The translations under genes were made by a program, and so were the position numbers. A model generated the notes under the pieces. That model did not search any database. It saw only the letters and a list, made by a program, of their open reading frames with translations, and was not told the DNA's origin. DNA of 46,761 nucleotides from an uncultured Erysipelotrichaceae bacterium (GTDB taxonomy: Bacteria; Bacillota_I; Bacilli_A; RFN20; CAG-826). This document shows, piece by piece, positions 1-46,761 of this stretch (positions are counted from its first letter, which is position 1; each line of letters opens with the position of its first letter). The DNA is taken from the NCBI GenBank assembly GCA_900315885.1, contig ONAT01000011.1:1-46761 (forward strand), written 5' to 3'.

Positions 1-76
1 CCCAATGCACATAATGTATAAAGGATATTACTATGATGAAGAGACAAAACTTTATTATTGTATGTCTAGATACTAT
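1..76 (+). repeat. 76-bp direct repeat, copy 1 (RHS core end)
   Basis: Identical to 2254-2329 by direct comparison. It encodes the MHIMYKGYYYDEE to SRYY part of the RHS core. The copy may extend left of the window edge. Identity ends abruptly at the point where copy 2 has lost 28 codons. Confidence 0.95.
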
Positions 77-838
77 AGTCCTGAATTTAGAAGATTTATA
101 AGCCCTGATAAATGTGATTATTTAGAAGCAAAAAAACTTAATGGTTTGAATCTTTACTGCTATTGTGGGAATGATCCTGTGAATTTCAAACAAATATCAG
201 TTATTTCGGGAGACTCAGTAATTAGTTCATCAATCTCTGTAGGATGTTCACTTGTTTCAAAGGGTGGATTTTCAAGAGGGAGCCTTGATGGATATTGTAA
301 TCCGTCAGTCCCATGGTGGATCTCAACAGCAGTAGGTGCAATTCCAGATTTAATTTTAGGAATGAAATATTTAACTTCTAATGGAATGCACAGTAAATTT
401 GCTTATGCAACAAACACAAGATATATGCATCCAATTATGGATGGAACTTGGCGTTGGTTTAGTAAATCAACTTCAAATTTTGGATCAGTAGCTAAAGGCA
501 CATTTAAGCAAATATTAACTGGAGATGCTAGAGCCGAATTCGGCGCCATTGCTAAATCATTTGGTAGTGCCGTTGGATTAAACGCACTTGTTAACTTTGG
601 ATTTAATCTTTATGAAAACAATGGACAAATTGATTCGGAAATGTTGTTGGATACTGCTATTGATACTGGTATTGGTGTTGTTTCATATTATTTGGCATCA
701 GGAACGATGTCGCTTGCTACAGCTGGCTTGTTAACAGCTGGAGTTGCTTTGCCAGGAATTATTGTAGTAGGTGGTGTTGTAATCCTAAGTATTGGATTTG
801 AACATTTAATTAGGGCGATATCAGGCTATTGGGATTAA
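2..838 (+). CDS. RHS-repeat protein C-terminal tip, 5' end outside window
   Basis: The reading frame is open to the window edge, so this is probably the 3' end of a longer RHS gene; the first internal ATG is at 5. Residues 1-60 from that ATG are the end of an RHS core: YKGYYYDEETKLYY, SRYYSPEFRRFISPD and YCGNDPVN match the usual hyper-conserved border before a variable toxin domain. The remaining 215 or so residues are a variable tip. It has a WWISTAVGAIPDL stretch, then glycine/alanine-rich hydrophobic helices in the last 60 residues that could insert in membranes. No nuclease or protease motif is visible. The next gene, 24 bp downstream, encodes a two-helix membrane protein, which would suit immunity to a membrane-acting toxin. 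The RHS assignment is from motifs; toxicity is inference. Confidence 0.75.
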   Translation, partial: PMHIMYKGYYYDEETKLYYCMSRYYSPEFRRFISPDKCDYLEAKKLNGLNLYCYCGNDPVNFKQISVISGDSVISSSISVGCSLVSKGGFSRGSLDGYCNPSVPWWISTAVGAIPDLILGMKYLTSNGMHSKFAYATNTRYMHPIMDGTWRWFSKSTSNFGSVAKGTFKQILTGDARAEFGAIAKSFGSAVGLNALVNFGFNLYENNGQIDSEMLLDTAIDTGIGVVSYYLASGTMSLATAGLLTAGVALPGIIVVGGVVILSIGFEHLIRAISGYWD

Positions 839-862
839 AATATTAAAGGATAATTTATCAAT

Positions 863-1441
863 ATGAAAAAAAGAATAAGAAATTATTTAAATTCTAAAGA
901 CAAAATTAAATATAGTAACTTAGATAGAATCTTTGAATTATACTTGAGTGGGGACATTAAAAAGTTATTATCTAAATATGCTGGAGTAGGAGTTTATCCA
1001 ACTATCAATAAATTAGGTAAAACAATTCAATTAAATTATAATTATCATAACATTTATGTTATTATAAATTTTTTTGAAGACAAATATAATGTTGCTATAT
1101 ATTATGCGGGTATTGATGCTGAAGAATTGGAAAAACTTTTCATTGATTATGATTATCAAAAAGATTTCAGTTTAAAAGAATTAATTAATGAAACTGATAT
1201 GAAAATCAAAAAACATCCTAGATTAAAGAATACTACTTTAATAGAAAAAAAGAAAAAGAGATATTCTATGATTGCATGGATTTGTTTAGGCTTGCCTATT
1301 ATAATTTTTGGGAGTATAGCATTATATAGTATTATTACCAAAAATAGTGTAAAATTAAATGTGTGGTTAGGAATATTTTTCATTGTTATTCCTTTAATAA
1401 TTTGGTTTATATTTGATGTAAAATCGAAAAAATTAAAATAG
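863..1441 (+). CDS. Two-helix membrane protein, candidate immunity to RHS tip 1
   Basis: A 192-residue protein that I do not recognise as a named family. Residues 1-130 are soluble and charged (lysine-rich, with EELEKLFIDYDY). Two hydrophobic segments follow, at about 137-160 and 167-184, separated by a short loop and ended by a KSKKLK basic tail. It starts 24 bp after the RHS tip with an AAAGGA ribosome-binding site and is on the same strand. Gene order tip-then-immunity is the established layout of polymorphic toxins, so immunity is the leading idea. It could also be an unrelated small membrane protein. No terminator is obvious right after it. Confidence 0.6.
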   Translation: MKKRIRNYLNSKDKIKYSNLDRIFELYLSGDIKKLLSKYAGVGVYPTINKLGKTIQLNYNYHNIYVIINFFEDKYNVAIYYAGIDAEELEKLFIDYDYQKDFSLKELINETDMKIKKHPRLKNTTLIEKKKKRYSMIAWICLGLPIIIFGSIALYSIITKNSVKLNVWLGIFFIVIPLIIWFIFDVKSKKLK

Positions 1442-1645
1442 CATAATAGGAAGATGCCATAATTGATTATTTTCCTAAGTGCTAAAATTGAGAATTAATT
1501 TTTAAAACCCAAAAATAAGACTTTTAAAGTTTTGTGAAGATTGTAATAAATTTTTAACCAACAAATAAAACGACACAATAGCGGTGAGCTACAAAGCAAG
1601 TTATTGGTTAAATAAAATCGATTTTTGGGGGGGTTCTAGGAAAAT
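1442..1645 (+). other. Non-coding gap inside the RHS region with inverted repeat
   Basis: About 200 bp without a convincing gene. It contains an inverted repeat with 8-bp arms TTAACCAA (1554-1561) and TTGGTTAA (1604-1611) around a 42-nt loop, then a run of seven G at about 1627-1633. No T-run follows the repeat, so it does not look like a terminator. It may be a remnant of an older cassette. Confidence 0.4.
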
Positions 1646-1708
1646 ATGAAAATACAAGTATATTCTAATAGCAATTATATTAGTATTTCTTTTTTTAAAA
1701 TTGATTGA

Positions 1709-2020
1709 ATGAAAGTGTATCAATTATTTGAATATATGAATATTGATTATGTTTCGATTTTGCTAGATGAATCTAATGAATATATTTTTGAAAAATATAT
1801 TTTAATTGATGATTTTATTGATTACATTTCTAATGCTAATTCCTCTATAGTTGTTTTTGATGGCAGGGTTGAATCTTGTTCAATAGATAAAGAACTAGAT
1901 ATTCTTATGAATAAAAAAATACTAGTCGATATTAATTTGGGTGAAAATAGGATATTCAGTATAATTAACACAAATAACATAATGATAACAAAAGAAGAAA
2001 TAAAAAAAATATTTAAATAG
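1709..2020 (+). CDS. Small acidic protein, possibly 5'-truncated by a stop codon
   Basis: A 103-residue protein with no family I recognise. It is rich in Asp/Glu/Ile and looks soluble (alternating predicted strands, then a KEEIKKIFK helix). It sits second after RHS tip 1, so it may be an immunity or orphan-immunity protein. The ATG at 1709 has no good ribosome-binding site and directly follows TGA (1706-1708). In the same frame, an ATG at 1646 is preceded by TAGGA at proper distance and runs 20 codons to that TGA. The original gene was therefore probably 1646-2020 and has a nonsense change, most simply TGG to TGA. A short product from 1709 is still possible. Confidence 0.5.
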   Translation: MKVYQLFEYMNIDYVSILLDESNEYIFEKYILIDDFIDYISNANSSIVVFDGRVESCSIDKELDILMNKKILVDINLGENRIFSIINTNNIMITKEEIKKIFK

Positions 2021-2044
2021 CAAATTACTTTTACAATCAAAATT

Positions 2045-2080
2045 AGGTAGGTTTACTCTATGAGTAGACCTATCTTTTTT
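2045..2080 (+). terminator. Rho-independent terminator after cassette 1
   Basis: Arms AGGTAGGTTTACTC and GAGTAGACCTATCT pair with two G-U wobbles around a short TAT loop, followed by seven T. It ends transcription of the first RHS cassette. Confidence 0.8.
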
Positions 2081-2253
2081 TATAAAAACCTTTTAAAAAT
2101 TTCATCTAAATGTTAATATAAAATTAAGAATAGGGGTGAAATAATATACTAGTTAATGAGTTAAAAGGGACATAACTTTTGGTTTTGTAATAATAAAATA
2201 TATGTTTATGAAGCATTTGGTAAGATATACGCTGTATCTGGCAGAAATGATTT

Positions 2254-2329
2254 CCCAATGCACATAATGTATAAAGGATATTACTATGATGAAGAGACAA
2301 AACTTTATTATTGTATGTCTAGATACTAT
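2254..2329 (+). repeat. 76-bp direct repeat, copy 2 (RHS core end)
   Basis: Exact copy of 1-76. Here the frame continues upstream to a TAA at 2162-2164 and encodes more RHS core (YVYEAFGKIYAVSGRND), so the homologous segment is longer than the shared 76 bp that this window can show. Confidence 0.95.
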
Positions 2330-2857
2330 TATTGTAATAATGATCCAGTTAATAATTATGATCCAACTGGACATCTCGCGATTAGCACCATTATAGGAAT
2401 TGTTGTTGGTGTTGTGGCTTTACTTGCAACTGCACACGATATTTATGCACTTGTAAGTAAAGATGTAAATATTGATAAAGACTATACAAACTCAAACAAT
2501 GTTCGAATACATAATTCTTATAAAATATTAACTCCATGGGTTAGATATTGTTATAGTTTTTATTTAAATCATATTAATCCGAACACTAAGGACGTAATCC
2601 AAGGAAGCACTGCTGGAGTCCAATTTGAATGGGAGTTACACAATTATGCTGCTTGGCTTGGAATAAAAGGAGAATCCACAAGAGATCTTGATGTTGGAAA
2701 ATCTATTTTCGCAGATGGCAATAGTCATTTAATAAGAGATGAAGAAGGAAATTTGACTCTAGAAGGTGTTATGTCAGTGGCTATGCGATTGATGTATATT
2801 TTTTCAGGTAATCCTATTTTTTGGATTTGGGACTTAATTGTAAACGGGGGATTTTAA
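2258..2857 (+). CDS. Displaced (orphan) RHS C-terminal tip 2
   Basis: The RHS-like reading frame is open from 2165 (just after TAA) but lacks a start until ATG 2258. It is a headless tip rather than a full RHS protein. The core ends SRYYYCNNDPVNNYDPTGH; compared with tip 1, 28 codons (the SPEFRRFISPD part) are missing in frame. The tip then has a hydrophobic helix (about residues 40-66, IGIVVGVVALLATAHDIYAL), a GVQFEWELHN motif, a DLDVGKSIFADGN motif, and a tryptophan-rich end. I recall similar EWELHN-type tails in Firmicute RHS proteins but cannot name a family or activity. The lipoprotein gene starts at the base after its stop. It may be silent storage for recombination into the upstream RHS gene. 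Confidence 0.65.
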   Translation: MHIMYKGYYYDEETKLYYCMSRYYYCNNDPVNNYDPTGHLAISTIIGIVVGVVALLATAHDIYALVSKDVNIDKDYTNSNNVRIHNSYKILTPWVRYCYSFYLNHINPNTKDVIQGSTAGVQFEWELHNYAAWLGIKGESTRDLDVGKSIFADGNSHLIRDEEGNLTLEGVMSVAMRLMYIFSGNPIFWIWDLIVNGGF

Positions 2858-3715
2858 ATGAAAAGGAAACGGGGATTAAAAATTTCACTATTATTTCTAT
2901 TTTTAACTTCATGCCGACAAGATAATACTCAATTAGCGAAAGATGAGTTTTCAAAATATTTTAATGGTAAAGACGAGGTTGTTTTAAAGGTTGGTGATTT
3001 TCTTTATTTTGAAAAAGTTACATTAAATTTGAGCGAATTAATAGATGATAATGAATTTAATAGTGGAGTAATAATTAAAAATGATTCAGTAATATTCTCC
3101 ACATCTCAAATGGATTCAATGAGTAATTATACGTTTAATATTTATGAATCTAATTTACAAGGGACTGAAATTAAACAAATTTTTTCAAAAAGTGGATTTA
3201 AAACTCATACATGGGCCTATGCGATTGATGATATCTTTTATATAGAACATTATTCAAACCATGGATTTGATTTTAGCAGCAAAGTTATAGATAAATACAC
3301 TCTTTCAACACAAAGATATGAGAATGTTGCAAAAGGTAAAGACTGTAGTTTATCAGATTATCGTCAAAAAGAAACACAAAATAGATATGAAATTGAAATG
3401 GTAGAAAATAAATCACCACAAGAGCATGGAAAATTCATAATTAGTGATTTATTAAATAAAGTTGAAGTAACGATAGATGATGATTATCTAAAGAAAACAG
3501 AATATATTTCGTCAATGGAAATATTTAATTATGGTCCAAAAATGTTTGAGATATCAAAAGGTCATATATTAATAGCTTATGGGATTGCTGCGGGAGATGG
3601 TTGGACCAATCCACTGCTAGTATTTGAATATGATTTTAGTACTAATACGTTAGATTATAAATTGTTAGCATTCCCATATGATATTGTAGTAGTAGATTTG
3701 CTATATATTGGTTAA
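2858..3715 (+). CDS. Lipoprotein, candidate immunity to RHS tip 2
   Basis: 285 residues. It begins with a lipoprotein signal (basic KRKR start, LLFLFL core) and lipobox LTSC with the modified Cys at 19. The mature part is soluble and probably beta-rich, with no named domain visible. The ATG follows the stop of tip 2 directly, and GGGGGA in the end of tip 2 is its ribosome-binding site, so the two are translationally coupled. Surface lipoproteins are known immunity proteins for toxins that act at or cross the membrane, which fits its place. A 39-bp stretch around its lipobox recurs at 4462-4500 in a decayed copy. Its function is inferred from context only. Confidence 0.6.
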   Translation: MKRKRGLKISLLFLFLTSCRQDNTQLAKDEFSKYFNGKDEVVLKVGDFLYFEKVTLNLSELIDDNEFNSGVIIKNDSVIFSTSQMDSMSNYTFNIYESNLQGTEIKQIFSKSGFKTHTWAYAIDDIFYIEHYSNHGFDFSSKVIDKYTLSTQRYENVAKGKDCSLSDYRQKETQNRYEIEMVENKSPQEHGKFIISDLLNKVEVTIDDDYLKKTEYISSMEIFNYGPKMFEISKGHILIAYGIAAGDGWTNPLLVFEYDFSTNTLDYKLLAFPYDIVVVDLLYIG

Positions 3716-3804
3716 ATATATTTTGAACATTAAAGAAAACTTATATTATTTTGCTTATTAGTTAATAAAGTTGATTAATATTTTTTAATTAAAGGAGTTA
3801 ATTT

Positions 3805-4287
3805 ATGAAAAGTGTTTATTCTAATAGAACTACGATTTATTTGTCTATCATAGGTCTTCTTATTTTTTCTAGCGCTATGATTATATGTATATTTTCTTTG
3901 ATTGATAATGTTATGAATAATCAACCAATTATGATAATAATAAATTCAATTTCGCTTTTTGTGTTTGTTTGTTTTATAGTTTTATTTCTTTTTATATTAA
4001 ATAGATTTGGTTGCAAAATACTATATGATGAAGATGAAAAACAAATAATTAGAAAAGGATTCATTTGTGGATACAAGTATCAGTTGAAAATAGAAGATAT
4101 TAAAGAAATAATAGTTGCTACATTTCCTAAGGAAACAACATATTATGTTTTAATCGATTCGTATAATACTAAATGTGTTGGTGGTTATAAAAAATCATTT
4201 ATAAGAATAGAAAAAAATAAAAAGAATCAAAAATTTATAAGACAATTTTGGAATAAACCAATCAAAACAATTAATTTATATTTCTAA
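3805..4287 (+). CDS. Two-helix membrane protein with PH-like domain
   Basis: 160 residues. Two hydrophobic helices at about 11-33 and 43-66 form a hairpin. They are followed by a compact strand-rich domain (GCKILYDEDEKQIIRKGFICGYKYQLKIEDI split over the bend, then an IKEIIV strand), which resembles bacterial PH-type domains seen in small membrane proteins. It has an AAAGGAG ribosome-binding site. It is the last gene of cassette 2, 89 bp after the lipoprotein, and may be a second immunity protein or an accessory gene. I do not recognise a named family with certainty. Confidence 0.5.
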   Translation: MKSVYSNRTTIYLSIIGLLIFSSAMIICIFSLIDNVMNNQPIMIIINSISLFVFVCFIVLFLFILNRFGCKILYDEDEKQIIRKGFICGYKYQLKIEDIKEIIVATFPKETTYYVLIDSYNTKCVGGYKKSFIRIEKNKKNQKFIRQFWNKPIKTINLYF

Positions 4288-4340
4288 AAGTAGTATTAAC
4301 CATTCTGATAATTACATATCTTCCAACTTATTTTATATTT

Positions 4341-4512
4341 AAAAACTTTTAAATAGTTTATTTAAATGTTAGTATAAATTAAGAATATTCGGAGTTTATA
4401 TTATTTAGTTATAAATGGTGAACTTTGAATTGAAAAGAGCGTAATTTAAAATATCAATACTTTTCTATTTTTAACTTCATGTCGACAAGATAATACACAA
4501 TACGTGAAATAA
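4341..4512 (+). pseudogene. Scar of a third RHS/lipoprotein cassette
   Basis: Two pieces show that a whole cassette was lost here. First, 4341-4387 resembles 2084-2132, the DNA just upstream of tip 2. Second, 4462-4500 matches 2894-2932 in the lipoprotein gene with only two differences, both synonymous (TGC/TGT and ACT/ACA), so the peptide LTSCRQDNTQ is kept. It ends soon after in YVK-stop. There is no start codon: the frame meets TAA at 4447-4449. The tip and most of the lipoprotein gene are absent. Confidence 0.75.
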
Positions 4513-4578
4513 TTATTGCTTGTAAATCTCCTTGTTTGATAGTAGAATTTATTCAAGGAAAAAGAAGGTGTTAAACCA

Positions 4579-5307
4579 ATGTTTAAAATGATATGGCTTG
4601 TTTTACGCACAGTACCTTTTCTTTTATGGAATTATTTTACTTGGATTTTACATTATTATCACAAAAGAAAGAAATACACAATTGAAGTTAGATATGCAAA
4701 AGTTCGTAAGTTTATTATCAAAGCTTTAAAAGTATTGCATGTTGAATTAGAGGTCGAAGGCGTAGAAAATCTTAATTCGCCAGGAATTAAAATGTTAACA
4801 CCTAATCATCAAGCTGTTTTAGATCCTGCTTATATCATTGCTTTAAGTGAAAAGCCTGTAGCTTTTATGGCTAAGATTGAATCTAAAAAGATTCCAATTA
4901 TAAATAAAATTATGGGAATCTTAGATTGTGATTATTTAGATAGAAAAGATTTACATCAACAAGTTCGCGTGTTAAAAAATGTTGAAAATTCTTTATTAGA
5001 AGGCAAAATGAATTGGGGCGTTTTCCCAGAAGGAACACGTAACAAAGATATCGATAATGTTGTGGTTAATGAATTTCATCCAGGAACATTTAAAATGGCA
5101 ATAAGAAATAACTTCGACGTTGTGCCAGTTGCTATTGATAACTCTTATAAAGTTCTTTCTAAAAAATATCACGCCCAAAGATTTAAAATTAAAATTTCCT
5201 TTCTCCCACCAGTTAATGCTCAATCTTTAAATACACAAAATACTATTGATTTTGCTAAAGATGTCCAAAAACAAGTAGAAAATAAAATAATTGAAATTAG
5301 AAAATAA
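4579..5307 (+). CDS. plsC: 1-acyl-sn-glycerol-3-phosphate acyltransferase
   Basis: 242 residues, normal for PlsC. It makes phosphatidic acid from lysophosphatidate at the cytoplasmic membrane. An N-terminal hydrophobic segment (residues 4-26) anchors it. The catalytic H(X4)D motif is H77-D82 in NHQAVLDPAY, and the substrate-binding EGTR is at 151-154 in FPEGTRNKD. The start has an AGAAGG ribosome-binding site. It is a single-gene unit between the RHS region and the convergent nuclease gene, ended by a shared hairpin. The acyltransferase family is certain; the exact acyl donor is not visible. Confidence 0.92.
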   Translation: MFKMIWLVLRTVPFLLWNYFTWILHYYHKRKKYTIEVRYAKVRKFIIKALKVLHVELEVEGVENLNSPGIKMLTPNHQAVLDPAYIIALSEKPVAFMAKIESKKIPIINKIMGILDCDYLDRKDLHQQVRVLKNVENSLLEGKMNWGVFPEGTRNKDIDNVVVNEFHPGTFKMAIRNNFDVVPVAIDNSYKVLSKKYHAQRFKIKISFLPPVNAQSLNTQNTIDFAKDVQKQVENKIIEIRK

Positions 5308-5309
5308 TA

Positions 5310-5340
5310 AAAGGATTGCTTATGGCAATCCTTTATTTTT
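5310..5340. terminator. Bidirectional terminator between plsC and the DNase gene
   Basis: Perfect hairpin AAGGATTGC / GCAATCCTT with a 4-5 nt loop. A-rich sequence on one side and T-rich on the other let it end both converging genes. Confidence 0.85.
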
Positions 5341-8131
5341 ATTCTTCTTTCTTATTCCTTTTTAAAATAAGAATTATAATTAACGATGAGATAGCAAGAA
5401 CAAGAATACTAGATGCAATAGTGATACCACTTAATAAACTATTGTTTTTAACAAGCTGATTTGTGTTGCTTGTATCACCCTCATCAATATTTAAAGAGGC
5501 AACATTAGCAATATAACGCATTGATGTACCAATAGTAATAATAGTTCCATCACTTGCGGTAACATCATATGTTGAATTTAATAATGTTTTAGTAGTGGTA
5601 TCTAAATTATTGTACTCATTAACTAGACTATTGATGTTATCAGTATTATTAATAAAATCACAAATAGACCAGTCATTTCCACTTTGAACACGGACAACGT
5701 TATACCATTTGTTATTTAAGAATGATAAGGCATTTTCTATTGCACTAACATCACTATAATTTGTTACATTAGCTTTCTCTAAATCATCTAATAAAGCATA
5801 ATCACTTTTAGCACTCGTAATATTAGTCGTAGCGCTAAATAAATCCGGAGGAGTTTCTCTTTCATTAAGTAAGACATCTTTTGCAAGTTTGATTTTTGCG
5901 ATAACTTCATCACTAGTAACTAGAGCGTTGATAGTAATAGTACAAGTTGCTTCTTTGTTTTGATCTTCACTTGTATCAGTAATGATTACTTCACCACTTT
6001 TTAAAGCAGTGACTAATCCATCGGTTACAGTTGCTAAAGTATCGTCAGAACTTTTCCAAGTTACGTTTTGGTTTGTAGCGTTACTTGGAGTAATCGTAGC
6101 AATAAGCTTAAGCGTCTCATTTACTTTTATTGTGGCTTCACTTTGATTTAAGGAAATATCAGTTACATTGATTGTTTCCGTTTCACTTGCTCCTAATTTA
6201 TAAATACTAGGAAGTTGCATTGAACTTGTATAGCAAGCAAAGCGAGGGTTACCACTATTGAATTGAATCAAACGTCCCGCACTTGCAACATTATTAATGG
6301 AAGCTAAATCATTACTTATCGTAATTGTCCAACTACTTGAAGAATCAGTAGTGGAAGATGTTGTGGTAGAAATAGTGTTGCTAGAGCCAGAATATGATAA
6401 TAATCCTTCGCCATCATATAATCCAAATGAACCAGATTCACTACCATCAACAAGAGTAAAGGTAGCAATAGAGTCATCGGAAGTTTTTTGAATAGTGTTA
6501 TTATCAATAGTTACAGAAGCTACGCTTCGTATGTTGGAGCTTTGACTGCTCATAGCGTTTCCATCACTTGTAGAAATAATTATTTTATCGCCACTTGCTA
6601 GATTAGAAACATCACTTACTAAGGTATATGTGCCGGTAGTTACATCATCTCCACTTGAATTGCTAGAGACAGTAATTGTTAAATTAATTTGATCAAGATT
6701 AGAGATACTATCATAGAAATAGATATTATCCGTTCCTTCCATTACACCTTTACAAGTACCATCTTCACTAAGTTCAGTATATTTTGTAATACCAGTTGAA
6801 GAATAAAAGTGGAGTGATGTAGTAGCGCCGCTAGGAACGATTGTTACATAATCTTTTAGGTCGACAGTTTGATTAAGAGGAATGGTTATTTCTTCTTGCG
6901 TTACGGTTATGGAAGTTGCTTTCGTAACGTTTGCTTCTTTAACTGTTACAACGCAAGTTGCATATATTGATGAATTGGTTTTTGATTCGGCTTTAATTGT
7001 TGTTGTGCCACTTGTTAAAGCATTGAAGTAGCCACTTGTAGATATTGTACCGACAGTTTCGTTACTACTTGACCATTTGATGCTTTGATCGCTCACATCA
7101 CTTGGACTAAATGTAACGCTAAATTGATGGCTTTGATATTGGTCGATATCAAGTGTTTCTTGATCTAAACTAATAGATTCTAGAGCGACACTTTGCGAAG
7201 CACAAAGAGATTTAGTAGTCTCATTATATGGACCAAATACACGACAAGCAAAACCTTTATTATCAACATAAGGGTTACGATTTCTTTGAAGACTATATAC
7301 TGCAGCATTACGATTAATTTCTTTTTCGCTAACGGGATCTTCAATTGACCATTTTAATAACATTTCTGTTGACCAAGAATTTAAGCCTGGATAAGAAGTG
7401 CCACCAAGATTTGTATTAGAACTTGTCCAAGTTGAAACTTGATCTTCATAGGCTGTGACCATATAGAAATAAATACGAGCAAAGTCACCTTTATATTCAT
7501 CGCTTGGTTCAAAAGCAGTTCCTCCACCTGAACCAGAATATGTATTCGCACCTAATAAGGATGTATTGTTATTTGAAGCGTATGTAGCGTTATTTACATC
7601 TACTTCACCAAATGGATAATTACTACGGCGACCATTTACATATCCATCAGTAGGGACAATGTGCATTAAGTCGGTATACATTGGACTTGCATCATTAAAC
7701 CAACTTTTTGGCATTGAGTGTTCACGGTTATAACAGCTGTTTTCTCCACTATAAGTACCACATTGATTAGTGCTATAGGTAAAACTTGAAGTAGAAGAAT
7801 ACATATCCCAAATCTTATTCGTGGAAGGGTTGATATCGGTTGTCCTATAAGCCGTCCAAAGATTTGCATATGACAAAGTTGAGTGGCTACTTATTTTGTT
7901 TTTTAGTTTAGTTTTTAAAGTTGAACCAGAATCAGTACCTAGACTTTCATAATTGGTGTAGTAACTTTTATAATCGCTATATGTCCAGTCGTTTTCGTAT
8001 TGGCTACTAGATGGATCAGCCCAGTCTAATTCTGCTCTTGCAAAAACAAAATCATTGACTGGTTTACTTATGAGCGTGTATGCAAAAACGAAACTAGATA
8101 AAAGTAGTTTCAAAATCAAACGTTTTTTCAT
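5339..8131 (-). CDS. Membrane-anchored extracellular endonuclease I with Ig-like domains
   Basis: 930 residues. An export signal at 1-33 is followed by an endonuclease I (EndA/NucM type) domain at about 40-315. Its metal and catalytic motif is NREHSMPKSW, with E137 and H138 (the general base in this family), then TDLMHIVPTDGYVNGRRSNY with N166. Ig-like Big_2 repeats lie near 318-397 and 655-735, with a weaker one near 403-490, and a beta domain (YTLVSDVSNL, RLIQFNSGNPRF) near 497-650. Residues from about 738 to 890 form a module also found at the end of the RNase at 20430-23570. A single transmembrane helix (about 900-922) and KRNKKEE close it. It should degrade extracellular DNA for nutrients or defence. 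The ribosome-binding site is AGGAAAA. Confidence 0.88.
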   Translation of the reverse strand: MKKRLILKLLLSSFVFAYTLISKPVNDFVFARAELDWADPSSSQYENDWTYSDYKSYYTNYESLGTDSGSTLKTKLKNKISSHSTLSYANLWTAYRTTDINPSTNKIWDMYSSTSSFTYSTNQCGTYSGENSCYNREHSMPKSWFNDASPMYTDLMHIVPTDGYVNGRRSNYPFGEVDVNNATYASNNNTSLLGANTYSGSGGGTAFEPSDEYKGDFARIYFYMVTAYEDQVSTWTSSNTNLGGTSYPGLNSWSTEMLLKWSIEDPVSEKEINRNAAVYSLQRNRNPYVDNKGFACRVFGPYNETTKSLCASQSVALESISLDQETLDIDQYQSHQFSVTFSPSDVSDQSIKWSSSNETVGTISTSGYFNALTSGTTTIKAESKTNSSIYATCVVTVKEANVTKATSITVTQEEITIPLNQTVDLKDYVTIVPSGATTSLHFYSSTGITKYTELSEDGTCKGVMEGTDNIYFYDSISNLDQINLTITVSSNSSGDDVTTGTYTLVSDVSNLASGDKIIISTSDGNAMSSQSSNIRSVASVTIDNNTIQKTSDDSIATFTLVDGSESGSFGLYDGEGLLSYSGSSNTISTTTSSTTDSSSSWTITISNDLASINNVASAGRLIQFNSGNPRFACYTSSMQLPSIYKLGASETETINVTDISLNQSEATIKVNETLKLIATITPSNATNQNVTWKSSDDTLATVTDGLVTALKSGEVIITDTSEDQNKEATCTITINALVTSDEVIAKIKLAKDVLLNERETPPDLFSATTNITSAKSDYALLDDLEKANVTNYSDVSAIENALSFLNNKWYNVVRVQSGNDWSICDFINNTDNINSLVNEYNNLDTTTKTLLNSTYDVTASDGTIITIGTSMRYIANVASLNIDEGDTSNTNQLVKNNSLLSGITIASSILVLAISSLIIILILKRNKKEE

Positions 8132-8221
8132 AGATTTTTCCTAATTTTCTAGAGCATACAAAAATGCTTCTTATAAAATAAATTATTTGTTAAATAATTT
8201 TATTGGAAAAATATTATTTTT

Positions 8222-9493
8222 TTAATTATGTCTTAACCCTTTTGGATAATGATTCTTTAGTTGCCCACCACTAGCTTTTACAAATCCTAGGTTTAATCCT
8301 AGATAAGAAACTAGATGAAAACCTTTAGAGACATCTAAATTAATGGTGTCACCATGAAGATATTTTTTAGCTTCTTCGTAAGATAAAACAATAGAAGTTG
8401 TATTAGGTAAAAAGTGTGATAAATGGTAATCAGGAATAAAATTATCTTTGATTTGCTCACCTAGTTTTAATCCATTTCTTACGACATTAAATTTAGTTAA
8501 ATTAATATTAGTAGGAGATAAATATAAAGCATCATTCTTTTTTATAAGTTTACCCTTTAAGTTAAGATTTTTAAATTGTATTTCTTTTATATAATCTTCG
8601 TTAATTGCATTTAATATTGGCATTTTTCCATCTTTTTTTAGTAAACAAAAGTATTGACCCTCGCCACAAAAAGAAGAATATGACAAAGTAATACCTTCGT
8701 TAATAGGAGTAAGAGATACGTTTTTGTAGTTAGTTAAAGAAACAACATGAATATCATCATATTTATTAAGCAAATAACTTACGACCATAAAATTTTCTTC
8801 TTTAGAAAAAGAGCAAGTGGAATAAATTAATTCTCCACCTTCACATAAGTAAGAATAAGCTAAATCAATTAATTTTTTTTGTATTTCAGCTTGCTTTTTG
8901 ACTTTTTCAATCGACCAATCATCAAGCATTTTGTTTTCTTTTCTAAACATGCCCGAGCCAGAACAAGGAGCATCTAAAATAATTTTACTAAAAGAATTCA
9001 TAGGAAAACGATTTTTGCTTAAATCGTTTGATATTACCACAATATTTTTACGTCCCATTCTTTCGACATTTTGTGATAAAACAAGTGCGCGGTTATATGA
9101 CAAGTCGTTAGCGACAATAACGCCTGCATTTTGCATTAAAATTGATGTTTGAATGCTTTTTCCTCCAGGAGCAGCGCACATATCTAAAACGACGTCATCT
9201 TTATTTGCGTTTAAAACATAAGCAACCATTAACGCAGAAGCATCAGAAATATATATTGCGCCAGCATCATGATAAATGCTCTTTCCTAAATCATATTCGT
9301 TTTTATCGTATAAAAAAGCGTTGGGAATGTAAGGATGATTCTTAATATGCGGAAATTGTTTTTGGAAATCTTCAATTGATATTTTTTCCGTGTTTAATAA
9401 TAGAGCGTGCGAAGAAGTGCGATTTAAAGCATTGAGCAAATCATTTGCTACTTTTAAACCATATTCTTCTTCGATGTGCTCTTTAAAATCCAT
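8222..9493 (-). CDS. rsmF: RsmF/RsmB-type rRNA (cytosine-5) methyltransferase
   Basis: The SAM-binding motif VLDMCAAPGGKS, motif IV DAPCSGSG and motif VI STCSFS, each with its cysteine, define the Nop2/Sun RNA m5C methyltransferases. The C-terminal region ending in GFVKASGGQLKNHYPKGLRH fits the RsmF-type RNA-binding domain, so 16S rRNA is the likely substrate. A GTG at 9505 also opens the frame, but the GGAG lies 6 nt before the ATG at 9493, so I prefer that start (423 residues). It follows folD by 23 bp and is probably co-transcribed with it. Family certain; exact rRNA position inferred. Confidence 0.85.
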   Translation of the reverse strand: MDFKEHIEEEYGLKVANDLLNALNRTSSHALLLNTEKISIEDFQKQFPHIKNHPYIPNAFLYDKNEYDLGKSIYHDAGAIYISDASALMVAYVLNANKDDVVLDMCAAPGGKSIQTSILMQNAGVIVANDLSYNRALVLSQNVERMGRKNIVVISNDLSKNRFPMNSFSKIILDAPCSGSGMFRKENKMLDDWSIEKVKKQAEIQKKLIDLAYSYLCEGGELIYSTCSFSKEENFMVVSYLLNKYDDIHVVSLTNYKNVSLTPINEGITLSYSSFCGEGQYFCLLKKDGKMPILNAINEDYIKEIQFKNLNLKGKLIKKNDALYLSPTNINLTKFNVVRNGLKLGEQIKDNFIPDYHLSHFLPNTTSIVLSYEEAKKYLHGDTINLDVSKGFHLVSYLGLNLGFVKASGGQLKNHYPKGLRHN

Positions 9494-9516
9494 ACAAAAC
9501 TCCACATAAGAGATTA

Positions 9517-10311
9517 TTATTTAATTTCTTGATAATATGCTTGAAGTAAATTCTTCATTAAAGTTAATCTTGTTAATAATCCAACTCCACCTGGGACTGG
9601 TGTTTGAAGTTTAACATTCAAATCAGGCCTTGCATCGCCATAAAGTTTTCCATCTTCACGATTAATACCTACATCGACAATAATGGCATCGTTTTTAAAT
9701 GTTTGTTTATCAAGGAACCATTTCTTTCCGATAGCAATAACGATGATATCGGCGTTAGCTAAAAACATTTCTAGGTTCTTTTTACTAGTTTTAGAATGTA
9801 AAATTGTTGTATTGCAATTTAAGTTAGTTAGCATTTTAGCCATTGGTTTACCTACAATATTGCTTCGTCCAATAACGACAGCGTTTTTGTCAGCAAAATC
9901 AACATTTTCCGCTTTTAAATAATCGACAATACCTTGAGGTGTACAAGGGTTGAAAGATGATAAAGGATGGAATCCATCAACATCTTTTTTTGGATCCACC
10001 ATTAATTTAATATGTTCTTCGTTTATTTGTTTAGGAAGAGGCATTTGAACAATAAGGCCATGGATTGAGTCATCGTTATTAATTTTATTGATTTCTTTAA
10101 TCAAATCTTCTTCACTAATGCTTTCATCTAATTTTATTAAGATACCTTTTATACCAATGTTTTCGGCATCTTTTAATTTGCCTTTAACATAAGCATTACT
10201 TGCTGGGTCATCATTTACTTGAATTATAGCAAGAGTAGGTACAATTTTTAATTCACTAACTTCTTTGCGCATTTCTTCTTTTTTTAATGCGACATAATCT
10301 TTAATACTCAT
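9517..10311 (-). CDS. folD: Methylenetetrahydrofolate dehydrogenase/cyclohydrolase
   Basis: 264 residues. A bifunctional one-carbon enzyme that interconverts 5,10-methylene-, methenyl- and 10-formyl-tetrahydrofolate using NADP. Hallmarks seen are QMPLPKQI, the VDGFHP loop, PCTPQGIVDYL, the dinucleotide-binding VIGRSNIVGKP, and the C-terminal PVPGGVGLLTR. The start has AAGGTG at good spacing. The N-terminus is about 15-20 residues shorter than usual: the normal opening strand before the first helix is missing, and the protein begins at the helix with the YVALKK part. It is the first gene of a folD-rsmF operon. Confidence 0.93.
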   Translation of the reverse strand: MSIKDYVALKKEEMRKEVSELKIVPTLAIIQVNDDPASNAYVKGKLKDAENIGIKGILIKLDESISEEDLIKEINKINNDDSIHGLIVQMPLPKQINEEHIKLMVDPKKDVDGFHPLSSFNPCTPQGIVDYLKAENVDFADKNAVVIGRSNIVGKPMAKMLTNLNCNTTILHSKTSKKNLEMFLANADIIVIAIGKKWFLDKQTFKNDAIIVDVGINREDGKLYGDARPDLNVKLQTPVPGGVGLLTRLTLMKNLLQAYYQEIK

Positions 10312-10345
10312 TTAAATCACCTTAATAAATTATAGCATTAAAGCG
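10312..10345 (-). promoter_or_regulatory. folD promoter, extended -10
   Basis: On the minus strand TGCTATAAT (an extended -10) lies about 15 nt before the AAGGTG ribosome-binding site of folD. No good -35 is seen at normal distance, which is usual for extended -10 promoters. Confidence 0.5.
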
Positions 10346-10358
10346 TAGAACAATTCAT

Positions 10359-10387
10359 TAAAAAAATCAGGATTTTATTCCTGATTT
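10359..10387 (-). terminator. Terminator of the 221-residue lipoprotein gene
   Basis: On the minus strand AATCAGGA and TCCTGATT form a hairpin followed by seven T. The TAA stop codon sits at the base of the stem. Confidence 0.8.
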
Positions 10388-11051
10388 AATTAATACTTTC
10401 TGATGCACCGTTTAGATTAATTACTAGCTCTGCAATTTGCAGATTATAATTGTTTGTAACGGATAAGTTAAAGAAATTAAAATCTTTGTTTTCATTTGTG
10501 AAAGTTACAATCCCATCGACTGATGCCTTCTCACTTTTTGTAACGTCTGTAACAGCATTAGGATTAATAGTGTTAGAGAATGTTACACCTAAAATAGCGT
10601 TAGTGCTGGTGCTACTTGAAAACTTAACCACAATTGAACTAATGTAACCTAAATCATTTTTGTTATAAAGATGACCTGCTCCATTAGTGTCACTAGTTTT
10701 TCTTAGCATAATGTAACTGTTTCCACTATAAGTGCCATAATTTGAAGATACTAAACCAATTTGCAATTCATCTGCTGAAACAATAGTTTCTTCGCCACTT
10801 GAAGTACTTGGCAAATTGTCTTTTAATGCTTCAGCTTTAATTCTAATTGCTTTAGCACTTACATCAGTTAAAGAAGTTGATGTAGAGGTGCTAGGAGTGG
10901 TAGAAGGTTTGTTGATACTTGTAGATACAAAAGAAGATGGGTAAGAGTTACCGACACTTGCAGGATTCATTGACACAAGTGAATTACTTGTATTACCAGC
11001 ACAAGAACCTAGTAATAAAATTGATAATGTGAATAATAGATTTTTTTTCAT
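10386..11051 (-). CDS. Small Ser/Thr-rich lipoprotein
   Basis: 221 residues. A lipoprotein signal with lipobox LGSC (Cys17) is followed by a Ser/Thr/Pro-rich linker to about residue 65, then a beta-rich domain. That domain has a LGYISSIVVKF strand very like YLSSIVVKY in the beta domain of the secreted RNase in this window (residues about 610-745), and both end with a similar strand pattern. A carbohydrate-binding-like fold is possible. It has no catalytic motif and no family name that I recognise. It is transcribed away from dacF from a shared intergenic region; its ribosome-binding site is AAGGAAAGG. Confidence 0.6.
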   Translation of the reverse strand: MKKNLLFTLSILLLGSCAGNTSNSLVSMNPASVGNSYPSSFVSTSINKPSTTPSTSTSTSLTDVSAKAIRIKAEALKDNLPSTSSGEETIVSADELQIGLVSSNYGTYSGNSYIMLRKTSDTNGAGHLYNKNDLGYISSIVVKFSSSTSTNAILGVTFSNTINPNAVTDVTKSEKASVDGIVTFTNENKDFNFFNLSVTNNYNLQIAELVINLNGASESIN

Positions 11052-11071
11052 AGTTTCCTTTCCTTAAAAAG

Positions 11072-11096
11072 ATTTATGAGCATAGTTGTCATAAAT
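11072..11096. promoter_or_regulatory. Inverted repeat between divergent genes, operator candidate
   Basis: Perfect 8-bp arms ATTTATGA and TCATAAAT around 9 nt, in the region shared by the lipoprotein gene (-) and dacF (+). No T-run follows, so it is not a terminator. On the minus strand a weak promoter (TTAAGA, 17 bp, TATGCT) overlaps it. Confidence 0.45.
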
Positions 11097-11131
11097 GTTC
11101 TTCTTAATCATAAGTATTATTGGTGATAATA

Positions 11132-12286
11132 ATGAAAAATATACTTTTTTTAATTCTTTCTTCCTTAATTTGCCTTACTCCTAGCCATAAAAATATAAGA
11201 AAAGTGGAAGAGCCTTTATTTGAATTACATTCTTCGTCCGTGGTATTAATAGAACCTGTATCAAAGAAAGTCATTTATGAAAAAAATAAAGATGAAAAAC
11301 ATTTCCCAGCAAGTATGACCAAGATGATGGGAATGTATCTTGTCTTAAAAAATGTCGAAAATGGAACATTAAAATGGCAAGATATGGTAGAAACAAGTGA
11401 ATATGCGGCTTCTATGGGTGGAACACAAATTTATCTTGAACCATACGAAAAGATGAGTGTAGAAGATATGTTTAAGGCAGTTTGTATTAACTCCGCGAAT
11501 GATGCAATAACGGCTTTAGGAGAGCATATTGCTGGTTCGACAAGTGAATTTGTTAATTTGATGAATAAAACCGCTAAAGAACTTGGCATGAAAAATACAA
11601 ATTTTGTTAATCCAACAGGATTTGATGATGAAAATCATTATACAACACCTTATGATATGGCTTTAGTTGCTTCTGAATTAGTGGGTTTTGGAGAGAATTT
11701 GTTTCGTTTTACACGCTTAAAAGAAGATTATATTAGAAAAGATACGGAAAAACCATTTTGGTTAGTAAACACTAATAAAATGTTAGGCCATTATGAGGGA
11801 ATGGATGGATTAAAGACAGGTTTTACTTCTAAAGCAAACTATAATTTAACTGCGACAGCGAAAAGAAATGGTGTACGTTTAATCTCTGTTGTTATGAATG
11901 AAGAAACTATCGCTAAAAGATCACAAGACACCACAATCTTATTAAATTATGGTTTTGCAAATATGCAAGCTTTAAAACTATATGATAAAAATCAAGAAGT
12001 AGCAAAATATAAATTTGCAAATAGTTTAGATGATGAAACTAGTTTGGTAGTCAAAGATAATGTTATTGTAGTTTTAGATAAGAAATATAAAAAAGAAGAT
12101 TTAAAAGCTAAAATAGAAATGCTTAAAACCGAATCGCCAATTAAAGAAAATGAACATGTGGCAAACTTAATTGTAACAACGCCAGATGGCGATAATTATT
12201 CTTTTAAAGTCTATGCACAAAAAGAAGTGAAAAAATCGAATTTCTTTGATTATTTATTCTATAATTGGCTTGAGTTTTTGTTCTAA
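11132..12286 (+). CDS. dacF: D-alanyl-D-alanine carboxypeptidase (low-molecular-weight PBP)
   Basis: 384 residues from the ATG at 11132, chosen because GGTGA lies 5 nt before it; TTG or GTG starts just upstream have no ribosome-binding site. A signal peptide (residues 1-18) is followed by the penicillin-binding motifs: S61-x-x-K64 in FPASMTKMM, S121-A-N123 in CINSANDA and K228-T-G in GLKTGFTS. It trims the terminal D-alanine from peptidoglycan stem peptides outside the membrane. It lies directly upstream of spoIIAA, as dacF does in B. subtilis, which is why I use that name and infer a role in spore cortex or forespore wall. The C-terminal part ends in a short aromatic amphipathic stretch, the usual membrane contact. 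Confidence 0.9.
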   Translation: MKNILFLILSSLICLTPSHKNIRKVEEPLFELHSSSVVLIEPVSKKVIYEKNKDEKHFPASMTKMMGMYLVLKNVENGTLKWQDMVETSEYAASMGGTQIYLEPYEKMSVEDMFKAVCINSANDAITALGEHIAGSTSEFVNLMNKTAKELGMKNTNFVNPTGFDDENHYTTPYDMALVASELVGFGENLFRFTRLKEDYIRKDTEKPFWLVNTNKMLGHYEGMDGLKTGFTSKANYNLTATAKRNGVRLISVVMNEETIAKRSQDTTILLNYGFANMQALKLYDKNQEVAKYKFANSLDDETSLVVKDNVIVVLDKKYKKEDLKAKIEMLKTESPIKENEHVANLIVTTPDGDNYSFKVYAQKEVKKSNFFDYLFYNWLEFLF

Positions 12287-12287
12287 T

Positions 12288-12332
12288 TAGTCGAAAAATG
12301 TAAAAAGAAAAATATACGAATTTTGTCGAGAA
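12288..12332 (+). promoter_or_regulatory. Two Spo0A-box-like sites upstream of spoIIAA
   Basis: TAGTCGAAAAA (12288-12298) and TTTGTCGAGAA (12322-12332) resemble the Spo0A consensus TTTGTCGAA, and lie 34 bp apart ahead of the spoIIA operon, whose B. subtilis counterpart is Spo0A-activated. A TATAAT at 12368-12373 follows. This is motif matching only. Confidence 0.45.
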
Positions 12333-12334
12333 AT

Positions 12335-12361
12335 AGGGGATTTAACAATCCTCTTTTTTTC
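12335..12361 (+). terminator. Terminator between dacF and spoIIAA
   Basis: AGGGGAT and ATCCTCT pair (one G-U) around a TTAACA loop and are followed by seven T. It would separate dacF from the spoIIA transcript, although read-through is possible. Confidence 0.75.
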
Positions 12362-12395
12362 TTGCCTTATAATGTCATTTGGAAGGAGAAAGTAT

Positions 12396-12749
12396 ATGAA
12401 TGATGGAATAAGAATTATACCATTTGAAAATGGTTTAACTATAAAAATATTTGGTGAATTAGATAGTTATCATGTTTTAGGGTATAAAGAAAAAATAGTT
12501 TTAGAAATGCGAAAGCACCAAGCTTCGAAACTTTTATGGGATTTAAAGAATGTTTCTTTGTTTGATAGTGCGGGTATAGGACTAATTTTAGGAAGATATA
12601 ACGAAATAAGGCGTGTTGGAGGAATGTGTGGGTTTCTTACACTTAGTACTTACACAAGAAAAATAGTTAATTTGACAGGCCTATCATCAATCATGGATGA
12701 ATACAAAAATGTTAACGAATTTAAGAAAAGAGGAAAAATAACAATATGA
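12396..12749 (+). CDS. spoIIAA: Anti-sigma F factor antagonist SpoIIAA
   Basis: 117 residues from the ATG at 12396, the same length as in B. subtilis; GGAAGGAG lies just before it, whereas an ATG at 12372 has none. It is a STAS-domain protein that, when unphosphorylated, binds SpoIIAB and frees sigma F in the forespore. The phosphorylated serine is Ser58 in LFDSAGIGLILGRY, at exactly the same residue number as in B. subtilis. Its stop overlaps the spoIIAB start by ATGA. Confidence 0.95.
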   Translation: MNDGIRIIPFENGLTIKIFGELDSYHVLGYKEKIVLEMRKHQASKLLWDLKNVSLFDSAGIGLILGRYNEIRRVGGMCGFLTLSTYTRKIVNLTGLSSIMDEYKNVNEFKKRGKITI

Positions 12750-13192
12750 ACGAGATGGAATTACGCTTCAAAGCAAATTTAACAAATGAATCATTAGCAA
12801 GAAATGCAGTCATAAGCTTTGTAGCATTTTTGAATCCGACAATGGAGCAAATTAGTGAGCTTAAAACTATCATATCGGAAGGTGTTAGTAATGCAATAAT
12901 TCACGGATATAAATTAAATCCTGAACGTGATGTAATAATTAAAGCAAGTATAAATAAAGATACTTTAAATCTTATTATTCTAGATTATGGCGTTGGTATA
13001 AAAGATATAGAGCAAGCGAAAAAGCCAAATTTTACGACGAGACCAGATTTAGAAAGAGCAGGAATGGGATTATCGATTATTGATTCTTTATCGGATGAAT
13101 TTGAAATTCAATCCGTAGTTAATGTGGGAACAAAACTAATAATTAAAAAATCTTTAGCAAATACAAAGTGTGAAATATATGGCAATTGCTGA
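12746..13192 (+). CDS. spoIIAB: Anti-sigma F factor and protein kinase SpoIIAB
   Basis: 148 residues. It is a GHKL-fold serine kinase that holds sigma F inactive and phosphorylates SpoIIAA. Seen are the N box SEGVSNAIIHGY, the G1 box DYGVGI and the G2 region RAGMGLSII for ATP binding. The start overlaps the end of spoIIAA (ATGA) with AGAGGA upstream, and its end overlaps sigF by about 14 bp, so the three are translationally coupled. Its TGA stop is one of several in this window that show the standard genetic code. Confidence 0.95.
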   Translation: MNEMELRFKANLTNESLARNAVISFVAFLNPTMEQISELKTIISEGVSNAIIHGYKLNPERDVIIKASINKDTLNLIILDYGVGIKDIEQAKKPNFTTRPDLERAGMGLSIIDSLSDEFEIQSVVNVGTKLIIKKSLANTKCEIYGNC

Positions 13193-13889
13193 AGAAACAA
13201 TGGCTTTAATTGAAAAAGCGCAGAAAGGTGATCAAGAAGCATTTGCAAAATTAGTCCAAGATAATATGCTTTTAGTCTATAAATTAGCCCATCGTTATAA
13301 ATCTAAATATGTAGAATATGAAGATTTAGTTTCCACTGGAACAATTGGACTTATGAAAGCTATTAAACAATTTGATAAAAATTATGATGTAGAATTTTCA
13401 ACATATGCAGTTCCTCTTATTCTTGGTGAGATAAGAAGATTTTTTAGAGATGATGGCATTATTAAAATATCAAGAGGCACAAAAGATTTAGCAAAAAAAA
13501 TAGAAGAAGTGCGGGAATATATTGATATGACTTATCATCGCGATGCCCATATTGAAGAAATAGCTCAAATGTTACAAGTAGGAATTGAAGATGTCATTAT
13601 GGCTTTAGATGCGAACGTATATCCTTTATCAATTGATGCACCATTAGATGAAGATAATATGACTTTAAAAGATATTATCTTTGATAGTAGTGAACCTGAT
13701 TCATTACTATTAATTGATTTAGAAAATGCGATAAAAAAACTAGATAAAAAAGATCAATTATTTGTTAAACTCCGCTTTTTTGATGAAATGAAACAAACAG
13801 ATTTAGCTCAAAGATTTTCATGTTCTCAGGTGCAAATTTCACGTAAAGAAAAACGAATTCTTGCGCAATTAAAAGAATTAATGTCTTAG
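13179..13889 (+). CDS. sigF: Forespore RNA polymerase sigma factor SigF
   Basis: A sigma-70 family protein of about 236 residues. Region 2 is clear (YEDLVSTGTIGLMKAIKQFD, then FSTYAVPLILGEIRRFFRDDG). Region 3 is the stretch after KISRGTKDLAKKI, and region 4 ends in the helix-turn-helix (QTDLAQRFSCSQVQISRKEKRI). Sequence and position after spoIIAB identify the early forespore factor. The start is uncertain: GTG 13170, ATG 13179 and ATG 13200 are in frame and none has a strong ribosome-binding site. I chose 13179 for overlap coupling with spoIIAB. Confidence 0.93.
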   Translation: MAIAEETMALIEKAQKGDQEAFAKLVQDNMLLVYKLAHRYKSKYVEYEDLVSTGTIGLMKAIKQFDKNYDVEFSTYAVPLILGEIRRFFRDDGIIKISRGTKDLAKKIEEVREYIDMTYHRDAHIEEIAQMLQVGIEDVIMALDANVYPLSIDAPLDEDNMTLKDIIFDSSEPDSLLLIDLENAIKKLDKKDQLFVKLRFFDEMKQTDLAQRFSCSQVQISRKEKRILAQLKELMS

Positions 13890-13934
13890 TATAAAATAAT
13901 TTTTTTGGGTAAACCTTATCTTAGAGGTGTTTAT

Positions 13935-14387
13935 ATGGATAAGGAAAGTTATCAAAAAATAGTAAAAAAGCATGAAATTAAAAATAAACGCACAAAAAAT
14001 GCGCTTATGGCTTTTTTAGTTGGCGGATTTGTTGGTATTTTAGCTAATTTTTTCTATGATATATCTTTAAATTGGATAGGCTTAGAAAAAACAGACGCGG
14101 GAATATTATCAACATTAGGTATTATATTTATCACCACAGTTTTAACTGCGACAAGTCTTTATAATAAAATCGCACGTAAAGCTGGTGCGGGTTTGTTTAT
14201 TCCTACAAGTGGGTTTGCAAATTCCGTAGTTTCTTCCGCAATTGATGCAAAATTTGAAGGACCAGTTTATGGGATTGGTTCACGTATGTTTTATCTTGCA
14301 GGAAGTGTCATAACTTATGGCTTTGTTTTCGCTTTTCTTTATGCACTCATCCGTTTGCTTCTTAGTCTTGTGGGGGTGGCCTTATGA
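13935..14387 (+). CDS. spoVAC: Stage V sporulation protein AC
   Basis: 150 residues from the ATG at 13935 (AGAGGTG at 6 nt), equal to the B. subtilis protein; an in-frame TTG at 13905 lacks a site. It is a membrane protein with four or so hydrophobic segments and the conserved GAGLFIPTSGFANSVVSSA and GIGSRMF regions. It is part of the channel that moves dipicolinic acid into the developing spore and out at germination. Its stop overlaps the spoVAD start. The gap to sigF is only 45 bp with no terminator, so it probably belongs to the sigF operon. spoVAA and spoVAB, which come first in B. subtilis, are absent here. Confidence 0.92.
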   Translation: MDKESYQKIVKKHEIKNKRTKNALMAFLVGGFVGILANFFYDISLNWIGLEKTDAGILSTLGIIFITTVLTATSLYNKIARKAGAGLFIPTSGFANSVVSSAIDAKFEGPVYGIGSRMFYLAGSVITYGFVFAFLYALIRLLLSLVGVAL

Positions 14388-15379
14388 GTTATTCTTTATC
14401 ATTTAAGAGTGTATTTTTACAATCTGGTGCCACAATTGCAGGTAAAAAAGAATTTGAAGGCCCACTAGGAGAATATTTTGATTACCATTATTCAGATAGT
14501 TATCATAAACAAAAAAGTTTTGAAGACGCTGAAGTATTAATGCTTAAAGAGGCAATCCAATTAGCAATAAATAAAGCTCGAATTGACCGTACAAAAATCA
14601 AAGTAGCAATTGGAGGAGATTTATCTAACCAATTAGCAGTATCTTCTTCCGCGATTGAACATTTTGATTTAGCATATTGTGGTGTTTATGGGGCGTGTTC
14701 ATCTTTTATTCTTGCTTTAATTCAAGCGTGTTTAATATGCTCAAATAATCATAATAGTTACACTTTAGCTTTTACTTCCTCTTCATATGCGACAAGTGAG
14801 AGACAATTTAGATTTCCCATTGAATATGGAATTCAAAAGAAAGATACAGTAACGACAACGGTTACGGGCGCAGCAAGTGCAGTTTTAGGCAAAAGAGCCA
14901 CGAAAATCAAAGTGACAAGAGCGACAATTGGAAAAGTCTATGACGCGAACTGGGACAATGTTAACGATGTCGGTTCACCAATGGCGCTTGCCGCTTATCA
15001 TACAATTAAAGATCATTTAGATAATAATAATTTATCAGCTTCATATTATGATTTAATTCTTACCGGAGATTTATCAAATATTGGTAGTAAAATTTTATTA
15101 GATTGTTTCAAAACAGATGGCATTATTTTAGATAATTATAATGATGCGGGAAATCTAATATATCATAAAGGCGATAATGATATTCATGCTGGAGGAAGCG
15201 GACCAGCTTGTATTGGATTAGTAAGTATGTCTTACATTTTAAACCTTATTGAAAAGAAAGAATTAAAACGTGTATTACTTGTGGGAACTGGTGCTTTATA
15301 TTCACCAACGATGTGTTTTCAACATCACACTATACCTATTGTAGCGCACGCGATTGAATTGGAGGTAAATGAAAAATGA
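14384..15379 (+). CDS. spoVAD: Stage V sporulation protein AD
   Basis: 331 residues, close to the usual 338. It has a thiolase-like fold that binds dipicolinic acid on the spore inner membrane. Conserved features seen are GVYGACSSFILALIQA (the thiolase-like cysteine site) and TGAASAVLG, plus HAGGSGPACIGLVSMSYIL near the end. The start overlaps spoVAC (ATGA) with a GGGGGTGG site; the end overlaps spoVAE (ATGA). Tight coupling suits equal production of the SpoVA channel parts. Confidence 0.95.
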   Translation: MSYSLSFKSVFLQSGATIAGKKEFEGPLGEYFDYHYSDSYHKQKSFEDAEVLMLKEAIQLAINKARIDRTKIKVAIGGDLSNQLAVSSSAIEHFDLAYCGVYGACSSFILALIQACLICSNNHNSYTLAFTSSSYATSERQFRFPIEYGIQKKDTVTTTVTGAASAVLGKRATKIKVTRATIGKVYDANWDNVNDVGSPMALAAYHTIKDHLDNNNLSASYYDLILTGDLSNIGSKILLDCFKTDGIILDNYNDAGNLIYHKGDNDIHAGGSGPACIGLVSMSYILNLIEKKELKRVLLVGTGALYSPTMCFQHHTIPIVAHAIELEVNEK

Positions 15380-15726
15380 CATACTTATGTGCTTTTGCTT
15401 TTTCTGGTTTATTATGTCTTATTGCACAAATTATTTTTGATAATTCAAAATTGACACCAGGACACATTACATCCATCTATGTAGTTGTGGGCGTTTTATT
15501 AACTACTGGAGGAGCGTATGAGTGGCTTCTCAAAATGTGTGGTGGAGGCGCTATGACTCCTATTACTAATTTTGGATATGTTCTTGGTAATGCCGCATTA
15601 GAGGGAGCTAAAGAAGGAGGAGTGCTTGGAATTTTAAAAGGAATGCTTAAAGATTCATCCGCGGTTTTATCTTTTACTGTGGTTATGGCTTTTTTAGCAT
15701 CATTGTTTTCTAAGCCTAGACCATAA
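15376..15726 (+). CDS. spoVAE: Stage V sporulation protein AE (AEb type)
   Basis: 116 residues, the usual size of SpoVAEb. It is a membrane protein with hydrophobic segments at about 4-22, 33-52 and 92-112, and with the conserved PGHITSIYVVVG, GGAMTPITNFGYVLGNAA and KEGGVLGILKGML elements. It is part of the SpoVA dipicolinate channel. It overlaps spoVAD at its start and shares one base with the next gene. Confidence 0.93.
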   Translation: MTYLCAFAFSGLLCLIAQIIFDNSKLTPGHITSIYVVVGVLLTTGGAYEWLLKMCGGGAMTPITNFGYVLGNAALEGAKEGGVLGILKGMLKDSSAVLSFTVVMAFLASLFSKPRP

Positions 15727-17075
15727 TGCTCAATGAATTAGAAAAAAGACTTGATATTAATAACAATTTTGATATAAAAAAGAAAGAAATCAAAATTCTT
15801 AATAAAGATGGTTATATATTTTTTACATCATCACTTATAAATCATTATGACTTAATGTTTTTAATGGAGTTTTTAGACAAAATTAAATCTTTTAAAGATT
15901 TTGATTTACGAGTTTATAATGGTGAGATAAAGCAAGAAAGTAATTTAGATACAATTCTAGAAGATGTTTATTCTGGCTTTATTTTGTTAGTAATTGAAGA
16001 AAAATATTATCTAGTTGATGCAAAACTATATCCTAATCGTTCTATTGAAGAACCAATAACTGAAAAAACAATTCGTGGATCACGTGATGGCTTTTCGGAA
16101 TCAATTAATACTAATATTGGTTTATTAAGAAGAAGACTAAAAAGTGAACAATTAGTGGCAAAATCATATTCAATTTCTTCTTTGGGCAAAACTAATGTCG
16201 CTTTATGTTACATCAAAGGTATTGCTGATGAAGATTTAGTAAATCATTTAGATGAACAACTAAATAAAATTGATGTTGACTCATTAATTATGACTGACCG
16301 TTCTTTAGAAGAAATACTTTTTAAACAAAAATATACACCTTTTCCTTTGGTAAGATATACTGAAAGACCTGATGTAGCAAGTATATCCTTAATGTATGGA
16401 AAAATTGCTATAATCGTAGATACATCGGCTTCTGTGATTTTAACACCAATCACAATATTTGATCATACAAAGCACGTGGAAGAATTTAGGCAATCACCAA
16501 TCGTGGGAAGTTTTACACGCATGTTACGAACATTTGCGATATTTTTATCACTATTTCTAATTCCTCTTTGGATGTGCCTAGTCGATAATAGTGAAATAGT
16601 AAATTCTTTTAAAATATCTATTTCGCAAAACAATCTTGAAATTGGTGTAGCAATGCAAATTATTATTGCCCAAATAATATTTGAAATTGTTCGTTTAGCG
16701 TCAATTCATACTCCCACAACATTACAAACAGGTATTTCTTTAATATCCGCGGTTATTTTAGGACAAGTATCTATGGAATTAGGATTGTTCTTACCAGAAG
16801 TACTATTGTTATGTGCCATATCACAAATTTGTAATTTCACCACGCCAAGTTATGAATTATCGATGGCTATTAAATTAGCAAATATTGGATTGATAGTTAT
16901 TACTGCAATATTTGGAAAAAACGGATTTATCATATTTACTACGCTTTTGTTCTTGTATTTAACATCAATTAAGATTTGGAGTGTTCCTTATATGTATCCA
17001 GTTTGTCCTTTTGATTTTAAAAGAATTACAAGTATTTTTTTACGCAATTCTCCTGATAACAAAAAGAAACTCTAG
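15726..17075 (+). CDS. spoVAF: SpoVAF-type GerA family spore germination protein
   Basis: 449 residues, a little shorter than B. subtilis SpoVAF (about 490). The soluble N-terminal domain (residues 1-250) has the family core TIRGSRDGFSESINTNIGLLRRR, split here by a KT before it, and VRYTERPDVASISLMYGKIAIIVDTS. Five or so membrane helices follow (from about 262). It is related to the A subunit of nutrient germinant receptors and acts with the SpoVA channel in the spore inner membrane. It starts on the last base of the spoVAE stop (TAATG), so it is coupled. The ribosome-binding site is weak. A strong terminator follows. Confidence 0.9.
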   Translation: MLNELEKRLDINNNFDIKKKEIKILNKDGYIFFTSSLINHYDLMFLMEFLDKIKSFKDFDLRVYNGEIKQESNLDTILEDVYSGFILLVIEEKYYLVDAKLYPNRSIEEPITEKTIRGSRDGFSESINTNIGLLRRRLKSEQLVAKSYSISSLGKTNVALCYIKGIADEDLVNHLDEQLNKIDVDSLIMTDRSLEEILFKQKYTPFPLVRYTERPDVASISLMYGKIAIIVDTSASVILTPITIFDHTKHVEEFRQSPIVGSFTRMLRTFAIFLSLFLIPLWMCLVDNSEIVNSFKISISQNNLEIGVAMQIIIAQIIFEIVRLASIHTPTTLQTGISLISAVILGQVSMELGLFLPEVLLLCAISQICNFTTPSYELSMAIKLANIGLIVITAIFGKNGFIIFTTLLFLYLTSIKIWSVPYMYPVCPFDFKRITSIFLRNSPDNKKKL

Positions 17076-17112
17076 TAATTTCTGACTAGCAAAGAAATTT
17101 ATAGACAATGTA

Positions 17113-17146
17113 AAAGGTAGCAAATGAGTTGCTACCCTTTAATTTT
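17113..17146 (+). terminator. Terminator of the spoIIA-spoVA operon
   Basis: GGTAGCAA and TTGCTACC form a perfect stem around ATGAG, extended by A/T pairs and followed by a T-rich tail. Confidence 0.85.
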
Positions 17147-17296
17147 TAAATAAGCATTTACTATAAACTTTGATGATTAAAAAATATGACGCCATTAGAA
17201 GATTGTAATTTCAGTTGACTACAATTTGTAGCCAACTCGTTTTCTCCTTTATTTGATTTACTTTTAAGAACTCGACAATTTTATACTAAAAAAATA
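17147..17296. other. Gene-free stretch between converging operons
   Basis: About 150 bp with no ORF. It contains a near-perfect dyad at 17214-17236: arms GTTG-A-CTACAA and TTGTAG-C-CAAC with one mismatch and a single central base. No T-run follows. No function can be assigned. Confidence 0.4.
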
Positions 17297-17325
17297 AAAC
17301 TCAACTTTTAAAGAGCTGAGTTTTT
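17297..17325 (-). terminator. Terminator downstream of rarA
   Basis: AAACTCA and TGAGTTT form the stem. On the minus strand it is followed by TTTTATTTTTTT, so it most likely ends rarA; the plus strand also has five T. Confidence 0.7.
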
Positions 17326-17365
17326 GAAAATGTTTTAATATGAAATCTATAAAATAAGTCTGTAA

Positions 17366-18628
17366 CTAAAGTTTCTTTTTTAACTCTCTAAGATTTGTGG
17401 AACGTTTGATTTTTTGTAAACGCTCATAGTTCTCATTTAAAGCGCGTTCGTATTTAGAACCATTACTTGGTTCATAGAATTTTTTATTTTTAATGAGATT
17501 TGGTAGATATTGAATTTTTTCCCATAAATCTGGACGATCATAAGGATAGCAATCTTCTTCATTTCGATTAACAGGTGTCAATTTGAGATAATCTAAGACA
17601 TCAAGTGGCATTTCTTTTGCTGATTCATAGGCGTTATGAATAGCGTTATTACTTGCTTTTGATTTTGGAGATAGAGCTAAATCACATACTGCAAAGCCAA
17701 GAGGAATCAAAGCTTCAGGCATACCTACTTTTTTAGCAGCATTAATCGCGTTAGTTACTCGATCAACTGCACTAGGATTTGCTAAGCCGACATCTTCATA
17801 GGCAATAACTAATAATCTTCTTTCAATTGACTCTAAGTCGTTAGCGATACATAGTCTTGCTAAGTAATATAAACTTGCATCCACATCTGAACCACGTATT
17901 GATTTTTGTAAAGCCGAAACTGAATCGTAATGCCCGTTTTCATCGCGGTCTATTAAATAATTTGGAACTTTTACAATGTTTTTAATATCTTCAACTTCGA
18001 TTTGATTTTGTTTGTTACTCAAAGAAATAATTTCTAAATAATTTAAGGCAAATCGCATATCTCCACCAGACATTTCCGCTAGTAGATTCATGGCTTCACT
18101 TGTTAAAGATATGGCATTATTTAATCCGTTTTTTTCTTCAATTGCACGTTTAATACCTATGACAACATCTTCCTTATTTAAAGGATAAAGTTCTAGTAAA
18201 TGACAACGGCTACGAATAGCAGGATTTATAGAAATATATGGATTAGCAGTAGTAGCCCCAATAACGAATATTGTTCCATCCTCTAAATAAGGTAATAAGA
18301 TATCTTGTTTATCTTTGTTAAGTCGATGAATTTCATCCATTATAATGATTGCGCGTTCATATAACTTAGCTTCATTTATGGCATCTTCTAAATCTTTTTT
18401 GTTACTAGTAACAGCATTTAATTTAATAGCGTGTACTTTTAAAGAATTAGCAAAAGCTTCAGCAAGAGTGGTTTTACCAACCCCTGGTGGACCAAAAAAT
18501 ATCATAGATACGACTGTGTCAGTTTGAACGCAGCGTGTTAAAAATCCGTTTTCAGATAATAAATCTTTTTGTCCAAGCACTTCATCCAGTGTTTTTGGGC
18601 GCATTCTAAATGCTAGTGGTGCTTTCAT
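17366..18628 (-). CDS. rarA: Replication-associated recombination protein A (AAA+ ATPase)
   Basis: 420 residues from the ATG at 18628, about 9 nt after GGAG; a TTG at 18643 would add five residues but has no site. RarA (MgsA) is a clamp-loader-like ATPase that acts at stalled replication forks. Seen are Walker A GPPGVGKT at 46-53, Walker B IIIMDEIH with D98-E99, the sensor 1 region VIGATTANPY, and the arginine-finger region INPAIRSRCHLLEL. The C-terminal tetramerisation part has RGSDVDASLYYLARL and EDCYPYDRPD. It is a single-gene unit divergent from dtd. Confidence 0.93.
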   Translation of the reverse strand: MKAPLAFRMRPKTLDEVLGQKDLLSENGFLTRCVQTDTVVSMIFFGPPGVGKTTLAEAFANSLKVHAIKLNAVTSNKKDLEDAINEAKLYERAIIIMDEIHRLNKDKQDILLPYLEDGTIFVIGATTANPYISINPAIRSRCHLLELYPLNKEDVVIGIKRAIEEKNGLNNAISLTSEAMNLLAEMSGGDMRFALNYLEIISLSNKQNQIEVEDIKNIVKVPNYLIDRDENGHYDSVSALQKSIRGSDVDASLYYLARLCIANDLESIERRLLVIAYEDVGLANPSAVDRVTNAINAAKKVGMPEALIPLGFAVCDLALSPKSKASNNAIHNAYESAKEMPLDVLDYLKLTPVNRNEEDCYPYDRPDLWEKIQYLPNLIKNKKFYEPSNGSKYERALNENYERLQKIKRSTNLRELKKKL

Positions 18629-18647
18629 AATCATCAACTCCAAAAAT

Positions 18648-18680
18648 ATGATACCATTTTATCAATAAATTCTCTATAAT
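18648..18680. promoter_or_regulatory. Divergent promoters for rarA and dtd-mnmA
   Basis: On the plus strand TATAAT (18675-18680) lies 16 nt before the dtd start. On the minus strand TGGTATCAT gives an extended -10 for rarA (hexamer 18648-18653). Neither has a strong -35 at standard spacing. Confidence 0.45.
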
Positions 18681-18696
18681 TAGTGTGGTGATTTAA

Positions 18697-19158
18697 ATGC
18701 GAGTGATTAGTCAAAATGTTATTAAAGCAAATCTAAGTATAAATAACCAAGTACATGCTAGTATTAAACATGGACTAGTTTTACTAGTTGGCTTTACACC
18801 AGGAGATAATGAAGATATTGCTCTAAAGATGGCTAACAAAATTGTAAAATCACGTATTTTTCAAGATGAAAATGGCCACACGAATTTATCAATTGTCGAT
18901 ATTAATGGAGAAATATTATCAGTATCGCAATTCACATTATATGGAGATTTAAGAAAAGGCAATCGCCCATCGTTTGTTAATGCATTAGAGCCTAAAAGAG
19001 CTAGTGAATTATATGATTACTTTAATATTTGCTTAAAAAATATCTTACAAAAAGAAATTAAAACAGGCGTATTTGGTGCAGATATGCAAATTGATTTGAT
19101 AAATAATGGACCATTTACCATGATATATGATAGTCAGGAGTTGATTAAAAATGACTAA
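18697..19158 (+). CDS. dtd: D-aminoacyl-tRNA deacylase
   Basis: 153 residues, normal for DTD. It hydrolyses D-amino acids (and glycine) from mischarged tRNA. It begins at once with the fold's first strand (MRVISQNV). The active-site motif is LSVSQFTLYGD, and the C-terminal motif is the NNGPFTMIYDS variant of the usual NxGPVT. It has a GGTGAT ribosome-binding site. Its end overlaps mnmA by 8 bp, a small tRNA-quality operon. Confidence 0.92.
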   Translation: MRVISQNVIKANLSINNQVHASIKHGLVLLVGFTPGDNEDIALKMANKIVKSRIFQDENGHTNLSIVDINGEILSVSQFTLYGDLRKGNRPSFVNALEPKRASELYDYFNICLKNILQKEIKTGVFGADMQIDLINNGPFTMIYDSQELIKND

Positions 19159-20284
19159 AGTTATGATCGGATTGTCAGGCGGAGTTGATTCCGCGGTCGC
19201 AGCATTTTTATTAAAAAAACAAGGCTATGATGTTGTCGCAGGATTTATGCGTAATTGGGACGCAATCGCAAACGGAGATTTCTTAGGGAATCCTACCTTA
19301 AACAACAGTTGTTGCCCACAAGAAGCAGATTATGAAGATGCAAAAGCAGTCGCAGAAAAACTAGGAATTGAATTATTCCGTGTTGATTTTATTAAAGAAT
19401 ATTGGGATGATGTCTTTACTTATTTCTTAAAAGAATATCAAAGAGGAAGAACACCTAATCCCGATATATTTTGTAATAAATACATCAAATTTGACGCCTT
19501 TTTAAAGTTTGCTAAATCTAAAGGCTGTGATTATATTGCCACAGGACACTACGCTAAAAGAGTGGATAAAGATGGAACAACTTTTTTATTAAAGAGTTAT
19601 GACCAAAATAAAGATCAAACTTATTTCTTATCACAACTTAATCAAGAACAAATTAGTTCATGTTTATTCCCGTTAGGTGATATTGATAAACCAGAAGTAC
19701 GACGTATTGCCAAAGAATTAGGTCTATCAATTGCCACTAAAAAAGATTCTACAGGTGTTTGTTTTATTGGTGAAAGAAACTTTAAAGAATTTTTAAAAAA
19801 TTATTTGCCAGCGAACAAAGGTAATATTGTTGATATTAATACAAATGAAGTTGTAGGAACGCATGATGGAGTCTTATTCTACACAATTGGCCAAAGACGT
19901 GGCTTAGGAATTGGTGGCATTTCAGGGCGTGAAGCTAAATCATGGTTTGTAGTTAAAAAAGATGTGAAAAAGAACATACTTTATGTTGCAAGTGGTAATG
20001 AAGATGAGCATTTGTTAAGTGATAGAGCAATCATCACTAATTGTCAGTTTAATAATCATATCCCAACAAGTGATATGCATGTAAGTTGCAAATTTAGATA
20101 CCGTCAAAAAGATCAAGGCGTTACTTTGCATATGATTGATGACACTACAGTTGAACTTATATTTGATGAACCATATAAAGCCGTTACCACAGGACAAGCC
20201 GCTGTATTTTACGATGAGGATATTTGTCTTGGTGGAGGGATTATTGACCAAGTTTATTTCAAAAACAAGCGTATTGATTTATAA
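19151..20284 (+). CDS. mnmA: tRNA-specific 2-thiouridylase
   Basis: 377 residues. It puts the sulfur on U34 of Lys, Glu and Gln tRNAs, using sulfur passed from a cysteine desulfurase (one is encoded at 36139). The PP-loop SGGVDS starts at residue 9. The two catalytic cysteines are Cys108 (PNPDIFCNKYIKF) and Cys204 (STGVCFIGER). TGHYAKR and DQTYFLSQL are the tRNA-binding signatures. It overlaps dtd and is followed by a strong hairpin terminator. Confidence 0.95.
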   Translation: MTKVMIGLSGGVDSAVAAFLLKKQGYDVVAGFMRNWDAIANGDFLGNPTLNNSCCPQEADYEDAKAVAEKLGIELFRVDFIKEYWDDVFTYFLKEYQRGRTPNPDIFCNKYIKFDAFLKFAKSKGCDYIATGHYAKRVDKDGTTFLLKSYDQNKDQTYFLSQLNQEQISSCLFPLGDIDKPEVRRIAKELGLSIATKKDSTGVCFIGERNFKEFLKNYLPANKGNIVDINTNEVVGTHDGVLFYTIGQRRGLGIGGISGREAKSWFVVKKDVKKNILYVASGNEDEHLLSDRAIITNCQFNNHIPTSDMHVSCKFRYRQKDQGVTLHMIDDTTVELIFDEPYKAVTTGQAAVFYDEDICLGGGIIDQVYFKNKRIDL

Positions 20285-20299
20285 ATTTTTAAGAAAAAA

Positions 20300-20333
20300 C
20301 AAAGCAGTGAAGCCACTTTTCACTGCTTTTTTA
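20300..20333 (+). terminator. Terminator after mnmA
   Basis: AAAGCAGTGAA and TTCACTGCTTT form a long stem with a short loop, followed by six T. Confidence 0.88.
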
Positions 20334-20372
20334 CATAATACAAAAAAACTATCGTTTTTATATGCAAATAAT

Positions 20373-20380
20373 GATATAAT
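20373..20380 (+). promoter_or_regulatory. Extended -10 promoter of the secreted RNase gene
   Basis: TGATATAAT (TGn plus a perfect -10 at 20375-20380) lies 49 nt before the ATG. The -35 region is poor. The ribosome-binding site AAGGAAG follows at 20414-20420. Confidence 0.6.
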
Positions 20381-20429
20381 ACTTTTTGTACATTTGTTAT
20401 TTAAATAACAAGAAAAGGAAGTAACGCAT

Positions 20430-23400
20430 ATGAAAACGAAGAAGAAGATTTTCAAATACTTTGCTCTGTTTGCATCAGTGTTTATGATGACATGTTCAAT
20501 TAATGGGGCTAAGGATTTATTGCATGATTCACATATTGTGGCTCATGCTGCGGAGACGACAAAAACTATTAGTTCATTTACTTCTGTTGGTAGCTATACC
20601 ACGAACTGGGGAACAAAAACTTATAATGGTGTTGATTTCTTCAATTATCGTGTTGGTAGTGGCTCAAAACTAGTTATGAACCCATCACCAACAAAATCAG
20701 CAGATTTTGCTAATGGTGCATTAGATGGATGTTTCTTTAACGTTGAACCTATTGCCGGCTTAAAATCAGTTAAAGTTACATTTTCAGGTAGTTCAAGTGG
20801 ATCTATCGAATTTGGTGAAAACTTACATTATACAAGTAAAACCTCAAATATTAAGAGTGGACAAGTTTATGAAGCACCAAGTGGCTCACAAGCATTTAGA
20901 ATTAATTGTGGCTCTTCAAAGATGACAGTCACACAAATTCAATATACTTATGATACATCAGCGACTGAAACTGCTTTTGAATATTACCGTCCATTTAGTG
21001 ATGGTGACCGTGGTGATCCACAAATCGCTACTGGCACATCAATTACAGTGCCTTGGACAAATGGTGGTACCAAAACGTTAACTAAAGGAAATAATTATAC
21101 TGATATTTCTGAAATTGCAGCTTATTATGTTGCATTTGGTACATGGCCAAATAACTATGGTACTTCAGGTAAAACTTATAAAGTATCAGAATATAACCGT
21201 ACTGATGGTTATACTACTTCAGTTCCATGGTCTAAAAGTGGTTATTATTATGAATTAGATGTCGACTTAGATGGCACATATACAACTAGTAGCCGTGGTG
21301 TTGGACGTCTAGTATGTTTTGATAAAGGCTTTAGTGATACGGCAAACGGCTATGGTTCAGAACCAGTTGTTGTCTATTCTGATGATCACTACAAGACATT
21401 CCAAGAATATGATAACAAAGGTGGCTGGATGAAGAGATTTAATGGTGAAGGAACTTGTACAGCTTATTCAAGAAATAGTTCGACTTTGCCACCAGAAGAA
21501 ACTCCGGTTGTTCCGGCAATCAAAGTTGCAAACCAAGAAAAAACAATTCAAAAAGGCGAAAGCTTTAATATGAATGCTACTGTTGAAAATATTACAGGAG
21601 GAAAGATCCTTTACTTTTCTGAAGATAGCACTATTGCATCAGTCGATAGCAATGGTAATGTCACAGGTGAAAGTAAAGGTACAACAAGAATTGCAGCTTA
21701 TTACTCTTCTAACACAAGCTTAATTGCTTATACAAGTGTTACAATAGAAGCTATTGAACCACCTACATCAATTACTATTAATGGTTCAGTTACTACAATT
21801 GCAGTTGATGCTAAAACTACTTTGAGTGTTTCAGTTGTTCCTAGTGACGCTGCAAATACAGTTACTTGGTCTTCAAGTAATAATAACATTGCAACAGTCA
21901 ATAATGGTGTTGTTACCGGTGTATCTGCCGGCGATGTAGTTATTACTGCAACATCCACAGTTGATACAAGTGTTAAGGGTGAATATAACTTGTATGTTAA
22001 AGGCATTGCAAGTATTGCTTTATCAGGAACTCCAACACAAGTTAAATATGCTTCTGGTGATAAATTTAATCCAGATGGTTTAACAGTAACTGCTACTTAT
22101 ACCGATGGTAGCACAGAAGTTATTGATAATAAAGATTGTAATTGGCTTGATGCTAATAGTTTAGACATATTGCTTGATGCCGGTACAACAAAAGTTATTT
22201 GTAAATATGGTGATGTTGAAACATATTACGAAGGAATTACAGTTACTCAAGAATCAGGTAAAGTTACTATTACTCGAGATTCGTTTACAAATGCTACAAG
22301 TTCATATGCTTTCCAAGAATGGACAAGTGGCAATATATCTGGTGAAGCATTTATCTATGGTGGTACAAAAGATAAGATGCAATTCAGTGCTTCCAAAGCT
22401 TCTTACTATATCTTTAATACCACAAAGATTCCAGGAGCAATTCAATCTGTTTCTGCTACTACAGCACAAGGCAGTGGGTCTTGGGAGTTATTAACAAATT
22501 CAACAGCCTATTATGAAGTGCCAAATGCTCCAGAAGTTGGGACAAGCCATGGTGCTAAAACATTATCTACAACTGAAACAACTTGGACATTAACAACTAC
22601 AAATCGTTATTTTGCTCTTAAATATAACGGTACTGGTGCTACATACTTATCAAGTATCGTTGTTAAATATGGTGAAGTTGATGAAGCAAAAGCGTTAAAG
22701 AGCCTAGAATTATCTGGAACTTTAGAAAACAAATTATATGTAGCGGGCGAAATCTTTAATCCACTTGGATTAACCATTACAGCAACATTTGAAGACAACA
22801 CAACTTTAGATGTTACAAATGAAATTACTTGGTCTGCTAATGAGTTAGATGCAGGTACAACAAGTGTAATTGGTACTTATGACACAATGTCAGTAACAGT
22901 TACAGGTATTACTGTTCTTGAATCATTAGATGCAAACACAGTGATTGCCGCAATTGAAGATGCTAAAAATGAATTCTCAGTTGCACGTGATAATATCACA
23001 GATTTATCAAACATTAATGCTAAAATGCAATATGTTGATTTACTTTTAACAAGATTCTTAGATACTGATAAAGTAACTAATTATGGTTATGTTGCTGCTA
23101 TGAAGATAGCGTATGAATTCGTCAATGGTACATGGTATGCAAAAATAAGAGTTAAGAAACAAGGTACAACAAGCCAAGTAAGTAGAGCAGATTCTTCATT
23201 AGAAATTTGTGAATTCTTAAATCAAGACAACACAACTGTTGAAAACTTACTTTCAACATATGAAGGATTTGATAATACAGTCCAAGAAATCTTAAATAAC
23301 ACATTTGATACCGCGGGTAATGATGGAAGTGTTGTTACAATTGGACAATCAGTTCGTTACATTGCTCAAGCTCATGCATTCAAAGTTGATAGTGCTAAGA

Positions 23401-23570
23401 ACAATTTACAAAATGGTGAAGTCTTAACTAGCAACAATGCAAACCCTGTATTGAAAGCAGTTTTAATCGCAGGTATTTCCTTAGTGGTTCTTATGTCCGC
23501 ATTTATTTCTATTAGCATTGTTAAATCTAAAAAGAAAAAAGTAGTAGAAAGTCAAGATAATATTGACTAA
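20430..23570 (+). CDS. Membrane-anchored secreted barnase-like ribonuclease with Ig-like domains
   Basis: 1046 residues. A signal peptide (cleavage near AHA-AE, 39-41) leads to a beta domain (45-175), then a microbial ribonuclease domain of the barnase/N1 type (about 185-335). EIAAYYVAFGTWPNNY matches the first helix region of barnase, and the four catalytic positions are present: E275 (YYYELDVD), R289 and R293 (SSRGVGR) and H320 (DDHYKTF), the barnase E73/R83/R87/H102 set. The R293-H320 gap is 12 longer than in barnase, through an inserted loop. Ig-like repeats follow (about 358-440, 445-527, 527-610, 753-830), with a second beta domain at 610-745. From about 832 comes a module shared with the DNase of this window, then one transmembrane helix near 1010-1030. 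I infer surface-bound RNA degradation. Confidence 0.8.
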   Translation: MKTKKKIFKYFALFASVFMMTCSINGAKDLLHDSHIVAHAAETTKTISSFTSVGSYTTNWGTKTYNGVDFFNYRVGSGSKLVMNPSPTKSADFANGALDGCFFNVEPIAGLKSVKVTFSGSSSGSIEFGENLHYTSKTSNIKSGQVYEAPSGSQAFRINCGSSKMTVTQIQYTYDTSATETAFEYYRPFSDGDRGDPQIATGTSITVPWTNGGTKTLTKGNNYTDISEIAAYYVAFGTWPNNYGTSGKTYKVSEYNRTDGYTTSVPWSKSGYYYELDVDLDGTYTTSSRGVGRLVCFDKGFSDTANGYGSEPVVVYSDDHYKTFQEYDNKGGWMKRFNGEGTCTAYSRNSSTLPPEETPVVPAIKVANQEKTIQKGESFNMNATVENITGGKILYFSEDSTIASVDSNGNVTGESKGTTRIAAYYSSNTSLIAYTSVTIEAIEPPTSITINGSVTTIAVDAKTTLSVSVVPSDAANTVTWSSSNNNIATVNNGVVTGVSAGDVVITATSTVDTSVKGEYNLYVKGIASIALSGTPTQVKYASGDKFNPDGLTVTATYTDGSTEVIDNKDCNWLDANSLDILLDAGTTKVICKYGDVETYYEGITVTQESGKVTITRDSFTNATSSYAFQEWTSGNISGEAFIYGGTKDKMQFSASKASYYIFNTTKIPGAIQSVSATTAQGSGSWELLTNSTAYYEVPNAPEVGTSHGAKTLSTTETTWTLTTTNRYFALKYNGTGATYLSSIVVKYGEVDEAKALKSLELSGTLENKLYVAGEIFNPLGLTITATFEDNTTLDVTNEITWSANELDAGTTSVIGTYDTMSVTVTGITVLESLDANTVIAAIEDAKNEFSVARDNITDLSNINAKMQYVDLLLTRFLDTDKVTNYGYVAAMKIAYEFVNGTWYAKIRVKKQGTTSQVSRADSSLEICEFLNQDNTTVENLLSTYEGFDNTVQEILNNTFDTAGNDGSVVTIGQSVRYIAQAHAFKVDSAKNNLQNGEVLTSNNANPVLKAVLIAGISLVVLMSAFISISIVKSKKKKVVESQDNID

Positions 23571-23584
23571 TTACAAACCTAATT

Positions 23585-23615
23585 GACTAAATACACAATG
23601 TATTTAGTCTTTTTT
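23585..23615 (+). terminator. Terminator after the RNase gene
   Basis: Perfect hairpin GACTAAATACA / TGTATTTAGTC with a CAA loop and six T. Confidence 0.9.
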
Positions 23616-23646
23616 AATGTTATATCTACCTATATTATTTTTATTA

Positions 23647-23866
23647 TGCTATAATACATATAAATCGGATAGAAGAATAAATTTAAGCAGGAATTTATTA
23701 GCGACAGTCTAGCGGTGAAAAAGATTGATTTTCCCTTAAATGAGCCCCTTCTTAGAGCGATTAATACTCGCCGTTAACTGCGTTAAAGTAAATTGAGTGC
23801 ACTATTGTGAAATAGGATGGTACCGCGATTATTTCGTTCCTAATTGTTTTTTAGGAACTTTTTTTA
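23647..23866 (+). promoter_or_regulatory. Promoter and alanine T-box leader of alaS
   Basis: An extended -10, TGCTATAAT (hexamer 23650-23655), starts a 200-nt leader. The conserved T-box GGATGGTACCGCG is at 23815-23827 and is followed by a terminator (arms GTTCCTAA 23836-23843 and TTAGGAAC 23851-23858, then seven T). The stem I region has AGCGGTGAAAAAGATT, and a likely specifier codon GCC (Ala) at 23744-23746, in the position before CTTAGAGC where T-box specifiers lie. Uncharged tRNA-Ala would stabilise the antiterminator and turn alaS on. The exact specifier register is less certain than the T-box itself. Confidence 0.88.
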
Positions 23867-23884
23867 TTGATGGGAGAGATATTT

Positions 23885-26494
23885 ATGAAAAAATTATCCG
23901 CGAATGAGATAAGAACTATTTGGTTAAATTTCTGGAAAGAAAGAGGTCACTATGTTGAACCAAGTGCTTCATTAATTCCACAAAACGATCCAACTTTACT
24001 TTGGATTAATGCTGGTGTTGCAGCACTAAAAAAATATTTTGATGGGACAGAGATTCCAACTAATAGAAGAATTACTAATGTTCAAAAATCTTTGAGAACT
24101 AACGATATTGAAAATGTTGGTATGACGGCAAGACACCACACATTCTTTGAAATGTTAGGTAACTTCTCAATTGGTGATTACTTCCGTAATGAAGTTATAC
24201 CTTGGGCTTATGATTTATTAACTAATGAAAAGTATTTTGGAATTGATAAAGATAAACTTTATATCACTTATCACCCAGATGACTTAGCAACACGTGATTT
24301 ATGGATTAAACAAGGTATGGATGCAAGTCATATGATTCCATTAAGTGATAATTTCTGGTGTATTGGTGAAGGACCTTGTGGACCTGATACTGAAATATTC
24401 TTTGATCGTGGAGAAAAATATGATCCAAAGCATTTAGGTATTAAAATGCTTGAAGAAGATATTGAAAATGATCGTTACATTGAAATATGGAACATTGTCT
24501 TCTCACAATATAACGCAGTTGAAGGTGTAGACCGTAAAGATTATAAAGAATTACCTAACAAAAACATTGATACAGGTGGAGGATTAGAAAGATTCGCTTG
24601 TATTATGCAAGGAACGGAAACAAACTTTGAAACAGACTTATTTATGCCAATTATTAAGGCTGCAGAAAAGTTAGCTAAGTATCCATATGATGATGAACAT
24701 AAGATGTGTTACCGCGTTATTGCTGATCACATCAGAACATGTACATTCGCTTTAGCGGATGGTGCTTCATTTTCTAACGAAGGAAGAGGCTATGTCTTAA
24801 GAAGAATTTTACGTCGTGCAGTACGTTATGGACGTAAATTAGGTATTGATAAACCATTCATGTATCATTTAGTGCAAGTGTGCGCGGATAATATGAAAGA
24901 TTTCTATCCATACTTAGAAAATAAAGTTGATTTTGTTTCTAAGATTGTTAAAGGCGAAGAAGAAAAATTCTTATCCACTCTTAATAGCGGCGAAGCTATG
25001 TTAAGAAAGATGATTGAAGGAAAAGAAGTATTAGATGGTAAAGATGCTTTTAAATTATATGATACTTATGGTTTCCCAATTGAATTAACTAAGGAAATAT
25101 GCCAAGAAAACAATGTTACAGTTGATGAAGATGGCTTTAAATCTGAAATGGCGGAGCAAAAAGAACGTGCAAGAAACGCACGTGGAAATCTCCAAAGTAT
25201 GAATAAGCAATCAAAAGATTTAATGGATTTTGCTAAAGAATCAGAATTCCATTATGAAACTTTAAAACTTGAAGGAAAAGTTATTGGCTTATTTGTTAAT
25301 GGTGAAAAAGTTGAAAAAATTGAAGATGAAGGTGATGTAATATTTGATAACACACCATTTTATTCTGAGATGGGTGGACAAATCGCTGATAAAGGTGTCA
25401 TTCAAAATGAAAAAACTTCAATGCGGGTTACTAATGTAACAAAAGCACCTCGTGGACAACACTTACATCACGTTGTCTTAGATTATGGCACTATATCATT
25501 AAATGATAAGTTTGTTTTAAGCGTTGATGTTGATGCGCGTCATGCAATTATGCGTAACCATTCAGCCTTGCATTTACTCCAAGCAGCATTAAAGATTGTG
25601 TTAGGTGACCAAGTACATCAAGAAGGTAGTTATGTTTCGGAAGAATACGGGCGTTTTGACTTTAATTATTTTGAAAAATTAAGTGATAGCCAATTGAATG
25701 AAATTGAAGAACGCGTGAATAATATGATTGCTATGCGTATTGAAGAAGAAACACAAGTTTTACCAATTGAAGAAGCTAAAAAATTACACGCCACAGCATT
25801 GTTTAATGAAAAATATGGTGATGTTGTCCGTGTCGTATGCTTTGGCAATGTTTCAAAAGAATTCTGTGGTGGCACACACGTCGCTAATACAGAAGATATC
25901 GGAGCATTTGTGATTGAGTCAGAAGAATCTATCGCTGCAGGTATTAGACGTATTCAAGTTCGTACAGGTTTAAATGCTTATAAATTATTAAAACAAAAAG
26001 AATTAATATTGATGGATCAAAGAGCGCTTTTAAACACTAAGTCAGTCGCAGAAAACAATGTAAGATTAAAAGCATTAATTAGCGAAAAAGATAGCTTAAA
26101 AGCAGAGTTAAAAGCATTACAAGAAAAACAAGCTGTTTTAATTGCTAAATCATTAAAAGATGATTTCTCAGTATTTAATGGACACCATATGCTTGTTAAA
26201 TATTTAGAAGGCACAAATAGAAGTGCACTTGTTAAACTTGTCGATGAATTAAAAGTTGTTTATGATGATTCAGTGATTCTTTTAATCGGACAAGAAAATG
26301 GTAATTATCCATTAGTGTGTTCTGTTTCAAAAGTTGCAGTCAACGATGGTATCAAAGCTGGTGTAATTATTAAAGAAGTCGCTAATATGATGTTGGGTTC
26401 AGGTGGAGGAAGACCAGATATGGCTTCTGGTGCAGGAAAAGACATCTCCAAATTAGCAAGTGTTACTGAATTAGTAAAAAAATTAATTGATTAA
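23885..26494 (+). CDS. alaS: Alanyl-tRNA synthetase
   Basis: 869 residues from the ATG at 23885, which follows GGGAGAG; TTG 23867 and ATG 23870 lie upstream but inside or too near the terminator and the site. The class II catalytic core starts at once (IRTIWLNFWKERGH, then ARHHTFFEMLGNFSIGDYF). The editing domain carries NHSALHLLQAAL (HxxxH) and the zinc motif CGGTHV. The C-Ala domain ends with GSGGGRPDMASGAGKD. It charges tRNA-Ala. It is controlled by the T-box leader and is first in alaS-ruvX-yrzB, the order known in Bacilli but without the small ireB (yrzL) gene that often sits between. Confidence 0.97.
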   Translation: MKKLSANEIRTIWLNFWKERGHYVEPSASLIPQNDPTLLWINAGVAALKKYFDGTEIPTNRRITNVQKSLRTNDIENVGMTARHHTFFEMLGNFSIGDYFRNEVIPWAYDLLTNEKYFGIDKDKLYITYHPDDLATRDLWIKQGMDASHMIPLSDNFWCIGEGPCGPDTEIFFDRGEKYDPKHLGIKMLEEDIENDRYIEIWNIVFSQYNAVEGVDRKDYKELPNKNIDTGGGLERFACIMQGTETNFETDLFMPIIKAAEKLAKYPYDDEHKMCYRVIADHIRTCTFALADGASFSNEGRGYVLRRILRRAVRYGRKLGIDKPFMYHLVQVCADNMKDFYPYLENKVDFVSKIVKGEEEKFLSTLNSGEAMLRKMIEGKEVLDGKDAFKLYDTYGFPIELTKEICQENNVTVDEDGFKSEMAEQKERARNARGNLQSMNKQSKDLMDFAKESEFHYETLKLEGKVIGLFVNGEKVEKIEDEGDVIFDNTPFYSEMGGQIADKGVIQNEKTSMRVTNVTKAPRGQHLHHVVLDYGTISLNDKFVLSVDVDARHAIMRNHSALHLLQAALKIVLGDQVHQEGSYVSEEYGRFDFNYFEKLSDSQLNEIEERVNNMIAMRIEEETQVLPIEEAKKLHATALFNEKYGDVVRVVCFGNVSKEFCGGTHVANTEDIGAFVIESEESIAAGIRRIQVRTGLNAYKLLKQKELILMDQRALLNTKSVAENNVRLKALISEKDSLKAELKALQEKQAVLIAKSLKDDFSVFNGHHMLVKYLEGTNRSALVKLVDELKVVYDDSVILLIGQENGNYPLVCSVSKVAVNDGIKAGVIIKEVANMMLGSGGGRPDMASGAGKDISKLASVTELVKKLID

Positions 26495-26528
26495 TGTATA
26501 AATATAAATATTAGGAAGAAAATAAAAT

Positions 26529-26948
26529 ATGGGAAAAGTAATAGGATTAGATTTAGGATCTAGGACGTTAGGTATCGCAATTTCTGATTCACTAGGTATG
26601 ATTGCTTATGGTCGCGAAACATTCCGTTTTGAAGAAGGAAATTATAAAAAAGCCGCAATGTACATCATTGATTATGCCAAAAAAGAAAATGTCAATGAGA
26701 TTGCATTAGGCCTTCCTCTTCACATGAATGGTGATGTTGGTGATCATGCTCAATCAGCTTTACGTTTTAAAGAAGAATTGCTTGAACTAAATCCAGATTT
26801 AAAAATCGCCATGGTGGACGAAAGAATGTCGACAATGCTAGCAAATCGAAGATTACTTGAAGCAGATTTATCAAGAAAAAAGCGCAAAAAAGTAATTGAT
26901 AAAATGGCCGCGGTCGTAATTCTCGAGACATATTTAGAACAACGTTAG
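26529..26948 (+). CDS. ruvX: Putative pre-16S rRNA nuclease / Holliday junction resolvase family
   Basis: 139 residues, normal for YqgF/RuvX. It has an RNase H-like fold with the acidic residues in GLDLGSRTLGIAISD (Asp7), in ALGLPLHMNGDVGDHAQ and in VDERMSTMLANRRL, plus the C-terminal DKMAAVVILETYL. In Escherichia coli the family trims the 5' end of 16S rRNA precursor; a resolvase role has also been proposed. It lies 34 bp after alaS with an AGGAAG site and 10 bp before the next gene. Confidence 0.93.
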   Translation: MGKVIGLDLGSRTLGIAISDSLGMIAYGRETFRFEEGNYKKAAMYIIDYAKKENVNEIALGLPLHMNGDVGDHAQSALRFKEELLELNPDLKIAMVDERMSTMLANRRLLEADLSRKKRKKVIDKMAAVVILETYLEQR

Positions 26949-26958
26949 GAGAGAAAAA

Positions 26959-27216
26959 ATGGAACCAAAAGAAAATCAAATTATTGTTGTAGACGAAGAT
27001 GGAGTCGAGTATGCAATGGAAATACTCTTCACTTATGAAAATGATGAAAGATGTGCAAAATATGTACTATGTTTCAGTGAAGATGCACCAGATGACATCT
27101 ATGCATTTAGATATGATGATGAACATAATTTAACGGAAGTCACGGATGACGAAGAACTTGATGAAGTTGAAGAAGTACTTAATGCATATCAAGATGAATT
27201 TGATGAAGAAGATTAA
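26959..27216 (+). CDS. yrzB: DUF1292 family protein (YrzB-like)
   Basis: 85 residues, very acidic. It fits DUF1292 with IIVVDEDGVEYAMEILFTYE, KYVLCFSE and a closing DDEELDEVEEVLNAYQDE. Its function is unknown; it is found after ruvX in many Firmicutes, as here. The AGGAGAG site overlaps the ruvX stop region. A terminator follows. Confidence 0.9.
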   Translation: MEPKENQIIVVDEDGVEYAMEILFTYENDERCAKYVLCFSEDAPDDIYAFRYDDEHNLTEVTDDEELDEVEEVLNAYQDEFDEED

Positions 27217-27224
27217 TTAAATAA

Positions 27225-27253
27225 CAGGCACGCCTAAATAAGCGTGCTTTTAT
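27225..27253 (+). terminator. Terminator after the alaS operon
   Basis: GCACGC and GCGTGC stem with a CTAAATAA loop, then TTTTATAT. Confidence 0.8.
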
Positions 27254-27296
27254 ATACTCTCTAAAACTTGTATACGACATTTGCATATTAAAAGTT

Positions 27297-27325
27297 TTGA
27301 CAGATTTTTTAATTTCGGTTACTAT
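27297..27325 (+). promoter_or_regulatory. Promoter of the toxin-antitoxin pair
   Basis: TTGACA (27297-27302), a 17-bp spacer and TACTAT (27320-27325), close to the SigA consensus, 23 bp before the GTG start. Confidence 0.75.
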
Positions 27326-27348
27326 ATTATTAATAAGAGGTGATGCAC

Positions 27349-28200
27349 GTGTTTATTAATAAAGAAATAAAAGTAATTCGTGAATTATTATCTTTAACAC
27401 AAAAAGAATTAGCGTCAATCATTGGCGTTTCTTTTGACACAATTAATCGTTGGGAAAACGAAAGAACAAAAATCGAAGATAAAAACATAGAAACTATATA
27501 TAATTATGCTTATGAACAAGGTATTCACTTCAATAAGATTTATGAACAAATTCTTTTTGAAGATTGTGATAAAAGAAATTGTAAACTCTTATTTCATGGG
27601 GCAAAAAACAAAATTACCATGCCTGTAAGTTTTAAATTTTCTAAAGAAAATAACGATTTTGGATTTGGATTTTATTTAGGTGAAAGCTTTGAACAGGCTT
27701 CAACATATATTTCTAATTCTGCATCTAAATATGTTTATGCTTTTTCTTTAAATGTTAAGAATCTAAGAATTGAAAGGTTTAGTGTTAATACAGAATGGAT
27801 GCTCGCCATTGCGTATTTTAGAGGATGGATTACACAATATAAAAATAGCAAAATTATTGATGGAATCGTCAAAAAAGTATCAAATGCGGATGTTATCATA
27901 GCGCCAATTGCTGACAATCGTATGTTTGATTTAATATCGGAATTTGTGGACGGAACTATTACTAATGAACAATGTGAACACGCTCTTGCAGCCACTAATT
28001 TGGGTTGTCAATATGTAATTAAAAGTGAAAAAGGATTAAAACAATTAGAATTTATTAAATTATGTTATTTGTCTAATAAGGAAAAAGAAGAATATAAAAA
28101 ACGAAGATTAGAAAATAACAATCTAAATTTAAACAAAGTAAAAGTGGCAAGAATTGAGTATCGAGGAAAGGGTCAATACATTGACGAATTACTAAAATGA
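27349..28200 (+). CDS. HTH-DUF3990 protein, candidate ADP-ribosyltransferase-like toxin
   Basis: 283 residues from the GTG at 27349, chosen for its 8-nt distance from AGAGG; an ATG at 27343 is too near. Residues 2-60 are an XRE-type helix-turn-helix (IRELLSLTQKELASIIGVS, INRWENERTKIEDKN). From about 75 it matches DUF3990: LLFHGAKN, SKENNDFGFGFYLGES, EWMLAIAYFRGW and ADVIIAPIADNRMF. The family has been placed with ADP-ribosyltransferase folds, and the LFHG...GFGFYLG pattern suits NAD binding. The HTH may let the pair regulate itself. Its TGA overlaps the next start (ATGA). Toxin activity is inferred from family and pairing. Confidence 0.8.
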   Translation: MFINKEIKVIRELLSLTQKELASIIGVSFDTINRWENERTKIEDKNIETIYNYAYEQGIHFNKIYEQILFEDCDKRNCKLLFHGAKNKITMPVSFKFSKENNDFGFGFYLGESFEQASTYISNSASKYVYAFSLNVKNLRIERFSVNTEWMLAIAYFRGWITQYKNSKIIDGIVKKVSNADVIIAPIADNRMFDLISEFVDGTITNEQCEHALAATNLGCQYVIKSEKGLKQLEFIKLCYLSNKEKEEYKKRRLENNNLNLNKVKVARIEYRGKGQYIDELLK

Positions 28201-28988
28201 AGAAAATGGATTTTAATGAAAGAAAGTTATGTCAGATACAAGGAAAACTATTTGAAGAATCAATTGATAAAACAAATTGTAGTTCTTTAATTTTTATTCG
28301 ACGATTTATGAATTCAAACTTAGCTAACAAGTTTGATGATTATAGTGTTTTAGTAATGTCGATGGATTTAAACGATTGTTTTAATGAAATAGAAGAAGAA
28401 TATGGCTTATCTAATTATGGCAAAATCAAATACACAAAAGAAGAGATGTTTTGGATAGGCTATATCTATAGGGCATTAACGATAAATTATAAACTATCAA
28501 GTCGTAAAATCTTTAGTTTGTTTAATGCAAATAAAATCATAAATTATTATGATATTTATCACACATTTGATATTGATAAAGCTACAGAAAAAATGATGGA
28601 AAGTATTGATTATAATCCACCTGAATTAGAAAAAGAAGCTTATACATTATTGAAGAAACTAATGGTAAGAGAAAAACTTGAAAAAATGATTGGATCAATG
28701 GTTAAGTTCTATGTTTCAGGTAAAATAGTTTCATTTAATTCTAAGTATAATGATGTGTTTTATGGTTGCATTAAAGAAGTTGCTATAAATGGTAAATATC
28801 AAGAAGCATATTTTATTGGTGCAAAAGATGACAAAAATGTGTTTGTGGGTAAAGTATACGCACTTATTGAAAATGATGTATCTGATAAATTAGTAATAGT
28901 GCCTAAGAATAAAGAATACACCATTGAAGAGATAAAAGAAGCAGTGAAATTTAAAGAAAAGAATGCTAAATATAAAATAGTTAAATAA
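28197..28988 (+). CDS. Antitoxin-like protein fused to a pyrophosphatase-like domain
   Basis: 263 residues. Residues 1-130 (NERKLCQIQGKLFE, FIRRFMNS, YTKEEMFWIGYIYRAL, YHTFDIDKA) fit the antitoxin-like proteins that I recall beside DUF3990 genes in Clostridia and relatives. Residues about 165-255 look like family I inorganic pyrophosphatase: FYGCIKEV corresponds to YGYIE, YQEAYFIG to the DxxDVLVL region, and SDKLVIVP to DDKLLAVP. The metal-binding DGDPxD is NGKYQE here (198-203), so catalysis is doubtful and a binding role is more likely. The start is coupled to the toxin (ATGA); ATG 28206 is an alternative. The domain match is by eye. Confidence 0.7.
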   Translation: MKKMDFNERKLCQIQGKLFEESIDKTNCSSLIFIRRFMNSNLANKFDDYSVLVMSMDLNDCFNEIEEEYGLSNYGKIKYTKEEMFWIGYIYRALTINYKLSSRKIFSLFNANKIINYYDIYHTFDIDKATEKMMESIDYNPPELEKEAYTLLKKLMVREKLEKMIGSMVKFYVSGKIVSFNSKYNDVFYGCIKEVAINGKYQEAYFIGAKDDKNVFVGKVYALIENDVSDKLVIVPKNKEYTIEEIKEAVKFKEKNAKYKIVK

Positions 28989-28994
28989 AATAAA

Positions 28995-29027
28995 TAATCA
29001 CCATCATATAATGGAATGGTGATTTTT
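28995..29027 (+). terminator. Hairpin terminator that covers the murC ribosome-binding site
   Basis: AATCACCAT and ATGGTGATT form a 9-bp stem followed by six T. The GGTGA inside the 3' arm is also the only ribosome-binding site for murC (ATG at 29029), so the hairpin can end the upstream transcript and hide the murC site when read through. Confidence 0.75.
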
Positions 29028-29028
29028 T

Positions 29029-30300
29029 ATGAAATATTATTTAGTAGGAATTAAAGGCTCAGGTATGGCTGCTTTAGCGGGAATATTAGAGGATGATGGA
29101 AACATTGTGTGTGGTGTTGATATTGACCATGAAGTTTTCACAGAGAAAGAACTAATTAAAAGACAAATAAAGTATGATACTTTTTCTAATGATTTAAAAA
29201 TCCCAGAAGATATTGATTTCTTTGTTATTGGACATGATTTTATGAATCACGAAATTATGAAGCAAATCAAAGCGACACATAAACCTTATCAGGAGTATCA
29301 CATTTTTATTAATTCTTATTTTTCAAGTTTATATAAAATTGCAATATGTGGAACACATGGGAAAACCACAACAACGGGATATTTTTATTATGGCTTAAGA
29401 AACATTGTAAACACGACAATGTTACGCGGTGATGGAACTGGTGTGGGAGGCTTTCAAAATAATTTCTTTGTCTTTGAAGCTTGCGAATATAAAGACCATT
29501 TTTTGGTTTATCATCCAAACACTATTATCATAACAAATATTGATTATGACCACGTTGATTATTTTAAGACTAAAAGACAATATAACTCATCTTTTAATAA
29601 ATTTGTAAAGAATGCCAAGACTGTTTTTGTAAATTATGAAGACAAAAATAAAATTCATCATCAAAATAAAATAACGTATGGATTAGATTCTAATGCTGAT
29701 TATTATATTAAAAATTTAGATTTAAAACATGGTATTAAAGGCGATGTATATTATCAAGAAGAGTTTATTACACATCTAGATGTTAATATATATGGCTTAT
29801 ATAACGCCACCCACTTATTAGCGCTTATCGCTTTCTTACATCATAACAATTTGGACATAAAAGAAGCTCTAAAAAACTTTAATGAAATTCCTTGTATAAA
29901 ACGAAGATTACAGGAAAAGATAATAGCAAGAGATGTGTTTATTGATGACTACGCACATCATCCGAAAGAGATATTAGCAAGTCTAAATACCTTAAGATTG
30001 ATGTATCCTAGTCAAAGAATTGTAGGCATCTTTAAACCTGATCGCTATTCCCGTCTTGTCAAGTTTCAAAAGGAATTAAAAAAGGCGTTAATGTGCTTTG
30101 ATAAAGCATATGTGTTGCCACTTTATGAAAAGACAACGGAAAACACTGTTTTACTTAAAGCAAAAACTCGAATAAGCTATGTCAACTCACTTGAGCAATT
30201 AATTGCGGAAGAAAAAAATGAGAAAGACACAGTATACTTGTTCATGAGTTCAAAGAACGTTGATTCATGGATTTATGGACTAGCAAATAGTAGAGAATAA
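29029..30300 (+). CDS. murC: UDP-N-acetylmuramate--L-alanine ligase
   Basis: 423 residues, slightly short for MurC. It adds the first L-alanine to UDP-MurNAc in peptidoglycan synthesis. It shows the N-terminal Rossmann start YLVGIKGSGMAALA, the ATP loop CGTHGKTTTTG, IIITNIDYDHVDYF, and the Mur ligase C-terminal signature FIDDYAHHPKEI followed by FKPDRYSR. The first-domain GIKGSGM and position before a ytxH-like gene and ccpA agree with murC of B. subtilis. The ribosome-binding site sits inside a terminator-like hairpin. Confidence 0.92.
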   Translation: MKYYLVGIKGSGMAALAGILEDDGNIVCGVDIDHEVFTEKELIKRQIKYDTFSNDLKIPEDIDFFVIGHDFMNHEIMKQIKATHKPYQEYHIFINSYFSSLYKIAICGTHGKTTTTGYFYYGLRNIVNTTMLRGDGTGVGGFQNNFFVFEACEYKDHFLVYHPNTIIITNIDYDHVDYFKTKRQYNSSFNKFVKNAKTVFVNYEDKNKIHHQNKITYGLDSNADYYIKNLDLKHGIKGDVYYQEEFITHLDVNIYGLYNATHLLALIAFLHHNNLDIKEALKNFNEIPCIKRRLQEKIIARDVFIDDYAHHPKEILASLNTLRLMYPSQRIVGIFKPDRYSRLVKFQKELKKALMCFDKAYVLPLYEKTTENTVLLKAKTRISYVNSLEQLIAEEKNEKDTVYLFMSSKNVDSWIYGLANSRE

Positions 30301-30320
30301 ATCTTAACATAGGAGGGTTT

Positions 30321-30581
30321 ATGCATTTTCGAAAGATGGCATTCGGATTCGGCGTAATTACTGGAGCAGCAATCACCATCTCACTTCCATATTTCTTAAT
30401 GAAAATGAAGGAAATGAAATCTTGTGATAATGACCAAGAAAATCATGAGTCCATGAATGTCGAAAAGATGAAGAAAGATATTAAAACAGAGTTTGCTAAA
30501 GTATGTGAAGATGTAAATGAAAATGTTACATCACTTATGCAAAAAATGGAAAAGAATCTTAAAAAGAAATCTAAGAAGTAG
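30321..30581 (+). CDS. Small membrane-anchored YtxH-like protein
   Basis: 86 residues. One N-terminal membrane helix (FGFGVITGAAITISLPYFLM, residues 8-27) precedes a charged, helical tail with KKDIKTEFAKVCEDVNENV and a lysine-rich end. The glycine-rich first helix and amphipathic tail fit YtxH-like proteins, and B. subtilis also has ytxH and ytxG between murC and ccpA. Its function is unknown. It has a strong AGGAGGG site, 20 bp after murC, and is followed by a terminator. Confidence 0.6.
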   Translation: MHFRKMAFGFGVITGAAITISLPYFLMKMKEMKSCDNDQENHESMNVEKMKKDIKTEFAKVCEDVNENVTSLMQKMEKNLKKKSKK

Positions 30582-30609
30582 CGATATAAGTTAGAAAAAA
30601 GCATCTCTT

Positions 30610-30636
30610 TAAAGCGCAGCTAGGTGCGCTTTTATT
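30610..30636 (+). terminator. Terminator after the murC operon
   Basis: AAAGCGCA and TGCGCTTT stem with a GCTAGG loop and a T-rich tail. Confidence 0.8.
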
Positions 30637-30688
30637 GCTTTTCATTGATTTTCATACGATAAAAAGCGTACTAATGAGCTTATACTAA

Positions 30689-30717
30689 TTGACTATGAAA
30701 ATTTTTTCATTTACAAT
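30689..30717 (+). promoter_or_regulatory. ccpA promoter with an operator-like palindrome
   Basis: TTGACT (30689-30694), 17 bp and TACAAT (30712-30717). The spacer is filled by an inverted repeat at 30695-30710 with 7-bp arms ATGAAAA and TTTTCAT. A repressor bound there would block the polymerase. Confidence 0.7.
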
Positions 30718-30743
30718 GAAAATAGTGAAAAGAGGTTATCAAT

Positions 30744-31739
30744 ATGGAAAACTTAAAGAACCGCGTTACAATTTATGAAGTTGCAAAAATGTCTGGCGTA
30801 TCTTTAGCTACTGTATCTCGTGTTATTAATAACAGTGATATTGTTTCGCAAAAGACAAAAGACAAAGTTAATGATGTTATTAAAAAACTCGGCTATAAAC
30901 CATCGGCTTTAGCCCAAGGATTGGCTACTTCAAAGTCAACCACAATTGGTGTTGTCATTCCTAGCGCAAACTACGTATACATTTCGAATATGCTAAATGG
31001 TATGACTGATAAGGCTAAAGAGCTTGGATATGATTTGCGTTTATTTACGACATCTCATGACCGTGGTGAAGCTTTAAAAGTTATGGAAAAAGTCATTACC
31101 TCCCATGTTGATGGTGCGATTATTTTTGATGATGAATTAGAAAATGAAGAATTAATGAAGATTGCTTCATATTCTGTTCCTTTGGTTGCAATTAACAATG
31201 ATATTGAAGCTACAAATGTCGGTTGTATTCATTTTGGTTATGAACACAATATCAAAAATATTGTCGCTGATTACATAAAAAATCCTCATAAAGAGATGTA
31301 TTTCATTCACTCTAATAACTGTGGTCGTCTTTTAGAAAGAATTGAAAAAGCTTTCGTAGACACCCACGTTAAAAACAATACAAATTATGGTATTTTGAGT
31401 TCTGATGATTCATATACTAAGACATATAACGATTTTATGAAATTCTTTGAATCAACAAAGAAAGGATATTTCTTAGCGTATCGTGACTCATTAGCGATGG
31501 CAATATTAAACGCTGCCTTAGATTCTAATTTAAAAGTACCAGAAGATGTTGAGATATTGTCTCTTATTGGCACAAAGTACGCTTTGATGACAAGGCCTCA
31601 AATATCTTCTATGCATATTGATTTATATCAAATTGGCGCAAGTGCAGTTGAACTTTTAACTAAAATTATGAATAAAGAAGAAACAGATAAACATATTACT
31701 TTTGCTTCGGAATTTGTTAAAAGAGGTTCAACATTATAG
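30744..31739 (+). CDS. ccpA: LacI-family regulator, probable catabolite control protein A
   Basis: 331 residues, normal for CcpA. The N-terminal LacI helix-turn-helix is VTIYEVAKMSGVSLATVSRV, with the hinge helix in PSALAQGLATSKS. A periplasmic-binding-protein-like core follows (TTIGVVIPS, DGAIIFDD, ILSLIGTKYALMTRPQISSM). The murC - ytxH-like - ccpA - tyrS order matches the CcpA locus of B. subtilis, so catabolite control is the best call; another LacI regulator cannot be excluded. The pfkA and pyk genes in this window are typical targets, but I found no clear cre site before them. Confidence 0.82.
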   Translation: MENLKNRVTIYEVAKMSGVSLATVSRVINNSDIVSQKTKDKVNDVIKKLGYKPSALAQGLATSKSTTIGVVIPSANYVYISNMLNGMTDKAKELGYDLRLFTTSHDRGEALKVMEKVITSHVDGAIIFDDELENEELMKIASYSVPLVAINNDIEATNVGCIHFGYEHNIKNIVADYIKNPHKEMYFIHSNNCGRLLERIEKAFVDTHVKNNTNYGILSSDDSYTKTYNDFMKFFESTKKGYFLAYRDSLAMAILNAALDSNLKVPEDVEILSLIGTKYALMTRPQISSMHIDLYQIGASAVELLTKIMNKEETDKHITFASEFVKRGSTL

Positions 31740-31767
31740 TTGACAAGCAAGTGTTTTAATTTATAAT
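31740..31767 (+). promoter_or_regulatory. tyrS promoter
   Basis: TTGACA (31740-31745), 16-bp spacer, TATAAT (31762-31767): both hexamers are perfect. The -35 begins at the base after the ccpA stop codon. Confidence 0.85.
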
Positions 31768-31773
31768 TAACAT

Positions 31774-32007
31774 ATAAGCTATGAAAAAGATAGTAGTGAT
31801 AAATAGTGATTTATAGAGAGTTTCTGGTTGGTGAAAAGAAATAGCACGTTATCATGAATACACTTTGGAGCTATGTATTAATCTACATCGTTTATGCGCG
31901 TTAAGCATTGAGTTATATACTCATTAAGGTAAGTAATGCGAATTATCTTACGAATAAAGGTGGTACCACGATTAATAATCGTCCTTTAAATAGGGCGATT
32001 TTTTTAT
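31774..32007 (+). promoter_or_regulatory. Tyrosine T-box leader of tyrS
   Basis: The conserved T-box AAAGGTGGTACCACG ends at 31970. The terminator arms AATCGTCCT and AGGGCGATT (31977-32000) are followed by seven T. The specifier codon is TAC (Tyr) at 31859-31861, in the GAA-TAC-ACTTTGGAGC context. Uncharged tRNA-Tyr would permit read-through into tyrS. Confidence 0.93.
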
Positions 32008-32026
32008 TTTCAAGGAGGAAAAACAA

Positions 32027-33247
32027 ATGGAATTATATGAAGAATTAAAAGAAAGAGGCCTAATTGCTCAAGTTACAGATGAAGAAAGAATTAGAGACCT
32101 TATTAACAATGGAAAAGCAACATTTTATATTGGATTTGATCCAACTGCGGATAGTTTACATGTTGGTCATTTTATGACTTTAGTTTTAATGAAAAGATTA
32201 CAATTAGCAGGTAATAAGCCAATTGCTTTGATTGGTGGAGGTACAGGTATGATTGGTGACCCTTCGGGTCGATCTGATATGCGTAAAATGTTAACTGTTG
32301 ATGACATCAATCATAACTGTGAGTGCTTTAAAAAACAAATGGAAAGATTTATTGATTTTTCTGATGGAAAAGCCTTGATGGTTAATAACGCCGATTGGTT
32401 AAGAAATCTAAATTATATTGATTTGTTACGCGATGTGGGCGCATGTTTCTCAGTTAATCGTATGTTGACAGCGGAATGCTATAAATCGAGAATGGAACGT
32501 GGCTTAAGTTTCTTAGAATTTAACTATATGATTATGCAAAGTTACGATTTCTATCAACTATTTATAAAATATGGCTGTAACTTACAATTTGGTGGCGATG
32601 ACCAATGGTCAAATATGCTTGCGGGTACTGAACTAATTAGACGTAAATTAGGTAAAGATGCTTCCGCATTAACTATTAATTTATTGCTTAATAGTGAAGG
32701 TAAAAAAATGGGTAAGACCCAGTCTGGCGCAGTATGGCTTGATAAAAATAAAACGACACCATTTGAATTCTATCAATATTGGCGTAATATCGATGACGCA
32801 GATGTCATAAAATGCATCAAAATGTTAACATTCATTCCATTAGAAGAAATTAAAAAGATGGAACATTTTGAAGGAGCAGAGCTAAATGAAGCTAAGAAGA
32901 TTCTTGCTTATGAATTAACTAAAATGGTACATGGCGAAGATGAAGCAAAATTAGCCCAAGATACGGCATTGTCGTTATTTAATAAAGGCGATGCTGCAAA
33001 TATGCCAACAGTCTCATTAAGTGAAGAAGACTTTGTAGATAATAACATTGATATTCTTACTTTATTAGTAAAAACAAATTTAGTTACTTCAAAATCTGAA
33101 GCACGTCGTGCGGTTGAACAAGGTGGAGTAATGCTTGAAAACGAAAAAGTTACAGATGTTAAAAAGGTCATAAGCAAAATCGAATTCTCTAATGGTGTGA
33201 TTTTGAAAAAAGGCAAAAAGAATTTTGTAAAGGTTAACTTAAAATAA
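32027..33247 (+). CDS. tyrS: Tyrosyl-tRNA synthetase
   Basis: 406 residues. It charges tRNA-Tyr. The class I signature is HVGH in DSLHVGHFMTLV, and the second ATP motif is KMGKT (in GKKMGKTQSGAVWLD), the TyrS version of KMSKS. The tyrosine-binding NYMIMQSYDFYQLF is present, and the C-terminal S4 RNA-binding domain runs from about 345 (TNLVTSKSEARRAVEQGGVM). The AAGGAGG site is strong. It is controlled by the T-box leader and stands alone between ccpA and the convergent rpsD. Confidence 0.97.
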   Translation: MELYEELKERGLIAQVTDEERIRDLINNGKATFYIGFDPTADSLHVGHFMTLVLMKRLQLAGNKPIALIGGGTGMIGDPSGRSDMRKMLTVDDINHNCECFKKQMERFIDFSDGKALMVNNADWLRNLNYIDLLRDVGACFSVNRMLTAECYKSRMERGLSFLEFNYMIMQSYDFYQLFIKYGCNLQFGGDDQWSNMLAGTELIRRKLGKDASALTINLLLNSEGKKMGKTQSGAVWLDKNKTTPFEFYQYWRNIDDADVIKCIKMLTFIPLEEIKKMEHFEGAELNEAKKILAYELTKMVHGEDEAKLAQDTALSLFNKGDAANMPTVSLSEEDFVDNNIDILTLLVKTNLVTSKSEARRAVEQGGVMLENEKVTDVKKVISKIEFSNGVILKKGKKNFVKVNLK

Positions 33248-33259
33248 TTATAAATTGAA

Positions 33260-33290
33260 AAGGCACTTTGAATTGAAGTGTCTTTTTTTG
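33260..33290 (+). terminator. tyrS terminator
   Basis: AGGCACTT and AAGTGTCT stem (one G-U), loop TGAATTG, then seven T. Confidence 0.85.
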
Positions 33291-33308
33291 CGCATATTGA
33301 TAAACAAA

Positions 33309-33341
33309 AAAGGACCATTCCAGAGAAAAATGATCCTAATT
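33309..33341 (-). terminator. rpsD terminator
   Basis: On the minus strand AGGATCATT and AATGGTCCT pair (one T-G) and are followed by six T. Confidence 0.85.
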
Positions 33342-33364
33342 TTGTTTTTGTTATAAGCGTAAAA

Positions 33365-33973
33365 TTATAATTTACGGTTATAGTATTCAACGATTTGTGC
33401 TTCTTGAATGTCTTGTGCTAATTCTTTACGTTCTGGTTCACGGAGGAATTTGCCTTCCTTCTTTTCTTTGTCAACTGTGACGTAAGGAACTACCATAGCC
33501 ATTGATTCTAAAGATTCTGCGATAACTTTTAAGTCTCTTGAAGATTCTTTTACTGCAATAACATCGTTGACCTTGCATAAGTATGATGGAATATCAACTT
33601 TCTTACCATTGACTAAAATGTGTCCGTGGTTTACTAATTGACGAGCTGCACGACGTGTACGAGCAAATCCCATACGATATACCAAGTTATCTAAACGGGA
33701 TTCAAGAATACGCATAAATGCTAAACCTGTAACTTCTTTAGAATTAGAAGCAATCATGAACAAACGACGGAATTGACGTTCGTTGACACCATACATTTCA
33801 CGAAGTTTTTGTTTTTCAACTAATTGCTTACCATATTCAGTAAGTTTTTTCTTCTTGTCTGTAGGTGCTTTGCCAGGAGCATAGTTACGTTTCTTTAATT
33901 CAACACCTGTTTCAAGTGTTGAGAAACCTAAACGTCTTGAGATTTTCCAACTTGGTCCTGTGTATCTTGACAT
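33365..33973 (-). CDS. rpsD: 30S ribosomal protein S4
   Basis: 202 residues from the ATG at 33973 ([16 protein letters not shown]), with AAGGAAGG before it; the longer open frame upstream of that ATG is leader RNA, not coding. It is a primary 16S rRNA-binding protein that starts 30S assembly. The S4 RNA-binding domain ([36 protein letters not shown]) is clear. It is of the zinc-free type, with no CxxC at the N-terminus. It stands alone, opposite to tyrS, as in many Bacilli, and has a long leader that is probably S4-regulated. Confidence 0.97.
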
Positions 33974-34138
33974 AGTTATTTCCTTCCTTTCCTTTATTAT
34001 TTGCATAAATAAAGCAATAGGTGTAAATTCCAAACTCCGGATGTTACAATCAATTATTTCACCATTCAGCAATGGTTACTTAAAAAACTAAATTTTGTAA
34101 CATTAGACAAGTAGTATTTACATGCTGCATAAATATGC
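33974..34138 (-). promoter_or_regulatory. Long rpsD leader, candidate S4 autoregulatory RNA
   Basis: The transcript from the promoter at 34145-34173 has about 165 nt before rpsD. It holds a perfect small hairpin ACCATT-GCTG-AATGGT and other complementary stretches (GCATATTTATGC near its start). Firmicute rpsD genes are known to be repressed by S4 through such leaders. I infer this from position and length; the fold is not shown. Confidence 0.5.
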
Positions 34139-34144
34139 TTTATT

Positions 34145-34173
34145 ATTTTACATAAACCGTAATTTGAAGTCAA
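34145..34173 (-). promoter_or_regulatory. rpsD promoter
   Basis: On the minus strand TTGACT (34168-34173), 17 bp, TAAAAT (34145-34150). Confidence 0.7.
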
Positions 34174-34341
34174 GAAATATTAAAATGATTTTTACTTATT
34201 TTATATTATGCATGATTATGACTATTTCTTCTTATGTTGCCTAGCACTTTTAAGCAAAAAAATAAGCAATATTTTGAATATTAAATAAAAATATTTTTTA
34301 TTTATGCTATACTAATTTATGACTAAAGGCTTGGTGATTTT
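34174..34341 (+). promoter_or_regulatory. Intergenic region with the ezrA promoter
   Basis: Between the divergent rpsD promoter and ezrA, the only signal I see is the extended -10 TGCTATACT (hexamer 34308-34313) and the GGTGA ribosome-binding site of ezrA. The rest, about 130 bp, is plain AT-rich sequence. Confidence 0.5.
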
Positions 34342-36081
34342 ATGTTTCTTACTCTAGGTGAATTTCTTGATAAACATCGTGGACAACTTCTAATAATTGC
34401 AATCGTAATTATTGTTGTGTTTTTTATATCTTTTTCAGTTTTCAAGTTGGTTATTAAAAAGCATCGCTTTAATAAGACTGTAAGAGATCTTGAGAAACGT
34501 TATGAATATGTTCATGCCTTGTTAATTGGACAAGATGAAGCATATTTAAAACGTATATATGCAATATCAAGTTGTAATCTTTTGTATGTTGAAACTTACA
34601 CAAATTTCTTAAAAGAATATCAATTCTTATCACAAACACAAGATGAGCAAGCACAAAATGCTTTGAATATGCTGAAGAGTTCTCTTGATAAGAAAAACGG
34701 AAAATCTAATCGCGAAAATATTAAAAGAAATAAAGATGTTTTATTAGATTACTTTAATCAAGTTGAAGAGTTTTCTAATCGTTTAAAAGAAGCATTAAAG
34801 AGTGAAGAAGAAGCACAAGAAAAATCAGTTAAAGAAAAAGAAACTTTACGCGATATTAAAAATACTTATTTTGAACATCAAGCTGAATTAAAATTAGTAG
34901 AAAATTCTTTCAATTTATTATTTGAAAACATTGATGAAGCATTCCGTCGTTATGATGAAGCTATTGATTGTGCGAATTACGAAGAAGTTAACACAATCTT
35001 AGGGCGTATTGATGGGGCAATTAGAGAATTAAAGCCTGTTATGGATCAATTACCTATGCTTTGCGCTAAAGTCACAGATGTAGTTCCAACTAAAATATCA
35101 TTATTAAAAGATAAGTATCAAGAAATGATAACAAATGGTTTCCCATTAAATCATTTACATGTTAATATGGCAATTGAAGATTTAGAAAAAAGAGTGGACA
35201 ATGTGAAAAAACATTTGAAATCTTTAAGTGTTAATGGCTGCGATGATGAAATGGATAACATTATTTTAGAAGTAAGTAAATTAATTGGTAAATTTGAAGA
35301 TGAAGTTATAGCAAAAGAAAACTTTGAAAACAACGTTGACCAAGTCTATAAAGAAGTTAAAAATCTTGAAGACAAGTTCATTAAAATTTGTAATATCATT
35401 CCAGAAGTTAAGAAAGAATATATTATTGACGATAAATATCTTAATGATATTGATGTCATAAAATATAATATTACGCGTATTGATACAATCAAACGAACAC
35501 TTGATAATTATATTCATTCAAATACTAAACAACCATATTCTTTACTTGATAGCAAATGCAAAGAACTTAAGGAACAAACACAAGTTGCAATTGTTAAATT
35601 AAATGAATTCTCTTCTTACTTATTATCTTTAGAGAATGACTTTAATAATGCGAACGACATCATTAAAGATGGTTATTTTACTTTAAAAGAAGCACAAAGA
35701 AAGTTACATGAATTATATTTAGATTCATACGAAGAACAAGAAAAACCAAAATTTGAAGAATTATATAATCTCATTGATGAGATTGATGCAGCTTTACGTG
35801 TGCATCCAGTAGATACACGCACAATCAATAATCTTGTTATTTCGTTTGAAAAAGGTAAAGAAGATTTATTAAAAGAACTTGAAACAAATTTAAATTTTGC
35901 GACAATTACAGAAAGTTTAGTTGTTTACGCAAATAAAGATAGACATCACTCAATAGAGATTTCCTCTTTGTTTGCTCAAATTGAAACATCTTTCTTCGAT
36001 TCTGAGTTCGACCGCGCTTATATGGATGCGGGAAATGCTACAAAAAAGATAAAAAACACATCAAATATTAGTGAGCAATAG
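34342..36081 (+). CDS. ezrA: Septation ring formation regulator EzrA
   Basis: 579 residues (B. subtilis 562). A single N-terminal membrane helix (about 17-39, LLIIAIVIIVVFFISFSVF) precedes a long cytoplasmic helical rod built of spectrin-like coiled-coil repeats, with no catalytic motif. EzrA links the membrane to FtsZ and restrains Z-ring formation away from mid-cell. Sequence identity to EzrA is weak by eye, so the call rests on topology, length and place: between rpsD and a cysteine desulfurase followed by thiI, as in B. subtilis. It is followed 57 bp later by the desulfurase. Confidence 0.75.
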   Translation: MFLTLGEFLDKHRGQLLIIAIVIIVVFFISFSVFKLVIKKHRFNKTVRDLEKRYEYVHALLIGQDEAYLKRIYAISSCNLLYVETYTNFLKEYQFLSQTQDEQAQNALNMLKSSLDKKNGKSNRENIKRNKDVLLDYFNQVEEFSNRLKEALKSEEEAQEKSVKEKETLRDIKNTYFEHQAELKLVENSFNLLFENIDEAFRRYDEAIDCANYEEVNTILGRIDGAIRELKPVMDQLPMLCAKVTDVVPTKISLLKDKYQEMITNGFPLNHLHVNMAIEDLEKRVDNVKKHLKSLSVNGCDDEMDNIILEVSKLIGKFEDEVIAKENFENNVDQVYKEVKNLEDKFIKICNIIPEVKKEYIIDDKYLNDIDVIKYNITRIDTIKRTLDNYIHSNTKQPYSLLDSKCKELKEQTQVAIVKLNEFSSYLLSLENDFNNANDIIKDGYFTLKEAQRKLHELYLDSYEEQEKPKFEELYNLIDEIDAALRVHPVDTRTINNLVISFEKGKEDLLKELETNLNFATITESLVVYANKDRHHSIEISSLFAQIETSFFDSEFDRAYMDAGNATKKIKNTSNISEQ

Positions 36082-36138
36082 GCATTAACTCATGCAAATT
36101 TGTTTCTCTAACATATTGTAAGGTATGGAGGTTTTATT

Positions 36139-37266
36139 TTGATTTACTTTGATAATGCTGCGACTACTTCTGTAAACAAGCAAGTTTTAGATGCATATTA
36201 CGATTTATGTTTAAAATATTATGGCAATGCTTCTAGCAACCATGCTTATGGCTTAGAATCAAGCCGTCTACTTTCATATGCTCGAGAACAAATACTAAAA
36301 CTTTTTGGTTTAGAAAAAACACATCAACTCGTTTTTACAAGTGGTGCAACAGAAGCAAATAATTTAGCTATTAAAGGAGTGGCGTTAGCCTACAAAAATA
36401 GAGGTAAACATCTTATAACTACAAGTATTGAACATCCATCAGTTCTTAATGCTTTTAAGCAATTAGAGGAAGAATTTGGATTTGAAGTCACATATTTACC
36501 TGTTAATGAAGATGGCGTTGTAAGAATTGAAGACTTAGAAAAAGCTATGCGTAATGACACTGTTCTTGTTTCAATTATGGCTACAAATAACGAAACGGGC
36601 TCTATTAATGACATCAAAGCAATTCGTAAAGTCATTGATAACTATCCTAAATGCTTTTTCCATAGTGATACAACTCAAGCAATTACTAAACTAGATATTG
36701 ATTACAATTTATTGGATATGTTTATTGCTTCCGCCCATAAAGTACATGGTTTAAAAGGTTCGGGAATGTTAATTATAAAGAACAATATTAAGCCATTAGC
36801 CTTACTTTCAGGTGGAGGACAAGAGAACAATTTGCGAAGTGGCACAAGTGACGTGCCGAAAGATGTTGTCTTAGCGAAAACTATTCGTTTAGCTCTTGAT
36901 AATCAAAAACAAAGTTTTAATTACGTAAAGAAAATTAATGATTATTTAAGAGAAGAACTATCTAAGATTGAAGAAGTTGTGATTAATTCGCCGCACGATG
37001 CCTCACCTTATATCTTAAACTTTTCTTTACGCGAACATAAAGCAAGCGTAATTGTCGAAGGTTTATCACTTAAAGGTATTATGGTTTCAACAATTTCTGC
37101 ATGCTCATCAAAAAGAAACGAAAAATCACATGTTTTAGTAGCAATGGATAAAGATATTCGTTTAGCGTCTAATCCCATTCGCTTAAGTTTTGATGAAAGT
37201 AATACATTATTAGAAGCACAAGAATTCATAAAAGTTTTGAAAGAATTACTCGCTATCACTAAATAA
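36139..37266 (+). CDS. Cysteine desulfurase (NifS/IscS family)
   Basis: 375 residues with a TTG start at 36139 placed 7 nt after GGAGG; no ATG fits. It is a pyridoxal-phosphate enzyme that takes sulfur from cysteine and hands it on as persulfide. The first residues IYFDNAATT, the TSGATEANNLAIKG motif and IEHPSV are typical. PLP binds Lys201 (SAHKVHGLKGSG) and the catalytic cysteine is Cys322 (ISACSS). It lies 12 bp before thiI, so its partner is probably ThiI (4-thiouridine, thiazole), as for B. subtilis nifZ; MnmA may also be served. Confidence 0.92.
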   Translation: MIYFDNAATTSVNKQVLDAYYDLCLKYYGNASSNHAYGLESSRLLSYAREQILKLFGLEKTHQLVFTSGATEANNLAIKGVALAYKNRGKHLITTSIEHPSVLNAFKQLEEEFGFEVTYLPVNEDGVVRIEDLEKAMRNDTVLVSIMATNNETGSINDIKAIRKVIDNYPKCFFHSDTTQAITKLDIDYNLLDMFIASAHKVHGLKGSGMLIIKNNIKPLALLSGGGQENNLRSGTSDVPKDVVLAKTIRLALDNQKQSFNYVKKINDYLREELSKIEEVVINSPHDASPYILNFSLREHKASVIVEGLSLKGIMVSTISACSSKRNEKSHVLVAMDKDIRLASNPIRLSFDESNTLLEAQEFIKVLKELLAITK

Positions 37267-37278
37267 AGGAGAAAACAA

Positions 37279-38475
37279 ATGGAAATGAAGTATGATCACA
37301 TTATGGTGCGTTTCGGAGAATTGTCCACCAAAGGAAAGAATAAAAAAGACTTTATCTTTCGTTTAGGAGATAATATTCGTAATGCTTTAAAAGAATATAA
37401 AAGTTTAACATATCAAGTGCGCATGGATCACATTTATATAAAATTAAATGATGAAAATCCTGAAACAGTTATTGAAAGATTAAAAGATGTATCAGGTATT
37501 TATTCGTTTTCACTTGTTATTAAAACCGATACTGATATTGAAAATCTCAAGAATGTCGTTTTAGATTTATTGCTTAAAGAAAATAAAAAGACATTTAAAA
37601 TGCGCGCAAAAAGAGCGGATAAATTATATCCAATCATTAGTGATGACATAAATCGTATTATTGCGGGACACGTTTTAAAAAATAGTGAATACAAAGTCGA
37701 TGTTCATAACCCTGATGTTTTAGTGTCTATTACAATTCGTAACGACGCTGCTTATATTTACACAAGTGACATTGTAGGAGCGGGAGGATATCCTTTAGGT
37801 GTCGGAGGTAAAGCATTAATGATGATGTCAGGAGGTATTGATTCACCTGTAGCTTCATATTTACTTATGAAACGTGGTGTTGCAATTGAATGTGTGCATT
37901 TTGCTGCCCCTCCATACACTAATGCAGCGGTAATTGATAAAATAAAAGACTTATGTAAAGAACTGAATCGTTACCAAGCAAAAATTAAAGTCCACGTTGT
38001 GCCATTTACTAAATTACAAGAAGACATTTATAAATATTCTAATGAATCTTACGCTATAACAATTATGCGTCGTATGATGTATCGCATAAGCGAAAGATTA
38101 GCAAAAAAATATAAATGTTTGGCGTTAGCAAATGGCGAATCTATTGGACAAGTCGCTTCCCAAACATTAGTGTCTATGGATGTAATTAATGCCGTAACTA
38201 ATATGCCAGTCATAAGACCTTTGGCAATTTTTGATAAAACAGATATTATTAAAATTTCAAAGAAAATTAATACATATGCTATTTCTATTAGACCATATGA
38301 AGATTGTTGTACAATTTTTGCTCCTAAAAACCCTAAAACGATGCCAAAACTAGAAGAAGTTGAGGCTTTTGAAGAAAAATGGGATTATGAATCAGAAATA
38401 AATGACTGTATTTCTAATGCCGAAACTATCGTAGTTACAAGCGAAAATGAAGATAATTTAAAAAATTATTTATAA
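37279..38475 (+). CDS. thiI: tRNA 4-thiouridine synthase ThiI
   Basis: 398 residues. It makes s4U8 in tRNA and can supply sulfur for thiamine. A ferredoxin-like N-terminus (MVRFGELSTKGKNKKDF) and THUMP domain (to about 165) are followed by the ATPase PP-loop SGGIDS at 184-189 and YEDCCTIFAPKNPKTMP. As in other Firmicutes there is no C-terminal rhodanese domain, so the persulfide relay must use the cysteines present here. It has an AAAGGAG site and is co-transcribed with the desulfurase. Confidence 0.95.
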   Translation: MEMKYDHIMVRFGELSTKGKNKKDFIFRLGDNIRNALKEYKSLTYQVRMDHIYIKLNDENPETVIERLKDVSGIYSFSLVIKTDTDIENLKNVVLDLLLKENKKTFKMRAKRADKLYPIISDDINRIIAGHVLKNSEYKVDVHNPDVLVSITIRNDAAYIYTSDIVGAGGYPLGVGGKALMMMSGGIDSPVASYLLMKRGVAIECVHFAAPPYTNAAVIDKIKDLCKELNRYQAKIKVHVVPFTKLQEDIYKYSNESYAITIMRRMMYRISERLAKKYKCLALANGESIGQVASQTLVSMDVINAVTNMPVIRPLAIFDKTDIIKISKKINTYAISIRPYEDCCTIFAPKNPKTMPKLEEVEAFEEKWDYESEINDCISNAETIVVTSENEDNLKNYL

Positions 38476-38521
38476 AATTTGAAATACGACAAAAAATAAC
38501 CTCAATAGGAGGTGAATTGTT

Positions 38522-38710
38522 GTGAGACAAGGTTCAAACAAATCCACTACAAGAAAGACTAGTGCGAAGAAAACTACTAGACGTAATACTAAGCACGAAT
38601 ATGCTGAAGATTATGGTGTTACATCAAACAGAACACGCAATAATACAAGATCTGCATGTTCATCAAGAAGCACAAAATCAAGCACTCGTTCTTCTAGAAA
38701 AGGTCAATAA
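38522..38710 (+). CDS. Tiny basic protein in the sspA position, SASP-like candidate
   Basis: 62 residues, GTG start 7 nt after a near-perfect AGGAGGTG. Almost half of it is Arg, Lys, Ser or Thr, with many TRxxT and SSRSTKSS units, and it has no hydrophobic core. In its centre is KHEYAEDYGV, which resembles the KxEIAxEFGV part of alpha/beta small acid-soluble spore proteins and the EFASE-type site cut by the GPR protease. In B. subtilis sspA follows thiI and precedes ytfI-ytfJ; this gene is in the same place. A DNA-binding spore protein is therefore plausible. It does not carry the second SASP motif, so it may be a different basic protein. Confidence 0.5.
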   Translation: MRQGSNKSTTRKTSAKKTTRRNTKHEYAEDYGVTSNRTRNNTRSACSSRSTKSSTRSSRKGQ

Positions 38711-38737
38711 TTTAGACTAAAAAATTTATTAGATTAT

Positions 38738-38768
38738 AAATGTAGGTGTAAGAATGCCTACATTTTTA
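38738..38768 (+). terminator. Terminator after the small basic gene
   Basis: AAATGTAGG and CCTACATTT stem, loop TGTAAGAATG, then T-rich sequence. Confidence 0.85.
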
Positions 38769-38800
38769 ATTTTTTTTAAAAAATTATACATACTAATAAT

Positions 38801-39277
38801 ATGAAAATATTAGAAATTATCCTTGTTACTATTTTAGTTATCCTCTTATTAATAAGTTTGCTCTTATTATTGCCATTACGAATTTGTGCAATTTTAGATG
38901 AGAAATACTTAACAATAAAATTAGGTCGTTTAAAAGTATTTCGTATTGAAAGTGCTAAGTTAATAGCGAATATTTTACAAAGTGAACGCCAAAAAATTGA
39001 AATTAATGTTAAGAGTTTAATCGAAAGTTTTTTATTTGTGGGATTAGAGATTATATACGCTAATGAACAAGTTGATGTCAGCGATTATTTGCTTTTTGGT
39101 GCATTAGGAATAATTAATCTTTTCATACCTAATACTTATATACATCATTTTATATTTAAAAGAGTAACCACAGATGATAAATCTAAGATTATTGTTGTTG
39201 TAAAAATACAAATATTAAAGACATTACTAAATGTCATGATTAATACAAGGAGCAAAAGTTATGAAAAAATCGGTTAA
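38801..39277 (+). CDS. ytfI: Membrane-anchored DUF2953-like protein (YtfI-like)
   Basis: 158 residues. One N-terminal membrane helix (about 5-29, IILVTILVILLLISLLLLLPL) is followed by a soluble domain that starts RICAILDEKYLTIKLGRLKVF, split at LR, like DUF2953 proteins. The next gene is gerW/ytfJ and overlaps it by 17 bp, the same pair as ytfI-ytfJ in B. subtilis. It is shorter than the usual 200 or more residues. No ribosome-binding site precedes the ATG, and a CATACTA box ends 5 nt before it, so the message may be leaderless. Function unknown. Confidence 0.6.
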   Translation: MKILEIILVTILVILLLISLLLLLPLRICAILDEKYLTIKLGRLKVFRIESAKLIANILQSERQKIEINVKSLIESFLFVGLEIIYANEQVDVSDYLLFGALGIINLFIPNTYIHHFIFKRVTTDDKSKIIVVVKIQILKTLLNVMINTRSKSYEKIG

Positions 39278-39647
39278 AGAACTTGTTTTATCTACAATAA
39301 ATAGCATGCATAGTATTTTTGATTCTAGCAATATTGTGGGAACACCAATAAAAATTAATGAAAGAGAAGTCATTGTGCCAATTGCTAAATTAACATTTGG
39401 CTTTGGTGTCGGAGGAGGAGATGTAGAAGAGAAAAAAGAAAAAAATGATCTTCTATTTGAATTCTCAGATGAAGGACCAATTATGGGTGGCAGTTTAGGT
39501 GGCTTAACTTTAGTGCCTGAAGCATTTTTGTATGTTAATAACGGAGAAGTAGAAATAATAAAAATGAAAGAGAATAAGTCAGTGTATGACCGTCTCTTTG
39601 ATATCTATAAAGACGTAAGTAAATATATGAAAAAACAAAAAAGATAG
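39261..39647 (+). CDS. ytfJ: GerW family sporulation protein YtfJ
   Basis: 128 residues. The family core is clear: VGTPIKINEREVIVPIAKLTFGFGVGGGD, interrupted by a charged loop, then GPIMGGSLGGLTLVPEAFLYV. In B. subtilis GerW (YtfJ) is made in the forespore and is needed for normal spore germination with L-alanine. The glycine-rich part probably forms a strand core. It has a GGAG site within ytfI and is co-transcribed with it. Its stop lies in the base of the shared terminator. Confidence 0.88.
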   Translation: MKKSVKELVLSTINSMHSIFDSSNIVGTPIKINEREVIVPIAKLTFGFGVGGGDVEEKKEKNDLLFEFSDEGPIMGGSLGGLTLVPEAFLYVNNGEVEIIKMKENKSVYDRLFDIYKDVSKYMKKQKR

Positions 39648-39667
39648 GTATTGTGACCTATCTTTTT
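39640..39667. terminator. Bidirectional terminator between ytfJ and rplT
   Basis: AAAGATAGGT and ACCTATCTTT stem with a short loop. T-runs are present on both strands, so it serves both converging genes. Confidence 0.85.
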
Positions 39668-39688
39668 CTTGATATCTTATTTATCTTT

Positions 39689-40045
39689 TTATTTTGCTAA
39701 AGCTTTTTTTGCACTTTCAACGATTTGTGTGAAAGCTTTAGGGTCATTAATAGCTAATTCAGAAAGCATCTTACGATTGATTTCGATGTTTGCTAATTTA
39801 AGACCATTCATAAACTTAGAATAAGAAATTTCATTCATACGGCATGCAGCGTTGATACGTTTGATCCAAAGTTTACGGTAATCACGTTTAACTTGTTTAC
39901 GATCTCTGAATGCATAGCGAAGAGAATGCATTACTTGTTCTTTAGCAGTCTTGTATAAGAGGTGTTTGCTACCAAAGTAACCTTTAGCTCTTTTGAGTAC
40001 TTTTTTACGTCTTGCTCTTGTTGTGACACTATTCTTTACTCTCAT
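39689..40045 (-). CDS. rplT: 50S ribosomal protein L20
   Basis: 118 residues, the standard length. A basic N-terminal arm ([17 protein letters not shown]) leads to the globular domain ([20 protein letters not shown]). It is an early 23S rRNA-binding assembly protein and, in Bacilli, represses its own operon by binding the infC leader. It is last of infC-rpmI-rplT with a strong AGGAGG site. Confidence 0.98.
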
Positions 40046-40061
40046 GATTCTTACCTCCTAA

Positions 40062-40253
40062 TTATTGCAATAAGTATTTAATGCGTTTGTAATCGCTCTT
40101 AGATACATATGAAGCCTTTCTTAATTGTCTTTTTTGTTTGTGTGTTTTGTTGTGTGCTAAGTGTGATGTGTAAGCAGAGTTGATTTTTAATTTGCCATTA
40201 CCAACTTTTTTAACACGTTTTGCTAAAGCACGTTTTGTTTTCATTTTTGGCAT
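40062..40253 (-). CDS. rpmI: 50S ribosomal protein L35
   Basis: 63 residues, very basic. It begins [20 protein letters not shown] and has the [15 protein letters not shown] region of L35. It lies between infC and rplT with an AGGAGG site and 12-16 bp spacers, the conserved operon order. Confidence 0.97.
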
Positions 40254-40265
40254 ACTACGTTCCTC

Positions 40266-40823
40266 CTATTTTTTAACTTTTGATGCTAAAACTGCACTTA
40301 AGAATTTGCCATCTAAAACTGGCTTTTTTTCCATTACTGCATATTCATTTACAAGTTCAACGAATTTATTTAATACCTCTTCACCAACTTCAACGTGGCT
40401 TAATTGACGGCCACGGAATCGTACAGAGACCTTAACTTTATCACCGTTTTGGAAAAACTTAATAGCTTGATTTGCTTTTGTTTCTAAATCGTGGATGCCA
40501 ATTTGTGGTGTAAGGCGAACTTCTTTGGTGTTCACGACTGTTTGTTTCTTTTTGTTAAGTTTTTGTCTTTTTTGTGCTTCGAAACGATACTTACCATAGT
40601 TTAAAAGTTTACAAACTGGTGGTTGGTTGTTTGGAGCAACGCATAATAAATCAAGATTCATGTTATGAGCTTTGTAAAGAGCATCGGATCTTGACATAAT
40701 GCCAAGTTGTTCACCATTTGGGCCGATTACTAAAACTGATGGAAATCTGATTTGTTCATTGACTAAATCTGTGTTAGTCTTCTCTGGTCTTTGTTGTGGA
40801 CTCACGAAATTTGGATTGTAGAT
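40266..40823 (-). CDS. infC: Translation initiation factor IF-3, probable AUC/AUU start
   Basis: About 185 residues. IF-3 binds the 30S subunit and tests start codon pairing. The N-domain has VNEQIRFPSVLVIGPNGEQLG and DLLCVAPNNQPPVCKLLNYGKYRFE; the C-domain has KVSVRFRGRQLSHVEVGEEVL. The only standard start, GTG at 40805, has no ribosome-binding site. AAAGGAGG lies farther upstream: ATC (40821-40823) is 7 nt after it and ATT (40824-40826) 4 nt after it, both in frame. infC is the known user of such starts, which let IF-3 limit its own synthesis. I prefer ATC by spacing; the frame and product are certain. Confidence 0.9.
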   Translation of the reverse strand: MYNPNFVSPQQRPEKTNTDLVNEQIRFPSVLVIGPNGEQLGIMSRSDALYKAHNMNLDLLCVAPNNQPPVCKLLNYGKYRFEAQKRQKLNKKKQTVVNTKEVRLTPQIGIHDLETKANQAIKFFQNGDKVKVSVRFRGRQLSHVEVGEEVLNKFVELVNEYAVMEKKPVLDGKFLSAVLASKVKK

Positions 40824-40826
40824 AAT

Positions 40827-40963
40827 AATTCCTCCTTTGAACTAAAAAACGGACGCAGGATGCGCCCGTTAAGATATCAAATAAGAGATATGTGACATTT
40901 ACCTATTCACGTTGTGAATCAGGTGAGAAGCGGGCGCCTCTTCTTTCCACGTATTTTGTTCGC
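40827..40963 (-). promoter_or_regulatory. L20-type leader with attenuator before infC
   Basis: On the minus strand the leader holds GCGCCCGCTTCTCACCTG, typical of infC/L20 leaders, and ends in an intrinsic terminator: arms ACGGGCGCA and TGCGTCCGT around TCC, then six T, placed just before the infC site. L20 binding would favour termination. Assigned from position and structure; I could not run a covariance search. Confidence 0.8.
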
Positions 40964-40969
40964 TAGGTT

Positions 40970-40999
40970 ATAATATCACTAGCGGTAGTGTTTTGTCAA
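40970..40999 (-). promoter_or_regulatory. infC operon promoter
   Basis: On the minus strand TTGACA (40994-40999), 18 bp, TATTAT (40970-40975). It starts 8 bp after the thrS stop codon. Confidence 0.7.
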
Positions 41000-41006
41000 T
41001 GCTATT

Positions 41007-42920
41007 TTATGCATTTAATGGCTTTTTAGACTTGATTTCTTCTAAAATCATCTTAATGAACTCATCAATAGTGACAGTGATTTGCTCTTTTTGTCCATAT
41101 TTACGATATGTGACAGTGTGATCTTTAACTTCATTATCACCTAAAACAAGTGTGTAAGGGATTTTTTGAATTTGTGATTCTCTGAGTCGATAGCCAAGTT
41201 TTTCATTGCGGTCATCAATGTTAACATGTAATCCATGTTGCTCTAATGAATTTTTGACTTCGTGAGCGTATTCGCCTTGTACTTGTGCAAGAACTGGAAG
41301 AACATTAACTTGAATAGGTGCTAACCAAGTTGGGAAAGCGCCAGCATAGTTTTCAGTAATAATAGCAATGAAACGTTCAAGTGATCCAAAGCAAGCGCGG
41401 TGAATCATAACTGGACATTTCTTTTCACCTTTTTCATCAATATATGTACATTCAAATCTACCAGGTAATTGGAAGTCAAGTTGAATTGTACCACATTGCC
41501 AAATTCTATTCATAGAATCACGTAATTTAAAGTCGAGTTTTGGTCCATAGAATGCTCCATCACCAGGATTGATTTTGAAATCTTTACCTGTTTCACGACA
41601 TACTTTTTCTAAAACTTCTTCAGCTTTATCCCAAACTTTAATATCACCAATGTAGTTATCAAAAGGTCTGGTGGATAATTCAATATGATAATTTAATCCG
41701 AAGATTGAATAAATTTGGTCATAGACTTTGATGATACGTTCGATTTCATCACAAATTTGATCTTCAGTTAAAAGAATGTGAGCGTCATCTTGAGTAAATG
41801 TACGGACACGGAACAAACCATTTAATGCACCAGAAGCTTCATAACGATGGACGTGACCTAATTCTGCGATACGCATTGGTAAGTCTTTATAAGAATGTAA
41901 ATCATTTTTATAAACAAGAATTGCACCCGGGCAATTCATAGGTTTAATTGCGTATTCTTCTTCGTCCGCTTTAGTGATGAACATGTCATCTTTGTAGTGA
42001 TCCCAGTGACCAGAGATTTCCCATAATTCTTTAGATAACATGATAGGTGTTTCGACGATTACGTATCCGTTTTTACGATGTAAGTCAATCCAGAAATCTT
42101 CTAAGGTACGACGTAATTGATATCCTTTTGGTAACCAGAATGGAAGACCTGGACCAAATTCGGAAATCATAAATAAACCGAGTTCCTTACCAAGTTTACG
42201 GTGATCTCTTTTCTTTCTTTCTTCTAATTCCTCTAAATGTTTGTTTAATGCTTCTTCAGTAGGGTAACAAGTACCATACACTCTAGTTAGCATTTCATTT
42301 TTAGAATCACCACGCCAATAAGCACCAGCGACAGAGAGAAGTTTAAAGTGTTTGAGAACACCAGTAGAAATGACATGAGGACCACGGCATACATCGGCGT
42401 AGTCGCCTTGTTCGTAAATACCGACTTTATCATCTTCGATTGCGTCGATTAATTCACATTTGAATTCATCGTTTTTAAATTTTTCTTTAGCATCTTTTTT
42501 GCTTAAGTAGTAGTGATTAATAGGTAAATTTTCTTTAACTATCTTTTTCATTTCAGCTTCGATTTTAGTAAAATCTTCTGCAGTGATAGTTGCAGGAATT
42601 TTAAAGTCGTAGTAGAAGCCTTCTTCGATTGCAGGTCCTACACCACATTTTGTCCCTTTATATAAATGTTGCATTGCTTGAGCGAGTAAATGAGCACAAG
42701 AGTGATTTAATACTTCAAATGCTTCTTTGTCTTCAAGTAACACTAATTCTAGTTTACTATCTTCGTTAATTGGGGTTTTCAAATCTACAAGCACATCGTT
42801 TAATTTTGCAACGACTGTTTTTTTAGCTAAACCAGTTGAAATTTGTTTTGCCACTTCAATAATAAGTGTTCCTTTTTCAACTTCCATTTTGCTACCATCT
42901 TTAAGTGTTAATGTAATCAT
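41007..42920 (-). CDS. thrS: Threonyl-tRNA synthetase
   Basis: 637 residues, standard. Residues 1-60 are the TGS domain (MITLTLKDGSKMEVEKG). The editing domain has NHSCAHLLAQAM (HxxxH) and the conserved cysteine in ADVCRGPH. The class II catalytic core has KPMNCPGAILVYK, FRVRTFTQDDAHI and VMIHRACFGSLERF, and the anticodon-binding domain ends the protein. It charges tRNA-Thr and removes serine charged by mistake. AAGGAGG lies 7 nt before the ATG. It has its own promoter and T-box leader and no clear terminator before the infC promoter. Confidence 0.97.
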   Translation of the reverse strand: MITLTLKDGSKMEVEKGTLIIEVAKQISTGLAKKTVVAKLNDVLVDLKTPINEDSKLELVLLEDKEAFEVLNHSCAHLLAQAMQHLYKGTKCGVGPAIEEGFYYDFKIPATITAEDFTKIEAEMKKIVKENLPINHYYLSKKDAKEKFKNDEFKCELIDAIEDDKVGIYEQGDYADVCRGPHVISTGVLKHFKLLSVAGAYWRGDSKNEMLTRVYGTCYPTEEALNKHLEELEERKKRDHRKLGKELGLFMISEFGPGLPFWLPKGYQLRRTLEDFWIDLHRKNGYVIVETPIMLSKELWEISGHWDHYKDDMFITKADEEEYAIKPMNCPGAILVYKNDLHSYKDLPMRIAELGHVHRYEASGALNGLFRVRTFTQDDAHILLTEDQICDEIERIIKVYDQIYSIFGLNYHIELSTRPFDNYIGDIKVWDKAEEVLEKVCRETGKDFKINPGDGAFYGPKLDFKLRDSMNRIWQCGTIQLDFQLPGRFECTYIDEKGEKKCPVMIHRACFGSLERFIAIITENYAGAFPTWLAPIQVNVLPVLAQVQGEYAHEVKNSLEQHGLHVNIDDRNEKLGYRLRESQIQKIPYTLVLGDNEVKDHTVTYRKYGQKEQITVTIDEFIKMILEEIKSKKPLNA

Positions 42921-42942
42921 GTTTTTTCCTCCTTAAAATAAA

Positions 42943-43163
42943 AAAAGCGACCTTAATTAATAAGGACGCTTATCTAAACGCGGTACCACCTTAATTCGTA
43001 TTAAATATTTAATACGCTCTTGATGTTTGCTATTAACGCTAGCGACGTTTACTTATTTCGTAAATTGCTCCAAAGTGGTATTCTTAAGTCCCTTATAGAA
43101 ATCTTTCACCATTTGATTTCCTCTCTAGATAAGTTTTACATAAGAACTTGTCTTTTTCAACGC
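42943..43163 (-). promoter_or_regulatory. Threonine T-box leader of thrS
   Basis: On the minus strand the T-box GGTGGTACCGCG (about 42979-42990) precedes a terminator with arms AAGCGTCCTTA and TAAGGTCGCTT and seven T. The specifier codon is ACC (Thr) at 43077-43079, before ACTTTGGAGC, the same context as in the tyrS leader. Uncharged tRNA-Thr would switch thrS on. Confidence 0.93.
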
Positions 43164-43169
43164 ACTATA

Positions 43170-43198
43170 ATAATAGATATTTTAAAACTTTTTGTCAA
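43170..43198 (-). promoter_or_regulatory. thrS promoter
   Basis: On the minus strand TTGACA (43193-43198), 17 bp, TATTAT (43170-43175). Confidence 0.8.
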
Positions 43199-43213
43199 AT
43201 AATATTGAAAATA

Positions 43214-44077
43214 TTAATATACATTGTTTTTACGATGTATGATCATTCCAATTGTTCCTGGACCAGCATGAGCTTCAACGTTAACAGAGAAGCCATCAAC
43301 TGTGCATTCAAAGTCTGGAAGATATTCTTTAACGATTTGATGAATAAATTCTACTAACGCTTCATTTGCATCAACAGCAACAATAGAAATTTTATAAATC
43401 TTAGGATCTTTATGAAGAGCAGCAAACTTCAAAGCTGCTTCTTTCATTGTTGCTTTGACATTACGTGTGACACCAATTTTTTCTAATGCACCGTCATTGA
43501 AACACAAAACAGGTTTTAAACCAATAATGTTACCAATGAAAGAAACAGTAGGAGAGACACGGCCTCCACGTTTTAAATAAGTTAATGATTCAGGAATAAA
43601 TACTACTTCAACATCAGTAACGTGTTTCTTGATTTCTTCAACAGCGTCTTCTGGTGTATATCCTTTTTCTTCAATAAGTTGTTTACAATTTAAAACTGAA
43701 GACAACATAAAGTTCATAATAGATTTTGAGTCGACAATAATAACTTTATCTCCATATTTTTCATGGCAGATGTTTGTGAATAAATCAAACATAGAAGATA
43801 ATTTACTTGAAATTGTAAAGTGGACGATTTTTTCATAGCCTTCTTTAAATAATTGGTCGAAAAATTGTTCTATTTCATAAGGGGTAGGTGTGGAAGTTTT
43901 GATAACTGAACCTGCTCTCATCATTTTTGCTAATTTTAGATAATCTATATCTACATTATCGTGATATTCGACGTTATCAACGATAACATTTAATGGTAAT
44001 ACTCTTAAACCATACTCTTTTGCTTTTTCAGGCGATATTGCTATCGTTGAATCGCAAGTGACTAATGTTTTTGGCAT
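43214..44077 (-). CDS. DegV family fatty-acid-binding protein
   Basis: 287 residues. DegV proteins bind a fatty acid between two domains; related FakB proteins present it to the kinase FakA for phospholipid synthesis. Seen are the opening VTCDSTIAISPEKAKEYG, IKTSTPTPYEIEQFF, the serine-containing HFTISSKLSSMFD loop, VDSKSIMNF, and LTYLKRGGRVS. A conserved histidine lies near the end (VEAHAGPGTIGMI). It has its own consensus promoter. A role as a FakB subunit, possibly feeding acyl groups towards PlsC, is inference. Confidence 0.92.
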   Translation of the reverse strand: MPKTLVTCDSTIAISPEKAKEYGLRVLPLNVIVDNVEYHDNVDIDYLKLAKMMRAGSVIKTSTPTPYEIEQFFDQLFKEGYEKIVHFTISSKLSSMFDLFTNICHEKYGDKVIIVDSKSIMNFMLSSVLNCKQLIEEKGYTPEDAVEEIKKHVTDVEVVFIPESLTYLKRGGRVSPTVSFIGNIIGLKPVLCFNDGALEKIGVTRNVKATMKEAALKFAALHKDPKIYKISIVAVDANEALVEFIHQIVKEYLPDFECTVDGFSVNVEAHAGPGTIGMIIHRKNNVY

Positions 44078-44102
44078 ATAAAAGCCTCCAATTCTTTTGC
44101 TA

Positions 44103-44131
44103 ATTTTAACCTAATGTCTCTGTTTTGTCAA
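44103..44131 (-). promoter_or_regulatory. degV promoter
   Basis: On the minus strand TTGACA (44126-44131), 17 bp, TAAAAT (44103-44108), followed by the TTGGAGG ribosome-binding site. Confidence 0.75.
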
Positions 44132-44138
44132 CTTTACG

Positions 44139-44166
44139 AAAAAAGCAAAGACAAGCTTTGCTTTAA
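44139..44166 (-). terminator. Terminator of pfkA-pyk
   Basis: On the minus strand AAAGCAAAG and CTTTGCTTT form a perfect stem around CTTGT, then T-rich sequence. The pyk stop codon overlaps its base. Confidence 0.85.
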
Positions 44167-45593
44167 TCAACATTTATAATTTTCATGAAATTTGTAACGG
44201 CAACGCCAGCGGGTGTCGCACCTGTTAAAATAATGGAATTACCATGTTCAATACCTAATTCACGGGCTTTATCAATGGCTAAAACTTCCATTTCTTCAAT
44301 GGTCTTAGGAACTCTTTCAACAAGGATTCCATATATACCCCAGAACATACCTAATTTAAGCAATACTTCACGAGAAGAAGAAATGCAAATAATAGGGCAA
44401 CATGGACGGGCTTTAGAAATCTTGCGTGGAGTAATTCCTGTGCCAGACATTGTAATAATTAATTTTGCTTCAATAAGAAGAGCAGTGTTTGCCACTGAGT
44501 TAGATATTGCATCAGAATATGTTTTACTTGATGTATCATAAGCTTCTGTAGCTAAATGCTCATAATCAAGATATTTCTCCATAGTGCGTGAAATCTTAGC
44601 TTGCATTTCTGTTGCTAAGACTGGATAATCGCCAGATGCAGATTCGGCAGAGAGCATAACACAGTCAGTGCCTTCTTGAATAGCATTAGCGACATCAGAA
44701 ACTTCTGCACGTGTTGGTACTGGTCGCTTTTGCATTGAGTCAAGCATTTGAGTTGCAGTAATAACAGGTTTACCTTTAATACGGCATTTTTTAATTATTT
44801 TTGTTTGAATAACTGGAACAATTTCTGCTGGAACTTCAACGCCTAAATCACCACGGGCGACCATAATTCCATCAGCAGCATCGATAATTTCATCGATTTT
44901 ATCGACACCTTCTTGGTTTTCAATTTTTGCAATGATAGCAATGTTTGGTTTTCCATACTTTGCTAATATTTTTCTAATTTCGTAAATGTCTTCTGGACGT
45001 CTAGTAAATGATGCTGCGACATAGTCAACATTATTTTCGCATCCGAATTTTAAGTCTTGTTCATCTCTTTCAGAGATAAATGGCATAGATAATCGTGCGA
45101 ATGGAGCATTGACGCCTTTACGGTCTGTAATTGTGTGAGTGTTTCTTGCTTTTGTTACTAATTCTCTATGCTCATAGTCTTTTTCGATGATGTCTAATTC
45201 TAGATTACCATCATCAATACGAATTTTATTACCAATTTCGACATCATCAAATAGTCCTGGGTATGTAACTGAAAACTTTGTTTCATCACCTAAAATTTCA
45301 GTCATTGATATTCTTACAATGGAGTCTCTTTTAATTTCTGCTTTTCCATTTTTGAATAGATGACATCTAATTTCAGGACCTTTAGTGTCAAGCATAATTG
45401 GTATGACCATATTTTTATCTTTTTCGATTTGTCTAATTAGTTTGATTTTTTCAAGATGATCTTTATATTCTCCATGCGAAAAGTTTAAACGCATGACATT
45501 CATTCCTACGTCTATTAAATTAGACAAAACTTCATATGTATCACTGGCAGGGCCAATAGTGCAAACGATTTTTGTACTTTTTGAAATGTTCAT
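44163..45593 (-). CDS. pyk: Pyruvate kinase
   Basis: 476 residues, the short form without the extra C-terminal PEP-utiliser-like domain of B. subtilis Pyk. It makes pyruvate and ATP in the last step of glycolysis. Seen are KIVCTIGPAS, RLNFSHG, MLDTKGPEIR, the active-site IIAKIENQEG, the metal and substrate site MVARGDLGVEVP, and ATQMLDSM with PTRAEVSDVANA. It is 15 bp after pfkA, so the two irreversible steps of glycolysis form one operon. The AAAGGAAG site is good. Confidence 0.97.
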   Translation of the reverse strand: MNISKSTKIVCTIGPASDTYEVLSNLIDVGMNVMRLNFSHGEYKDHLEKIKLIRQIEKDKNMVIPIMLDTKGPEIRCHLFKNGKAEIKRDSIVRISMTEILGDETKFSVTYPGLFDDVEIGNKIRIDDGNLELDIIEKDYEHRELVTKARNTHTITDRKGVNAPFARLSMPFISERDEQDLKFGCENNVDYVAASFTRRPEDIYEIRKILAKYGKPNIAIIAKIENQEGVDKIDEIIDAADGIMVARGDLGVEVPAEIVPVIQTKIIKKCRIKGKPVITATQMLDSMQKRPVPTRAEVSDVANAIQEGTDCVMLSAESASGDYPVLATEMQAKISRTMEKYLDYEHLATEAYDTSSKTYSDAISNSVANTALLIEAKLIITMSGTGITPRKISKARPCCPIICISSSREVLLKLGMFWGIYGILVERVPKTIEEMEVLAIDKARELGIEHGNSIILTGATPAGVAVTNFMKIINVD

Positions 45594-45608
45594 ATTTTAT
45601 ATCTTCCT

Positions 45609-46565
45609 TTAGCAAATTGATGTAACAACTTTAATTAGGTTGCTATGACGATCTCTTTCCATCTTGAGAGCTTCTTCAATGTCATAGTCAACTAAATCGT
45701 TGCCACGTAAGCCTACGCATCTGCCACCTTTACCTTCAAGTAAGAGTTCAATGGCACGAACGCCCAAGCGTCCGGCTAAAACTCGATCACTTGCAGTTGG
45801 TGATCCTCCTCTTTGGATACGACCGAGAACTTCGGCACGGCATTCATATCCTGATCCTTTTTCGATGTCATAAGCCAATTGATGGACGTCACATAATTTT
45901 TCGGTAATAATCACGATAGCGTGTCTTCTACCTTCTTCATGCATTGCTTTAAGTCTTGCGATAATGTCATTTCTTTGTAAGATATGATCAGAAGTGACAA
46001 TTAAATCTGCACCACAAGCGATACCAGCATAAAGTGCTAAATCTCCACAATATCTTCCCATTACTTCAATAACTGAACAGCGTTGGTGAGAAGATGATGT
46101 ATCTCTTAATTTATCGACACATTCTGTAATTGTATTTAATGCTGTGTCGAATCCGATTGTAAAGTCACTTGATGCAATATCATTGTCGATAGTGCCTGGT
46201 AAAGCAATACAATTAATACCCATTTTAGTTAAAGCCATAGCGCCTTGATAAGTACCATCACCACCGATGCATACTAATGCTTCGATGCCGAACTTTTTAA
46301 GTTGTTCAATACCTATCTTACGAACGTTTTCGTCTTTAAACTCAGGTAAACGAGCGGAACGAATAATGGTTCCACCGCGACTGACAATGTCACTTACGAA
46401 GTCACGATCTACTTGTTTAATATTTCCTTCGACAAGTCCTTTGTAACCATCATAAATAACAAACATCTCAAGTCCATGAATCAAGCCTGTACGTACGACG
46501 GCACGAACTGCCGCGTTCATTCCTGGTGCATCTCCACCTGATGTTAAAATCCCGACTCTTTTCAT
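45609..46565 (-). CDS. pfkA: ATP-dependent 6-phosphofructokinase
   Basis: 318 residues, typical of bacterial PfkA. It commits fructose 6-phosphate to glycolysis. The ATP site is [17 protein letters not shown] and [11 protein letters not shown]; the catalytic loop is PGTIDNDI with the proton acceptor Asp of TIDND; the sugar phosphate site is [11 protein letters not shown]; and [15 protein letters not shown] is the allosteric region. The GGAGG ribosome-binding site lies in a GC-rich self-complementary stretch. First gene of pfkA-pyk. Confidence 0.97.
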
Positions 46566-46595
46566 ATAACTACCTCCGGAGGCTAAACTCCGAAA

Positions 46596-46616
46596 TGATT
46601 ATATCACATATAATCA
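46596..46616 (-). promoter_or_regulatory. pfkA promoter overlapping a perfect inverted repeat
   Basis: Arms TGATTATAT (46596-46604) and ATATAATCA (46608-46616) flank CAC. On the minus strand an extended -10, TGATATAAT, falls inside the repeat (hexamer 46598-46603), so a dimeric regulator bound here would cover the promoter. No clear -35 is seen. Confidence 0.6.
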
Positions 46617-46671
46617 CATTTTTATATTATAAATAGAAAAAACTTTTTTAGTTTTTTGAGATTTGTTACTT

Positions 46672-46720
46672 GAAAAAGTAAATGCAACAATAAAGTCAAA
46701 AAATTAAATTTTACTTTTTC
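46672..46720. other. Inverted repeat in the gene-free end of the window
   Basis: Perfect 11-bp arms GAAAAAGTAAA (46672-46682) and TTTACTTTTTC (46710-46720) with a 27-nt loop. It may be the end of a transcript from the gene beyond the window. The rest of 46617-46761 shows no ORF. Confidence 0.4.
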
Positions 46721-46761
46721 CGAAAGAAATGAGACCATTTTATTAGTCTAGTTTCTTAAGG

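Follow-up and report, generated by a model that had tools for sequence, protein, structure and literature searches.

Between thiI and ytfI-ytfJ, where B. subtilis has sspA, the DNA stretch analysed here (the window, 46,761 nucleotides from an uncultured Erysipelotrichaceae bacterium) encodes a strongly basic protein of 62 residues with a segment resembling the GPR site of SASPs, raising the question of whether this ORF is a divergent SASP, as the initial annotation had suggested, or an unrelated protein. Our analysis points, as the probable answer, to a protamine-like protein that has either derived from an α/β SASP in place or replaced one there, and that would be made in the forespore and cleaved by GPR.

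A short basic ORF between thiI and ytfJ

The ORF (38522..38710, forward strand) begins with GTG, has an alternative in-frame TTG start at 38519 and is preceded by the ribosome-binding site AGGAGG (38507..38512, forward strand). Its product, MRQGSNKSTTRKTSAKKTTRRNTKHEYAEDYGVTSNRTRNNTRSACSSRSTKSSTRSSRKGQ, is composed of a basic N-terminal tail (MRQGSNKSTTRKTSAKKTTRRNT; 38522..38590, forward strand) that is well kept in the alignment of the genus, the GPR-type site KHEYAEDYGV with the core EYAED (residues 24-33; 38591..38620, forward strand), and a Ser/Thr/Arg-rich C-terminal tail (38621..38707, forward strand) that, judging from sequence and model, would replace the DNA-binding domain of SASPs. 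The protein is, as first described, very basic, Ser/Thr/Arg-rich and unlike usual SASPs; its net charge is +14 and it does not match PF00269. Searches of Pfam and NCBIfam returned no match at any useful level. This Arg/Lys/Ser/Thr-rich chain is probably disordered, and structure prediction (mean pLDDT 59.8, no secondary structure) was uninformative beyond that probable disorder.

The neighbourhood is as first described, with thiI upstream (37279..38475, forward strand; PF02568, E 2e-68) and, downstream, a 158-aa membrane-type protein at the ytfI position (38801..39277, forward strand), which lies at the same place in congeners and has no match in a Pfam scan, followed by ytfJ, encoding a sporulation protein of the GerW family (39261..39647, forward strand; PF09579, E 4e-16; TIGR02874, E 2e-20, below its cut-off). 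The same window, part of a 97%-complete assembly of 1.32 Mb in 39 contigs, also holds the sporulation sigma-F operon (12372-15726), in which spoIIAA, spoIIAB, an ORF at the sigF position (13170-13889) and spoVAC (together 12372..14387, forward strand; spoIIAA, spoIIAB and spoVAC by NCBIfam matches to TIGR02886, TIGR01925 and TIGR02838) are followed by two ORFs in the spoVAD/spoVAE positions. Elsewhere in the window, a weak RHS-core match was seen at 2258-2854 (TIGR03696, E 5e-4, below cut-off).

The two congeners with an assembled locus, G005 and G036, have homologues in the same order and place and beside the same neighbours. These encode proteins of 81 and 79 aa, both of which align with the window protein at 61% identity, and the site is conserved in them as KYEYGEDYGV and KYEYGEDYDV. 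In the fourth genome of the genus, G058, matches to thiI, ytfJ and the ORF are all absent, and the assembly probably lacks this locus. Comparison of the two congeners with the window gene gave dN versus dS values of 0.30 versus 0.74 and 0.33 versus 0.73, comparison of the congeners with each other gave 0.08 versus 0.33, and the window gene and its G005 counterpart, compared over the initial 38 codons of the alignment, which cover tail and site, gave a dN of 0.11 and a dS of 0.44. Length changes among these homologues are in-frame, and start, ribosome-binding site and site are conserved.

SASPs, GPR and the sspA position across the order

Standard SASP genes elsewhere, combined with a KHEYAEDYGV segment not kept in relatives, would speak against a divergent SASP at this locus. 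The segment is kept in both congeners with an assembled locus, and no α/β SASP was found over cut-off in the four genomes of the genus (0/4) or in the 146 genomes of the family (0/146); the control search was positive in 1 of 14 genomes, as expected for B. subtilis. GPR (PF03418) and SpoIVA (PF09547) were each found in 4/146 family genomes, the same four, all of this genus, and both are missing in the remaining 34 genera of the family sample. The host bacteria, an uncultured gut group, are probably spore-forming. Their GPR, represented by L061 in the window's own genome (289 aa, E 6e-52 in the profile search), resembles B. megaterium GPR (1c8b, E 7e-40) and retains the DALGP and IDsLA segments, which we take to hold the catalytic aspartates.

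GPR is present in 27/279 genomes of the order. Four of these 27 (G269, G270, G271 and G273) have PF00269 SASPs over cut-off, 23 are without, and γ-SASPs (PF04259) over cut-off were found in none of the 27, while YtfJ was found in 23 and not found in G058, G174, G176 and G177. In G270 and G273, a canonical SASP sits directly between thiI and ytfI, which upholds the designation of this place as the sspA position within the order itself. G269 carries its canonical SASP approximately 1.4 kb upstream of ytfJ, and in L172, apparently the same locus, a canonical SASP lies one gene further upstream; canonical SASPs are near ytfJ in three of the four SASP-bearing genomes, the SASP of G271 being on another contig than ytfJ. 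The two canonical proteins that were scanned match PF00269 with E values of 1e-14 and 3e-16.

Since BLAST matches to the 62-residue protein (15/146 family genomes at E<=10) are weak and composition-driven outside the genus, synteny was used to find sspA-position genes. A non-canonical short, mostly basic protein was found at this position in 17 of the 27 GPR-positive genomes (G000, G005, G036, G146, G172, G173, G175, G180, G181, G183, G185, G186, G187-G190 and G272), and no such ORF was seen in G178 and G184, where ytfJ is present. Net charge is +6 to +17 in 14 of the 15 distinct non-canonical proteins. Neither the window protein nor any of eight further non-canonical proteins scanned (8/8) matches PF00269 at E<=10, and membership in the α/β SASPs by profile is rejected; membership in the γ-SASPs is likewise rejected, as the protein has no PF04259 match and none of the 27 genomes has one over cut-off. 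The G272 protein (L106 reverse strand 576-788), which has the pentapeptide EFASD, is hardly basic (net +1) and belongs to a family in which other members keep canonical SASPs, may be an intermediate form or another kind of GPR substrate. The basic low-complexity tails do not align between genera, and common descent of these proteins therefore rests on place, site and leader. Other genera of the family contributed 27 of the 30 ThiI loci returned, 24 of them reaching 1 kb or more downstream, and these 27 loci contain no ytfJ and no short basic ORF with the site.

The GPR-type site, promoter and leader

A passage of PMC8452069 gives the SASP sequence cut by GPR as 'EIA'. The canonical SASPs at the same locus in G273 and G270 carry KYEIANEFGV and KYEIAQEFGV, respectively, and KHEYAEDYGV of the window protein, with EYA in place of EIA, is more like KYEIANEFGV than any of 5000 shuffles (0/5000 as similar), in line with the initial reading of this segment as close to the SASP/GPR site. 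Repeating this BLOSUM 10-mer comparison against the canonical sites for the 15 distinct proteins (G173 and G175 were left out as near-identical to G172) gave 0/5000 shuffles for G000, G005, G036 and G172 and a rate of 0.0024 for G187, and thus significance in 5/15, with p between 0.07 and 0.76 for the other ten; in each of the three species of the genus, the 10-mer beats all 5000 shuffles. A looser pentapeptide, E[FYIVLM][AGS]x[DE], is present in 15 of the 17 non-canonical sspA-position proteins, in the versions EYAED, EYGED, EIATE, EYGQE, EYGRE, EYGSE, EFAED, EFADE, EFSND, EFGED, EFAEE and EFASD. It arises in 0.06% of shuffles of the window protein (0.0002 to 0.027 across the individual proteins) and in a single one of 269 further ORFs from the fetched loci that are likewise short and basic (50-90 aa, >=20% Lys+Arg). 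This genus thus shows a strong likeness over the full ten residues; elsewhere the evidence consists of the pentapeptide together with place. Two basic sspA-position proteins from GPR-positive genomes, G183 (L125:594-764) and G146 (L127 reverse strand 429-641), have no recognisable GPR pentapeptide.

The GPRs of the order carry a motif of the same form, D[FIL][AI]xE, near the N-terminus in 27/27 cases (L058-L061, L069-L091), possibly at the position of zymogen self-cleavage; if GPR does cleave itself there, the motif is an in-lineage record of the taste of the enzyme, and it matches the SASP-locus site. A DNA-level search with the ten-residue pattern K-x-E-x-[AG]-x-[DE]-x-(Gxx codon)-(xTx codon) matched a small number of other genes besides the three already known, and as a reversed-pattern control gives similar counts, the pattern alone proves nothing. 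A similar word, KxEFGEDVAF, occurs at another locus in both G005 and G058 (G005:C48:63173 and G058:C31:11932). We found no second short basic protein with a GPR-type site in the window's own genome in 95 stretches around the best 100 of 115 matches; of the short closed ORFs among the matches listed, one is taken to be ribosomal protein S15 and the others are not Ser/Arg-rich, and none is SASP-like.

Upstream of the ORF lies a putative forespore promoter of the sigmaF/G type (38470..38498, forward strand), consisting of TTATA (38470-38474), 14 nt and ACAAAAAATA (38489-38498). The corresponding pattern, NNATA-N13-16-NNNNANA[ACT]TA within 70 nt upstream, is common to basic and canonical genes with a fixed spacing and is found in 17 of 18 sspA-position genes (15/15 distinct non-canonical and two of three canonical genes, the miss being L172), a descriptive figure because the pattern was framed after the sequences had been seen. 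The mean in 1000 mononucleotide shuffles was 2.97 and the maximum 9, and 23/197 other ORF starts of the loci have the pattern. It resembles the consensus sequences given in a passage of PMC3416734 (GTATA / GGNAANAMTR for sigmaF and GNATA / CAWAMTA for sigmaG), and forespore expression of the 62-residue protein would be consistent with this resemblance. A scan of the gpr genes for -35/-10 elements revealed no uniform pattern. Near the ribosome-binding site, a leader, TGC[AC]GGAGGTGA, is common to the canonical genes of G270, G273 and L172 and the basic genes of G172, G189 and G190, which argues for descent in place.

A candidate replacement for the α/β SASPs

The initial suggestion of a divergent SASP finds support in the place of the gene, in the occurrence of GPR and SpoIVA in exactly this genus and in the forespore-type look of the promoter. 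Judged by its place, its promoter-like signal, its site and the co-occurrence pattern, the protein would be SASP-like in its working; by sequence, it is not a PF00269 member. Like the α/β SASPs (SspA/SspB; PF00269), it is small, is encoded at the same genomic position behind a putative forespore-type promoter and a leader, and has in this genus a site of the form K-x-E-x-[AG]-x-[DE]-[FY]-[GD]-V; unlike them, it has no PF00269 match, and protamine-like tails replace the domain that follows the site (GSVGGEITKRLV in G273). This conserved DNA-binding domain (GGEITKRLV type) is absent from the window protein by sequence, and the model has no secondary structure. Protamines are short, Arg/Lys/Ser/Thr-rich and of high positive charge, and the window protein, like them and like basic histone-like tails, is short, rich in these residues, highly positive and probably disordered. 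This is a resemblance only; the protein, unlike protamines, is bacterial and has a protease site built in, and we claim no sequence relationship.

We propose that the protein would be made in the forespore from the sigmaF/sigmaG-type promoter and that, in the manner of protamines, electrostatic binding by its disordered, Arg/Lys- and Ser/Thr-rich tails would neutralise the chromosome. DNA binding is predicted from charge: a chain with +14 on 62 residues and without predicted structure should bind DNA by charge. During germination, GPR would cut after Glu26 in H-E/Y-A-E-D-Y (the slash marking the bond), leaving two shorter tails; cleavage would release the DNA, and the amino acids would feed outgrowth. 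We infer that the gene descends from sspA rather than having been substituted by an unrelated gene, with locus, promoter, leader and GPR site retained, and with the DNA-binding domain of the sspA product lost in favour of low-complexity basic tails.

γ-SASPs are cleaved by GPR at sites of the E-[FY]-A-x-[ED] type. The window protein shares such a site and low complexity with the γ-type SASPs (SspE; PF04259), and it differs from them in being very basic and in having a single site. According to the text seen of PMC7985256, γ-SASPs do not bind DNA, and an improbable, although not negligible, alternative is that the sspA-position proteins are γ-like forespore proteins that serve as a GPR-cleaved amino-acid store or as a counter-ion and form no DNA coat, the DNA being guarded by HU or by nothing special. 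A low-complexity composition is typical of storage, and the G272 version is hardly basic; by contrast, the high positive charge of the other 14 distinct proteins, their place, which in relatives is that of a DNA-binding α/β SASP, and the fact that most GPR-positive genomes have no α/β SASP over cut-off and that no further SASP was recognised in the genus itself all favour a DNA-coating role.

Less likely still, an unrelated small gene may have taken over the sspA site and promoter, with a GPR-like pentapeptide that serves for removal only and a function other than DNA coating. The lack of homology that could be aligned beyond the site, basic tails that do not align from one genus to another and the empty Pfam result would fit such a takeover, yet the leader and promoter held in common with canonical sspA genes and the ten-residue site likeness in the genus favour descent in place. 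That the ORF is spurious or decaying in a genome losing sporulation, as its low complexity, the small MAG genomes and the restriction of GPR and SpoIVA to this genus of the family might suggest, is rejected as very improbable, since dN is below dS in all three pairs, indels are in-frame, start, ribosome-binding site and site are conserved, and none of the 27 loci sampled in other genera has the ORF.

For the order as a whole, we regard it as evenly balanced whether most GPR-positive members have lost the SASP fold and package spore DNA with protamine-like proteins that retain nothing of sspA but its GPR site, locus and promoter. The titles, abstracts and passages covered by our literature search did not describe any SASP that is protamine-like or that escapes the profiles. 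In the parts seen, PMC11536998 mentions UBA660 MAGs and contains neither 'acid-soluble' nor 'ssp', and PMC3533761 lists a small number of non-spore-formers that are positive for Spo0A and lack SASP genes. For RF39, which may be the GTDB order of the genomes compared here, PMC10868615 predicts spore formation and uses KEGG orthologues to infer that all sporulation-related SASPs had been lost ancestrally. Our counts bear on this last claim, as standard SASPs persist in 4 of the 27 GPR-positive genomes and 17 have a profile-invisible SASP-locus protein. A protamine-like stand-in would also run against the view, expressed in a passage of PMC7985256, that evidence suggests α/β SASPs in all endospore formers. 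If the reading given above for the order as a whole is true, this would be a natural case in which a structured DNA-coating protein gave way to a disordered polycation while the removal system stayed fixed, spore DNA would not be in the SASP-bound form and a different UV photochemistry would be expected. A lineage keeping GPR while swapping the SASP for a protamine-like chain would separate what spores require of their DNA coat, charge and quick removal, from the extras of the SASP fold, DNA geometry and spore photoproduct chemistry.
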